A DNA stretch of 64,000 nt. Origin: Symbiodinium sp. CCMP2592 (taxonomy: Eukaryota; Sar; Dinophyceae; Suessiales; Symbiodiniaceae). The DNA is taken from assembly GCA_905221615.1 (NCBI GenBank), contig CAJNDT010005390.1, positions 234,994-298,993 on the forward strand, written 5' to 3'. Shown here in pieces: positions 1-64,000 of the stretch. The stretch's first letter is position 1, and every line of letters starts with the position of its first letter. The position numbers and the translations under genes are program-made. The notes under the pieces were generated by a model, which was not told the DNA's origin, ran no database searches, and worked only from the letters and a program-made list of their open reading frames with translations.

Positions 1-231
1 TAGCACCTGAATGCCTAAACCCTACATTTTGGGTTCGGCTGCCGGGTGTATTATCCATGCTTTCAAGCTCCATCTGCCGCCCTCATAGAGAGACGCGGCT
101 TCCTGAGATCATGTTAGCTTTCAGAGTTTCGAGAGCAAAGCCCTCTCCTTGTCTCAAATTCCTTCCCCACTCTCAGAACTGGCGCAGTCACATTCTGACC
201 CGAGGAAGAAGTTCCTGGTAAGTCTGGAGTT

Positions 232-267
<36 letters not shown>
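232..267. repeat. (AG)n microsatellite
   Basis: Uninterrupted alternating A/G dinucleotides over about 36 bases. Simple sequence; no coding signal. Confidence 0.95.
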
Positions 268-270
<3 letters not shown>

Positions 271-500
271 TGTTGGTATAGTTCGGTGGCTTGAGAATTA
301 GAGCTTTGGTGAAGCCCCCAAACCTAAATCCGAAACCTCGCTTGCGGTCCAACATATCGGCTCTTTGTTATCAAAGGCCATGGCATAGGAGCTAGGATTT
401 TTGCGTCGCAGCTTGAGGGCTTGACATATCTTTTTAGCTTCGTTTTGGGGAGATTGTGTCGATCCTGTGCGCCAGGGAAGAAGCCTTGCCTAAACCTCTG

Positions 501-608
501 AACCCTAAACCCTAAACCCTAAATCCTAAACCCTAAACCCTAAATCCTAGACCCTAAACCCTAAATCCTAAACCCTAAACCCTAAACCCTAAACCCTAAA
601 CCCTAAAC
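501..608. repeat. Interstitial telomere-like array, CCCTAAA orientation
   Basis: About fifteen CCCTAAA units with a few CCTAAAT/CCTAGA variants. It is the inverse complement of the array about 95 bp downstream (704-808), including the positions of several variant units, so the two could fold into a hairpin with ~100-bp arms. TTTAGGG is a telomere word in dinoflagellates and plants; this one is internal. Confidence 0.95.
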
Positions 609-703
609 GCACAAGACCCCCAAATCCCAAGCCCGAGCCCTGGGCCCCCCCACACCCTGAGCCTTAAAACCCTCTACGCCCTAAACCCAAACCCAGAGGG
701 TCC

Positions 704-808
704 TTAGGGTTTAGGGTTTAGGGTTTAGGATTTAGGGTTTAGGGTTTAGGATTTAGGGTTTAGGGTTTAGGATTTAGGGTTTAGGGTTTAGGGTTTAGGG
801 TTTAGGGT
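704..808. repeat. Interstitial telomere-like array, TTTAGGG orientation
   Basis: TTTAGGG units with interspersed GGATTTA variants. Inverted partner of 501-608; the spacer holds a C-rich unique stretch. Confidence 0.95.
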
Positions 809-819
809 CCAAGTACTCT

Positions 820-888
820 TAGTAAGTAGGTAGCAAGTAGACTTACAAGTACCCTAAAAGGGACCCTAATTGGGGTTATGGTACTTAT
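820..888. repeat. Palindrome family P3, partial copy
   Basis: Shares its core (AGTAAGTAGGTAG through GGGGTTATGGTACTT) with the element at 47,094-47,222, more than 46 kb away. The outer arm on the right is not preserved here. Confidence 0.7.
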
Positions 889-1380
889 ACCCTATTGCAG
901 GACTTTAGGGCCTTCTTAGGTACCAAAAAACCATACATAGGAACTACTTGGACTCCATCCTAGAAAGGCGTAGGCTCGGATCCAGAGTAGGGGTTTTAGC
1001 GTTTCGGTTTAGACTGGGTTCAGATTATTCAGGCTGGTGCTCCTTAGACTCACAAGTTCAGGGTTTAGGGTTGGAAAGTGACATGTCAACCAACTTGGGA
1101 CACCCGCAAGTCTCAGGAAGGGTCCCTTGTGGTGGACTTGGTTCCGGTCAAGAACTACATGGGCGCTGACGTCGTCATGCCACTGTAGCTCTGCTGCAAC
1201 GAACAGGAAGCCAAAATCACCCTAAACCCCCAACTCCAAACTTAAACTTTTCTGGCCAGGCATTTCTGCAAACCTGAACGCCTAAACCCTGGAGGCCGGA
1301 GTTTCAGACCCCGGCCCCCCAAAAGCAAACTTCCTCTGGGGGATCCCTTGAATTGAGCACCCTATAAACCACCTAAGCCT
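889..1380. other. Intergenic, no gene recognised
   Basis: Mixed unique sequence with scattered single telomere-like words. A 73-codon frame at 948-1169 has no recognisable motif and is treated as chance. Confidence 0.5.
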
Positions 1381-1440
1381 TACCTTAACCCTGAATAACC
1401 TACCTTTTTAGGGTTGCTTGTTATGATTTCCTGATATAAC
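1381..1440. repeat. Palindrome family P11, half copy
   Basis: Carries the arm CCTACCTTTTTAGGG also seen at 1720-1815 (inverted) and 49,630-49,720. Only one arm is well preserved. Confidence 0.65.
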
Positions 1441-1446
1441 GGGTAG

Positions 1447-1541
1447 ACTTGCCTTTGGTTAGTAGGGAATGGAAGAGTGGTAGTAATAGTAGTTATAATT
1501 GTACCCCACTCCTCCATTCCCTGCTAGCCAAAGGTAAGTAG
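1447..1541. repeat. Palindrome family P2, copy 1
   Basis: Foldback of about 95 bp. The left arm reads CTTGCCTTTGGTTAGTAGGG and the right arm is its near-perfect inverse complement; the centre is A/T-rich (TAGTAATAGTAG). Related copies lie at 6573-6662 and 47,598-47,680. Shape is that of a MITE or foldback element; no coding capacity. Confidence 0.85.
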
Positions 1542-1594
1542 ATTGAGCACCCTATAAACCACCTAAGCCCTAAACTTTACACCCTTAAACTCCT

Positions 1595-1700
1595 GAAGGG
1601 TCCTATGTACCGGTTTTGTAGAATGTAGGGTTGCCATATTCGAAATTACTATTATGACTTGGGGAAGTATTCCCCGCAAACAGTACATAGGACCCTTTGG
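1595..1700. repeat. Palindrome P10 (AAGGGTCCTATGTAC arms)
   Basis: The arms at 1595-1610 and 1683-1700 are inverse complements (GAAGGGTCCTATGTAC versus GTACATAGGACCCTT). Further inner pairing surrounds an A/T-rich loop. Single copy seen in this window. Confidence 0.75.
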
Positions 1701-1719
1701 GACTTAGAGTGTGAAAAGT

Positions 1720-1815
1720 TACCGTAACACCGAAGAACCTACATTTTTAAGGACTTATGTAAAAAAATCATAAGAAGGAACCCTAAAAAGGTAGGTCGTT
1801 CAGGGTTAAGGTAAT
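1720..1815. repeat. Palindrome family P11, copy in reverse orientation
   Basis: Inverse complement of the 49,630-49,720 element: AGGACTTAT, a central AAATCATA block and CCCTAAAAAGGTAGG in the same order. Ends in CAGGGTTAAGG. Confidence 0.75.
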
Positions 1816-1875
1816 CCCTTAGAACTTCAACGCTTCGTGTAGAACGCTTCCGGTGTTCGAGGCTCTGCGAGGGTT

Positions 1876-1970
1876 TTTAGGGTTTAGGGTTTAGTTAGGG
1901 TTTAGGGTTTAAAGGGTTTAGGGTTTAGTTAGGATTTAGGGTTTAGGGTTTAGGGGTCTAGGGTTTAGGG
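1876..1970. repeat. Interstitial telomere-like repeats (TTTAGGG)
   Basis: Degenerate TTTAGGG units mixed with TTTAGTTAGGG variants. Confidence 0.85.
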
Positions 1971-2495
1971 CGCTTATAGGGTTCGGGTGTTAGGAGCTCC
2001 TCGGTGTTTAAAGATTTGGGATTTAGGGTTTCGAAGCCTGGGCCTTTTAAAACGACTAAGGGTTTTGGTATTCGAGGGCATAAAGCTTCAGAGCTTCGGG
2101 TTTCAGGGCTGCTGGCGATGGGGGGTTGAGGGCTTCCATATTCAACCCTGACCCCTTAACTTCAGATCTCAGACTCAACCCCTTAGCTTCCTGAACATTC
2201 CAGCCGTGCACCCGCTAGACGTTTGCGGCTAGGGCGTTTTGATATGGAGGTCTAGATCGTTAGGAATTACAGCTTACAGGGTTTAGGGTTTAGGGAATAG
2301 AGTCTATATAAGTTGGAGTCGAGGGCTTCGTCGCCACTCGAAACCCTAAACCCGAGGCAATGTGGCGTTACCTGGTTCTGGACGCTCACCCAGAGCTTTG
2401 GCTACACCGGACAGCTCTACCGCAAACCTGAGCCATGAACACGATAGGGAAAGCGCTGAATAATTAGCAGTTCCAGTTCCTTTTGGCCTCATTAT
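1971..2495. other. Intergenic, no gene recognised
   Basis: Unique sequence with occasional telomere-like words. No supported reading frame or structured RNA seen. Confidence 0.5.
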
Positions 2496-2660
2496 AATAT
2501 ACGATAATGTAGTATAAAGGTATACTATAGTATACTTTATGTTTGCTATAGTATACGAAAAACTACAATTTACAGTAACATACTACAGTATACTTACTAT
2601 ATCCTACTTTAATACTATACTATGATCTACTATAGCATACGATCGTCTACTATGTCAAAA
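2496..2660. repeat. A/T-rich TATACTATAG-type repeat cluster
   Basis: Many inverted and direct occurrences of TATACTA, CTATAGTATAC and TACTACAGTATAC within 165 bp. The cluster can fold in several ways; it resembles the A/T centres of the larger palindromes elsewhere in the window. Confidence 0.6.
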
Positions 2661-3620
2661 TACTACATGACCGGAAGCTCGATTAGGCCCCTTCGTGTGC
2701 CTGAGACCTAGGCCGTACGACTTCACAAGAAGCACCCAGCCCCAAACCCTGAACACCAAGGTTCAGGGTCTTGGGGTTTTGGTTTAGGGTTTTAGTTTTG
2801 GGTTCAGGGTCTAAGGTTTTGATGCAGGAGTAAACCTAAAGCTCGCAACCCGTCAGAGCTGTAAATCGTGAAGTTCTGATCTTCAACTTTTCGGCCTGGA
2901 CGCGGATTCGTGGCCTTTGGGAGGCTAGAATTCCTAAATTCCGACATCCCAATGTGGGAATGTGTTTGTTGAAAATATTTTCTTTTAAAACGCCCTATGA
3001 ATGCCCAATGATGTGCTGCTGGGTATGAACACCCCCCTCTCCCCAAACAAGCCTGTATTTAGGTATCGAGGCGCTTATATCTAGCCAGTCACCATGAGCC
3101 CAAAGTCAGGAATGTCGGTGTCCGCTACCGCAGCCTGATGATGCCCGAGGGCGACCTCGACGCAGATACCGTGGAAGTGCCCGCCGCTAGCCTGGTATAG
3201 AAGCCTAGATAATGACCGATGTTGTACCTTGGGGTTCCTGGTTATAGCTATACAAAGAAGAAGCCCGAAACCCTGTTCTACTCTGGTTATTAAAGCCCCT
3301 GCATTACTTAAGTATAGGCTTCGAGCCTGCTGGATCACAGGGGAAATGGCGGCTTCGTCACGGTATTATTCGGATGGCTTTTCTCAAGAGTCGTGTGGAA
3401 GAGGGCTGCTACCTTCACTCACAAAGGTCCCGTCTTCTGTCAATCGGGGTTGTCCTATTTTGCGCCTTCCTTTTCAGTCCCTGGTCCATTGTGTAACACC
3501 GCCGCACTGCTTGCCCGGTCTTTCGAGGAGGTGCTTGAAGCTGATCCAGCAAGCCCTCTGATCGCGCCCTCCTTTGTGAGCTTATGATCTAGCAGTTGGG
3601 TTGGCAGTTCGGTTCGTATG
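2661..3620. other. Intergenic, no gene recognised
   Basis: Several short overlapping frames on both strands (longest 110 codons at 3229-3561) lack motifs and overlap each other. No convincing gene. Confidence 0.45.
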
Positions 3621-3623
3621 GTT

Positions 3624-3732
3624 CCCAGAGACTCCAATATCCCTTAATTAAGGAATATACCTTAAATCATATAAGGGATCCTACCATAATTTAAGGAATC
3701 TTCCTTAATTAAGGGATATTGGAGTCTCTGGG
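3624..3732. repeat. Palindrome family P1, copy 1
   Basis: 109-bp foldback. Arms CCCAGAGACTCCAATATCCC and inverse complement, with inner TTAATTAAGG inverted words. It is almost identical to 45,618-45,729, differing mainly by a few inserted bases in the right arm there. High identity over 42 kb implies recent copying or conversion. Confidence 0.9.
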
Positions 3733-3860
3733 TTGGGCCTGTACCCAAACGCTAGCTTTCGGCTCTTGCGCGCAGGACCCGAAATCCACAGCCAACAGCC
3801 CGAGACCCGAACCCAGAGAAGCCCCACCAGATGCCAAGCCCTTCAGGTTTCGGCAAAAAC

Positions 3861-3968
3861 CTAGAGACTCCAAAACCCCTTAATTAAGGAATATACCTTA
3901 AATTATAATAGGAGCCCTAATATGATTTAAGGTATATTCCTTAATTAAGGGGTTTTGGAGGCTCTGGG
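3861..3968. repeat. Palindrome family P1, copy 2
   Basis: Same arm plan as copy 1 (AGAGACTCCAAAACCCCTTA) with a diverged centre. Lies only ~130 bp after copy 1 in the same orientation. Confidence 0.88.
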
Positions 3969-4031
3969 AATCTGAAACCCTCAACCCTGAAGCCAACAGC
4001 GCCCGAGTATCTAGTTAAATAGTATACTATA

Positions 4032-4129
4032 TAGGGGCCTTAATAATTCGACCAGGGTTTTGGGGCCCGTAAATACTATACTGATAATGAGGAACCCCCA
4101 AACAGTATTGGTAGTTGTTTAGGCCCCTA
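4032..4129. repeat. Palindrome family P5, copy 1
   Basis: Arms AGGGGCCTTAATAATT and AGGCCCCT with an inner GGTTTTGGGG / CCCCCAAAC pair around TACTATACTGATAATGAGG. This is the most frequent palindrome family of the window. Confidence 0.8.
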
Positions 4130-4426
4130 AAATATACTTGTCTCAAGGATCCTGAAAAAGAGTCACGAGCTCAAAGGTAATTATGTGATTACTTTTATTA
4201 TTACCAACTTTATTACGAGTGTTATTGTTATTATTACTATGATTATTAATGTTGTTATTAGTATTGTTAGTGTATACTTATCAAAAGGACCCTTAGGGAG
4301 TTAGAAGCTCCGAGCCCGAGGCAGATATGGTTCGTGAGCTGCTGCTGCGCGAGCTGCAGACCCTGCCTCGGGGGCGGCCGGCGAAAGCGGAGGAGCAGTT
4401 TGGGGATGTGTCGTCGTTTCAGAGGA
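4130..4426. other. Intergenic with (TTA/ATT)-rich tract
   Basis: 4190-4275 is dominated by TTATTA/GTTATT trinucleotides. The remainder is unique sequence without a gene. Confidence 0.5.
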
Positions 4427-4525
4427 TTTAGGGTTGAGGGTTTGGGGCTTTAGGGATTTGGGGTTCAGGGTTTTTGGCATTTAGGGATTTAGGGTTTAGG
4501 GTTTAGGGTCTAGGGTCTAGGGTGT
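4427..4525. repeat. Interstitial telomere-like repeats (TTTAGGG)
   Basis: Degenerate TTTAGGG units with GGGATTTGGGG variants; followed at 4735-4790 by CCCTAAA-orientation units, again an inverted arrangement. Confidence 0.8.
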
Positions 4526-5385
4526 AGGGGTTCAGAGGGGTTTGGGTGGATTGGGGCAGACACCCCCGTACACCAGCATTTGAGCAAGATTTCCTTGGAG
4601 GGATTGTCGGATGTTTAACAGAGTGTTGCTGCAGCCTTATGGGTTGGATACCCCAAAAGGCCTCCATCGGGATTCCCTGAAAGTCCTCACCCCGATCCCC
4701 ACTCCCGAAACCCGAAACTCCAAACTCTAACCCTAAACCCCAAGGCCTAAACCCTAAACCTAGCATGTGTACAAAAAAACCCTAAACCCCTTGAGAGGAG
4801 ACCTGCGGCGTGGACGAGCGCTGTGGGCCAGCCGGTCTCGGCGAAGAGGCTGAGGCGGCTTCCGGCGTTCTTTTTCTTTTCATATAGCTTAGGGTTTAGG
4901 GTTTAGGGTAGTTCTCTAAATTAGGGTCTCCATTAGGCTTCCTTTGTACAAGGGTGCCACACTGTTGTTTGGACCGAAAAAGGGACGCACTTTTGGAGAA
5001 CTACACCTTCGGCGGAGCGGATCTAGTCGGGCCATGCGTTTTTTCGAGGATGGGTAGGTTCAGATTTTGGTGTTGAGGCTGGGAGCTTCAGTAAGACTCG
5101 AAATGTAGCCCGAATTATTTGAGATCAACTCTTTAAACCTCAAACCAAAACCCTGTAGACCCGAACCCCACGCCCTCAAGTGCAGAATTCGGGGATAGGG
5201 AGACACATCAGACACATCAGACGAAGCAATCCTCAAGCCTAAACCCCCAAACCCTTGAAGCAAAGAGGCAGTAGTAATTCGTAGACGTAGGGGGTTTAGA
5301 TAATTAAGGACCTAATAAAGCCTATTTAAGGATGTGGAGTCCCCTGCCACCCTCCCCCTTGCTCCCGTAAAGGGTCCCTACTTAA
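4526..5385. other. Intergenic, no gene recognised
   Basis: Mixed unique sequence and isolated telomere words. Frames at 4503-4766 and 5060-5263 (minus) are translations of telomere-like text and are not supported as genes. Confidence 0.5.
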
Positions 5386-5494
5386 AGGATCATGGGACTT
5401 AGTAACTAGGGTTATAATTAAGGTAACTGTACTTATAATTACTTCTAACCCCAATTAAGGTACTTATAACCCTACTTACTAAGTCCCATGATCC
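5386..5494. repeat. Palindrome family P3, copy 1
   Basis: Arms GGATCATGGGACTTAGTAAC and inverse complement; inner AATTAAGGTA / TACTTATAA inverted words. Near-identical copy at 47,721-47,844. Confidence 0.9.
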
Positions 5495-5686
5495 TCCCAT
5501 TATAGAACCCTTATAGCTCCCTTTAAGGAACCCTATTACAGAGCCCTATAGTACCCTTAAAGGGAAGCTTAAAAGGGGTCCCTATGAACTAGATCGCAGC
5601 GCCGACCCCAGGAACTATGCCCTGGAAAGCTGGTCGCTGCTTCGCCTGCGCTCTGCAGCGTGCCGGTGCCGCTTTGAAAGGGGCGC

Positions 5687-5795
5687 AGGGTCTCCAAAAC
5701 CCCTTAATTAAGGAATATACCTTAAATCATATTAGGGCTCCTATTATACCTTAAACCCTTAATTAAGGAACATACCTTAAATCATATTAGGGTCT
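5687..5795. repeat. Palindrome family P1, rearranged copy 3
   Basis: Left arm as in copies 1-2. The second half repeats the left inner arm directly (TTAAGGAATATACCTTAAATC occurs twice in the same orientation) instead of as an inverted copy, so the element is a rearranged or recombined derivative. Confidence 0.8.
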
Positions 5796-5865
5796 CATGT
5801 GGCGTCACTGGGGATATCCTTGTAGCGTTGCGCAAGCTTGTGCGGTTGGAGTCGTGTATCCATAG

Positions 5866-5952
5866 CAACACGTATGTGTGTGTATGTGGAGATGCATCTA
5901 TTATACATATGTACATGTATATACACATATATAGGTACACACACACACAAGT
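5866..5952. repeat. GT/AT/AC dinucleotide-rich tract
   Basis: TGTGTGTATGTG, then ATACATATGTACATGTATATAC, then ACACACACAC: a loosely palindromic purine-pyrimidine alternating stretch. Confidence 0.8.
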
Positions 5953-6572
5953 AACACCAATATCTATGCAAGGCTTGATGCTCAGGATTTAGTTAAGAGC
6001 TCACGGCATGAGAGCTGCGAGTTCAGTGTCTTTATGTGGATTCGCAGCTCAATCTGTAGTGTTTCGAAGTGCATGAGTGGCAAGGACTGTTGCTCAAACC
6101 CTAGCCAAAGTTAACGAGAAATGACCCTGAGTCCCAAACCCTAAGCCGCTCATAGCTGTCGGGCCTGGCGCTCCCCTGTGCCCAACTCTGTAGTCCCTAT
6201 ATCATCGCGAATTGACATACGCCAAAAGTCTGCTCCCATTCTTCAAGGCCCTATGGTGGAACTCGAAAGCCGAACACCTCGTATAATTCGGCAGCATCAG
6301 AGCGAGTTCATGCCATGACTAAACCCCAAACCCTAAACCCTAAGCCAGAAAGTACACCCACCCTAGACCCCAGAGCCCGAAGTACGTAGGACCGTTGGGG
6401 TCTATTTGGTGATGCCTTTCGGTTGCAGACCGTCCTTTCACCTTTCCTGTGCTTCATGTAGATTTCAGAATATATTTCTACATTCCAGAATTTACAATCA
6501 AGAAGCCTTTCGAAGTTTTGAGTAGCCTTTTTGCCAAAACAAGTTTCATTCTGACTGAAGTTGGACATCAAC
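5953..6572. other. Intergenic, no gene recognised
   Basis: Unique sequence. An 87-codon minus frame (6308-6571) has no recognisable motif. Confidence 0.45.
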
Positions 6573-6662
6573 CTTACCTTTGGTTAGTAGGGAATGAAGG
6601 AATGATAGTAATATATAGTATAATAGTACCCATTCCTTCATTCCCTACTAACCAAAGGTAAG
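6573..6662. repeat. Palindrome family P2, copy 2
   Basis: The best-preserved P2 copy: CTTACCTTTGGTTAGTAGGG and an almost exact inverse complement ending CCAAAGGTAAG, centre AGTAATATATAGTATAATAG. Confidence 0.92.
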
Positions 6663-6749
6663 CAACAGGGCACAAGACAACCGCTCCCGACGCTCCGGGG
6701 ATCCGACGTGGCCGTGAAGCGGACGCGTCAGGAGCTGACCAACCTGGGG

Positions 6750-6805
6750 TTTAGGGTTTAGGGTTTAGGGTTTAGGGTTTAGGGTTTAGGGTTTAGGGTT
6801 TAGGG
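6750..6805. repeat. Perfect telomere-like array, 8 x TTTAGGG
   Basis: Eight consecutive exact TTTAGGG units with sharp edges, the most homogeneous interstitial array in the window. Confidence 0.97.
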
Positions 6806-8215
6806 TTGAAGGACCAACTTTGCGCGGTCGGCGCCGGCTCCTGTTTGTTGCAGATACATGAAGCCAAAGAGAAAGAAAGAAGACTAGTCGAGAAGTCAGT
6901 GCAGAAACGGCTCGCACCAGCACAGAGCGCAAACGTGAAGAGGCGATAGCGCTTCACACTTCAAAACGATGTGACTTTCTGTATCGTGCAACCAAAGCCT
7001 TAAACCCTTAACCGTCAACCCTAAGCCCTAAACCCTTTGCACTTAGCTGTGGCCAGGTGGATAGTAGGCCTGTGGAGATCCTTCGGGCCCCTCGGCTCTT
7101 CCGTTGTGTAGGGGTGGGTGCTGGAGTCGATAGGGATTGTCGGGGTTTGGTAAAAGTTCTATAGATTTCTATACCTAAAGACTTTTGTTCGTGTTCTGCT
7201 TAATTAGTTGTTGTTGGGGGTGGTTCTTTTCTTTGAATAAATCCTCTCAACACCCACCTGGAGGGAAATCCCTACTTGCAGACGAACCCCAATCCCCAAA
7301 ATCAGAAGCACTACCGCCCTTGCATCCTCGCCGCCAGCCTCGTCCACCTGCCGCGAAATCCAAAGTTGGAGACCTTACTTAAATTGGCCATCCCCTTAAC
7401 CCAAAACCAGAAACCCTCTACCCCCGCAACATATGCCAAAATCTGTTAAGATCCCATACCCCCAAAACCTGAGCCCTTGAACCAATAAAACGTAAAACCT
7501 CAAAACCTGATGCCCTATAAACTCTCAGACTCGGTTTAAGGGCTTACACCCTTTAATGCTCTCCTTCCGAGCCCAGGAAGCTTTCCTCAAACGACGGGAG
7601 GTGTCCGACTTTTCGGAAAGCAAGGAGGACTTCATCACCAGCTCACCGCCGTGCAGTTAGTTTTCCTGTTTCGGGTTTGGGCTCTGGGTCGGGTTTCAAG
7701 TTTGTTTAGCGAAGAAACTAAATGTTTTGGTGAACAAACATTAGTTTTCGGGGCCCAAAAGGCATGGTAACTACAGGCACGCGATCTACATCCCCTTACA
7801 TTACAGTTCTTTATTGGGGGTAGCAAACTCTACTAGTTTACATGCGGGTTGTTTTTACCTGAGGTTCATTGTTTGGCTACCTGATATTCTGTCATAATCA
7901 TGGTGCTTCATTGGGTTGCTGATAATCTTGGCTGCTACTTGGCATAAGCTTTCGTGGATAAAGATTCGGCGCTGCCGTTGCCTTCCTGGGGACTCTTCTT
8001 CAGAAGTCATCCCAGTCGCTGCAAGAGTCGCCTCCCTCAGACTCAGCCCTGCGCCCCGAGCTGCAGGAATCCCGAGGGCAATTATGCTCGCGGAAGTAGC
8101 ACCAAAGCAAGATCAGACAGCAGTGCAAGTGTTAGTGTTGATGCAGTTGTGGTTGCTCTGTTGCTGAGCTTGGGCTTGACAGCGCAGGTAACCAAAACTG
8201 TTGCGATTCAGTGTA
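6806..8215. other. Intergenic, no gene recognised
   Basis: Unique sequence with scattered telomere words. Frames at 7185-7382, 7635-7826 and 7916-8167 lack recognisable domains. Confidence 0.45.
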
Positions 8216-8336
8216 AATCTTCCCTTCCCTTTCTTGCCCTTCCCTTCCCTTCGCTTCCCTTACCTTCGGTTCCCTTCGCTTCTCTTCGCTTCTCTGCGCT
8301 TCTCTTCTCTTCGCTTCTCTTCTGTTCTCTTCTCGG
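8216..8336. repeat. Pyrimidine tract (CTTCC/CTTCT)n
   Basis: About 120 bases of nearly pure C/T on the plus strand, in CTTCC then CTTCT/CTTCG pentamers. It creates long spurious frames on both strands. A polypurine-polypyrimidine tract of this length may form triplex DNA. Confidence 0.9.
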
Positions 8337-8339
8337 GGC

Positions 8340-9035
8340 CACCGACTACTGCCTTGCTGCAGTCACAATGCCGCAGATGTTGCTCATACTTTCCCGCAAG
8401 GACTGTGGGTTTCACAACATCGCTACCACTCTTCTTGGGATGGCGCATCTGTGGGTCTGAACTCTAAACTCTAAAACTCTAAACCCCTTATGAACTTATG
8501 CGCCCGTCTGAGGCTACCGAAAGCTCTCGCACGATTGCGAGATGCTGGCCTATCTGGAGGCAGCCAGGGTCAGGGATTTGGGGCCTCTCGACCCCTGGAA
8601 TGTTGATAGATCCCGTATAGCAGTTCGTACAGAATTATGAAGTTTCGTAACGCCCTTCAAGGGCCTCCAAACCCTATTTCCCAGACCTGATTTAATACCG
8701 AAAACCATATTCTCAAGCAGTTACATAAGAAAACACCATCAAACATGTGGGTTTCTTGTGGTCCGCAAGGCTAAACCCCAAACTCTAAACCCAAAGCCCG
8801 AAACCTCAACCCCCCAACCCATAAAACCCTTGCCAAGTTAGGAGCTCGGCCACCTGCAGCCACCGCAGCAGCTGATCTGAAGATGTCCTCAGGAAGGCTT
8901 TGAGAGTGTCTTTTTGAGCTTCTATAAGAGTTCTACTACAAGGATTTTCAATGTTTCTAGAAGACTTCTAAAGGGGTTCTAGAAGGGTTCTACAAGGGCT
9001 CTATAGGGATTATAACGGTGAGTCCTGTTCTAATC
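8340..9035. other. Intergenic with ~15-bp GGGTTCTA-type repeats
   Basis: 8920-9010 shows loose tandem units of the type AAGGGTTCTA / TCTAGAAGGGTT. The rest is unique sequence. Confidence 0.5.
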
Positions 9036-9212
9036 TAATCGCTCTATCTGCCTACCTACTTATCTGTCTATCTGTATGTCTATCTGTGTATCTGTTTACT
9101 TATCTATCCATCCATCTACCTGCCTACCTATCTATCTACCTATCTATCTATCTACCTATCTATCTGTTTATGTATCTATCCATCTATGTGTCTGTCTGTC
9201 TGTCTGTCTGTC
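9036..9212. repeat. Tetranucleotide microsatellite (TATC/TGTC/TACC)n
   Basis: Imperfect CTAT, CTGT and CTAC tetramers over ~177 bp, ending in pure TGTC units. Confidence 0.93.
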
Positions 9213-9363
9213 TGCCCTAAACCAATTGCCGAAACTTCAAACACCAACTGTTAAGACCCCTAAAGCGTCACCGTGAATCCCGACAGTCCAAACCTTAAAC
9301 TCTAAACTAAAAGCTCATAACCGGAAACCCCAACTTTTAGGGTTTAGGGTTTAGGGTTTAGGG

Positions 9364-9443
9364 AACTACCCTCTAACATACCCTAAATACCCACTATTAA
9401 GGACCATAAGGGCTTTATTAAAGGGTACTTTGGGGGTCCTGGT
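9364..9443. repeat. Palindrome family P4, copy 1
   Basis: The segment ACTACCCTCTAACATACCCT through GGGTACTT...GGGGTCCTGGT is repeated almost exactly at 43,829-43,918. The outer left arm has been replaced here by telomere-like text, suggesting 5' loss of one arm. Confidence 0.85.
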
Positions 9444-9490
9444 TAACCGGAAACCCTTAACTTCCCAAACCTCAAACCCTCAACCCAAAG

Positions 9491-9596
9491 TGGGAGTTTC
9501 CAAAAACTAGGGGTACCTTATTTTCGGGGTCCTTATAATAAGGATCCTACTATTTTAGGGTTCTATATTAGGGTCCCCTATTTTCGGAAACTCCCA
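9491..9596. repeat. Palindrome P6 (TGGGAGTTTCC arms)
   Basis: TGGGAGTTTCC at the left and GGAAACTCCCA at the right, with matching inner words (GGGGTACC...TTTTCGG / GGGTCCCC...). Single copy in the window. Confidence 0.82.
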
Positions 9597-9599
9597 AAT

Positions 9600-10310
9600 T
9601 CTAACTCACCAAGTTCGCCCCTCTGCCGGGCTCTCCACGCTGCCTCGGCGAAAAGCTATGCTGGGCGGCCGACGCAGGCGATCTCGAGAGTCACGCCAGA
9701 TGTGTATTCCTTTCTTGGTTTTGGACACCTGTTGTGGTAGTCGCCTTTGTAACATCTCATTCAGACTTGTGGAGTGCCTTTGCCTTGGCGCAACCCTTTA
9801 AGCAATCCCAGACGTAAATCGTATACCCTCTTGTCTGAAGGCCTTCGTCGTCCGCATTCCTGAGGGTGACCCGCGCCGGGAGCGCTTCCAGCAACTAAGT
9901 CGAGCGCTTCTCGCCTTAGAACCTACATCGGCTTAGTTTTTTGGGCTTGAACGTTTAGGGTTCAGTATTACTACTATTATCATTATTAGTATAATTGCCA
10001 TTATGAGTTCTATCTTGTTATGATGTTGAATGGGGTTTGCGACTTAAGGCATTTTTAGGGTTTAGGGTTTCAGGTTTCATGGTTTATTTTCATCGGCTTT
10101 TGCAGCGTGCAGAGTTCAGAGTTTTCCGGGGAAGCAAATTGCGGGGTACGTTTTGTCTTTGCCTCTTTGGCCTTTGGGTATAGGGTTTGAGGGTTCAGGG
10201 TTTGTGGGTCCATGGGTTCAGGCTCTAGGGATTTAGGGTTTGGGAGGTCTGTTGTTAAGAGTCTCGGGGTTCAGAGTGTCGTGTTTCGGGTAGGGCTAGA
10301 GTTTCAGGAA
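9600..10310. other. Intergenic, no gene recognised
   Basis: Unique sequence. No supported frame. Confidence 0.45.
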
Positions 10311-10313
10311 CCC

Positions 10314-10426
10314 TACCTATAGTCTCCATTGTAGTTCCTTTTTTGGTTAACCAGTTTTATGGTTACAACCCTATAATCGAGATTTTGGTTAACCAAGAAA
10401 AGGAACTACAATGGAGACTACAGGTA
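10314..10426. repeat. Palindrome P7 (TAGTCTCCATTGTAGTTCC arms)
   Basis: Long, almost perfect foldback: AGTCTCCATTGTAGTTCCTT and GGTTAACC near the centre, mirrored by GGTTAACCAAGAAAAGGAAC and TACAATGGAGACT. The AGTAGTTCC-like core is shared with P9 at 43,628. Confidence 0.88.
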
Positions 10427-10499
10427 AACCCTAAACCCTATACCCCAAACCCTAAACCCTAAACCCTTAACCCTTAACCCTAGACCCTAAACTCAAAAG

Positions 10500-10708
10500 C
10501 TTAAGCCTGAATGCTCAGCTTCTGCCTTCTCACGTGCAGGAGCGTAACACACCTGTACGGGAATGAAACAAAAGACCTTCTAGTCTTACCTAGAGGTAAA
10601 TGGTAATTGTAAAGCTACAATTACAGCCATTTACAGGTAGACAGCATGTGTGTATACAAGTATTCCTTAATATACTCTCCAGACAGCACTGTCAGTACTA
10701 TAAGAGAT
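10500..10708. repeat. ~209-bp direct repeat, left copy
   Basis: Nearly identical to 12,144-12,353 in the same orientation. It contains its own ~50-bp palindrome (TACCTAGAGGTAAATGG ... CCATTTACAGGTA). The two copies bracket the 204-bp tandem array. Confidence 0.9.
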
Positions 10709-10749
10709 ATACTACCCTAAACCCTCGCCGCTAACCCTCGGATCAAAAA

Positions 10750-11745
10750 ATGGACCCTCGAGTGCTCGTGTGTGCCCAAGCAGGTCGGGGCCACATTCTG
10801 CAGCAAAACAGGGCGTTCTTTTCGTGTGCCTGCTCTAAACCATCCGGTGCCTATGGGTGCCCAAAGTGGCCAAAGCCAGATTCTGCAGCAAAACAGGGCC
10901 GTTCTTTTCGTGTGCCTGCTCTAAACTGGGTTCCCAGGCTTAGGATCGAAAAATGGACCCTCGAGTGCTCGTGTGTGCCCAAGCAGGTCGCGGCCACATT
11001 CTGCAGCAAAACAGGGCCGTCCTTTTCGTGTGCCTGCTCTAAACCATCCGGTGCCTATGGGTGCCCAAAGCGGCCGAAGCCAAATTCTGCAGCAAAACAA
11101 GGCCGTTCTTTTCGTGTGCCTGCTCTAAACTGGGTTCCCAGGCTTAGGATCGAAAAATGGACCCTCGAGTGCTCGTGTGTGCCCAAGCAGGTCGGGGCCA
11201 CATTCTGCAGCAAAACAGGGCCGTTCTTTTCGGGTGCCTGCTCTAAACCATCCGGTGCCTATGGGTGCCCAAAGCGGCCGAAGCCACATTCTGCAGCAAA
11301 ACAAGGCCGTTCTTTTCGTGTGCCTGCTCTAAACTGGGTTCCCAGGCTTAGGATCGAAAAATGGACCCTCGAGTGCTCGTGTGTGCCCAAGCAGGTCGCG
11401 GCCGCATTCTGCAGCAAAACAGGGCCGTCCTTTTCGTGTGCCTGCTCTAAACCATCCGGTGCCTATGGGTGCCCAAAGCGGCCGAAGCCAAATTCTGCAG
11501 CAAAACAGGGCCGTTCTTTTCGTGTGCCTGCTCTAAACTGGGTTCCCAGGCTTAGGATCGAAAAATGGACCCTCGAGTGCTCGTGTGTGCCCAAGCAGGT
11601 CGCGGCCGCATTCTGCAGCAAAACAGGGCCGTCCTTTTCGTGTGCCTGCTCTAAACCATCCGGTGCCTATGGGTGCCCAAAGCGGCCGAAGCCAAATTCT
11701 GCAGCAAGACAGGGCCGTTCTTTTCGTGTGCCTGCTTTAAACTCT
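10750..11745. repeat. 204-bp tandem array, about five units
   Basis: The mark ATGGACCCTCGAGTGCTCG recurs at 10,750, 10,953, 11,157, 11,361 and 11,565 (periods 203, 204, 204, 204). Each unit has two halves sharing a ~46-bp core (GCAGCAAAACAGGGCCG ... CTGCTCTAAAC). Because 204 is a multiple of three one frame stays open for 356 codons (10,750-11,820), giving a Cys/Lys/Pro-rich repeated peptide. I regard the frame as a by-product of the repeat unless expression is shown. Confidence 0.92.
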
Positions 11746-11819
11746 GCCCTGACCTTCGGCGATTGGAAAACTGGTGCTGATTTTGGTGTACCAAATTCTG
11801 TTCATAAAATGTGCCTTTG

Positions 11820-12143
11820 AATGCAGGGCAGGTGCGAATCTCGAGGTCTCTTCCTTTCTTTTCGTGTGGCTGCTCTTAGAGTTGTCATCGCCGCCGTAAC
11901 GGTAGAAAGACTGTCCGCCTGCCTATAGCTGCATGGGTATTTCCTTCGTGTTGAACGCTTAAAGTCCTTAAGCTAAGGACAAATGCTCCGGGTGAGTTGT
12001 GGTGGGATCTATATCGAGGTCCACGGACGTGACGAACTCTCTTACGCAAAAAATCTCTGACGTCCGTCCTACATTCTTTTTACCGCAACAGTTTGGTCGA
12101 CACACGATCCTTTCATGTGGCAGCTTTAAACCATCCCGGTCTT
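11820..12143. other. Intergenic between array and right direct repeat
   Basis: Contains one degenerate remnant of the array core (TTCTTTTCGTGTGGCTGCTCT near 11,856). No gene recognised. Confidence 0.5.
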
Positions 12144-12353
12144 CTTAAGCCTGAATGCTCAGCTTCTGCCTTCTCACGTACAGGAGCGTAACACACCTGT
12201 ACGGGAATGAAACAAAAGACCTTCTAGTCTTACCTAGAGGTAAATGGTAATTGTAAAGCTACAATTACAGCCATTTACAGGTAACTGCATGTGTGTATAC
12301 AAGTATTCCTTAATATATTCTCTAGACAGTGCTGTCAGTACTATACCAGAGAT
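12144..12353. repeat. ~209-bp direct repeat, right copy
   Basis: Same orientation as 10,500-10,708, differing by scattered substitutions. It includes the internal palindrome around 12,235-12,284. Confidence 0.9.
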
Positions 12354-12553
12354 TGCACTCTCGTGTGCAGATGCTTCTCTGTCGGAAACGCTTAAGAACT
12401 TAAGCTCAGTACGGAAGCTCTGGGTGGCTTCGTTGGGGTGGGCATGTAAGAGCTCCGCGTACGTGACGAACGACGCTTCTGCTGAAGACTTCGGACGTGC
12501 GTCCTTTTTCTTCGTGCCGATTGGGGGTACACCTTTCACGGAAAACAAGCGCG

Positions 12554-12656
12554 AAACCCTAAACCCTAAACCCTAAACCCTAAACCCTAAACCTTAAACC
12601 CTAAACCCTAAACCCTAAACCCTAAACCCCTAAACCCTAAACCCCTAAACCCCAAA
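12554..12656. repeat. Interstitial telomere-like array (CCCTAAA)
   Basis: About fourteen CCCTAAA units with a CCTTAAA variant and some CCCCTAAA units. Confidence 0.95.
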
Positions 12657-14300
12657 CTGGCTTGTCGGCAGCAACTCACGCTTCACGCAGGCCCTGAGCC
12701 AACACCACCGATGCCCAAACCAGACCTGGAAAACGGACCGCCAACCCTGCACCCCATTCCCTAAACCCTACTAGAGGTAAACAAGGGAAACGGAAAAAAA
12801 AACAGGAAAAAAAATTGAAAAAAAATAAGGAACAAAAACCACGCCCAAACCCTACAACCCTAAAACAACAACAAACCCTACAACCCGAGAAAAACCGCCG
12901 CCCGCCACCTCGGTGCCTTCGAAGCACGAGACACAGCAACCCATGGCTCTCGGAGTTTAGGTTTCGAAAACGACGCCCAGTCGACGTAGAATCTGCCCGG
13001 AAGCCCTAGAGCCTGAACCCTAAACCCTTACCTCAAATGCCCCTATAGAAACAGACCTGATGCCTTAGATGTCAAATCGTGCTTGTGTCGCCGCCTTGGG
13101 AGGTTTGGCGAGGGTCAGGGACCAGACAAACCATGCGCAAACGTACTACTGAGCAGGTTAGAGCTAGTCACTCAAAGTTTGAAAGGTCCTGAAGCTCAAA
13201 CCATAAACTTTCGGGCCGTAAGGGAGGCCCGTAGAAGGCCCGCAGAAGCCCGTAGAGGACCGGGAGAGGACGATTTTCCATTTTATATCAACTCCCATAG
13301 TCGGCAACCGGTTTAGGGTTTAGGGTTTAGGGTATAGGATTTAGGGTATCATACAGACCCTTATAATTGCCTAGAGTAGCCAAGCAGGGAGGATTTTGCT
13401 GGATCGAGGCTCTACGTCCCAGCGGCGGCGAGGATGCCAGGCACCACTAATTCTTGTGTTGCTAAGGGGGCTAGGGGGTTTCTATATTTAATACCCTAAA
13501 CCCTAAACCCTAAGACCCTAAACCTGGAATTTGGGGATTTTGGCATTGTTGCGTTGGCGGCTGTCGGGCTGTGTGAGGCTTGGGGATTCAGGCGGATTCG
13601 AGGCCGAGGGCCGCTCTGCATGTCCCTCTAAGGTCCTTACTGGAGCTAAGTCCCCAAACTGAATTTGATGTCCTGGGCTTGCGCTACGATTTAGAGTTTG
13701 AGGTCTTTGATTCTTTGACTTTTGGGCATGGGTATCCCGAACCCGAAAGCTCCTCGACTAATGACAAGCCCTAAATGGACCCTAAACCCATGTACTGCCC
13801 TAAAACCGGTTTAGGGTTTACGGGTTTAAGGTTTACAGTTTAGAGATCAGTTTGTGAGCCCCAATCAAACCCTTGCCAAAAAGCATGTGCATCGATACAG
13901 AACCGTACCAGGCCTCCCTTGAACCCCAAGCCCTAAACACCAAACCCCAAACCTAGGCATAAAACCCTAAACCCCAAACTTTTGGAGTCAGAAGGAGTAC
14001 TACCAGTCCGAAAGGGTTTGGGATTTTTGTTTCAAAGCACAACCGTAAAGGGGTGGGTGCTGAAGATGCCGGTCTCCCCAGGAGACTTCCGACGCAGACA
14101 ATGCAGACGGAAAAGGGCCCTGAAACAGACAAAGCTTGTGGAGTCAAAGGAGTGGTACATTACACTTAGAAAAAAACCCTAAACCCTACCTGGAGGTACT
14201 CTGTTCTGCTTTTTTCCGCCCTTTTGAAGAGGACAGGAAAATGTAGCCTCGCTAAAAAAGGTTCCGCTTTACGGGGGCTGAATTATTTCATTTCTGGGTT
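12657..14300. other. Intergenic, no gene recognised
   Basis: Holds an A-rich tract (12,790-12,840) and short telomere arrays at 13,312-13,345 and 13,494-13,525. Frames of 60-77 codons occur but none has a recognisable domain. Confidence 0.45.
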
Positions 14301-14361
14301 TTAGAAGATGGGACTTATCGGGACGTTGATTTCGATTCGGAATGTCTTCGAACACTCGTTT

Positions 14362-15942
14362 TCACGTGAAGATCGCGAGATGTGCCGAAATCAAGTACCG
14401 CTGCAACGTCCTGCGCATCAGCAAATGAGACCCAACACGCCTGCTCAGACGGGCTATCCGTCCCACCATATCTTCGTCGAGTTGAACGGAAGAGTGCAGC
14501 ACATTTGGCACCCATGGGTGCTGCCTAGAAAGCAGCAGCATATCCCGAAAGCCATGATGCAGGTAATGGATTTTGGGCATCAAAGGATACCTCAGACGAT
14601 TTTGTCGCAAACTCGCCTCAGCGAGGCGTGCATAGCAGCAAAGAAACCTCATACCCGCTTTACCCGCTTTCGCAGCCTCCTCCGAAGACATCCAATAGCC
14701 AGCGCTGTAGCAAACACGAAAACATAAGTTGGCTGAAGCCACACCCTCAAGCGCCAGCTCGGTGACTTCAGTGATCACGTATTGCCTCTTCCTCAAATAA
14801 TCTTCGAAGAAAGACAGAAGCACACGGGTATCATTGAACTTTGACCAAGCTCCAACTGGCCAAGCTTGCATTCCTGACTCCAGACCAAACAAGTTTAAGT
14901 CAATCTGTCCATAATGCAAAGTGAGTTTCGAGTCTTTTCGCCATGCCTTGTAAGCATCATTGAACTCGTCGATTCTGGTGTCGAGACTTTCCTTTGTGTC
15001 CATGCTTTCAAGAATTTCAGCAGCAGTGGATGCCACCATATTCTTTCCCACGCCACCATGAAAATTGTGCCATGCATCAAAGTACAAGTTGCTCGGAAGT
15101 GTTTCATCATCACAAGAGCAGCCCAACCCTTCAAAGAACCGTGGCAGTTCCGGCCAGGGTGGCACCTCGAAGAGTGTGTGGGACCACTCCGGGTACATAT
15201 TCATGTTCTCGAAAGGAACGTTAGGTGTTCCCGCCATGCAAACCCAACATATGCCGTGCCCAGCCACATCTCCAATCTTCTTTTCCACTCGTGCATAGTT
15301 CCGCAGCAGATGACCAACTTTGGCCAGGAATGGATTGTCGCCTGTTAGTCCCAGACATGCAGCATGGAACCGCCGGCCGTTGTAAAGAAAACCTTCGGTT
15401 TGCAATCGTCGGTAAGAAGAACCAATCTGAAAGGCAATGTCATCCCAGACTGACTCGGCCCCTTTGCCATAAATATGCTTCGGCACAGCGACATGAAGGA
15501 ATCTTGATTTCAGACTCCCGCCCATGTTCAGTCCCATTTTCTTAGCCCGATCATCAATGCTATGCAAAGAATTGAAAAGTTGTGAACCTTGTCCAACAGC
15601 ACCCCGCATACTCCACAACAGGATGCCTTTCTTGCGTTTGCCCCTTCCTTCGTCGCCATGCGAATAGAAAGGTAGTGTCCGAGCCAAGTTAAGCTTACCT
15701 GCTGATGCAGCCTCGAATATCCAATGGTCCGGAAAAATCTTGGAGAACCGGTTCCAGAACTCCAGCAGATTGCATTCATCAGGGAAAATCAGATCCAACT
15801 TGTCGCATTCAGCGAGAGCCGAAACCATTTTGTAGGGATCGATCCACGGAATCGGAGTTTCGTCCGGGCCAGCTTTGATGGTATCAATATCAACAGCCAG
15901 CGTGAACCCAGCAGTTCTGAGCCTCATGATGCTCGCGATCAT
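14362..15942 (-). CDS. Dinoflagellate multicopy protein, possible DDE-transposase-like exon
   Basis: A 526-codon minus-strand frame, the longest intact one in the 14-26 kb cluster. I recognise the layout from memory as a highly amplified Suessiales hypothetical family; no search was done. Visible landmarks are HGDEGRGKRKKG near residues 95-106, GHGICWVC near 228-235, FDAWHNFHGGVGKN near 288-301, and LMPKIHYLHH then QLDEDMVGRIARLSRR near 454-502. D97, D289 and the D/E group at 489-491 come in an order compatible with a DDE nuclease such as Plavaka/KDZ types; that is inference. The first ATG directly follows an in-frame TAA and lies just after a TTTGTACAG acceptor-like sequence, so this is probably a terminal exon rather than a whole gene. 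Upstream minus-strand exons at 17-26 kb may belong to the same gene. Confidence 0.7.
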   Translation of the reverse strand: MIASIMRLRTAGFTLAVDIDTIKAGPDETPIPWIDPYKMVSALAECDKLDLIFPDECNLLEFWNRFSKIFPDHWIFEAASAGKLNLARTLPFYSHGDEGRGKRKKGILLWSMRGAVGQGSQLFNSLHSIDDRAKKMGLNMGGSLKSRFLHVAVPKHIYGKGAESVWDDIAFQIGSSYRRLQTEGFLYNGRRFHAACLGLTGDNPFLAKVGHLLRNYARVEKKIGDVAGHGICWVCMAGTPNVPFENMNMYPEWSHTLFEVPPWPELPRFFEGLGCSCDDETLPSNLYFDAWHNFHGGVGKNMVASTAAEILESMDTKESLDTRIDEFNDAYKAWRKDSKLTLHYGQIDLNLFGLESGMQAWPVGAWSKFNDTRVLLSFFEDYLRKRQYVITEVTELALEGVASANLCFRVCYSAGYWMSSEEAAKAGKAGMRFLCCYARLAEASLRQNRLRYPLMPKIHYLHHGFRDMLLLSRQHPWVPNVLHSSVQLDEDMVGRIARLSRRVGSHLLMRRTLQRYLISAHLAIFT

Positions 15943-15989
15943 TTATTTATTCCTGTACAAAGAACCCGAAACTACAAAACGAAACCACT

Positions 15990-17015
15990 ATTGTATTAAT
16001 TCTCTATATCGACTAGCAACTCTCCGAAAGCATTGTGCTCAGCTCGGTGTCGGCTCCCCCGGGCTAGACGACCATAAATGGAGTTTCGCGGTGTGGGGTT
16101 ATCTTCTTCTCGCCTCGAAACAGCCTCTTCCCAGATGCTGGCACCAGCAGCCTGGGAATGGAGGGATTGATTCGTAACTTCTGGTTTTGGGGTAACTTAT
16201 GGTTTTTATTAGGCTTTTTTGATAACTTCTGGTTTTGCTTGGGTAAGACAAGGGCAAGTGAAGTTACAGTAGTCTCTTACACCTTAGATGGTCACCCAGG
16301 GCCAGCAGTCCTCAGTATAAAAAGGGTTGCACAGCATATCTGTACGAGTGTTGTTGGTTGGGGCTAGCACTAAAGTCGGTTATCTTTATTAACCCTGTAA
16401 CATATATGACTTATAATAACCATTGCAGAACATGCACCCAACTATCCCCGACCCTACGTAGAATATATGGGTATTAATGCCTTAAAGCGAAAGCTGAGAT
16501 TTCACTGGAACCCTTTTGATATGCCCGTAGTGTAGGGAGATGGGAGATCGTCAACTTATTGCTGGGATAATAAGGCTTAGGACAGCGTCCTCTAAGTTGC
16601 CCAACATCTAACTAAGATTATACTGCCCCCCTAAACCCAATAACCCCTTCCTTCCTTCTCCGGCGGGGCGCTCCACGTGCCAAAGCTCTGGCCACCTGGA
16701 GGCGCTGCCGATCATCTCCTGGCTTGTGTTGGGTTATTTCGGGCTTTGGGGATGATGGGGTGGCGTCCGGGAGTTGCTCAGCGACCGATCTTTTTCACAC
16801 CGACCTTCCCCATGTTCGTAGCGAGCAGAAAGTGAGAAGTAGCACACATACCACCCATACACAGCATTGCACATGTCTCCCCGAAGAATCTGTGCGTATG
16901 TATGTGTGTGTGAGCGTGTGTAAAAGTGCAATCACGTGTGCACGGGATCACGGTATGAAGGCAACAAGTCTCGATTGGAACAGCGTCGCCCCCATGTGCG
17001 AAAAACTACTTCTTC
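15990..17015. other. Probable intron/intergenic, no gene recognised
   Basis: Unique sequence on the path of the minus-strand exon series. TGTGTG/CACACA-rich patch at 16,850-16,925. No supported frame. Confidence 0.4.
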
Positions 17016-17461
17016 TTACCCAACTTTGATTTGGCAGCAGCTTTCGCTGCACCCTTGGGAACGGCCGGCTTTGCGGAAGGGTTGCTGACCCTTCTCAGTT
17101 TCTCGATGTCGCGGATCTGGGGCCTCAAGGATTTTCGGGAGGGAGCACGATGCTACAGTCAGTGTGGTGTACTGAGTTGATGACAGCACCAGGGCCTCCA
17201 CAGACGTGGCCTTCGAACCCCTCAGTTTTTGAAGCATCGGTAACATGAATATATATTGTATGTCAGGTTGCAACCGGGGAACAGCGAACTCGCCTTCTTG
17301 ATAGCATCCTTCACCGCACTCCTTGCTAGCAGCTCCCCCGAAGTTCTTTGCAAGCGTGTCGCAAAACTGCAATCGAGGTGCTTCAAAGGTGTCTTTGGTG
17401 TGTTGTTGACGGATTTCTGCTGGGCTAGAAGATCGGACAACGTGTCGTAGGAGCTCTCCAT
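17016..17461 (-). CDS. Possible exon(s) of the minus-strand gene
   Basis: Two overlapping minus frames (17,222-17,461 and 17,016-17,372), each open but in different phases. The first contains an Arg/Ser/Ala-rich helical stretch (LARSAVKDAIKKASSLF). No domain recognised; support is only position between better exons and the presence of short acceptor-like sequences. Confidence 0.3.
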
Positions 17462-17723
17462 AGACTCGGCCGAAGATTCCAGCTGCTTCGCATACCTGCT
17501 ACAGCATTACAATTAAACGATTGAATCACTGCGAAGAAGTATTCGTCGGGTTGCAGAGGGCCTCTCGTGTGCAGACTTCGGGTCGGGGTTGTAGGGGGCC
17601 CGCAACTTCACCACAGTGTCATGCAACTTCGCAATGCGAATCAGCAAATCACTCATGGCTCTCTCCACCGCGTCGGAGAGGTCCTGGTATCAGGAAGGAA
17701 ACGTGAATGCAATGAATCTAGAA

Positions 17724-18125
17724 TTATATATGCTTGAAAGCCATGCAAACAGTATCTAGAAATTTGGTATCCTCATCAGACACTCGCTTGGCTTTGTCGT
17801 CGTCAGCATCCACCGCACTGGGGTCCATGTTTTCGAAACCCAGGCTCTTGATATTTGGCATAGCCGGCATGGCATCGTTGACCTCCTTCGGCAACTCCTG
17901 GCCTGCTTCGTTGTTCTCCCACCTGGAAACAATTCTTGTCGTGTCCTTGAGAGTCGTGGTCCAATCGTTCTCCACCCAGTGCCGGAGCTTCTTGGGGTTG
18001 TACTTGTACTTCCTCGCACGGAGTGTTTTTTCTAGACCCCAATCACCCACCGCGATTTCCCTAAACCTTGCCTCCTCAGCTCGGGCTTGTCCTTGGTGTA
18101 CTCCACGACATCCTTGATATCGGAC
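17724..18125 (-). CDS. Exon of minus-strand gene, basic/acidic
   Basis: Frame of about 130 codons after an ACAAACCAG acceptor-like site near 18,126. The peptide is rich in charged residues: LEKTLRARKYKYNPKKL, then a Trp/Thr-rich segment, then an acidic MDPSAVDADDDKAKR tail ending FLDTVCMAFKHI. The first ~35 codons are ambiguous because another frame (DIKDVVEYTKDKPELRR) looks equally protein-like, suggesting a frameshift near 18,060. Function unknown; resembles the linker exons of the amplified dinoflagellate family named for 14,362-15,942. Confidence 0.5.
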   Translation of the reverse strand, partial: VRYQGCRGVHQGQARAEEARFREIAVGDWGLEKTLRARKYKYNPKKLRHWVENDWTTTLKDTTRIVSRWENNEAGQELPKEVNDAMPAMPNIKSLGFENMDPSAVDADDDKAKRVSDEDTKFLDTVCMAFKHI

Positions 18126-18194
18126 CTGGTTTGTTATGGGTTCTCTTGTGGGTCTAGGATTATATAAGGCACACACCAAAGTATAGTAGTTCAC

Positions 18195-18337
18195 TGGGGA
18201 TAGAACGGATTCATCTTCAGGACACTGCTCATTGCAGCCTCCGTATACCATCCAGCCGTGATCTTATTCTCCTTGTTTTTCTCGCGCTCCACAAACTTCG
18301 TCACTTGGGACCGGAAAGAGCCCTTGGTTTTCCCACT
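18195..18337 (-). CDS. Exon with FVEREKNKENKITAGWYTEAAM
   Basis: Minus-strand exon of 143 nt bounded by a TTTCTCAG acceptor at its 5' side and a GTGAAC donor at its 3' side. It encodes a Lys/Glu-rich peptide including KITAGWYTEAAMSSVLKM. It is too short for a stand-alone gene. The alternative frame from 18,555 (VLSECAIEQRVRRACTS onward) reads into the same region and stops at 18,301, so either two alternative exons or a frameshift lie here. Confidence 0.5.
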
Positions 18338-18555
18338 CTGAGAAATGACAGCAGCTGGGACAATGTAACACTCTGAATAGATTTGATTCGAGAGGCTTTC
18401 TGAAAGTTTGCTGCGATAAGCATTTCCGTCAGTGCCTCACGGTTGTCGATGTCTTTGTACAACGTAACAGCCGCCGGCCCTCTTAGGGCTTGCTTCTTCT
18501 TCCCGGAAGTACAGGCTCTCCGAACTCGCTGCTCGATAGCACATTCAGAAAGCAC
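18338..18555 (-). CDS. Exon with RVRRACTSGKKKQALRG
   Basis: Minus frame opening right after a CTATCTCAG acceptor at 18,556. It encodes VLSECAIEQRVRRACTSGKK followed by a Leu/Ile-rich segment and remains open to 18,301. No domain recognised. Position between the Ser/Pro-rich exon (18,656-19,273) and the next exon argues that it is part of the same transcript. Confidence 0.45.
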
Positions 18556-18655
18556 CTGAGATAGAGCCCACACAAATGTGTGTTGATACAAGAACACATG
18601 TGTACATGAGGTGTTTTAGTGAAAAACTAACACGACACAATGTATATGTAAGAAC

Positions 18656-19273
18656 CAGCCAAAAGTCTTGTCCAGTCTTGGGGTCGTGGATCGTGCCGTA
18701 TTTGCCACTGTTTAGCACTTTGGGGCGTTGAAAGGTTCGCCTCTCCTGGGTGTCTTCCTCCTGCTCCTCCATACCTTCCTGATCCTCCTCCTCATCTTCC
18801 TCTGCATCATCATCATCCTCTTCGGGCTCTTCCACACGTGGCGGGAGGGTTCGGGCCCGCGAGGGTGCAGCCACCGGGCGGGGCTTCGTAGGATCCACAA
18901 AGGCGTTCTGCCTCACCATCCGAGTTGAAGGTTTCGGGGCTTCGCTTGAAGATCTCTTGGCACTGGGAGCTTGGCTCGGAGTTCGGCTTGGGCGGCTCGG
19001 AGCTTGGCTTGGGGCTCGTTTGGCAGAGGTGCTCGGGGCAGGGCTGGCACGTCGAGACGACGGGGCTGGTGGGTCGGATCGGGAAATCGATCTTTCCGCC
19101 TTGACTTTGCCTTCCTTAGCCTGATTCAACTTCGCCTGAAGCCTCGCAAGTTGCTCTTCAAGATTTTGTTTCTCTTGCAACAGCTCCATATCTGAGTCAT
19201 CTGTTGCCGGGGGTGTAGCGGGAGGCTCCGGAGAAGCTGGTCGGGGCTTGCTGTCATCACAGTGCTGTCGGTC
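18656..19273 (-). CDS. Coiled-coil and Ser/Pro/Ala-rich acidic exon
   Basis: A 618-nt minus-strand exon (206 codons exactly) between TTTGGGAACAG acceptor and GTTCTT donor. From the N side: Pro-rich segment; a likely coiled coil (MELLQEKQNLEEQLARLQAK followed by LNQAKEGKVKAE); Ser/Ala/Pro repeats with SRTPSQAPS; the segment FVDPTKPRPVAAPSRARTLP; a strongly acidic block of Asp and Glu; then GKYGTIHDPKTGQDFWL. Low-complexity composition suggests a flexible scaffold or nucleic-acid-associated protein. It belongs to the minus-strand exon series and lacks internal stops, so this part of the gene seems undamaged. Confidence 0.65.
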
Positions 19274-19384
19274 CTGTTCCCAAACCCAGAACATAAAACA
19301 CTCATTGCACCTACACCCAAAACGACCCTTTCAACTACTTCGTGTGGAACAGTGAGAAACTTCGCGAGAGGAAAATTGATCGAA

Positions 19385-19431
19385 GGGAGTAGATAGAAAG
19401 ACAGAGGGAGAGAGAGGGAGAGAGGGACAGC
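19385..19431. repeat. Purine (GA/GGGA)n tract
   Basis: AGAGGGAGAGAGAGGGAGAGAGGGA within an apparent intron of the minus-strand gene. Confidence 0.8.
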
Positions 19432-19609
19432 CCTAGAGATAGCAAGTCAAAGTAATTGTACATAATGAGAGATTACATATGTGGTAAATGAATTTAATTG
19501 TAAGACTGTGCTTCACAGTCTATTGTGCTCACACATGTAAGCACAGGCAGACACACACACACAGGCGACGATATGTCGACGACAAGACTTAGACCCAGGT
19601 TCACATTAC

Positions 19610-19918
19610 TTGCACATCAGCACTCAAAGAAGCCCTCTCCTTCGAAGGTGCCTCCGGCGTTGATTGTCGTCGCTTCTGTCGCTTAGAGGCGGGCTTTTTA
19701 GGGCTTGGGGTGGCATCACGATTCAGATCATTCAGATCCAACGTTTCAGCAAGGGATTCTTTGCTGGATGCGGCAGCCATTGAGCGGGAACTGTTCGGGC
19801 CACGCTCTTCTGCTGCTGCTGCTGCATTGAAGCTCCCCTCTAATCTTCGTCGTACACACCGCTCGTTGTTGTCGGCATGGCCCGCCGTTCCACCCAGATC
19901 CTCGCTGAAAGCTTCAAT
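19610..19918 (-). CDS. Ala/Ser-rich exon with basic KKPASKRQKRRQS
   Basis: 309-nt (103-codon) minus-strand exon. The acceptor side ends GCTAG and the donor is GTAATG. It encodes EAFSEDLGGTAGHADNNERC, an Ala run, SLAETLDLNDLNRDATPSP and the basic cluster KKPASKRQKRRQS, which could serve as a nuclear localisation signal. Both splice sites and the exact multiple of three support it as a real exon. Confidence 0.6.
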
Positions 19919-19959
19919 CTAGCTTATCGATCTCAACATCAAAACAGAAGCACATGAAT

Positions 19960-20050
19960 TCTCAAGACAACAATCCTCAGGTTCCCTGGCTTTCTGGGCG
20001 CTTGCAGGCCGGGCCGACATATCCATTTCGGCCAATTGCCGCTCCAAGTC
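19960..20050 (-). CDS. Short exon DLERQLAEMDMSARPASAQK
   Basis: Preceded on the minus strand by TTTCTTACAG, a good acceptor. The peptide begins DLERQLAEMDMSARPASAQK. The donor side is uncertain; dinoflagellates also use non-GT donors, so the 3' limit is approximate. Confidence 0.45.
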
Positions 20051-21470
20051 CTGTAAGAAAGGGTTTAGGGGATATGTTCGGTCTGGATAGTTTCTACTCG
20101 AACATAAGAGATTTCATTAATTACTTACAATAGGGTTTAGGGTCCTCGAGCTGGGCATTCATGGCCTCTTCGGGCATCTCTGACTTGCACTTGACAAGAT
20201 GGGCCATCCCTAGACCCAGCTCACTGCAACTCCACTGCCTGGAGTGAAGATGCACTGGCTTTTTGCCCATCTACGTCCGCCCTTAGAAGACTCCGCACCA
20301 AGGGTCCTATAGTTCCTGGGTGGTTCGAGAGGTAAAGCGGCAATCTGCGGAATCAGCGGCAAACGGCCCCCAAACCCCCAAATAATGACCCATAATTGCC
20401 CTTATAAGTCCCGCGGGAAAAATGTGTCCGCTTACGCTTTTCTGTTGGGTTTTTGTTGTGATCCAGGTTGGTTTTTTGTTGATATAATGTTGCGTTTTTT
20501 TGGTTTCAGGTTGGTTTCAGGTTGGTTTTCGGTTTTTGCCAATCTCAACAAATCCCAACATAATATCAACATTTTGTTGTGATTCGGGGTCCTGGTTCTA
20601 GTGTGGTTTTCAAGAACTATTTATTAGCGTTATAGTGATTTACAACCACGGCGTGGGTTCAATATTAATAACGTCACAGAAGCTTTTAATTGGTTTTAGA
20701 TTCGCGGGGCCTTGTTTCCGGGGTCTGCGGGAATTCCCGCGGGAGCTCCCAACAGGCAGCTATAATATTGCTCTCGAAAGGCTGATACGGGGCCCCACTT
20801 GGGAATTCTTGGGGAATCGGGGCTTCCATATTAGAACACATTCAGGGTGGCCTGCACTATCCTGCTTTGAAAGAAAGCTTCCAGGACAATATGAGTTCCA
20901 AGAACCTGATAAACAATAGTGTTGCCCGACGGTCCTCTTTGTCACCTGCGATCATTGCCGGTATGTTGCACATCAGCTAAGCAGCCAAGACATCTAGTGT
21001 GACATCCTGCAGAATATTAGCAATTATCAGTGAAAATCATCCCACCACCTGTGTCTAATAAGCTCATAAGAACGATCCCTGGTAGCTGTGGCCCAGGCAA
21101 GGACGATCTTCAAATTGCACGCTTGAATTAGCCAAGTGTGTGTGGGCTCTGAAGTTAATACTACAAAGCCGCCATCAGCCTGTGCATCAGACCGTCGAAG
21201 GCAAGAGAGGTCGAGCCCAATCCGGAAGCATCAAGTTTCGGTTGCCCCGGAGGTAAACCAAAACTTCATCCATCGAAGCTTCTTCCCAGACATCACCCAA
21301 ACCCTGCTGGCAGTTCATATCGCTGAGCTGCTCTCGAAGATCCGGCACTGTCAGAGGCTTGGGCTTCCCACTTGCCTGGGCCTTCAGCTGGTGCTTCAGA
21401 GTCACGATCCGCATTCCAAACCGTAGAGGATACTGCCTGGGTCAGCAAGTGTTGTTTGCGGTGTTGCATG
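20051..21470. other. Intron/intergenic, no exon resolved
   Basis: Includes a (GTTTTT/GGTTTC)-rich patch at 20,440-20,545 with repeated TTGGTTTTTTGTT-like words. No exon could be resolved. Confidence 0.4.
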
Positions 21471-21479
21471 GGTTTTAGA

Positions 21480-22760
21480 GAGTATATACGGGCTGCGAAT
21501 GCTTTTGCACGTAAGATCCGGGCTCGGTTGCTTTGAGGTTTTCCGTACCAATGTATCTGGTCTTCCCGTTCGAACCATGATATCGTTTGGTAGTCTTGCC
21601 TTGCAAGCCTCGACGAACTCGTTGCCAAGAGAACAAGTGACCCTTATCAAAGGATCCGATAGCTGTGGAATTAGAAATAATGCTGGTCCTCTTTGCCGTT
21701 GGCGAGCTGAAGTGTGCCATCCAAAAGTTCGTGCGATATACCTTGGATGTAAGTACAAAGCAACAACCACGACAACATGAGATTTGTGAACTTATGTGCA
21801 CTATCTACACATCGAGTTCACTCAGCATTCGAAGTGACACTGATTTGCCGACAGAGCCAACGAATCCTGGGATGGTGGAACATCCACGAAGTTCTGGGGT
21901 TCTCAAGGATGAAAACCCCGCCACTGGCAACACAGAGAAGCATGAGGAGCACACTCCTGCCCAGGAAATTGAGTCAGCAGGGATTCGAGCTAGTTGCGGA
22001 GAACAACAGCAATCCCCCTTGGCAAACAGTCCTGCCTCGCCACCAAGCAGTTGGACTCGACTACACTTGTTTTGGAAACGTCACCCTCCGGCAACAGAAA
22101 AGATCGCCTGCTCGTGCCCATATTCATGGTGCTGCTGCTACTACACTTCACTCCGAACCAGGCAATGCAATCATCTTCCACACACTGGAGCATCGTGATC
22201 GTAGCGAGCCTGGGATCAAGCTTAAAGTCGGGGGCATTGTGTTATTCCACTTAATCAACTACATAATGCAATCATGGTTCGCCATGCCAGCCGGTGTCAG
22301 TAAATCCAGGTAGTTCTGCTTGTTCCAGGGCCCGGTGTAGTGCATGATATCGAGAGGACATCCCAGCACCCCGGAGGAAGTCATGCATCGAGTCGCCATA
22401 CCGGAGCCACTGAAAAACTCCACCCATTGAAAGACCTCAATGTGCATGGTTTTAAGGTAGGACACTGAAAGCGACAGCAACAAATCAACTCTTGGAAGAC
22501 TAGCGTGCAAGCCTAGAGTCACGGTCCAAATGAGGCCCAACATTCTTCGCCCAGAAGAGCAGCAATATACATAGTATGAAGACCTTGCAGCAGTCATTCG
22601 AAAGCCTGGGAACTCGGTCGTACATATTTGCTAAAGTCAACCCTTCCTGCTGGCATGAGGCCTTCGGGGCATCGAGCACACGGAGGCGGGCGACGAGCAA
22701 GGCCATGGATTCTGAAGTCCACGGCTTCATCTCTGTTGCTGTAACAGACTGGGGACCCAA
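21480..22760 (-). pseudogene. C5-DNA-methyltransferase-like exons (degraded copy)
   Basis: Minus-strand coding pieces in order. An N-terminal helical piece with LVARLRVLD and RVPRLSNDCCKVFILC (22,740-22,560). WVEFFSGSGMATR with a downstream Asp (LDIMHY), matching the SAM-binding motif I of C5-methyltransferases in shape (22,400-22,423). VKCSSSSTMNMGTSRRS, in the position of motif IV (around 22,122-22,151). VFILENPRTSWMFHHPRIRW, like the ENV motif VI (21,887-21,910 core). FWMAHFSSPTAKRTSIISNS (about 21,650-21,760). KRYHGSNGKTRYIGTENLK (about 21,500-21,620). The pieces sit in different phases and some junctions have no good splice sites, so the copy is probably broken. The family is known to me as a very common dinoflagellate hypothetical protein. 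A canonical PC dipeptide is not seen at motif IV, so catalytic activity is doubtful. Confidence 0.6.
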
Positions 22761-23690
22761 CGACCTACCCGCACAGCTACCTTCGGGAACTCGCACACCG
22801 TATTCTCTTTCGACACGAGGCAACTAGCTGTGTATACGGCATCTGTTCGGGGTCTAACGGTTTATGGGATTGCATATAAGGCATAGAAAATATTCCGGGT
22901 TGGAAGGTTTATAAGGCACATTCTAGGCGGGGTCCGGAGACAGGCTACACAGCTTCCGAGCACAATGCGAAACATGTTTGTGTCAGGAGATCTCAGACAT
23001 CCTCACTTCAACCAAACTAACCAGGCCCTCATAAGTTGGAACACACATACAGTAAACAGGGCTGGCTGGCCTCGGGTTTGCTTGGTCTTCTGCTTCCAGA
23101 TGACACCAGTACGTCGCTGCACGGCACGTCGGACATCCAGAGACCTGCGTAGCGGGGCTAGGGGCTTGAGACTGCTAGTTGTCACGTCTCTCGGCGAATC
23201 GGAACATGATTTGTCTGGGTTGCACAGATGATTCCTGGGTCTGCCTATGTACATAGTCATTGTGTTTTACTAAAGTTACAAGCGGATGTTGAAGGGCACC
23301 GGAGGGTTAGCCGCAAGTGTTGCAGAATCATTATGGGCTAGTATAAGGCTACAAAATTTATAAATTACCGATCATGCACAACCATACGAGTCTCTATCGA
23401 TACGTGAACCCCGACCCCCCGATAAGTACTTAGGGATTTTACTCTTGAGGGATGCATGCTCTTTAAAAGCCCCTGCTCTGCAGATGCCGGTGATTTCGCA
23501 GTGCGGCGATCGAGCAAAACTTTTTCCAGGACAGCAGGGATCAATCGGGTCGCAAGCCTTTCGTGTCAAAAATCCCCGCAGGAGGTCCCGTAAGCCAGAA
23601 AAACTATCTATCTCGAAATAATGCCCTCTACAGGTTGCAGGCATGGATGTTGGAACCTAGTTACGGGGGTTGTTGCGACTTGGGTTCTCT
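22761..23690. other. Intron/intergenic, no exon resolved
   Basis: Unique sequence. Minus frame 23,003-23,260 is open but has no recognisable motif. Confidence 0.4.
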
Positions 23691-23960
23691 CCTGCTATGG
23701 GATCTCTTGGAGACAGCGCTTTGCAGCTTCGAACTTGCTCAAGGCATGATCAAAATCCAGGCCACCCTCCAGAATGTCCAGGGCCTGAAGATCAACTATC
23801 CCAAGCAAACATCGGTACAACGAAGCCACACATGCAAAGGATTCTAGAAGCCTAGATGTTTGGGTAAAGGCACAAGCTGCTTCGTGGGAAGCCACAGAGA
23901 CTTGAGGTCAGCCTTGCCGGGTCCCATGTAGGCAACCTTAGCAGACACGGCGCTTTTTAG
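23691..23960 (-). CDS. Possible exon with KVAYMGPGKADLKSLWLPTK
   Basis: A minus-strand open stretch around 23,850-23,950 reads AKVAYMGPGKADLKSLWLPT, which looks like folded-protein sequence. Boundaries and frame continuity with neighbours are unclear. Confidence 0.35.
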
Positions 23961-24189
23961 AAGTTGAGGAACATCTGTTCTTGACCCCACGAAGATACTA
24001 GCAATCCTATTTTACAATCTATTTCGCCTAGCTGCTTGGCTTCCATTGCTATCCAACACTCCGAATGCTGGTCTCGTCCAATATGCCATGATTCTGTAGG
24101 TCGCAGTCGCGGCACGGTTGTACTCATGAATGAAAGCCTTGATTTCCAGTTCCTCCTAGCAGGGATTTTCACAAGCTCGACATGAGGTA

Positions 24190-24723
24190 AACAAAGATGA
24201 AGCACACCACTTAGGATAGATATGCACTCCTCCGTCCGAGTTCCAGGGGGTTTGTTCTTCTTCTTTTTTCGGGGTGCCTTTCTTCTTTGGGGTAGCCTTG
24301 GCCTTGGCCTTCTTTCTGGGGGTAAACCTCACTTTCAGGTTGCTTCCTGGGTTCACTGGGCTCTTCACTGGCGTCTTAACCTTTTCTTCCTCATCATCTT
24401 CCTCCTCTGGCTCCTCATGCGAAAGCATAGCAGCTGCAGCTGGTCTCTTCATTGCTCCCGTGCCCCTGCTTCCCCGCCCTCCCCGGCCACCCCGGCTTCC
24501 ACGGCCCCCCCGGCTTCCGGGGCCCCCCCAGCTTCCGGGGCCTCCCCGCCCTCCACCTCTGCCTCGACCCCGCGTCGGCTTCTCTTCTTCCTCGGGCTCC
24601 TCTGGGTCTGGGACCTCGTCTTCTCCATCAGGCAGATCGTCAGGAACTTCTGTTTTTTTTGCTGGCCTTACCTTTGGCTTGTGCAATCTCCTTCCTTTTC
24701 TGGTTCAGGGCCAACTGATCCAT
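24190..24723 (-). CDS. RGG-rich, acidic/basic exon with poly-A frameshift
   Basis: Minus-strand exon starting MDQLALNQKRKEIAQAKGKA. A run of eight A (plus 24,653-24,660 as T) separates this start from the main frame, EVPDDLPDGEDEVPDPEEPE, so a one-base slip is needed to join them. Then come an RGG/GPGS repeat block (RGRGRGGGRGGPGSWGGPGS), KRPAAAAMLSHEEPEEEDDE and a Lys-rich tail (RFTPRKKAKAKATPKKKGTP). RGG boxes commonly bind RNA; the Lys-rich tail suggests nucleic-acid contact. It precedes the methyltransferase-like exons in the direction of transcription. The slip may be a real mutation or an error in the homopolymer. Confidence 0.6.
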
Positions 24724-24912
24724 ACGTAAAACAACCTTAGACCAATCCAAGCACAGAGCAGCCAATCAGCGAACATCCCTCTGCAAACAGCCCTTCTAAA
24801 GCCCGGCGGCAGGAGCTTCTTCAGCATCCTCGGTGACCTGCGTCTCCTCCTGGTCTATGTGCGAGCCTGGTAGGGGTGACTTAGATAGGGTTTAGGGTAT
24901 GTCGAGGTAGCA

Positions 24913-25119
24913 CTACCAAAAGCTACTGAATCGGAGGATCGATCGATTTTTGGTTAACTGATAATCCAATTTTATTCGGGGACGGCCTGTGCGGCCACTG
25001 TCGAGGGCAGCGAGCCCTGCCGAATCTTTCTTGTTCTTCTCCGCAATCCTGAGCTGAGGGACAATGCTCATGATGAGTGTATCCTCCCGAAACCCTTTGA
25101 AACTTACATGGACGCACAA
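24913..25119 (-). CDS. Exon IVPQLRIAEKNKKDSAGLAA
   Basis: Minus-strand exon encoding IVPQLRIAEKNKKDSAGLAA followed by LDSGRTGRPRIKLDYQLTKN. It lies directly downstream of the acidic exon ending at a CCATGTAAGT donor-like site (about 25,107-25,116). Segment is strongly reminiscent of the same dinoflagellate family. No enzymatic motif. Confidence 0.5.
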   Translation of the reverse strand: MCVHVSFKGFREDTLIMSIVPQLRIAEKNKKDSAGLAALDSGRTGRPRIKLDYQLTKNRSILRFSSFW

Positions 25120-25121
25120 AA

Positions 25122-25419
25122 GCCAACATGGCCTAATAAGCTGACGAGAATCATGAGCTTCAAATGTTCAATTTGGGCTGCTATCTGGGCACGTTTTCCC
25201 AGCTTTGCCAAAGCATCTGAGCTACCCATAATTTCACAATCGTCATCGTCATCATTCTGGGGCTCGAAAATGTGGCTCTTCGCTTTCGTCTTGGCAGCTG
25301 TGCGGCTTGCTGGTTTCGGCTCCGTTTGCAAAGGCTGGGGCTCTTCATCAGGCATCTGGGAAGGAGCAGCATGAGAGGCATCGGCGCTTGACGTGTCGAG
25401 CTCGGGATACTCATCCTGA
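25122..25419 (-). CDS. Acidic linker exon with FEPQNDDDDDCEIMGSSDAL
   Basis: Minus-strand exon encoding a DEYPELDTSSADASHAAPSQ start, a Pro/Gln/Lys linker, HIFEPQNDDDDDCEIMGSSD and a C-terminal helix LGKRAQIAAQIEHLKLM. It needs a phase change relative to the preceding frame at a TTCTCAG|GATGAG junction, which could be a short non-canonical intron or a frameshift. Confidence 0.5.
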
Positions 25420-25429
25420 GAAGGATATC

Positions 25430-26095
25430 ATTAAGCCGCGAAGCCAGAATTAAGTCACCAACCCGTGCCTTGCTGCCGAAATTGGCAACCACTCGTCGAT
25501 AATCCTCATCCTGAGATACAAGCAAAATCATTTGCAAGACCCAATAGGGGTGAGGGAATAGACAAACCACAATTGCATCAATGAAGCTGAGATTCTCGAG
25601 CAACCCTCTCACTTTGGAACTGTTTCTTCGCCATTGACAGAAGGGACTTTATGTGCTTGGAGTCAGTGATGCAAATCGCTTGCACATGATCCGGCAACTT
25701 AAAGTCGCTGGGCATTTTGGGAAACCGTCCTTTGTACGCCTTTTTCTGCCTAGCCTCGTGAAACTTCATCCACAAGGCCTCTAACTCCTCTGCGATGGTT
25801 TCCATGCTAGGAATCTTCAAAGATTTAGCGGCTCGCATCTGAAGGATGATCGGGACGACGAACATATCATTCATAACCACTGTTTCTTGATTCGCTAAAG
25901 GAACCTTCTAAAGGAACCTTCTCCCCGGCAGCTGGCAGGATCAAGGAAGACGGAGCCTCAAAAGACAGTCGATCCTTAACTTCAGGGTTGCCATACCAAG
26001 CAGCACCCAACCCACTCAGAATCACCTGCTCGATTTCCCGAGCCATGTCATGTGGCTTGATCTTAAAAAAGCTGAAGCAGAAGTCCAAGGTTATA
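25430..26095 (-). pseudogene. N-terminal domain of minus-strand gene, two frameshifts
   Basis: Three collinear pieces. The first is PHDMAREIEQVILSGLGAAW continuing to PAAGEKVPL (26,095-25,921). The second is ANQETVVMNDMFVVPIILQM with a helical region ending AKKQFQ (25,895-25,612). The third is VRGLLENLSFIDAIVVCLFP ending SRLNDIL (25,610-25,430). They are collinear but in different phases. A 13-bp tandem duplication (plus 25,896-25,908 repeated at 25,909-25,921) exactly explains the first shift. A single extra base near 25,611 explains the second. The domain is helix-rich with no catalytic motif I recognise. It is the 5' part of the degraded dinoflagellate family copy. Confidence 0.6.
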
Positions 26096-26100
26096 ACCAA

Positions 26101-26980
26101 ACGAGCTCATGATGCACAGCATTTGCGAACGAAAAAGCACAACAGGGATATGGCGGTGGGATGGGCGCACCTCCTGGCCACCATAGCATGGCCCGCACCA
26201 GCACATGATTTCCATGAGCTAGCTGCTCTTGCAGGCTCGGTCTGCCCAAGAGAAATGTTTTGATCGGATCTGCAGTACTATCCGACTAGTAGGACGTCAT
26301 ACTGCTACGTATGCTAACACATTCGAAAGCTGCCAACCCGAAACTAAGGTAGGGAAACCCAGCTGATGCTCAAAAGATGCTCAAAGGAAAGCCTGCCCTA
26401 CACCCTATGAACCCCAACTTAAGAGAAGCACTGCTGCCCTGAGCCGCGGCGAGATGGTGATTGTTGCCGCCTCCTGGATTCTGTAGGGGTCATAGGTTTA
26501 TCGAGGGGTCCAAAGGATCGGGCTTATAACTACGTATGCATAGACAGAGTATATGCTCCCACAGGGAAAAGCTTACGGGGGTCGATAGTACATGTTGAGG
26601 AAGTTTTTTGGATCTTGCGATAGTATGATATGACGATCTGTTCTTTGTGAGGACGATATTGAAGATAGCTAGGTCCTGGTCTGGGGCTTCACGGATGCCT
26701 ATCGAAGGCAATCATGCTAAAAAGTGTCCGCTTTACCCCTCCCCTAGAAACCCTTTAAGAAACCGAAATACGCTCTTTTATCACATAAATCCAGAATTTC
26801 CCAACAGGAAGGATTTTTTAGGCCGCTAGGATCGCCAGGTAAACCCTAAACCCCTGAACCCTAAACCCTAAACCCCCCCCCTCCCCAAAAAAAGAGCCGC
26901 AAGAGCCGTAAACAGGCCCGGCGGTGGCTCCACACCTCAAGGGCCATAGCCAGGCTCTCCTCGACGAGGACGGACGGACT
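26101..26980. other. Intergenic, no gene recognised
   Basis: Unique sequence, ending in short CCCTAAA repeats and a C8 run (26,839-26,885). Confidence 0.45.
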
Positions 26981-26984
26981 TAGC

Positions 26985-27215
26985 TTTCGGGTTTCTTTAA
27001 GGGCTCCTTTATATAACGATTTCTTTAAGGATTTCTTTAAGGGTTCCTTTAAAGGTTTGTTTAAGGATTTCTTCAAGGGTTCCTTTATGGGTTTCTTTAA
27101 GGATTTCTTTGAGGATTTTTTTAAGGGTTGCTGTGAGGGGTTCTTTTCGGATTTATTTAAGGATTTCTTTAAAGGTTTTTCTGCCAGGGCTTCTTTTAGG
27201 ATTTGTTTACACATA
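26985..27215. repeat. ~15-bp tandem repeat (AAGGATTTCTTTAAGGG)
   Basis: Imperfect units of GGATTTCTTTAAGGGTTCC. On the minus strand they translate to a Lys-Lys-Ser-Leu repeat (PLKKSLKKPIKEPLKKSLNK), which I treat as repeat-driven. A shorter relative lies at 31,869-31,950. Confidence 0.85.
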
Positions 27216-27460
27216 TTCTTTGGGGTTCATGGCCATGTTTACAGTATTCAAATCACGGCACCGACACCACCTTCCACTCCCGTGACCCTAAATAACCTTA
27301 AACCCTAAAGAACCCCAAAGCATAAACCTCAAGTAACACCAGCGCGTAAACTCTAAACCCTAAACCCGAAACTCTAAGCCCAAAGCAGGCCTTCGGCATG
27401 TGCGAGCGGAGAAAGGCCTAAAAGCCCTACGAACTCAAAAACCCATAGCATCCCATAGCC
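27216..27460. other. Intergenic, no gene recognised
   Basis: Unique sequence with scattered telomere words. Confidence 0.4.
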
Positions 27461-27553
27461 AGTAGTGTAGGAACCTGATTAACAAACCTGGGGCCTTTAT
27501 TAGGGTCCTTATATGAATCCTATTATTTTTTGGGGCAGGTTCCTACATTACTT
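27461..27553. repeat. Palindrome P8 (AGTAGTGTAGGAACCTG arms)
   Basis: AGTAGTGTAGGAACCTG at the left, CAGGTTCCTACATTACT at the right, with inner GGGGCC/GGTCC words. Single copy in the window. Confidence 0.82.
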
Positions 27554-27773
27554 GAAGGTGGCACCGTGCCAACCTACCTCCTGGGGCTCTCTGCTGTGGA
27601 AAAGGGCATTCAAAAACACCAATACCCAACGCCCTAAACCCTAAGCCCGGAGCCCTAAACCCTAAACGCTCACCCGGAATCCGAGATCCTACGCGTGGAG
27701 GTGCTATCCCCAGAGGCGCTAGAAGCGCTGTCCCGGCAGCTGCAAGAGTCCAGCATGCATCTCGGGCCGATAG

Positions 27774-27882
27774 GGTTTCTATAGGGACTATTTTGGGGGT
27801 TCCCTATTATGATTAGTATGATTATAGTGTAATGGGCCCCAACGCCTTATTCTACTTATTCCTGTAGTAAGGTTTAGGGTTT
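27774..27882. repeat. Palindrome family P5, copy 2 (degenerate)
   Basis: Shares ACTATTTTGGGGGTTCCCTATTATG and GGGCCCCAACGCCTTATTCTA with other P5 copies. Confidence 0.65.
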
Positions 27883-29750
27883 GGGTCTTCGGGCTTAGGC
27901 TTTAGGGTTTAGGGGTTTAGGGTTTAGTGGTCAGGGCTTAGGGTTTAAAGGATAACAGTGGTCATAGCGGTGGGCACCAGTCAGAGTAGCGTGTAAAGCG
28001 ACACTAGGCAAAAGGGCTACAGGAGCGCTAGCAAAGGCAAATTAAGGCGGTGATGCCGATAATGTGGACGTCGAATGCTTACGAACACCCGAAACCCCAA
28101 ATCCCGAAACCTAACGAACGCTACCATTTAGGGGTCTGAGTTCATACTTAAAGATGCTATTGTTCCCTCACAGGCTCTCGAACTCCCTCGAAACAGCACT
28201 ATGCAATTCCTAATGCTAGTATATACGGGTCTGAATTACTCAGTAAATAATTGCACGGCGCCTTATCGTCCCTATACAATTTCGGCCATTATGTACTCCA
28301 AAACCCTGTTCTAATGATGAAGGCTCCTACATAGCAGCCCCCAGGATCTTCCTCAGTCTGCGACTCTGGGGTCTTCACGGTTGAGGGTTAGGGTTTAGGG
28401 TTTAGGGTTTAGGGGTTTAGGGGTTTAGGGTCTAGTGTCCTGAAACAGCAGAGGCCCCCAAAGCACTGAATTCGGAGAGAGAAGCACGAACTCCAAAACC
28501 TGAGCCCTCATCCTGGGATCTTCCACCACCCAACGCCAAAATGTTCATCGTTATGCTTACTATAAGTCTTGAAGCCGTAAGCCCCAAAAGTCACAAGCTT
28601 GAAGCTGGAATCCATTTCAAGCATTTTTGAAACTAAGTAAACTAGACAAGCCCTGAATCCTAAACCTTAAACAGCTTAAACCGAGGGTTCAACAAAACAG
28701 CTTAAACCAAGCCCACCCTCGCGTCTCGGCCTAGGTACTTCCACCGGGAAGAAACCGGGACCTACTTGGTTGCTCTGTGGGAGGACTGAACACGCTCCTG
28801 TTTTGGGGTCTGCCCCAAGGTTTATTCTTGGGGTTCATGGTTTCGCCTGGTGCAATGGCACACGGGGAAATGCAGTGGTCTCAATCTCAAAACCTCAGTC
28901 TGCTAAACTCATTTTTCACTTTACATGCAATACTATGAGTACTATACTCATAACTACAATAATGCAAGAAAAAACACATTACTGCAAGCCCACTGCGCCG
29001 ACTATCTGTGCGAAGGACGGTCTCGCATCGCCACTTCTTTGGCAGATTGCTATGGAGCTCATTGAGGCATCTCAATGTTTAAAGCTCAGCTCACAGGCTC
29101 TGGGATTTAGGGTTGAGTGTTTAGCGGCACCGCCGGCCATGGCTGTAGCAAGGGTCCCTAAACCCTAAACGCCAGTTAACCCTAAACCCTAAACCCCAAA
29201 CCCTGATAATCCCAAGCCCTAAACCCTAAACCCTATACTACTTGTAAGCCCTAAACCCGGGCCAGCACTGTGCATGAGCTTCTCGCCACCTGGATCCCCA
29301 TGGCCCTGAGCCCTGAGCCAAAGCGTTCCGGCTTGAGGGTCGAGGGTTCCTCCAAAGGTTTAGGGCTTAGGGTTTAGGGGTGTGGGGTTTAGGGTTTAGG
29401 GGTTTAGGGTTTGGGTTTGGGGTTTAGGGCTTAGCACTCTGAACCTTCATTGCACATCCCCGGCTGCCCAGCAAGGGCTGCATTCACCCAGAAACTTTGC
29501 ATATCCCAAACCCTAAGCCCTTCACTCTATACCCAGAACCCGAAATCATTACCCCTCAGCCTTTAGCCCTAAACCCAAATCGGTTTTGTCTCGGCCCAGT
29601 ATGTCATGCGGAGGCCCTGCCGGCACTGGCAGACCACTTCCTCTGTGAGACTAAGGCCTACAAGGCAAGCTTTAGGGTTCTTGGATTGCCCTAAATCCTA
29701 CATCCTAAACCATTAGCCTAAACCTTACATCCTAAACCCTACACCCTAAA
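27883..29750. other. Intergenic with telomere-like arrays
   Basis: TTTAGGG/CCCTAAA blocks at 27,895-27,945, 28,388-28,435, 29,157-29,255, 29,358-29,432 and 29,690-29,763, in alternating orientation, plus a P5 half-copy at 28,291-28,333. The 132-codon frame at 28,770-29,168 shows no domain. Confidence 0.55.
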
Positions 29751-30117
29751 CCTTACATCCTAATTCTAACGCTACGCAGCCCGCCTCGGCCGCCGGCTGC
29801 AGTAGGGCCAGCAGGGGCGCAGAGCAGGGGCCAAACTGCGAAGGGCCTCTTAAAGCAGGTGTAATTTAGTTGCAGGGCCAGGGCTACTTGAAGAAGTGTG
29901 GCAAGTGTAGAGCAAGCACATGCAGCAAAACCCAAGTGCGCAGAAGGGTTGCAGGAATGAGATACAGAAGCAATGCCAGTGCTTGGTCCTGGTGATGCAT
30001 GATAAGTCGACGAGTCGTGTGGTCTGGCCGACGACGCGCCTTGGAAGTGTTCGACCCAGCAGTTTTCGACGGCAGGGCATGGGCCTATCGTGGCAAGCAC
30101 GACGAACAAAGACCGAG

Positions 30118-30840
30118 GGTTTGGGAAGGGGGGGCCGGAGGAGGAAGGGTGGGCCAGCAAGGGGGGCGGAGGAAGGGGGGAGGGGGGGGGGCAGGACAAG
30201 ACGGGGAGGGGGGCCGGGAAAGGGAGGAGGGGCTGAGGGGGGGCGGGGGCGAGGGGCAACAAAACAGCAAAACGACGGAGCTTCAAGGAGGAAGCAGGAG
30301 AGCCAAAGCACGCAAACGAAACATAAGAAGAAAAGGCAGTGGAGCCGGCTCGGTGGGGGGCAGGCCGAAAGAGAAGAAAAGGTCGAAAAAACAGAAGGGT
30401 GGACTGGCCGGCCGGAGGAGGGGCCAGCAAGAGGGGGAGGGGGGAAGGAAGGAAAACAAGCCAAAAGAAGTGCAGACAAGAGGTGGGAAAAGGGGCTGGG
30501 GGGGCGGGGAGGGAGGAGGGCTGGGGGGGGGGCAACAAAACAGCAAAACGAGAGCTTCAACGAGGAAGCAGGAAAGAAGGACGCAAACGAAACATAAGAA
30601 GAAAAGACAGTGGAGCCGGGGGCAGGCCGAAAGAGAAGAAAAGGTGAAAGAAAACGAGCAGGCAATCGAAAAAACACGCGAGGGCAGGACAAGACGGAAG
30701 GGTGGGGAGGACGGGCCGGAGGGGGAGAAGAGAGAGGGAGGGGGAGAGGGGGGGGGGGAGGGGAGGAGGGGGAGGGGAGGGGAAGGGGGGGGGGGGGGGG
30801 AAGGGGCCCGGGAGGGGGGGGCAGGAGGGGGGGAGGCAAA
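30118..30840. repeat. G-rich purine tract with ~275-bp duplicated unit
   Basis: Plus strand is dominated by GGGG, GGGA and GGAGG runs. A ~110-bp less biased segment occurs twice (30,257-30,382 and 30,534-30,645), sharing AACAAAACAGCAAAACGA and GGAGCCGG...CAGGCCGAAAGAGAAG. Long frames on both strands here (up to 353 codons) are compositional. Many G-runs could form quadruplexes. Confidence 0.85.
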
Positions 30841-31034
30841 TTCGGCAGCAAAAAAGGACGGAAGCCGGGCAAGGGGGTCGAAAACAGTCGCTAAAAACGG
30901 GTGGAAGTTTGCAGTTGGAGAAGGATTAGGTAGAGGGTTGGTTAGTATTAACCATCAAGACGCCAGAGGCCTTTGGCCTCGGCGGATTCCTACACCCTTG
31001 CTCGATCTGCGCAAAAGCCGTGACATCATTGGAC

Positions 31035-31358
31035 ATGGTCTCCGATCACAGTATCGCTAGTGGCCCCCTGCCGCCGCCTGAGCGGATGGAGCGCTGCGAA
31101 TTACTACTGGCCGAAGCGAAGAAGCGGGACTTCCCTCCTCCGGGCGCAGCAGGCGTCCGCCCCTAATGGTGCCAGCGATGGCACGGAGACTGCGATTCGG
31201 ACACGTGCGAGCGCCGAGGGCATTTCGAGGCCAGCATTTCGATGTTTGGTATGCAGGGCATGACACCTCAAGGAGCGATGAACTTTTCGACAGGCCCTGC
31301 CAATTGTGCTGTGCCGCTTTGGCAGAGCGGGGCTTCAGGAGCACACAAGGGGCGGTAG
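31035..31358 (+). pseudogene. Small coding fragment with one internal TAA
   Basis: Reads MVSDHSIASGPLPPPERMER and on to a helical CELLLAEAKKRDFPPP, then TAA at 31,164-31,166, and continues in the same frame with WHGDCDSDTCERRGHFEAS and MFGMQGMTPQGAMNFSTGPA to a TAG at 31,356. The uninterrupted frame over both parts and the Met/Gly/Gln-rich composition look like dinoflagellate coding sequence with one nonsense change, or two exons with an unrecognised intron. No family assignment. Confidence 0.35.
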
Positions 31359-31868
31359 ATGCGCAGATGAGAGGCGGCAATGCACCAAGGGATGGACACC
31401 CTACACCCTACTTGTTATGACCTGCTTACCAAGTCGCCTAGGCCTCCAAGTAGGGTTTAGGGTGGGCTGTTGCTTCGTGGGTAGTGATAAGCAGGCTGAT
31501 GAGCAGCTTCTTAAGGAAGCTCCGCCTTCGACGCAAAAGCCCTAAAACCTGAGCCCTAGACTCTGAACCCTGGATTGTGAACCCAAAACCCCAAACCCGA
31601 AGCCCTACCTTCAAGCCCAAATCCCGAACACTAAATTCTAAGCCCTAAACCCCAAATTTTGAACTTCCAGAGTTCGGGTTTAGGGTTTGGGGTTTGTGAT
31701 TTCAGGTTTAGGGTTTTGTTTACGTGTTAGGGTTTATTGTTTAGGGTTAAGGGGTTAGGACCAGGGTTTGGGCTACAGGGCGCCAGGGCGTTGATTACAC
31801 TACTTTAGTTTAGTTTGACCCGCGCCGGAACAAGGAAAGCGCAGTCTTCACTTTATATCTTGAACTAT
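31359..31868. other. Intergenic, telomere-like degenerate text
   Basis: Degenerate CCCTAAA and TTTAGGG words in opposite orientations (31,560-31,760). No gene. Confidence 0.45.
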
Positions 31869-31950
31869 GCCCCTAAGGAATCCTTAAGAGATCCTTGAAA
31901 GGTTCCTTGAGGGGTTGCTGTGAGGGATCCTTTAAGGGATCCTGGAGGGC
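31869..31950. repeat. ~15-bp AAGGGATCCTT-type repeats
   Basis: Imperfect units of CCTTAAGAGATCCTTGAAAG. Related in design to 26,985-27,215. Confidence 0.65.
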
Positions 31951-34605
31951 TTTATAGCAGAATCCAGAAATTTGCAGCATCAGTATCCTCACGCCCATAA
32001 GGTAAAGCACAGTGGATCCCAGCACCAGTCCTCCTAAACAAACCCATATTCCAACTTTCTGGGGTTCATTGTAGGAGGAATCTGAAGCCGCAGGCCCTTG
32101 CAGCTTCATGTGTTTGGCTAACAACCGCAGACCCTAAGCCTTGATCCAGACCAATCCCTAAACTCTGGAACCCTGAACCCGAAGCCTTAGGAAGCCGTGA
32201 ATCCTAAACGGCTCATGGCCTTTGGAGCAATGAAGTTTGGAGTTTGGAGCTATATCTTGCATGCACCTGGAAACCCCGAGAAGGCTTCTCTGAACACCGA
32301 AAGACAAAGATAGCAACCCTTAGACAGCCTTGATAAGACCCTTTGAAGTCCGTCTTCAACAGTATCAAAACCATACGGCATCATGACCCTCTGTGTCCCC
32401 GCGATTGGGGCCCAAAGGAGCAGCCAACTATACACAGTGTGACACACCCCTGTTGCAGGACCCTAGACCCTAAACCCTAAAGACTAAGCAAGGGTTTTTC
32501 AGCACCTGGAAGGGTTTATGTTTAGATGCTTTTTTGGGCTCAACCCTAAACCCTAAACCCCTAAAGCGTAAACCCCTAAACCGTAAACCCTAAAACCCGT
32601 TCAAAAGAAGGCCCTCAGCGGCGGTTCTACCTCCCCAGGATTGGCGGCAAAGGGTGCCGACGCCGCCCGACGGAGCAAATCCCCGTCCTTTCGGTTTAAA
32701 GGATTTGGCATGTGGATTTACGGTTTAGGATTTGGGAGGTGGTTTTAGGTTTAGGGTGTAATTAGGGTTTCAACGTCGCGGTTTCATTGAGGGTCTAAGG
32801 TTAAGGAGACATGAGATACCCAAACCCTAAACCCTGGACAGTGGTGTCGTGGCCTTCCCATGTTAGGGAGTTTCGGGCTTGTCTGGTCGCAAGACGCATG
32901 CAAGGCACTTCAGGATTCACCATAGCAGTCTTTCTTCCTAGTAGTAGAGTAGGCAACCTTTAACCTTTTTCCTCCCAAACCGTTCCGAAGCCACCCGACT
33001 GCCCCCACAGGTATTAACGCAAGCCGCAGGTACCTTTGTGAAATGTTTTGATCTCCTTAATGCTTCTTTGAAGTTGACTCCTTATCCCCGCGAAAATCTG
33101 CGATCATTGTCATCTTACGGGTTTACCAATGTTGTTCCCTCTTTGAAATCCCGACCCAACCTCCTTTCAGGGTCCCACGTTCGACACCTTCTTGAATCCA
33201 TCATAGTGCCGGGAGTCCGAGTCCTGAAATATTCGTATCGCATCCCCCAAATCACACCTCGTCCGTTGCCGGCCTGCTTCCCACAACACTTCTGAGCTTA
33301 ATTCGCAAATTCGCGAAGCTCGTCTCACGCCTTTCGCTGGGGACGCAGCTTATTCCACGTCGCGCTTTGACCTTTTTTGGGTAGTATAGTTCCTATATAA
33401 TCTTTATATAACCAAAAAGCTTAACCTTTAGTTCCCCATGATACCGGACAAGTAGGCCTTGCACAAGCATCCGGCGGGTTCCTCGTCGCCTGTTTCTTGA
33501 AGCTGTTCTGTCCCGTTGCCCGGATGTCACCTACTTGTCTTGGCGTGTTCCTTTCCGTGCGTTTCTCTTGCTGCTTTCATGCCGTCCCTGTTTCTACTGC
33601 TGGTATGTCCCTAAATGGTGACATGTCCCGAGTGTTTGGTAAGAATATCCCTCGTATTTTTCTAGACACAGCTATAACATTATCATACTACCCCCAAAAC
33701 TGATCTCTAAGGGCCCTATGTTCTATGCACCCTACACCCCAAACATGGCGCGCCGAGCTTTTTGTAACTGTGCTTCGACCCTCAAAATCACGACGGATGG
33801 GAATTCTCTCCTCACCATCCATGAAGTTTTATTCTCCCTCCATAGAGCCGCAAAGCCCAACAATAAGGTGGCACTGCTGCTGTGGGCGTTGCCGACGGAC
33901 AGCGGGGCGTGAATGTTGTATGTTCAGGGTGGGAACGTCTAGCAAGTATATGACCTGGTGGGCCCTCCCGTTTAATATTTCCAACAACCGAACCCTTTTC
34001 TGAATATTAAGGTCCCCGATACAAGTATATGACGGTCCGAAAAACTGGTACAGTTCTGATCTAACCTCCACCAAAACACTACTCCAATTATTACGGCGCT
34101 AAGTATGAGGGTTCGAGGGTCTGTGGGCATACATTCCGGTGCCTAGAACCCGAAGGGTTTGAAGGCCTAACCAACTCAGACTACAACCTAAGGCCTCAAA
34201 CCTCAAAGCCCTGAACCTGAATTCAAAAATACCCTATACAGACTGCTTCTAGTACTGGTAGTAGGCAACCCGAACTCAGACTCGAACCTCCCCCAACTAC
34301 TCCCGTCGGTCCCCAGGATACCCTATCGTGCAATGGCTTGGGTGATTGACAGCAGTGCTGCAGAGTGGTAAGTTTCGAGGTGAGCCTAAGGTCTCGTCAA
34401 CGTCCTGACGCCTGGAGACCCTTAAAAAAGAGAGCCCTATACAAAGCCCCTCCAGCCCTCGACCCCAGACCCAGAGGGGTCTTAAAGGGCTCCCACTGTG
34501 AGGAAAATTGATGTAACAAACTTCAGGGAAATAATTTCTAAAACCCATAGGGTTCCTTTTAAAGGTGTCTATAAGGATTACTATAAGGGGTATTATGGGG
34601 GTTTA
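31951..34605. other. Intergenic, no gene recognised
   Basis: Unique sequence with scattered telomere words; a weak palindrome near 33,376-33,450 around a TTATATAACC core. Several 60-90 codon frames without motifs. Confidence 0.4.
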
Positions 34606-34610
34606 GTATA

Positions 34611-34695
34611 GGGGGCCTTAAATAGTTACCTTAATACTATTTTGTGGGTTCCTTATTATCAGTATGCATATTAATGGGCCCCAAAACCCTGTGTA
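34611..34695. repeat. Palindrome family P5, copy 3 (partial)
   Basis: GGGGGCCTTAAATAGTTACC, then TACTATTTTGTGGGTTCCTTATTAT and GGGCCCCAAAACCCT; the terminal right arm is missing. A detached arm (CAAACCCTATTCTAATTATCAAGCC) lies at about 34,770-34,794. Confidence 0.7.
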
Positions 34696-34799
34696 TTTAC
34701 GTATTCTTTGAGGATGCATATGTCGTCCTTCGTTTCGCTCTTCGTCGACAGGCTTTCGCCCGCACCGCCCCAAACCCTATTCTAATTATCAAGCCACTA

Positions 34800-37080
34800 T
34801 ATTAATCCTCATGCAGTCGGGGTTTAGGCTTCAGGGATAGGGTTTAACGGGATAGGGATCAGGGGAATGACGTCTACAGACTGCTGCACTACACTCTTAA
34901 GCCTATAAACCCTAAACCCTATCCACCCTAAACCCTAAAACCCTATAGATCCTTTTAAAGGAACCCTTCTCGATCCCTTTAAAATAATCTCAGGTGGACC
35001 CTATAAGCCCTACACCCGAACTGGGCAGGATCTTTGGCCGACCCACTCTCCAGCGCTCTCGCTGCCCAACGCTGGCAGTTTTCGGCCCATCCGCCCCCTG
35101 GAGCTGAAAACGCAAATTGCGGGCTCAATTACTAGAATAAGGTAAAAATTTTTGGTTTTCAATAAATAGAATCGGGTGCTATTTTGGCTTTAAATAGATA
35201 ACTAGAAGAGGGTTCTATTTTGGTTGAAAATAACTATAATAAAATTGTGTTTTAGTGTTTAAGGGCGTGTTGACGGGGGTTGAGATGGTCTAGACATTGG
35301 GGCCGTAAGAAGCAGAGAAGGGGTCCCGTATGGGTTCTGGTAAGGATTCCTAGGGGGCTTTATGAGTATGTTTTCGGGGTTTAGATGGTAATAAGTGGAG
35401 TAGGGGTTCCTTCTAGAAGGATTCTATAGGCACTCGTACTCGAGGGGTGTAGAGGGGTTCTGTTTGCTAGAGGGTCTCAAATGGTCTCAATATTCAGAAC
35501 AGGGGTTTGGGATATACTATGATGGTAGACAGCTTGCTAAAGAGTTGTTGTTCTGTTTATTTCGAAGAGGGTTTGAGGCAGCAAGAAGAGAACGCTGACT
35601 GAGAAGCCTCTAGTTAAACACTTGAAGCGAGCCTAAGTCCTGTCGACTCCAAAGACTGTGGATTCGTTTTGGGTCCCTTGCCAGGGTCTGTGCTCAAGCA
35701 AACTCCTCTTCAAACTAGGTTTCCGGGAGCCGATTCGTACTTTCTGATGGCACGTTCATCTTCAGGGTGTAGCAGTTCGGGTGTAGGGCTTCGGAGACCG
35801 AGCCCGAAACGGATGGCCCTGGAGCGTTGAACGCTAAAACCGCAATCTTCCCACAGTTCATCCTGACTGCATAGCGAACCCTCCCTGACGTCTAGCAAAC
35901 CCCAATGTTGAAAGCCCTACAAATGCGTTTAAAGAGTTTTAGTGGATACCACTCCAATTGAGTGTCACCACGCCACTCCCCCGCGACATTTAATTTCACG
36001 AGTAAGATTCCGTAGGATGAAACCATGGGAAGGGAGCCACGTAAACAGCCATGCTCGAGCCCACAGCAAGGCCTCCCACTTTGGGAACCCATATCAATCA
36101 ACTTCACACCCCTACATGGGGTGAGAAAATGGAAGTTGCATAGCTTAAAGGTTTTACGATTAGGATGAATATTGCATAGCACGTGATCCACCCGCCTCGA
36201 TAAAAGGCACTGAAATTGTAAGCCATGCCCTCAAATCTGTCGCAGCGAAGGGTTTGAGAAGAATCCTCGAGGACCTTTCAAGTGAAGTGCTGTCAATCTT
36301 TGCAGCTGATGGTCCTTTCGCATCCTCAAAGTTTGCCGATGATGTGCTAAAGTGCAAGGGGCGCAATTCGTGGTGCCCAAACGGGGGCAGAGGTTCAACG
36401 AAACCTCAAGCAGGCGATCACGTCCCAAGGGTGCGAGCACAGATGGCGAGGGAGATGTTTGCATTGGATAGGAAGGTTGATTCTACATGTCTTGTCAGAA
36501 TGGCTTTATGGAGCTTGTAAACTCCTATCAACACCCATTCTAATGTGACGGTTTTGTGATGTTTGTAGATACCTAAACCCTGAAACCCTGAACTGAACGG
36601 GCTCTTTCAAGGTGATTAGGACGTTTCTACAAACCTATATCGCTAAATTATCCTGAGTCGTAAAACTCCCACCCGCTGCTTGGTGGATCTGGAAACTGAG
36701 TAAGTAAGGCTATAATGGGCTTTCGGGTTTGGGGTTTAGGGTTTATGGCCTAGGGTTTCTCGGGATGTAGTTAGAAGCGCGGTTGGCTACAGGTCTCCTT
36801 ATTTTCCAACCCCAGTCACTATAGTCCATGATCTTTAAAGCCCCAAACCCTCATGCCTGGAGGCCCTAAGTTCCCTCCTGTAAGGCAACAACCCCAGTCA
36901 TGATCTTTAATACCCGAAGCCCTAATGGAGGCCTTTAAGGGCACCTTAAAGTCCAACCAACACTTGACCCGACATCCGGACCCAGATTACGCCTCCAACC
37001 GCGCGGTGCTCTGGCGCGACGACTGCGCCGAGACGGCGCCGCGGTGGATTGGCGCTGAGCCAAGGTCGACACCAAACCCT
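34800..37080. other. Intergenic, no gene recognised
   Basis: 35,130-35,240 shows repeats of AATAGAATAGGGTTCTATTTTGG type. Frames at 35,710-36,520 on both strands lack motifs. Confidence 0.4.
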
Positions 37081-37081
37081 A

Positions 37082-37158
37082 AACCGAGCCAGGGTTTAGG
37101 GTTTAGGGCCTAGGGTTTGGGGTTTAGGGTTTAGGGCCTAGGGTTTGGGGTTTAGGGT
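37082..37158. repeat. Interstitial telomere-like repeats with GGGCCTAGGG variants
   Basis: TTTAGGG units alternating with TTTAGGGCCTAGGG and TTTGGGG; the same variant order recurs at 42,452-42,515, suggesting a shared origin of the two blocks. Confidence 0.85.
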
Positions 37159-37550
37159 GTGTCCATCGTATTCGCTCGCTCGGGTGTAAATCTCCCCGAG
37201 CCGCTCGCTCCAGCACAGCTAAGTGACTCCCACCCTAGACCCACCCAGACACAACTCAATTAGGGTTTAGGGTTTTCTACCCCCCAAACCCCCCTATCAA
37301 GGGGGGCTTATTTTTTCTTCACGGCTTCCCAGCGCAGACGCGGGTTTGGCTTAGTGGGCCTGTAGTTTTCTTATAGGCAGAAAGGTAGTTGAGGAGATGC
37401 AAGTCATGACATTTGACAGCTGTGGTTGCTATCGTAAAGCGATGGCGTGACCGCAGCCTCAGCTGTTTCAGGCAATGCTTTCTTTCGTTGAGTAGCTCTC
37501 TTGAGAGCCAATCGGCAAGACTAACACAAACTTTCTAGTGTATATAACGA

Positions 37551-38288
37551 TTATAGAGAAACAGCACTGTGGCCTTGTTGTTTTGCAGGTCCACGAAGTC
37601 GAACAGCAGTGGGCACAGTCCGATGTGGAAACACTGAAAGATATGAAATCGAATTTGAGAGCTGTAGTTTCTTATTGAAGCGACGTCGTCTCGTAAGCGC
37701 CTCCGGCCCAGCCTCGTCCCGGAAGGCCCTCTGCTCTAGCAGATGCATTGCCCCCAAATACAGGCGGCCACTTTCGAGCGCTAAGGCCACCAAGGCCTTT
37801 TGCAAGTCTTCGCCTCCTTCCTTCAAGAATGCAAGGTAGCTTTTCATGGCTTTGGTCACTTCCTTGCGAGCCGCGGTACCATCTTTGCCGACGTCCAAAG
37901 TGGCCACCGCTTCTTTGAATGCTTTCCCTGCGGGCTCATTCAGGATGGCGGCTAGGGACGCAGCACCTGTTTTGTGCGCTTTGACCTTCTGCCGAACCAC
38001 TTCTTGGACGCAGTGGTTTGCCGCAGACGCGGCAAAGGAAAGCCCCCAACCTGGACGGAGGAGCATCTCGGCGTTCTTCGACGATCTGGTGGAAAGCAAG
38101 TTGGCAGGGTCCAGGAACTCCTTGGCGTCCTCCTTGTCGCCAACGTAGACAGGGTTGCCCTCTACATCAGGGTAGGCTGCGAGGGATTTCTTCGGGAACA
38201 GTTCGTATTTTGGGATATTGTCGCTCTTCACCTTCTTGCTGGAGCTTCCAGCTTTCGCCGCGGATGCTCGTAGGAGCTTGCGCCCCAT
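37551..38288 (-). CDS. Hypothetical Ala/Lys-rich protein
   Basis: Open minus-strand frame of 245 codons beginning MGRKLLRASAAKAGSSSKKV. After a basic N-terminus comes KYELFPKKSLAAYPDVEGNP and then a long helical Ala/Lys/Glu-rich body (EVTKAMKSYLAFLKEGGEDL, ALVALALESGRLYLGAMHLL) until about codon 215. The last ~30 codons look like read-through into non-coding sequence, so a donor probably lies near 37,640. Opposite-strand frames over the same interval are shadows. No family is recognised. The next frame upstream on the same strand (38,825-39,287) may be a preceding exon or a separate gene. Confidence 0.5.
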   Translation of the reverse strand: MGRKLLRASAAKAGSSSKKVKSDNIPKYELFPKKSLAAYPDVEGNPVYVGDKEDAKEFLDPANLLSTRSSKNAEMLLRPGWGLSFAASAANHCVQEVVRQKVKAHKTGAASLAAILNEPAGKAFKEAVATLDVGKDGTAARKEVTKAMKSYLAFLKEGGEDLQKALVALALESGRLYLGAMHLLEQRAFRDEAGPEALTRRRRFNKKLQLSNSISYLSVFPHRTVPTAVRLRGPAKQQGHSAVSL

Positions 38289-38394
38289 GGCAGTAGACGA
38301 AATTTAACGAGATACAAACTCACTACGTCTGAGAACCTGGAAAGATGGCGGCAGCGAATACGTAGGTTCATGCACACGTCTATATGAGTGTGTC

Positions 38395-38455
38395 GGGTTT
38401 GCCCGTGTGGGCCTGTGAGTCTGCGCACGTACGCGTGCGCGTGTGCGCGCGTCTG
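38395..38455. repeat. Alternating purine-pyrimidine (GC/GT) tract
   Basis: CGCACGTACGCGTGCGCGTG followed by TGCGCGCGTC: strong alternating pattern, a potential Z-DNA segment. Confidence 0.7.
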
Positions 38456-38824
38456 TATAGTCTTTGTAAATATGCGCCACAAAAGTGTGCCAAGCCTTGC
38501 AGCTAGAGGTACATCAATGGACTGCACGTACATGTAACATAGAAGATTTAGAGTCTACAGGGTGTAGCCGAATGGTTCTGACAAGCCCCGACACTGACAA
38601 GCTGTCATGTTTGCGGGCAACAGCAAAGCAATCGTGCATCACGTATTCACATTTTTGTGCCGCCTTGCGCAGCCGAACAGCTTCTTTGCTAATGCTGTTC
38701 CGAGAGCTCAGGCGTGGAACAACTGCAGGTCGCTGTGTTCCCTTAAAAACTCTATATAATCAATGTTTACCTTTCTGCGAACACACTACAGCACAGCCAC
38801 GCACGGACATGCTTGACTGTGGGC

Positions 38825-39287
38825 TCACTCGGGGTCAGACTCCAGCGCCAGGTGGTCGCGGCCAGCAGCGCTAGCTTCTGGAGCGACACCATCCTCAGCT
38901 CCGCTGGCAGCAGCATCAGCACCACCAGCACCACCAGCACCAGCAGCAGCAGCCGCAGCGGGGCGGCGAAATACCCGCTCCTGGCGTCGATGCTCTGCAC
39001 GCTCCACACGAGCTTCGAACTCCTGGCGCAGACACTTGCCCTGTGTGTCGAACCGGTCGATCCGCTCCAGGGCAAGCTCGAAGCTATCACTGCTCCCCTT
39101 GATGAGCAGCAGTGCAGAAGTGACGTCCTGTCCCCGCCGGCTCGCAAGAGCCGCTGCCAGAGAGGATGCCGAACAGAACGCGCAAGTCTTCCCTGACCCA
39201 GCGTCTGGAGACGATCCCGTTCCTGCTTTGAAGGGGCAGCGGCCGTGCCAGCCCTCGCAGACAGCAAAGGCCTTCAGCTGCCGCGAC
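38825..39287 (-). CDS. Protein with WHGRCPF...CAFC Cys/His motif
   Basis: Minus-strand frame of about 154 codons from MSRQLKAFAVCEGWHGRCPF (a Met six codons further upstream is also in frame). The motif C-x2-WH-x2-CPF, followed about 20 residues later by TCAFCSASSLAAAL, could bind one zinc. It continues with a helical segment (FELALERIDRFDTQGKCLRQ, RRQERVFRRP) and an Ala/Gly-rich tail. I recognise this N-terminal Cys/His layout from memory as common at the start of dinoflagellate hypothetical proteins. The tail ends at a stop within an Ala/Glu-rich stretch. Function unknown. Confidence 0.55.
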
Positions 39288-39371
39288 ATTGCTGCAGAAG
39301 ATTGCAAGCAGAAAAGAGCCCAAAAGCACCTGTAATCGGAAGGTTCAGTGTCAACTCAACGAATGACTGGG

Positions 39372-39540
39372 AGTAATAGTAGTGGTAGTAGTAGTAGTAG
39401 TAGCAGTAGTAGTAGCAGTAGTAGCAGTAGTAGCAGTAGTAGCAGTAGTAGCAGTAGTAGCAGTAGTAGCAGTAGTAGCAGTAGCAGTATTAGTAGTAGT
39501 AGTAGCAGCAATAGGAGCAGCAAGAATACCAATAATTATA

Positions 39541-39606
<66 letters not shown>

Positions 39607-39655
39607 TGGTAGTACTAGTAGTAGTAGCAGTAGCAGTAGCAGTAGTAATAGTTCG
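39372..39655. repeat. (AGT)n / (AGC-AGT)n microsatellite
   Basis: Nearly pure AGT/AGC trinucleotides broken at 39,510-39,545 by a short unique stretch (AATACCAATAATTATAAAG). Poly-Ser, poly-Val and poly-Leu frames here are artefacts. Confidence 0.96.
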
Positions 39656-39659
39656 GGTT

Positions 39660-41780
39660 CCTGTCCGTTGGGGTCCTCCTTCATTAAGAAGGCAAAGATA
39701 GGGGAGCGCCGTCCGTACGGGCAGTGGGGGCCATCCATACGGACAGTGGGGTCCTCCTTCATTAAGAAGGCAAAGATAAGGTATGGGTTCAAATTGGACG
39801 TAAGGTGTCTCCTTCATTAAGAAGGCAAAGATAGGGGGCGCCGTCCGCACGGCGCCGTCCGTACGGGCAGTGGGACCCGCCCGAACCGCCGTCCGTACGG
39901 GCAGTGGTGGTCTCCTTCATTAAGAAGGCAAAGAGAAGGGAGCGCCGTCCGTACGGGCAGGGAGGCGCCCGAACTTTCCACACGGACAGTGAGGTCCTCC
40001 TTCATTAAGAAGGCAAAGACAAGGGAGCGCCTCCTTCATTAAGAAAGCAAAGATAGGAGAGCGCCGTCCGCACGGCGCCGTCCGTACGGGCAGTGGGGGG
40101 CGCCCGAACCGGCCGTCCGTACGGGCAGTGGTGGTCACCTTCATTAAGAAGGCAAAGATAAGGGAGCGCCGTCCGTACGGGCAGGGGGCCGCCCGAACCG
40201 GCCGTCCGTACGGACAGCGGGGTCCTTTTCATTAAGAAGGCAAAGTAGGTAGCGCCGTCAGGGGGCCGCCCGAACCGGCCGTCCGTACGGAGAGTGGGGT
40301 CCTCCTTCATTAAGAAGGCAAAGATAGGGGAGCGCCGCCGTCCGTACGGGCAGTGGTGGTCTCCTTCATTAAGAAGGCAAAGAGAAGGGAGCGCCGTCCG
40401 TACGGGCAGGGAGGCGCCCGAACTTTCCACACGGACAGTGAGGTCCTCCTTCATTAAGAAGGCAAAGACAAGGGAGCGCCTCCTTCATTAAGAAAGCAAA
40501 GATAGGAGAGCGCCGTCCGCACGGCGCCGTCCGTACGGGCAGTGGGGGGCACCCGAACCGGCCGTCCGTACGGGCAGTGGTGGTCACCTTCATTAAGAAG
40601 GCAAAGATAAGGGAGCGCCGTCTGCACGGGCAGGGGGCCGCCCGAACCGGCCGTCCGTACGGACAGCGGGGTCCTTTTCATTAAGAAGGCAAAGTAGGTA
40701 GCGCCGTCAGGGGGCCGCCCGAACCGGCCGTCCGTACGGAGAGTGGGGTCCTCCTTCATTAAGAAGGCAAAGATAGGGGAGCGCCGCCGTCCGTACGGGC
40801 AGTGGGAACCGCCCGAACCGCCGTCCGTACGGGCAGTGGTGGTCTCCTTCATTAAGAAGGCAAAGAGAAGGGAGCGCCGTCCGTACGGGCAGGGAGGCGC
40901 CCGAACTTTCCACACGGACAGTGAGGTCCTCCTTCATTAAGAAGGCAAAGACAAGGGAGCGCCTCCTTCATTAAGAAAGCAAAGATAGGAGAGCGCCGTC
41001 CGCACGGCGCCGTCCGTACGGGCAGTGGGGGGCGCCCGAACCGGCCGTCCGTACGGGCAGTGGTGGTCACCTTCATTAAGAAGGCAAAGATAAGGGAGCG
41101 CCGTCCGTACGGGCAGGGGGCCGCCCGAACCGGCCGTCCGTACGGACAGCGGGGTCCTTTTCATTAAGAAGGCAAAGTAGGTAGCGCCGTCAGGGGACCG
41201 CCCGAACCGGCCGTCCGTACGGAGAGTGGGGTTCCCTTCATTAAGAAGGCAAAGATAGGGGAGCGCCGCCGTCCGTACGGGCAGTGGGAACCGCCCGAAC
41301 CGCCGTCTCCTTCATTAAGAAGGCAAAGAGAAGGGAGCGCCGTCCGTACGGGCAGGGAGGCGCCCGAACTTTCCACACGGACAGTGAGGTCCTCCTTCAT
41401 TAAGAAGGCAAAGACAAGGGAGCGCCTCCTTCATTAAGAAAGCAAAGATAGGAGAGCGCCGTCCGCACGGCGCCGTCCGTACGGGCAGTGGGGGGCACCC
41501 GAACCGGCCGTCCGTACGGGCAGTGGTGGTCACCTTCATTAAGAAGGCAAAGATAAGGGAGCGCCGTCTGCACGGGCAGGGGGCCGCCCGAACCGGCCGT
41601 CCGTACGGACAGCGGGGTCCTTTTCATTAAGAAGGCAAAGTAGGTAGCGCCGTCAGGGGGCCGCCCGAACCGGCCGTCCGTACGGAGAGTGGGGTCCTCC
41701 TTCATTAAGAAGGCAAAGATAGGGGAGTGCCGTCCGGACGGGCAGTGGGGGCAGCCCGAACCGGCCGTGCACACGGACAG
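39660..41780. repeat. Hairpin-rich minisatellite with ~450-480 bp higher-order period
   Basis: Two alternating words build the array: TTCATTAAGAAGGCAAAGA and GCCGTCCGTACGGGCAG. The second is a near-perfect palindrome about CCGTACGG (also CCGTCCGTACGGACAG). A marker variant, CTCCTTCATTAAGAAAGC, recurs at 40,031, 40,480, 40,963 and 41,426 (spacing 449, 483, 463), showing higher-order units. Minus-strand frames such as FAFLMKEDP are repeat-driven. The last unit (41,700-41,830) is diverged. Confidence 0.93.
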
Positions 41781-41784
41781 TGGG

Positions 41785-42450
41785 GTCCCTTTCATGGCCC
41801 AGGCACATCACCTGGGCCGGTTGGTCCTTCACTGAGAAGGACGACGAAGCGCCCTTATGCAGAGGGGCCCGGGCCCATCACAGCACTGACTGCGGCGGTC
41901 GTGGCTCCCTGCCAGCGCAACGTGCTGTGAGGGGCTTTGGTGGGGCCTTCAAAGACTGCTCTGGTGGGTGCTGGGTGCTCTGGCGGGGGTGCTCCCGACT
42001 TGTGGGGAACCACAAATGGCCGCAGATCCTCTCCCTTGTGGGGAACCACGCGGGCCGTCACAGCAATGGCTCCGGCACTGGCGGCTGATGGCCGGGACAC
42101 GGCGCTGTGCTGGGCTTAGGCGCCTGGGGGTACCCCCCCGACCACCAAACAAACCCGTTACCGCGGCTCGCTGGCAAATGGTCTGGGCTTAAGGGTATTA
42201 GCTTTTAATAGAGGTGTGCTTGCCGGGCACACTATATTACTATATAAGCAGCTTACCTCACTTGGTGGTATGGCCAAGGCCCTATTGCAAAGCGTCTGTT
42301 CCAGGCCCAGCTGGAGGCTTAACCCTCCAGCAGCAGGAGGCAATTTGCAAAGCAACTCGTAAGGCCGCTCGCAGCACAGCTGCTCGGGCTCTGCCTGGCC
42401 TCAGCAGACACCGCTCGGGCTCTGCTTCATGCGCACTATCGAGCCCTCGC
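41785..42450. other. Unique G/C-richer segment, no gene recognised
   Basis: Contains a 15-bp direct repeat (TTGTGGGGAACCAC near 41,999 and 42,038). Overlapping short frames on both strands lack domains. Confidence 0.4.
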
Positions 42451-42451
42451 T

Positions 42452-42690
42452 AAGTTTAGGGCCTAGGGTTTAGGGTTTAGGGCCTAGGGTTTGGGGTTTA
42501 GGGTTTAGGGTTCGTTGTGAGGATTCCAGACGTGTTCTGAAACGGGTTGAGGGTCCAGGAAGGGGGGGGGTTTGGTGTTTCAGCGGGGCAGGGAGCTTCG
42601 GGATTTAGGGTTTAGGGATTTAGGGGTTTGGGGTTTAGGATTCAAGGATTTAGGGGTTTAGGGTTTAGGATTTAGGGTTTAGGGGGGTAG
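42452..42690. repeat. Interstitial telomere-like repeats (TTTAGGG), two blocks
   Basis: Blocks at 42,452-42,515 (with GGGCCTAGGG variants as at 37,082) and 42,600-42,690 (with GGATTTAGGGG variants). Confidence 0.88.
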
Positions 42691-42963
42691 AGGTGTCGGA
42701 TTTCTTGAGGGTTGAGGAGTTTAGCGGAAGATCCCGGGTTAAAGGCTTCTGGGTTCGGGGGTTCAGGGTTCAGGGGCTTAGAGTTCAGGCTTGAGGGTTT
42801 AGGGTTTGGGGTGAGAATAGCGTTAAGATTTTCGCAGGAAGCAAAATCAGTCCCAGGCCAGCAATCATTGGGTATTTCGGACAGGTCGTGCCATTCTACA
42901 AAATACTAGAGGGGCCTGAACAGCTACCCGTACGGTTTCAGTGCGTATTTTTTGTAACCATTC

Positions 42964-43009
42964 TATAGTATACGCCAAAATCCTATTCTAACTATTGTGG
43001 CCCCTCATA
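42964..43009. repeat. Palindrome family P5, half copy
   Basis: Right arm only: GTATACGCCAAAATCCTATT followed by CTAACTATTGTGGCCCCT. Confidence 0.6.
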
Positions 43010-43259
43010 ATTTCCTGAGTTCAGCATGAAGCTCTGTCCTAAAGCAGGCCATGAGCTGCTAGTCTTGGAGTTTCTACACCGTGCGCGAGGGTCCGAAGTT
43101 CGGCGCTGTACCAAAACCTCAAACAGCAGGATCTTCATGGTAGAGATCCAACAAGTGCGAGCTTTTGGCATGGACTTCGATTCTTCTTGTTGTTGCAGCA
43201 TACTTCAGACTACAATTTTCAGCAAGATGGTCAAAGTTGCTGTGTAATTTCTGTGTAAT

Positions 43260-43456
43260 GTAGGGGCCTTGCTAATTATTATTGTGGGGGTTCCTTATTG
43301 GAACTATACTATACTATGGTCTCCTTAGGAATTAATTGCTTTACTTTTGTGCATATAAAACCCAAGAGAATATTAAACATATTATTTTTATAATGGTTCT
43401 AAGGGGGGTTAGTATAACACACCCCGAAACCGTATTCTAATTATGAAGGCCCCTGG
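43260..43456. repeat. Palindrome family P5, copy with ~95-bp internal insert
   Basis: Left half TAGGGGCCTTGCTAATTATT and right half CCGTATTCTAATTATGAAGG plus CCCCTGG are separated by ~95 bp of A/T-rich sequence (about 43,318-43,412) absent from other copies. Confidence 0.65.
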
Positions 43457-43627
43457 ATTAGTGAGTCTTCGACTGCCTGGTCGGGGCGGGTTTCTGGGTT
43501 GGAAGGGGGCGTGGCCGATGCCAGGGTTCAGCAAAGATCGAAGGAAGCTTATAGACGGTTTAGGGTTTAGGGGTTTAGGGTTTAGACAGGAATGTCAAAC
43601 ATGAGGCGTGTCAAAAAAAGTCATTAC

Positions 43628-43717
43628 CCATAGGCCCCAGAGTAGTTCCTTTTTGGGGTTACCTTATAGGATTCTGCAGATGAACCCCCAAATTGGAACT
43701 ACTATGCGGCCTATGGA
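43628..43717. repeat. Palindrome P9 (CCCATAGGCC arms)
   Basis: CCCATAGGCCCCAGAGTAGTTCC on the left (read 20 + 3), mirrored by GGAACTACTATGCGGCCTATGG on the right; centre TTACCTTATAGGATTCTG. Confidence 0.8.
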
Positions 43718-43828
43718 TAGTTTTCCTGAGCCGAATCCACATTTTCAAAGGTTGAACCTTCAAAGCCTGCACTTCCTTAACCTCTCCACTGTTTGCAGAT
43801 CCTAAACCCTAAACCTTGAACCCTACCT

Positions 43829-43918
43829 GGACCCCCCAACTACCCTCTAACATACCCTAAATACCCACTATTAAGGACCATAAGGGCTTTATTAAAGGGT
43901 ACTTGGGGGGTCCTGGTA
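43829..43918. repeat. Palindrome family P4, complete copy
   Basis: GGACCCCCCAACTACCCT on the left and AGGGTACTTGGGGGGTCC on the right, centre CCCACTATTAAGGACCATAA. Middle is identical to 9364-9443. Confidence 0.9.
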
Positions 43919-43920
43919 AG

Positions 43921-44031
43921 CCCAAACCCTAAACCCTAAACCCTAAACCCTAACCCTACACCCAAAACCCTATTCCATAAAACCTAAACCCTAAACCCAA
44001 ACCCTAAACCCCAAGCCCAAAACTAGAAATG
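43921..44031. repeat. Interstitial telomere-like array (CCCTAAA)
   Basis: CCCTAAA units grading into CCCAAAC/CCCATAAA variants; starts directly at the end of the P4 palindrome. Confidence 0.9.
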
Positions 44032-44398
44032 CCCCCCAAGAAGTGCAAGCCCGAGAGGCCGGGTTACCTGCAACGAGCAGTTCACCTTGTCCTGCGCTTC
44101 CGGCGGCACCAAAAGAAAGCGGGGGCTGGCCTTGCTGTGTTCGGTTGTGTGTTTTGACTCATGGCTTAGAGTTTATGTTCAGGTTTCGGGGTTTAGGTTT
44201 AGTTTCAGGTTTCAAGGTAGGGTTTAAGGGTTGGGGTTCGGGGTTTGGGATTTCTGTTTGGAGTATCTTGTCTCTTTAGATGTCGTCGTTGAGGAGCACC
44301 AGAAGAGCCACACCTGGTGAAGCGTAGGCAGCAGAGACCAGCAGATCCATAGTAACGGCAATAGTACAAGTAACACGAACAGTGAGGACCGGGTAGTT
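44032..44398. other. Intergenic, no gene recognised
   Basis: Unique sequence with TTTCGGGGTTTAGG-like text. No supported gene. Confidence 0.4.
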
Positions 44399-44553
44399 TC
44401 CCTAAGCCCTAAACCCTAGACCCTGTACCCTAAACCCTTTACCCTAAACCCTTCACCCTAAACCCTAAACCCTTCACCCTAAACCCTTTACCCTAAACCC
44501 TTGACCCTAAACCCTAAACCGAAACCCTTTACCCTAAACCCTAAACCGCAGCT
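44399..44553. repeat. Interstitial telomere-like array with CCCTTTACCCTAAA variants
   Basis: CCCTAAA units alternating with CCCTTTA/CCCTTCA heptamers, i.e. a higher-order 14-mer of telomere-like words. Confidence 0.9.
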
Positions 44554-44661
44554 AGGGGCCTCGGGTTGCCTCAGACCCTTTTCGTTCTGTCCGTTTCGGC
44601 TCAAGACGGAGGATGCCGAGGGTGCTTGGACTTCTGCCTTCTGGTCAGCTTTTGTCCCTTT

Positions 44662-44770
44662 CCCCAAGGGTCCAAAGGACCCAATAATCAGGTACTCGGT
44701 TTTAGGATAGTAGTTATATAGGTTGGGATTTTGGAGAGTATATGATCATTAGGTACTTGGACCCTTGGGG
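44662..44770. repeat. Palindrome P12 (CCCCAAGGGTCCAA arms)
   Basis: CCCCAAGGGTCCAAAGG / TTGGACCCTTGGGG outer arms and AATAATCAGGTACT / GATCATTAGGTACT inner words around a TAGTTATATAGG centre. Confidence 0.75.
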
Positions 44771-45237
44771 TTAGGGGCACAGACCGGCCTGGAGAATGGG
44801 GTGCTGCTTCACTGCCTATGCGGACCAGGATGTGCCGAACACGATTGACCAGTGCGTGTCGCGTGGACGAGGTTATCATAGGGGACTGGAGACCCATATT
44901 ATTCCTGCGGGTTCCTCTGTAAAGCATGCTATCATGTGCCCCAAGGCCCTATCAGGGTTCAAAGTGGCCTTCATCAACTTGGGCAGAGGTCGTATGCACT
45001 TTAGGCCGAGATTGTGGACCTTGGGCAGAGGCTGTATGCACTTTAGGCCGAGATTGTGTACCCAGGCATGGGCAGCGGATGTCCTAAACCCTAAACCCTA
45101 AACCGTGACCCAGGTATGGGCAGCGGATTTCGAAGATGACTCTTGGGCGATGGTTTCCTTATGACGCTTGGTGCCTTCAGAACTGAGGGGCTCTCAGGGT
45201 ATCACTTGGGCTTTCACCAGATTCTGCAAGGGTGACT
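44771..45237. other. Intergenic with a 37-bp direct duplication
   Basis: TGGGCAGAGG...GTATGCACTTTAGGCCGAG occurs twice (44,980-45,016 and 45,021-45,055). No gene. Confidence 0.5.
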
Positions 45238-45342
45238 ATAGGGGCTTAGATAATTACCTATAAACTATTTTGGGTGGTTCCTTATTATAATTATAGTATA
45301 CTGATTCCCCAAACCCTATTCTAATTATTAAGGCCCCTACAT
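45238..45342. repeat. Palindrome family P5, full copy
   Basis: TATAGGGGCTTAGATAATTA on the left, CTAATTATTAAGGCCCCTA on the right, with GGGTGGTTCCTTATTATAAT at the centre. The clearest full-length P5 copy. Confidence 0.85.
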
Positions 45343-45617
45343 GAACGGTTTAGGGTTTGGGTTTAGGTATGAAGGCTTAGGTATAGGGTTCACGGCCGGC
45401 GCCGGGGCGTTAAACCCCAAGTTCTTCAAAAGAATCGCGATCCCGGTTTAGGGTTTAGGGTTTAGGTAAGCCCAAAATACCTTCAGGCGAACGTAGTATG
45501 CATCGGAACCTCGGTGGATGCCGCAGAAGCATCCCCTACGGCTCCATCGAAACCTGGTGACTCAGGAAATCGAGCATCAAGTGCAGCTCAAGAAAAACTT
45601 CCAGTTACATTGCCAGA

Positions 45618-45729
45618 CCCAGAGACTCCAATATCCCTTAATTAAGGAATATACCTTAAATCATATAAGGGATCCTACCATCATTTAAGGAATATTCCTT
45701 AATTAAGGGATGATATTGGAGTCTCTGGG
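45618..45729. repeat. Palindrome family P1, copy 4
   Basis: Near-identical to 3624-3732; a TGA insertion in the right arm (GGGATGATATTGGAGTCTC) is the main difference. Confidence 0.9.
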
Positions 45730-46105
45730 GAGATGTCCCTCCAGGGCTGATAGCGAAGCTCCAGGGTGTAGGGAATCGCTGGCGCTGCGGTCTGCAAAAA
45801 CATATCACGAGTAGTCGCGTCATGGTCGTATTTGTGCTCATGTCCGTAATTCCGAGATGTTACCGGTAGGATTCCTCCTGGTGAGGCATCAGAGGGGTTA
45901 CAAACGTCAGAGTACTTACAGCAGCCATAGCTGTCGTCACAATCACGACAGTCAAGATAGTCATCAGTCATCTTCAGAGGTCATGACAGGCATGAAGTTG
46001 ATGCTAGTCCACGCCGTGGCGTCGAAACGGCACAGTGGTCGTATTGATTGCTGATGAGGATTAAGACAGCAGAGAATTGAGAAGCAGCTGTTCATCATCA
46101 AACCG
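45730..46105. other. Intergenic, no gene recognised
   Basis: Unique sequence. The 90-codon minus frame 45,699-45,971 has no domain. Confidence 0.4.
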
Positions 46106-46346
46106 CAGTCGTTGTCATCGTATCCATCGTCATCGTTGTGGCCGTCTTGGTTATCATGGTCATGGTCACCCATCGCCGTTGTCGTCGTCGTTGTCATCGT
46201 CGTCATCGTCATCGTTGTCATGGGCATCATCGCCGCGACCATCGTTATCATCATTGTCGTCATTCTCGGCGCCATCATCCTCACCATCCTCCTCCTCCTC
46301 CTGCTCCTCCTCCTCCTCCTCCTCCTCCTCCTCCTCCTCCTCCTCC
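46106..46346. repeat. Trinucleotide repeats (GTC/ATC)n then (CCT)n
   Basis: CATCGTCATCGTTGTC-type units change at 46,282 into CCTCCTCCT. Frames of up to 171 codons on both strands are repeat artefacts. Confidence 0.93.
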
Positions 46347-47090
46347 CCGCCTGCTTCTCATACCCGAAACCCGCCGAAATCCCGTAGGCCCTAGAATGCA
46401 GCCACGCAGCCGTAAATAGCAAGCCCGAGCCCATAGCCCTGCGGCCTTGCAACGTCAGTTGCCGGGGCTGAGGACTCAACTACGGTCCTTGCCCAACCTG
46501 GGAACCCGGCAGCTTGCACGTTATGTCGTTGATTCAGCCTGTCTTCAGGTTCATTAGCGCTAAGAAGGGTTTTGGGTTTATGGATTCAGCTTCACCCCAC
46601 TGGGGCAAGCTTGCGCCTGAGCCCTCAAGGCTAAACCGGGCTCGGGTGGAGAGTTAGGGACTGCGGCGCGTGTATGGCAGGGGGCGGGATTTGGGGCTCG
46701 CGGTTGCGGGGTGTAGGTGGTTGGGGCTTAGGGCTCACGGCAAGACTAGGAAATTCACCTCCGTTTTCTGGACTTGGAAGCCGAAGAGCTGCTAGCTCGG
46801 GGTGTAGAGTGGAGGATCCAGGATACTGCTTCTTGAACCCCTCCAACTCCCGATGCTCTAAAGCGCTTTGTAACGGTCTCAACAAATTTAGAGTTGTGTT
46901 TCAGGTCCTGGGTTAGAGTTGGGGCTCAGGGTGTGCGTCATGGGTCTGTGGCTTGAGGTTTAGGGTAAGGGTAAGGGCTTTACTTAGATAGCCGATGGGA
47001 GAGCTTTAAACTTTTTGGCCTTACGTATGTGTTAGGTCTATCTCAGAAAGGTTGAACCCTTTTGGGTCCGGCTACTGGAGAAGAGAGTTA
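46347..47090. other. Intergenic, no gene recognised
   Basis: Unique sequence with degenerate telomere-like words. No supported gene. Confidence 0.4.
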
Positions 47091-47093
47091 CTT

Positions 47094-47222
47094 GGAGGGT
47101 CGTGGGACTTAGTAAGCAGGTAGTAAGTAGACTTTTAAGTACCCTAAAAGGGACCCTAATTGGGGTTATGGTACTTGTAAGTCCCTAAACTAACCAGTTA
47201 CTAAGTAGTCCCCGACCCTCCA
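47094..47222. repeat. Palindrome family P3b, full copy
   Basis: GGAGGGTCGTGGGACTTAGT and ACTAAGTAGTCCCCGACCCTCC (read in two halves) are the arms; centre ACCCTAAAAGGGACCCTAAT. The core is shared with 820-888. Confidence 0.82.
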
Positions 47223-47365
47223 TGTCGGGGTCTCAAAGTACCAAGCCCCCAACAGGAGGGCCTCCTAAAGCCAGGAACACGAAAACAAAGTCTCCGCAAA
47301 CTCTGATTCCTAATTTTTGACGGAGGGTTGCCCGGAGAAGAGATCTTGGAGTTTCAGGGTACGAC

Positions 47366-47450
47366 AGGGGCCGTAACAATTAGAATAGGAGTTTGGGGAA
47401 TATCTTACTATAGTTATAATAAGGACCCCCCTTAAAAGTATAGGTAGTTA
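47366..47450. repeat. Palindrome family P5, copy lacking right arm
   Basis: AGGGGCCGTAACAATTAGAA, GTTTGGGGAATATC and TATAATAAGGACCCCCC in P5 order. Confidence 0.7.
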
Positions 47451-47597
47451 TTCCCAATATTAGAGACCCACAAGGTCCAAGCTCTTTAGTCGCTCTATTT
47501 CCGTACTCTACAACCCAGCCATCAAACAAGTCCAATGGACTAGTTGAGACAAGGGCTGCCCCTATCCTATAATGGGCTATATAATGGGTATATATAA

Positions 47598-47680
47598 GCT
47601 TACCTTTGGTTAGTAGGGAATGGAGGAATGGGGTACAATTATAACTACTATTACTACCATTCTTCCCCTTGGTGTAAGGA
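47598..47680. repeat. Palindrome family P2, degenerate copy 3
   Basis: Left arm GCTTACCTTTGGTTAGTAGG is intact; the right arm is worn (CTTCCCCTTGGTGTAAGG). Confidence 0.8.
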
Positions 47681-47720
47681 TCAACAGCCGTCAAAGTTGA
47701 TCTCAACCTTGAACTCCTTG

Positions 47721-47844
47721 TACTTAAAGGATCATGGGACTTAGTAAGTAAGGTTATAATTAAGGTAACTGTACTTATGATTACTTATAACCCCAATTAA
47801 GGTACTTATAACCCTACTTACTAAGTCCCATGAACCTCCAAGTA
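47721..47844. repeat. Palindrome family P3, copy 2
   Basis: TACTTAAAGGATCATGGGAC to GTCCCATGAACCTCCAAGTA; inner sequence nearly identical to 5386-5494. Confidence 0.9.
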
Positions 47845-49628
47845 GGAACCATTGTGAGGCCGAAGTCTGTCACCGGGTGGGATGTTCTACATGTGGGCTA
47901 TGTATGGCTGTGTCAGGGTTCGGGGTTTCCGGCTCACGGTCTAGGTTTGGGGGTTAAGGGTTTAGGGTTTAAAGCGAAGGGGGTTTTCGGTGTCTCGAAG
48001 TGTTTTTCAAAGAACGCCACGTGAAGTATCCCGACAGTACGCCTAGCCCGATTTATGCGTCTGACTGTGACCTGGCCCAATACACGTCGTCTTTGTACAG
48101 GGTACCCTAAGCCAAACAGAAACCCTAAATAGGGTTGTTGGCTACGCAGGCAAATCCAGCTGACCTTAACTACAATGCGAAAAAAAGCACCGACCAGCTG
48201 CAAAAAGACAGTTTCTTTAGGATTCAGGGTTCATGGCTTCATGGTTTAGCATAATGTTTAGGCGTAGCTGGGCGTTGCAGAGACTACCCCATACGTCCGA
48301 GGTCTTGGCATCATTCAGTCCTGTATACGAACCTTATTGAGCCAAAGAGAACAAGGAAATAGCCCTCCCGAGGCTTTTCCTTTTGGCCCTGTGGGGCCTT
48401 ACAGGGTGGGTAATTCAGGGCGAAGCTGCTGCTTGTAGGAGGGTTGCAGGTTTGTGGCTTAAGGCTCAGGCGAGATCCGGACTGTTTGTAGACCACAGAT
48501 GCGGCGATCGAAATCTAGAGAGATGCTGTCATGATTGAACCTCATCCCAAATAAGATTTGTCGGGCATTAGAACGAGGTAAAGGCAATTCAAAATCCCAA
48601 TGTATTGTAGTCTTGGATGGCCGTGCGGGGCGTACAAGCAGTGTGAGCGCGTGAACCTCACCCGTCTAACTTGAGTTGAGAATTTGTTCATGCGGTCCAG
48701 ATAGCTCTTGATTCGAAGCCCCTGTCTTATTCTTGCTTGGATCATCATCATTTGCCACGCGTCAATATGTTGTCCGTAACATGAATGCTGTTGACATCAT
48801 TAGTATCAGCAGCAATAGTTCTTCGTGCTCATCTGTCCTTTCGCACGAATACTTCCTGCCCAGGTACATGGCAGCGGGTTGAGCTCATGTTCCGATTCAC
48901 GAGCAATGCGACCCAAACAGAGACGCTTGGGCAATCTAATTTCTTTAGAAGAATCCGGAGTCACTTCTTCGTTGTTCGACGTAGGCGTGTCGAGAGATAG
49001 GCGTGCCTTCTTCAGCATTTATGGATGAGGATCTCCCCGTTCGTTTGCGCGAGTCCCTGTTGCGGGGGAAATAAGATGACCGAGAAAAGGAACCGGATCT
49101 GGAAGAAGGGCCTTGCTTTGTTCAGGGCTTTCCGTTTCTGCTTACTCTTAGGGTTTAGGTCCTAGGTGCCACCTAGATCCACATACTCAACCATAAGGCT
49201 TGGCCTGCTGGTTTACCTAAACCCTAAACCCCTAAACCCCCAAACACTCAACGATACGGCTTGGCTTGCTGGTTTAGGTGACGTCGGATTTAGAAACTTG
49301 ACCATTTGGGCTTGCGCTACGTAGAGTCCTGTTCAGAGCCCAGTCCCGAAGGAATCCGAGGGGGCAGAAGCTACAATAGGGTTTCGGTTTTGAGGTGGGA
49401 AATCAATAAAATTATTCCTGAGGGTGCCTCAGTACAAAAAATACAACAGAATACAGATATATGTACATGCAAAATGCTGCCCAAGACCTCATTCCATTTC
49501 GTGGAGGCCCCTACACAACTACACTGCCATGTTGTGACATCCGGGCCCGCCGTGTGAAAAGACGGGGCCTTCAACACCTGGAGCTCGTATTCCGTATCTA
49601 AGACAGGGGGCTTTATAATGGTTAGACA
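47845..49628. other. Intergenic, no gene recognised
   Basis: Unique sequence with short telomere-like blocks (49,208-49,235). Overlapping 60-89 codon frames without domains. Confidence 0.4.
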
Positions 49629-49629
49629 T

Positions 49630-49720
49630 ACCTGGACCCTAAGGAACCTACCTTTTTAGGGTTCCCTAATATGATTTCTTTGTATAAGTCCTCAAAAAGG
49701 TAGGTTACTTGGGGTTAAGG
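49630..49720. repeat. Palindrome family P11, complete copy at the TIR-element junction
   Basis: ACCCTAAGGAACCTACCTTT on the left and AAAAAGGTAGGTTACTTGGGG on the right (read in halves), centre CTAATATGATTTC. Its last bases (TTAAGG) form the left copy of the target duplication of the AT-rich element. Confidence 0.8.
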
Positions 49721-50105
49721 AGCAAGCATAGGCTAACCCCACACCTCACATCCTATACTCCCCCCTATACTTTCACCCCAATTCTCTAACCACCTAATAA
49801 ACCGACCTTCCTGATACAACCCAAACCAAAAGCACTACCTACATCCACCACCTTACCACAATCCTGACCCACAAAAACCGAAAGCACCAGCTAACCCCAC
49901 ACCTCATACCCTATACTCCCCCCTACACTTTCAACCCATTTCTCAACCCGCCTAACATTTCAACCCTTAAATCCTTCAAAACACAAAGCACCTCCCACAA
50001 TCTACACAACAATCCCGAAACAAAGCAACCTACCAAACCCAATACAACAATCCAAAACACCATAACCCAAAGCGCCTAAACAATACTTAACCTAATCCAT
50101 AAAAT
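49721..50105. repeat. Left terminal inverted repeat
   Basis: The top strand is almost devoid of G (C/A-rich). Contains an internal direct repeat: GCTAACCCCACACCTCA followed by CCTATACTCCCCCCTA occurs at 49,732 and again at 49,892, about 160 bp apart. Confidence 0.88.
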
Positions 50106-50567
50106 TAAGCAATATAAGATACTGTCCTAATTGTCAGATATGTAGAAGTCATTTACTGTTTAAAAGTCTTAAGAAAAGCAAAGAGTATAATAAATTATGT
50201 AGGAGATGTTTAAACAGTATGAATGGTTTTAAACGCAAAGTTTTTTTTAAAAACTTTTTAAAAAGTTTTAATCTAAAGCTTTTATATAGTTTTATGAGCG
50301 ATGTAGATGATGAAGTAGTCAAGCCAATCAAGCGCATTAGCAGTCAAAAGATTTTAGAGCTCTGTTGAACTCATTGAGAAAAAGATTAACGAATTGTAAA
50401 CTAAACCTAAACCTGTTAATAAACCAATGGATAAAGATAGTGATGTGTATAAGAATAAGAGAAATGTTTATGTTAATAAATTGAATAACAAGGATATTAA
50501 GTTTCCAAAGAAAGAGACATTAGAATATTATGAAATTAAAATTGACGACCAAGAGAGAGCATATTAA
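50096..50567 (+). pseudogene. Broken zinc-ribbon gene inside the AT-rich element
   Basis: The open frame 50,096-50,368 reads IRYCPNCQICRSHLLFKSLK and then NKLCRRCLNSMNGFKRK: CxxC, a third Cys three residues on (CxxCxxC), His, and a second CxxC about 20 residues later. This is a plausible zinc-binding unit followed by a very basic Phe/Lys stretch. It has no ATG upstream of the Cys pairs (first Met codon at 50,219) and is closed by TGA at 50,366. Coding resumes one frame over: VELIEKKINEL, a TAA at 50,397, and PKPVNKPMDKDSDVYKNKRN to LEYYEIKIDDQERAY with TAA at 50,565. The two parts together look like one ~155-aa Lys-rich protein with a frameshift and a nonsense codon. Role unknown; a DNA- or RNA-binding protein of the element is plausible. 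Confidence 0.55.
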
Positions 50568-50627
50568 ATTAATTCTGTATTTTACAAAAACCATTTAAAG
50601 AAATATTTAGTATAATCATTACATAGT

Positions 50628-51017
50628 ATGTTTAGTTATGAAGAACAGCAGAAAATTATTAATGAGTTCTTAAATGGTTGTGGGGAAAAGCAGGAAGAAC
50701 CAGAAGAAGAAGATTTTAAAACAGAGTATGAACGGTTAAATAAAGAAGCTGGTGGGTATAGTAGGGAAATAAAGAACATAAAAACAAAAACCTACGTGCC
50801 AATCAAAAACGCATTGTTAAAAATATATGACAAAACTGATGTAAAAGATATTGATATGTATGAATATCGCCGTAAGAAGATGATTAATAATTATGGCTAT
50901 ACATTAGAAATTCATAAGCAAGGAAACAGATATGTTTGTAGTAAAGAAAAGTTGGAACATATAGATTTTAATAGAATGGAAAGAGCGGAAAACTATTACA
51001 GGAGTTGGCATTGTTGA
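50628..51017 (+). CDS. Intact 129-aa hypothetical protein of the AT-rich element
   Basis: ATG at 50,628 to TGA at 51,015. The protein starts MFSYEEQQKIINEFLNGCGE, has an acidic segment (EEPEEEDF), a Lys/Asn/Ile-rich middle (REIKNIKTKTYVPIKNALLK, DKTDVKDIDMYEYRRKKMIN), then NNYGYTLEIHKQGNRYVCSK and a C-terminus FNRMERAENYYRSWHC. Codons overwhelmingly end in A or T, unlike the surrounding DNA. The upstream sequence has a TATAAT-like word (GTATAATCATTAC, ~20 bp before the ATG). A hairpin follows the stop. I do not recognise the family. It starts 60 bp after the broken zinc-ribbon gene in the same direction and could share a transcript. Confidence 0.65.
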   Translation: MFSYEEQQKIINEFLNGCGEKQEEPEEEDFKTEYERLNKEAGGYSREIKNIKTKTYVPIKNALLKIYDKTDVKDIDMYEYRRKKMINNYGYTLEIHKQGNRYVCSKEKLEHIDFNRMERAENYYRSWHC

Positions 51018-51028
51018 TGACTATATAG

Positions 51029-51056
51029 CATTTTACTAATTAATTTTAGTAAAATC
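51029..51056. terminator. A/T-rich hairpin after the 129-aa gene
   Basis: ATTTTACTAA and TTAGTAAAAT are inverted repeats around TTAATT, 12 bp after the stop codon. Could end or stabilise the transcript, as hairpins do between genes of some viruses; inference only. Confidence 0.45.
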
Positions 51057-51149
51057 CTATGTTGTAGCAGTTCCGGAGGCAGGGTTATAATCTTTTGGGG
51101 ATTTTTTCTATTGGGGTCTTACCCCACACCTCAGATTAGGATATGGGTT

Positions 51150-51538
51150 ATTTTATGGTTGAGGGTAGGGTTTGTTTAGGTGCTTTGGGTTTTGGATTGT
51201 GTTTTGGATTGTTGTTTGGGGTTGGTAGGTTGCTTTGTTTCTGGATTGTTGTATTGATTGTTGGGAGGTGCTTTGTGTTTTGAGGGATTTACGGGTTGAA
51301 ATGTTAGGCGGTTTGAGAAATGAGGTAAAAGTGTAGGGGGGAGTATAGGGTATGAGGTGTGGGGTTAGCTGGTGCTTTCGGTTTTTGTGGGTCAGGATTG
51401 TGGTAAGGTGGTGGATGTAGGTAGTGCTTTTGGTTTGGGTTGTATCAGGAAGGTCGGTTTATTAGGTGGTTAGAGACTTGGGGTGAAAGTATAGGGTGGG
51501 GGTCAGGATGTGAGGTGTGGGGTTAGCCTATGCTTGCT
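51150..51538. repeat. Right terminal inverted repeat
   Basis: G/T-rich on the top strand, inverse complement of 49,721-50,105 including the duplicated subrepeat. The inner ~40 bp are more diverged. The terminal TGCTTGCT is followed by TAAGG. Confidence 0.88.
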
Positions 51539-51540
51539 TA

Positions 51541-52009
51541 AGGTAGGGTTCGGGGGATGCTATATTATATTCATCATACGGAACTTTCTTAACTATATAA
51601 CGAGTTACTCAGTCTTCTACTTAGTTGGTCTTAGCTTCACAGCGCCGTCAGGGTCGTCGTTCCTGGTGGACCAGGCTGGCAGAAGGGAAAGGGAGCTTGC
51701 GGTTGTTTGCTGGGTTTAGGGCCCAGGGTTATTATGCCAGACCTTTATTCTCTTACCATATATACCCCAATAACTTCAACCCTAATAGTGACTTTTGTTT
51801 CATTCCCTAAACCCCTCGCTCTCAATTCGAATATCCTCACACGCGAAGTACCCCTAGTGGCCCTAATGCACCCCCAAGCCAAGATGATTTTTCAGATTAA
51901 GGTTGACTTGGTGTGGAGTTGGAACCAGGCCGTCGTTTGAGAACATAAAGGACCCTGGTAAGTCCTTAATCTAAGGACCCCGCAGTAAAGTATCCATAAA
52001 ATGAAGAAG
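51541..52009. other. Intergenic, no gene recognised
   Basis: Unique sequence. Frames of 60-77 codons without domains. Confidence 0.4.
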
Positions 52010-52029
52010 CCCCCCCCCCCCCCCCCCCC
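52010..52029. repeat. Poly-C run of 20
   Basis: Twenty consecutive C followed by AAAGGGG. i-motif/G-quadruplex prone; length may be an assembly approximation. Confidence 0.95.
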
Positions 52030-52640
52030 AAAGGGGACTTGCTGAGAGGTGCTGTGCTGCATTGACTCCAAGCCGAAAATTGTGTATCAATCTCCTGGCA
52101 TCTCTCTCATGCAGAGGCATGACGTAACAACGACAATACGAACTCTCTTTCAAACTTCAAACTCCCTAAGCAAGAAACCTAAAACACTGTCTGTGGCCTT
52201 GATTTGATCATGCTTTGGCTTGTAATGCTACAAGCTACGCTTACATGTCACCACAGTGTTTTGGGGATGTTGCTGCTAAGTATGCAGATATGTAGAAATG
52301 GGCATAGGTATAGCCTTTAGATGCACAGATAGATACATATCTAGAGATGGATATAAGCCGGCTTCTTCGGGTGTTTCAGCAAGTGGATCCTTGCCAATGA
52401 AGGTTTCTCTGAGGGTACCTATCCGAACACACCTGAGACCTTTGATGTTGAACAGATGGGCTTGAGTGTTTAGTGATCAGCAAGGAGATGAAAGAATCTT
52501 TTCAACCTTCGTAATTTGGACCTTGGCAGAGGCCATGAATGGGACAGGAAGTACGCGCATTGGCTCAACGGTTCAGTGTCACTTGGCTCCGGGGACAAAG
52601 CCATGTTTGGGTTTCAGGGTTTGGGGTCGAGCCAACGTCA
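52030..52640. other. Intergenic, no gene recognised
   Basis: Unique sequence including ATAGATACATATCTAGAGAT microsatellite-like text at about 52,325. No supported gene. Confidence 0.4.
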
Positions 52641-52649
52641 GGGTAAAGA

Positions 52650-52722
52650 GATTTTGGGGGTTCCATATAACAAGTATAGTATTCTGTACCCCAACACCCT
52701 ATTCTAATTGGTAAGGCCCCTT
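52650..52722. repeat. Palindrome family P5, copy lacking left arm
   Basis: TTTTGGGGGTTCCATATAAC, TATAGTATTCTGTACCCC and CCCTATTCTAATTGGTAAGG match the inner and right parts of P5. Confidence 0.72.
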
Positions 52723-53320
52723 TATTAAGAGCCCGAAGCCCTGCATCCGTTGGATGCCCAGTTGGCAAAGCGTCCTTAGAAAGAAAAGTTGGCATTCTAC
52801 TTGCTCAATGTGTACTTCACGACATTTGCAGAGCCTCTCTGGCCAGTATATGACTGTCAAGCTACCTCTGAACCCAAAAACCTCAACTCTGAATCCAAAG
52901 CCCTGAACCTGAAACCTTCATTCCTAACTAACCTAACCCCCAAATCCTGGAAAGAAAGCCCCTTGAACCAACCTCAAACGCACGAATTCGCATGGACGCC
53001 TCAAGACCCAGGTTGGACTTCTCCTTTCCATACAAAATCTGCGGCCGGGAGGAGGTGGATGTCGGACCTTGATGAGGTTTAGGGGCTGAGCGTTTAGAGT
53101 TTAGGGGTTTTGGGTTTATGGTTCAAGTGTTAGGGTTGTAAGGGTCATTGGCAGGGTTCAGGGTTTAAGGTTTTACGGCCAGTAAGTTTCAAAGTATCCA
53201 GCTTCGTCGGTCCTTGTAGCGAGATCTGTTTGCCTCCCTGCGTTTGCCTGGCCGTGTGCATGGTCCCCCATTATCTGGCAAAAGCGCTCAAGCTATGCCA
53301 CATCAGGCTTCACATCATGG
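52723..53320. other. Intergenic, no gene recognised
   Basis: Unique sequence with telomere-like words. The 97-codon plus frame at 52,789-53,082 has no domain. Confidence 0.4.
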
Positions 53321-53462
53321 ACTAAACCCTAAATCCCTAAACCCTCAAACCCCGAAACCCTAAACCCCAAATCCCTAAACCCTAAAACCTAAAACCCTAA
53401 GCCCTAAAACCCTTAACCCCTAAACCCTAAAACCCTAAACCCAAACCCTAAAACCCTAAACC
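53321..53462. repeat. Interstitial telomere-like array (CCCTAAA/CCCTAAAA)
   Basis: CCCTAAA mixed with CCCTAAAA and CCCCAAAT units; degenerate. Confidence 0.9.
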
Positions 53463-53639
53463 ACAGGGCAGCATAATTTTCAGGAGTGTTTGCGAAACGG
53501 GCTTTCAGCGAGGCCCTGGTCCGAGGGGTGGCGAGAACTGGCCTGTTCCGAGATCACTCTGATGCCGCGGGGGCGTTGCAACGACAACCAGACCAACATC
53601 CACACGGTTCGATCAAGAAATAGTCCTAAATGGAAACAG

Positions 53640-53719
53640 CGGCAACAACAACAGCAGTAATTGTTACATTGTTGCGAGCAGCAACAACAACTACAACAGC
53701 AATAACAACAACAACAACA

Positions 53720-53780
<61 letters not shown>

Positions 53781-53827
53781 GTACTAGTACTACTACCTAC
53801 TAGTACTACTACTACTACTACTACTAG

Positions 53828-53886
<59 letters not shown>

Positions 53887-54235
53887 CTACTACTACTACT
53901 ACTACTACTACTGCTACTGCTACTGCTACGCTACTGCTACTGCTACTACTGCTACTGCTACTACTGCTACTGCTACTGCTACTGCTGCTGCACTGCTACT
54001 GCTACTGCCTACTGCTACTGCTACTGCTACGGCTGCTACTGCTACTGCTACTGCTACTGCTACTGCTACTGCTACTGCTGCTACTGCTACTGCTACTGCT
54101 ACTGCTACTGCTACTGCTACTGCTACTGCTACTGCTACTGCTACTGCTACTGCTACTGCTACTGCTACTGCTACTGCTGCTGCTACTGCTACTGCTACTG
54201 CTACTGCTACTGCTGCTGCTGCTGCTAATAAGCCC
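53640..54235. repeat. Trinucleotide arrays: (AAC)n, (ACT)n, (ACTGCT)n
   Basis: Starts as CAACAA text, becomes pure ACT at about 53,717, then from about 53,930 an ACTGCT hexamer array to 54,228. The minus-strand poly-Ser frame (54,002-54,439) is an artefact. The array ends immediately before the LINE frame opens. Confidence 0.96.
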
Positions 54236-54263
54236 CTTGGCTCCGCCAGGATGAGAAAGAGAG

Positions 54264-57200
54264 ATGTTGTCGAAACAGCGGGACCCTGCCACCCCCAACA
54301 GTAACGGGTGCACTAGAAGGTACGAGTGCCTCAACCTCAACACGGCTGTAGGCTGCATGATGGCTGCGCTTCTTGCCTGTCTGTTCCCACTTGCCCCACC
54401 ATGGCAACAGGGCTCAAACTTTGTGCCACAGAGTCCCAACTGGACAGCCTCCAGTTCGTGTGATTGGTCCGGCTCTCAGCATCTGCAGCTCCCCTTACTC
54501 TCGTGGCCAGTTGCTAGGTGCACTTCAGAGCAGCTGTTTCCTAGCGCCGCCTTCTGTGCTCAAGCCTCGCTGTCGCATAGCCTGCTCAGCCCAGGATGTC
54601 CCCCAAGGAAGCACGGAGAGGCAACCCATCGAGGTCGCGATCTGGAAGGCCTAAGGCCAAAGCAACGGTGGCTCCGGAGACCTCTTCATCTGATAGCCCA
54701 CCGAGCCCACCGAGCTCAGGCGAGGAGGCCACCGCTCCGCCAGCTGCTACCACAAGTGCTCCAGCAGGACCTCCTCCTCCAGTGCCGGTCAATAGGCCAC
54801 GAGGAAGCGTTGGATGTGCCAAGAGTAAGCCCGCGGGGCCGCCCCCACCGACTCCAGCATCCTGCACGTCTCTTCCGACAACACCGGTGCAGGCCTTCGC
54901 TGCCATGGCTCCAGGAGGCTTACCAGCGGGTGCTCCACCAAGCACAGGGCCTATCACTGTCGCAATGGGAGCTGCTCCTACGCTTCCATTGCCTACTCCG
55001 ACCTTGCTGCCTCCCCCGACTGCACCCCCGGCACCGAGTGTCAATGCAGCAGAGGGAGTTTTGGGCACACCAGCTGGACCTGCGCAACAGCAGCCAGCCA
55101 CTATCACTACCAAAGTGGCGGGCTGGACTTTCACGCTTACGGTTAGGCCACCGAGCTGAGCCACGAGACAACAGGTTCTATGGTGGCCAGGCACGAGCTT
55201 TCTGCAGAGTTTGCACTACAGGTGCACCTGACAGCTGTCAGCTCTCTGCCGTCTCTTCCTGTATGCAGACTTGTTGTTTTGTGCCCAGCAGCCTCTCGAA
55301 TGGGACTCACAAAAGACGTGCTGTTTCTGTCGGCGCACTTGCACTGACACCACTTCGGAGCCAGCTGTCACTGCTAACTTGGCCTATCCTCTATGCTGAC
55401 TGCACTGCCCAGGCCGACCTCATGGCAGACTCCAATGACATCGCGAAGGCTCCAGGTCAGCGGAGCCCTCCATTTGCACTTGGCATATCTTTGTCGAACG
55501 CTGCTTGCCACAGGTCTCAGGACCCTCGAGACGTCCACCTTGGTGTTCTCCCTGCCCACCACGGGGCTTGGATCTCAGTTCTGCAGCTGCAATCTGTGAC
55601 CAGCCAACATGAGACTCTACCGTGCTCCTGCATGCATTCTGCAGCCCCACCATGTGGTTGTCGCGTGTGTCTGCAGCTTTCCACAAACCAAGACACATTG
55701 ATGACTTTGGTAGAGCATGGGGTCCTACAGTTGACTGCCACTACCTCTGACCACCTTGCTTCCCTTAGGGCTGGGAGACCTCTCGCCGAATACTTGCAGG
55801 TATCACCCCCTCAACTTCTTAAGTCAAGGGACTATCCTGTCATAACGCGCCCCACCTGCGCCCTTCGAGGGATCATGGAGCCTGCCTCCGAGCCTGACCG
55901 GCCGCAGTGGCAGGCGGCACTCGTCCCGCTTACAGTGGGGACCGAAGTAGAGGTGATCGACGGTCACAGACGTCATCTCGTCGGCCGCCGAGGGATTGTG
56001 CTCCCTACCTTGGAGTGTGACCGCAACACTACGCGGAATGTGCGGATCATACAAGGCCCTCGGGATGAACAACGTCGTACTTTTACAATCGACAAGGAGC
56101 ACCTCGCTCCCCGACTGGGGTTGGAAGCCACACAAGCTTCCATGTGTGATGGAATGGAGCCGAGTCTGAGGTGGAGATGTGCTCCCCCACCATTAACCAT
56201 CTACAGCGCCCGATACCTCCTCGGCTATCAGGCCCTGGAGACCATGGTGCCTCCGGCGGCACCCAAACGGAATCCAGCTGGACACTATGTCCATCCCCCG
56301 GTGGAAGATGCTACGCTTGAGGCACCCTGGGAAAAACACGTTGACCAAGCTAGCGATCGGCCCTTTTACTACCACCCGGGGACAAAGCAGGTGACCTGGC
56401 GCAAACCTCGGCCTGCCCTGGTTCTTCCGAGGGAAGAGGAGACTGGGCCCACCAAGCCCAGGAGAAGCAAGACCGCGATTCCCCAACCTCGTACTCCGAG
56501 TCCGCCTCCTCCCAAGAGGATGAGAAAGCATCCCACCAGTGATGCTCCGCAGAACACCACGAGCTCTACGACTCAGTCTTCAGCTTCTGCCACAGCTACA
56601 GGGACACCTACTACAGAGAGGAAGCCCGCTCCGGCCTTTGATCCCCAATCTTCTGGTGGCCCTTCTGAATGGAACCTGGCCGATCATGCTTTACCTGCCT
56701 CTCCAGATCGAGTACTGATCTGGGGGGCCAAGGCCAGGACACAGCTGCCCCAACCGCCGAGTGCTCCTGCTTGTACCCTGGATGTGGAGAGGTTTCTGCA
56801 GAGCTTCTTCAGGACACGGCGAGGCCCCACTGGTACATCTCTGGCCACCCTACTTGGGGACCCAGTCCCGCAACCTGATGGTTGGTGGAGGCTCCCGTGG
56901 ACACCACTGGATCCACGGCACTGCGAGCTGCTGTGCCAGGATGGCTGGCTAAGGGGATGGCACGGATGTAAGATGGAGGCGCTTTACTCCATCATCTACC
57001 ATGGCCAACTTCTCCCGAGCACTGACGAGTCGAAAGGAGACAGATTCCTGGCAGGCTGTCCAGGGGTGTATCTGCACCGCGACAGCCTGCAACACAAGGT
57101 GGAGAACTACATGCGATGGATACCACTATGTGGAGATGGTCTCTTTTGGGCTGCTAAGTGGGAGGTGGTGTATGCTCCCTCGGGGAGCAACAAACATGGC

Positions 57201-59777
57201 AAGCGTACCGATCAGGTTATACAAAGTGCTGAGTCGGTGGAGCTGGTGGCCCTCTGGCTCTCAGTGCGCTCCGAGAACATGCTGCCTGAGGGAACTGCTG
57301 TGCAGGCCACATGGACGCCCGCCCGTGAGGCCAACCCTTGCCTCACAGAGTCCAAGCGGCGAAGCAGTGCTTTGATACAGGCTGTGGACTTTGCGGCACT
57401 CTCTGCTTCCTCCAGACCTTTGCCCAGCTCCAGTTCGCGGCCTGACCCTGCGATCGACGACAAAGGCCGACTCAAGCCGACACCCAAAGCTCGTGGTCGC
57501 CTGCCACACATCCCTTCTGAACTCGAGAAGGACTGCACACCTGCACAAGCGAAGCTCACTATACAGGCAGGAGATCTCGTCCTTCGATCGGCCACAGCAC
57601 ACAGCTCGGAGACTCCTAATGCTCCGACCATGGTTTCGGCTGCTACCTTGGCCGACCCATCAGATCCACCTCAACGAGGACCCAAACGGGTACGATCTGA
57701 TGCTTCCTCTCCGAAACCAAGGAGGATGCAGACACGGCCCAAGCCGAGACGATCGATTTGGTTTGACGTCACGGACAACCCGGCTGATCCACCACCTACG
57801 ACCTCCTCAACCGCAGCCAAAGGCCGTGGCACTGGGATGACCAAAGCTGCGAGGCACCAGGAACGCGTCCGCAAGAAGATGGCCAAGAAAATGGAAGAAA
57901 TCTTCCAGGCCAATAGAGCCGCAGGACTTCACTCGGACTCAGCGGCCTCATCCAGTGCAGCATACAAGGATCCAGCCTGCTGTTCATCATGTCCACGTCT
58001 GCATCGGCATAGTCCATCTTGCCTGAAGACCCACATGTTCCTCTCCCATCAATCGGGCAAGCTTCATGTCCTCGCTCCTCTAAGGTCTGGCCTACTGGAG
58101 GCTTCGCCAAACCAGGGTGACACAGGCAGGGATTGCTTTACTGAGTGCTCGGAGTTGCAGACCTCTGCACCTAGGATCGAGCAGCCACCTGGGTGGGTTC
58201 CCCGCTCACAAACCTTTGTTGCTCCTTCCACCAGTCACTGCCTGCAACACTTGGGGCCATCAGGCTTGTATCTCCCGACCTGCCGGATGCCCGCCGGCAC
58301 GCCCGACTCCTTGCAGGTCCCTTCGTTAATTTACTGGGGGTCTGAACGGCACCTGAGCTCTTTTCCATGTACCCATCCAGGCCTTGAACGTCCGGTGTGC
58401 ACATCTACGACAATGCCAGTCGGGATCACATGGCACTGCGGTGCCTCCCCACACCGTGCTCACTATCGCTGTGTTGTGCCTCGAGGTATGTCAGCTGCAC
58501 TGGCAACAGGCCCCACTCTGTTGCATGCCTATTGCTCTCGTAATGATTGCTCCAGCCATCGCACCTGGCAGGGGTGGCCAGACGCTTTCTTGACTGACAG
58601 ACCTGAACACTGCCTGGTGTGCCTTCGACACACCAGACCATCTGCTGCTGGACCTGCTTCGGTCCGGTGCCCACCTCCACCACCAGGAGCTGGTCTGCAA
58701 CCCGACGGGCTCTCAGCTCTCGAGACTGTCGCCCCCAAGCAGCTGCTAATCCCAACTCGCGGTTCCCTTAGCCTGCTTTCAGGTCTGTCTTCGCCATTGG
58801 GCGCAGGCCAGTGGATCGAGCAGACATCACCTCGAGATATGTTCCTGCCCAATTCGTGCAGGACATCCCGGGCACGTGGCTGGCCTATCGTCTGGCGGAC
58901 CCATGCTGTGAGTGGTGTCGGCTTGAATATCGTAGAAGCACCCCCTATGCCACCCGCATGCAACAAACTAGCACCTCGCAGACCAATAAGATCAGATCCT
59001 GTGAGTTTGTTCCTGACGAGCCGTTGCAACCCAAGGTTTCCCCTTCGGCCCTGGATCTGCACACTATGGATTAGATGTGTAGATGATCTGCTGCACCGTC
59101 CTTCGAAGTCGATGTCAGCATTTTTGACAACATGGACAACTGGCATCCCGAAGTGCCTCTCTCATAATCTCAACATATCTGCCCTGAGCCACTCCGGTCC
59201 CAATTCCGGAGACCGACTTTTTCATACGGCTGACAACCTGTTATCTCTCAGACACCCGCTGGTTGTCCATCTAGCCTCCGAACAGTCGGCAGGGGCGAGG
59301 GTTGTGAGCGGCTGTCACCCGCTCACGAGACCGAAACTCACCTTCGTGGTGGGGGACGGGAAGCCGTGGCAGGAGCCCAATGAACTACACTCTGCTGTGA
59401 GGGCAGTCTTGCGAGACCCCCCACAAAACCACACTACATGCTTTGACCTAAGAGTTACTCTAGGCATCGCCTGCTCTCCTAGCCTGACCTCCACTCCGTT
59501 TTCAGTCATCTGTTCATCGTGGGCTGGTCCGGGTGATCAGACTGCAGGCCCCTGTGGCGTGCCGAACAGCCTGGACAAGCTGCTGCTAGGATATGTTCCA
59601 CTGCAGTCCAAGCCCCGGTACCTCTTCCTCTACAAACAGGGTCTCCCTGTTCGCCTCGTTGCCATCCGGGCTCCAGCACTTCTACACCTTACCTCTCCTG
59701 GCCTTTCTCGCTCTCGGAGGCCTTTCCCTGGAGTACAAACACTAACACCTGCCACTAGATCAACCCACACTGCTGAC
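54264..59777 (+). CDS. LINE ORF1-like protein with KOW-like and WW-like segments
   Basis: Continuous frame of 1837 codons from ATG 54,264 to TGA 59,775. The first ~290 codons may be non-coding. A second frame, 54,596-55,159 (MSPKEARRGNPSRSRSGRPK, then Ser/Pro/Ala-rich to WTFTLTVRPPS), looks more like a true N-terminus and would join this frame by a one-base shift near 55,150. Clear sequence then follows: NRFYGGQARAFCRVCTTG; a Cys cluster (CSCMHSAAPPCGCRVC); a KOW-like element (VPLTVGTEVEVIDGHR then LVGRRGIVLP, about 55,923-56,010); a WW-like domain (PWEKHVDQ...PFYYHPGTKQVTWRKP, 56,325-56,408); a globular segment (MEALYSIIYHGQLLPSTDES to LFWAAKWEVVYAP, about 56,970-57,200); a basic region (RHQERVRKKMAKKMEEIF) and Cys/His-rich stretches (CCSSCPRLHRHSPSCLKTH; AYCSRNDCSSH; EHCLVCLRH). 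ORF1 proteins of LINEs usually bind RNA; the protein-interaction modules here are unusual. Confidence 0.75.
56325..56408 (+). other. WW-like domain within LINE ORF1
   Basis: Trp at 56,328 and Trp at 56,397 are 23 residues apart, close to the 20-23 of WW domains. Between them are the aromatic triplet FYY and a Thr (PGTKQVTW), and a Pro follows the second Trp by three residues (WRKP). The Asn before the hairpin is replaced by His. WW domains bind Pro-rich ligands; the same protein has Pro-rich stretches on both sides (TPSPPPPKRM). Confidence 0.6.
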
Positions 59778-62700
59778 AGGTCTTGCCCTCCGTCGACTGC
59801 GTATTGCCCCAGCCGGACCCCGGGCACGACGCCGTACCCCAGGCAATGCCCTCGCTCCATCCTGTTCCTCTCGACTTTGCTTGCACTACCAAGGTCGATC
59901 TGGGGAGTGCCATCTGCACACCCCCTGCATTCTACAGTTGCACATCACTCAGCGACCCTCAATCAGGCCACCGTCCATACAAATGCGCACACATTTGCCA
60001 GGAAGAGATCCTACAAACGTGCCCTACGTCGTGCTGCACAGGACGAGGCCCAGCATACGATTTATCGAGGTCGTGTCTGTACCCTGCAACAGCTCTGCAA
60101 GGGCTATCGGGGCCATCGACCTGCCCCTCAGGCTGAGCGTCGCATGCAGCAGGCCGCTCTGAAAGTCTCCCAGGGACGCCTGCTGTTCCTCTCATGGAAT
60201 GCTGGAGGCTTGTCCCAGGCCCTGTGGCAGGAATTCTTGCTGACACTTGAAAACATGCCACCTGACGAACGACCCCAAATCGTGTGTGTCCAAGAAACCC
60301 ATTGGACGGACAAGGTGGCGCCAACATTTCCCACTGCTACCTGGGACGTGTATACCTCCCCAACCACAGACAACAAATCTGCTGGGCTCCTGATTCTTCT
60401 CAATAAGAATGCCACCCGCAACTGCAGAATTGTTTACGCCGACCCTCAACCGGGCAGGGTGCAACACTTGAGGATACTACACGACAAATGGGCAGTTGAC
60501 CTGCTGCACATCTATCAAAAGCCGCACAACTCTCATCCACTCGCACTGCAATCCTCGAAAACCATACGTTTAGCTGTCTGGGAGTGCATTGGCAAGATCC
60601 TGGCAGCTCTGCCTGCCCGAAACACAGTGATCATGCTTGGAGATTTTAATACTCAGATCAAGCCGTGTGCTGCAGCCGGCACCAGGATCTGTTCAGGCAC
60701 CAGCACGAGCACACATCCGCCAGATCAGGCAAGGTTGCAGCACCTGGTAGAGGACTTTTCCCTCTTACACCTCAACTCGTGGTGCAAGGCGGCTGGCCCT
60801 ACATACCATCACAACAAAGGTGCTAGCCTTATCGATCATATCATCATGCGTACCAGCCAAGCGGATGATCGTGCTAGGCAGGCGAGACCGCTCCGCCTGG
60901 GATTGGCTGCCTGGAGACTTGGTGGGTATCACCTGCCACTGAAGGCCAGCATCCCGCTTCAGCGTTTCCACACCCTCAACAAATCGGTGGCACCACAACG
61001 GGCGTGGGACCATTGGGGCCTGATTCAGGTTTGCCGCTCCACCTGGGACCCGAGAGTTCAAAGTCTACGCTCTGCTGTCCAGGCATCCCTACCAGGGGTT
61101 CATGATCTTGGGCAATTGCATGACACCCTGATCCACTGTGCCTCCCAATTCTTCCCGCCACCCGCAGGACAGCATCGACTGGCCCTATGGCAAACACCGC
61201 CTATGCAGGATGGTATTCGCTCCATGTGGCAGGCCTACCGAGTCTGGAAGACAGCCAAAGCTCAAGCTCAGCATAATCCGCTCTATGTTTCCAGGTGCTA
61301 CCATCACTTCAAGACGGCACACAAGGCCTTTCGTCGTGCCGGGAAAGAAGCCAAAAAGCACTGGTTCCATGGCAGGCTACAGGAACTCCAGACTGCTGCC
61401 AGCTCAGGCGACTCTCGCAAGCTATATGCTGGCATCCGTACCTTAGCTCCCAAATCCTCCAAGCCGAAGGTTCAACTGCGAGACTCTGGCGGACATCTGC
61501 AGGATCCCAAGACCCAGCTAAAACAGTTGGAAACGCACTATCGCAAACTGTATGCTGCGGACGAGGATGGCAGCATACAGGGCCCCCAGCGACAGCCCAT
61601 TCACATTGAAGTCACGGAGGCCGAAATGACCCTGGCGCTTTCGCAATTGTCACCGCATAAAGCTACACCTCCGAACTTAGCCACAAACTCTCTATGGAGG
61701 CTAACCTCGGACCTCGTTGCGCCTCTCTTGTGTCAATGGTGCCGGCAATGGCCTCAAATACCAGAGCTTTGGAGAAGCGCATGGTTGACTCTTGTTCCCA
61801 AGATTCCGCGACCACTTTCACCAAAGAATCTCAGACCTATAGGGCTAACTGAATCCAGTGGCCGTGCATATGCTTCCATACTGCAGGCGAAATTGCGCCC
61901 CTACGCCGAGAGATTCCTTGCAGACCAGGCACAATTTGCATATCTGCCAGGTCGCAATGCTGCCCAAGCCATACATCGGGTCGCTGCACACTGCAAATAT
62001 GTTCAGGATCGCTGCTCGATTTCAACACCTACGGTTGTTGATCGTCACGCACAACAGCCGAAACCCTGCCCACACTTTGCAGGTGCACAACTGTCGCTGG
62101 ACCTTTCCAGTGCTTTTGACCTCATGGACTGGCGCCTGCTGGACAAGGCTCTACTAGCGTCCGAAGTTCCGGCTGAGCTCAGACACCAAATCATGTCCTG
62201 GCACTCTGAAATCTCCTATGTCCTTACTCACCTTGGGCACACTGCCAAGGTGGAGGCCCAAAGAGGACTTAGACAAGGGTGTAAACTGGCTCCGTTGCTC
62301 TGGACACTCGCTCTAGCACAGATATATCGTGAGATTCTTGCTGAGGGGGACCCGCTTCTCACAGCCCCTTGGCTAGAGCAATGCTCCACGATTTATGCTG
62401 ATGATATACACCTCAAGGATACTGTGCAGAACACTCGTGAGCTGGACGACATGGTGTATCGCTTTAGTAAGATCCTCGATGCCCTTGCGGCCCATGGTAT
62501 GGTCATCAACTCGGCCAAATCAGCATTGCTACTGAGACACAAGGGCAGTTTCATCCGAGGCTGGCTGCGCCGACACCTCATACCCAAACCCGAGGGGGAT
62601 CTCCTACGTTTTCGCAGTCCGCGGGGAACAGTGTATGAAATTCCATTGCGTGACCATCACACGTACTTAGGCATACGTATCTCCTACCATTCACAGGCCA

Positions 62701-64000
62701 AACAAGCAGTCACCTATCGGCTGCAGGCTGCGAATCAGGCCTGGCAAAGACTCCGTGGTGTACTGTGCTCCACCAGGCATCTTGCTCAGACGCATCGTCT
62801 CAGTCTATGGAAATCCACAGTGCTTCCCACGCTGCTCTATGGTATCGCAGCATCTAACCCAGGTGCCAAGGACATACAGCGAATGCAGCACATGATGACC
62901 AAGCAGGTTCGAGCCATCACACGGTCCTTTGCACATCTTCAGAAAGAATCCACACAGGACCTTCTACACAGATGCTCTTTGTCCACCATTTTGGAGCACC
63001 TGCAGAGGGAAGCCGCTGCCTTGCATCGTAGCCTGACTCGCCTGAGCACTGAGACGAGCTTCGTGACCCAAGCCCAGGTGGAATCAGCTCGAGACACTGC
63101 CGCTACACTTCACCTCCAAGTGCAACGCCAATGGCAGGTCCCTCTTGGGGACAAGGAAGGCATCACAGATCCTGCTGTACATCAGTGCCAGGAATGTCAT
63201 CGGGTCTTTACCTCCTTTCGGCTCCTCCGCTCTCACGAGGCTAAGTGGCACGGCCTCAAAACACCTGCTGCTGTCTCGGTGCCTTTTGACAGGTATGCAC
63301 ATGGAACAGAAGGACTCCCAACGTGCAGACACTGTGCCCATCCCTTTCGACAATGGGATGGCCTCGTTAAGCACATTAAACGCAATCGGTGTCAGGTACT
63401 TCGTAGACTTGCCACCCAACCTCCTGCTGCTGCCCCACCCTTGGCTCCGCGTTCTGATGACTCTGATCCCGTACCAGTCCCTGACCCGGTTACTCTGCCA
63501 CCCCAGGATCTGCCTCCGGAGACTCACATCCTGTCAAACGATCAGGCTGCTTTGCCCCCGCCTGCTCCTGTCGATATACCTGAACCCCCTGTCTTGGATG
63601 CTCCCCTGCAGGATAGCTCCACTTCGCCGAGCCACGAGGCTGCTCCTCTATATCAGCAATCTCATGTGCTTGAGACACTAAGTGCCCGCAGGTGGACTGA
63701 CCTCCTTGTGAAACCGGAGACCTACTCGTACCTCCAGCACCACTGCCCGCTGTGTTACCAGTGGCTAGCCACCCCTACCAGCATCAAGTATCATCTCACC
63801 ATGCAGCATCCAGAGTGGAAAGAATGCCAACCTGCGACTCTCAAGCTTCTTACTGGTTTCCGCCGACATACTGTTGTACCATGTCGATACTGTCATCAGC
63901 GAAATATCAACAAAGATCGTCATTGGAAGCAGTGTCATGTTTTGCATATTTGCGCCTTTCTAGCAGTGCACCATGACACTCTGCGCGGATCCCATGGAGC
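59778..64000 (+). CDS. LINE ORF2: AP endonuclease, reverse transcriptase, C2H2 fingers (3' partial)
   Basis: In the same frame as the upstream ORF, directly after its TGA; the first Met is at 60,144. Endonuclease motifs: LLFLSWNAGGL (60,180), IVCVQETHW (60,279), IMLGDFNTQI (60,630-60,659), GASLIDHIIMR (60,822-60,850) and GYHLPLK (60,927) in place of the usual SDH. Reverse transcriptase: NLRPIGLTESSGRA (about 61,826), QFAYLPGRNAAQAI, SLDLSSAFDLMDW (62,094), RGLRQGCKLAPLLW (62,262), YADD (62,394-62,405), GMVINSAKS and YLGIRIS. C-terminal fingers: CQECHRVF...HEAKWH (63,186), CRHCAHPF...HIKRNRC (63,324), CPLCYQWL...HLTMQH (63,748), CRYCHQRN...HWKQCH (63,883). Still open at the window end. The enzyme would nick target DNA and copy its own RNA by target-primed reverse transcription. 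Frame is undamaged over 1407 codons, so the copy is young. Confidence 0.93.

Follow-up and report, generated by a model that had tools for sequence, protein, structure and literature searches.

A 1.8 kb AT-rich element with long terminal inverted repeats and three small genes, inserted in a host MITE of Symbiodinium sp. CCMP2592

How did an AT-rich segment of 1,818 bp with long terminal inverted repeats (TIRs) and coding sequence of its own come to lie in a dinoflagellate genome, and to what kind of element does it belong? The segment occupies positions 49721-51538 of a 64,000-nucleotide stretch of Symbiodinium sp. CCMP2592 (contig CAJNDT010005390.1, forward strand), which was analysed as a whole and is referred to here as the window. 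Protist genomes contain Polinton-like viruses and virophages in abundance. To our knowledge, small parasites of these viruses have themselves hardly been described.

The left TIR (49721-50105, + strand, 385 nt, A/C-rich) and the right TIR (51150-51538, - strand, 389 nt) were aligned globally, giving 360 identities, 24 mismatches and six gaps over 390 columns; an ungapped comparison gave 277 nt at 96%. Similarity declines inwards (45, 49, 50, 50, 45, 45 and 43 identities per 50 columns, and 33 in the 40 innermost columns), with 194 of 200 columns identical in the outer part, and the termini AGCAAGC.../...GCTTGCT are exact. Strand asymmetry is marked in the TIR, G making up 17 of the 385 nt of the left arm. 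Each arm contains a 74-nt repeat in two copies at 158-nt spacing (starting at 49724 and 49882 on the left and at 51304 and 51462 on the right), the left arrangement being mirrored on the right. Between the arms lies a core of 1,044 nt with a GC content of 28.8%, compared with 44.4 and 45.5% in the TIRs and 44.5-64.7% in the 1 kb bins of the window when bin 50001-51000 is left out. A stray copy of a TIR motif, CTAACCCCACACCTCA (51118-51133, + strand, one mismatch), is found in the core in left-arm orientation, adjoining the right TIR. The original prediction of TIRs of about 385 bp with exact inverted ends starting AGCAAGC and an A/T-rich core of about 1 kb is thus borne out. No second copy of the element was found within the window (leftover matches were of 13-59 nt with E of at least 0.028), and Rfam gave nothing in the window at gathering scores. 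The 21-nt DinoSL motif, allowing up to three mismatches, had no occurrence, a result that does not speak against a dinoflagellate host. A G-quadruplex was considered and dropped, as one motif was present in the left arm and none was found in the right.

Several other features of the window were recorded. An open frame of 361 aa composed of tandem Cys-rich repeats (VPALNWVPRLRIEKWTLECSCVPKQV...) is located at 10735-11820 (+), and one of 526 aa, for which no Pfam match was obtained at E <= 0.01, at 14362-15942 (-). Positions 29753-31060 have a strongly purine-rich strand with long low-complexity open frames (GC skew 0.50 and AT skew 0.60 for 30001-31000), and 53480-54254 is a long tract of low complexity in which both strands have open frames. 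Past 54 kb the GC content per kb is 53-59%.

The insertion target was identified as a foldback MITE of about 90 bp (49631-49720, own arms 49631-49657/49694-49720, + strand) preceded by TA (49629-49630), the partner TA lying at 51544-51545 on the far side of the element. The direct repeat TAAGG/TTAAGG that had been proposed at the borders was read directly as TAAGG at 49716-49720 (TTAAGG if 6 bp) and at 51539-51543. The empty site was rebuilt by removing the element together with one TAAGG, that is, by joining 49601-49720 to 51544 onwards, and the MITE end was restored. The rebuilt site matched the MITE copy at window 1813-1720 at 75 of 94 nt (E 4e-19), the match reaching the last base of the MITE and its TA duplication, and the copy at 1381-1439 at 47 of 59. 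GGGTTAAGGTA occurs at the same place in opposite ends of both copies (1785-1813 and 1409-1378, same reading direction). Since TAAGG alone is common (210 occurrences in the window, both strands), the restored MITE is the main evidence for the target duplication. Its restoration on removal means that the element jumped into the MITE, duplicating TAAGG, or TTAAGG if a T is shared; it is real, inserted DNA. A target duplication is well supported, and its length in this single copy can be read as 5 bp (TAAGG) with a perfect TIR or as 6 bp (TTAAGG) with one shared T. A piggyBac-type reading with TTAA on both sides is possible and was judged less simple, since three bases at the left end then have no partner. 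Copies of the foldback MITE are present at 1720-1813 (-), 1381-1439 (+) and 49629-49720 (+); their ends resemble CCTTAACCCT, and they have TA duplications. Weaker resemblances were seen at 844-883 and 47136-47173 (E 0.03).

The core carries three genes, designated A, B and C, all on the + strand. Gene A is a remnant, a stop-to-stop frame (50096-50365) with the motif CPNCQIC...LCRRC that continues into the start of gene B. Its similarity to the relative P0020 begins at residue 23 of the latter (50102); the first approximately 22 residues are missing from the window copy because the left TIR abuts the rest. Five cysteines of the CxxCxxC...CxxC pattern are invariant in all eight aligned relatives, and the A protein is zinc-ribbon-like as judged by its sequence motif. 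The same eight relatives weakly match the Pfam family DUF7685, the best being P0023 (E 9e-4, 19.5 bits, cut-off 27), and no match to PDB sequences was obtained under E 0.34. Eleven clusters in a large protein collection cover at least half of A. A query with the A/B frame gave 21 matches, nine with the whole cysteine module (P0020 and P0023-P0030), two with its second half (P0021 and P0022), three with the A-B linker and B only (P0031-P0033) and the remaining seven with the start of B only (P0034-P0040).

Gene B (50294-50566) is broken. Codons 1-22 are at 50294-50359 and the rest follows in another frame at 50364-50564, with an in-frame TAA at 50397-50399; intact relatives have about 90 aa. 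The large protein collection contains 73 clusters of B relatives (218 member sequences), fragments included. In an alignment of 40 sequences, hand-chosen for near-full length so that the evenness partly reflects selection of the sample, 38 have 86-91 aa and the others 92 and 101 aa, with pairwise identity down to 55%. With the reservation that the sample was chosen in this way, near-constant length at this divergence suggests selection on the protein. Grouping at 75% identity gave four groups for B (40 sequences) and seven for C (16 sequences). The predicted structure of B was poor (pLDDT 66, pTM 0.27) and was not used. A match of B to a PDB chain labelled alpha-amylase (E 0.0014) was attributed to chance, B being a helical protein. 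A match of the B relative P0094 to a Pfam plant-virus protein family (E 0.0017, below the cut-off) was likewise regarded as fortuitous. In three B relatives (P0038, P0040 and P0096) about a dozen additional residues (DALASSGRSLD) occupy a common position and may represent a small secondary insertion.

Gene C (50628-51017) is intact and encodes 129 aa. Its relatives in the large protein collection form 19 clusters with 59 member sequences; the closest is 98% identical and P0018 about 38-41%. A winged-helix fold of the excisionase/MerR DNA-binding type is weakly predicted. Foldseek against 'pdb' listed Cdt1 in its top rows at E 0.37-0.5, which is not significant, and no match was obtained among PDB sequences, phages or GTDB genomes. 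The C relative P0015 (18 members), for which IMG/VR gave no match, has an extra N-terminal region of 78 residues that may derive from the fusion of an additional gene in a different version of the element. Directly 3' of the C stop codon lies a hairpin (51020-51065, + strand; -14.7 kcal/mol, z -4.17, none of 200 shuffles as good) with a perfect inner stem of 10 bp (51030-51039/51046-51055), a length that is not rare by itself (10 of 200 resampled cores had a stem at least as long). The hairpin is a possible signal for the 3' end of the transcript.

Gene order was examined through relatives that read from one gene into the next. The zinc part of A is joined to B in P0020, P0021 and P0022, and the A-B linker is joined to B in P0031, P0032 and P0033. 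B runs into the B-C spacer in P0031, P0039, P0106 and, weakly, P0101 (E 0.013), in the same order as in the window, and none of the read-through relatives extends to C. For three of the 19 C clusters the longest contig is equal in size to that of B relatives (138366, 1860292 and 3055890), so B and C are probably on one contig there. In these sequences the A-B linkage is therefore direct and the B-C linkage indirect, and with the A-B order repeated in several relatives these two genes, at least, seem to form a stable unit. The coding core foreseen by the original prediction is real, but where two genes had been expected there are three: A truncated, B broken and C intact. Taken together, the relatives support membership of a family with many members.

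Database searches beyond this family gave little. None of the scanned relatives of A, B and C reached the Pfam cut-off, and PHROGs and NCBIfam gave only weak, scattered matches. IMG/VR was scanned with C (twice), B, A, P0015 and P0018; patterns were matched in five of the six scans and relatives were confirmed in none. A TIR word of 18 nt had no occurrence in IMG/VR and one of 19 nt none in GTDB genomes. No such three-gene element was described in the literature covered (titles and abstract openings, with few subscription journals and without bioRxiv or Repbase).

The element contains no ORF longer than 129 aa, and all its stop-to-stop frames are shorter than 160 aa, which makes self-movement by any enzyme known to us unlikely. 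There is no room for protein-primed PolB or an rve integrase, and neither was matched by Pfam in C, in the B piece or in the scanned relatives of the three genes. Judged by ORF sizes and Pfam, genes for capsid (MCP), penton, packaging ATPase and protease are absent from the element, and no gene has a size fitting a transposase or a transpoviron-type helicase. With TIRs, a target duplication and no transposase, it is a non-autonomous TIR element in the broad sense; MITEs are short and lack coding capacity, and here there are three genes with relatives, one of them intact.

The best reading, to which we assign a probability of roughly one half, is that of a satellite-like DNA element that is non-autonomous, belongs to a many-member family and is moved in trans by a putative helper. 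A DDE enzyme supplied in this way would cut and join its TIRs, the likeliest candidate being the retroviral-type integrase of a Polinton-like virus (PLV) or a mavirus-like virophage. The 5'-AG end is a feature of Polintons, and together with the duplication length and the long TIRs it fits such an integrase. Retroviral-type integrases, as outlined in PMC12220804, typically produce 6 bp duplications, and Polintons, PLVs and mavirus-like virophages rely on them; for PLVs the same account gives TIRs of several hundred bp and duplications that are sometimes of 5-6 bp. The route of OmPLV, with a tyrosine recombinase and no duplication, does not fit the element. A helper could be available in the dinoflagellate host, since mavirus-like capsid genes are reported for two Symbiodinium genomes (two and four genes) and 2,535 capsid genes for Polarella, among the PLV/virophage capsid genes found in protists, dinoflagellates included (PMC10120064), and Maverick repeats are among those annotated in Breviolum minutum (PMC11071213). 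The zinc-ribbon-like A and the winged-helix-like C would bind DNA and may control or stimulate the element's replication or excision, perhaps while the helper infects. The window copy, in which A is truncated and B disrupted, could make C at most and would need both the helper and sibling copies.

Other origins have to be weighed against the helper-moved satellite. A, B and C could be the terminal genes of a Polinton-like or virophage-like parent of 15-30 kb from which everything else was deleted. Signs of rearrangement are consistent with this, namely the loss of the first 22 or so codons of A exactly at the left TIR and the stray TIR motif in left-arm orientation beside the right one, as are the extra N-terminal region of the P0015 cluster and the capsid genes reported from protists including dinoflagellates (PMC10120064); but several read-through relatives repeat the A-B order, the element retains no trace of capsid, polB or integrase, and no IMG/VR relative was found, and we consider such a relic rather unlikely. 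An ordinary cut-and-paste DNA transposon family, with this copy as a non-autonomous member that gained three genes by chance, seems to us unlikely. The simplest border reading, a perfect TIR with 5 bp TAAGG, argues for it, and transposase-less TIR elements occur in many eukaryotes, as described in PMC7789003; however, gene length that stays near-constant among subfamilies as diverged as those of B (identity as low as 55%) is unlike chance host capture, and the AT content of the core greatly exceeds that of its surroundings.

We consider it very improbable that the element is a host-integrating satellite of the transpoviron type, dependent on the machinery of a giant virus for its replication and with A and C as regulators. 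The size of the TIRs, the predicted nature of A and C and the hairpin after C would all suit such a satellite, but transpovirons are about 7 kb long and have a helicase, which the element lacks, no sequence relationship was shown and IMG/VR again gave no relative. An assembly join or contaminant, suggested by the AT-rich core unlike its flanks, is rejected as having next to no likelihood, because the duplicated TAAGG at both borders and the clean restoration of the MITE on removal argue against it; relatives moreover occur on contigs of many sizes, up to 5.5 Mb. Of the two alternatives in the original prediction, a reduced Polinton/virophage member holds as far as insertion and lack of autonomy are concerned but not in gene content, in the absence of polB, integrase and capsid genes and of IMG/VR relatives; the points of agreement with Polintons are TIR length, 5'-AG end and 5-6 bp duplication only, and Polinton or virophage membership is not established. 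For the other alternative, a small and hitherto undescribed TIR element that has genes of its own, there is support, with three genes instead of two. Most likely, the element is related to the integrating DNA viruses of protists, either as a reduced form or as a satellite.

We tentatively propose, as a possibility that we rate well below even odds, a new class of minimal integrating protist satellites: TIR elements of about 2 kb with a conserved cassette of zinc-ribbon A, helical B and winged-helix C in virus-like AT-rich DNA, reaching many copies via a borrowed virus or virophage integrase and possibly acting on the virus. If so, such a satellite, with TIRs and a gene set both small and conserved, would illustrate the degree of reduction that elements of this kind can reach, and its proteins would be added to the candidates for regulating protist DNA viruses or interfering with them. 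The proposal is directly testable, as public contigs already contain more than 200 relatives of gene B.

Compared with known systems, the element resembles Polintons/Mavericks and PLVs in its TIRs of several hundred bp, well above the approximately 100 bp expected of the group, and in its 5'-AG end (a Polinton trait), 5-6 bp duplication and AT-rich body. It differs from them in size, 1.8 kb against the 14-40 kb given in PMC12220804, and in carrying three small unassigned genes without polB, integrase, ATPase or capsid. Endogenous mavirus-like elements (EMALEs) likewise combine TIRs (0.2-2.3 kb) with a GC content low relative to the host, but complete EMALEs are described as 5.5-21.5 kb long with mostly 17-21 genes (PMC8547959). 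OmPLV of Oxyrrhis marina shares the dinoflagellate host, TIRs (232-858 bp) and a GC drop at the borders, and is described as having a tyrosine recombinase, no target duplication and many viral genes, in all of which the element differs (PMC12721341). The transpovirons of Mimiviridae are similar in TIR size (380-520 nt), in having few genes including a zinc-finger core protein, in the terminator hairpins that flank their genes and in lacking a DNA polymerase, and two of their clades have a transcriptional regulator (PMC7031253); at about 7 kb, with a helicase and a giant-virus host, they differ from a 1.8 kb insertion in a MITE. With MITEs and other non-autonomous TIR DNA transposons the element has in common its TIRs, target duplication and lack of a transposase, and it is set apart from them by three genes with relatives and TIRs of 385 nt.
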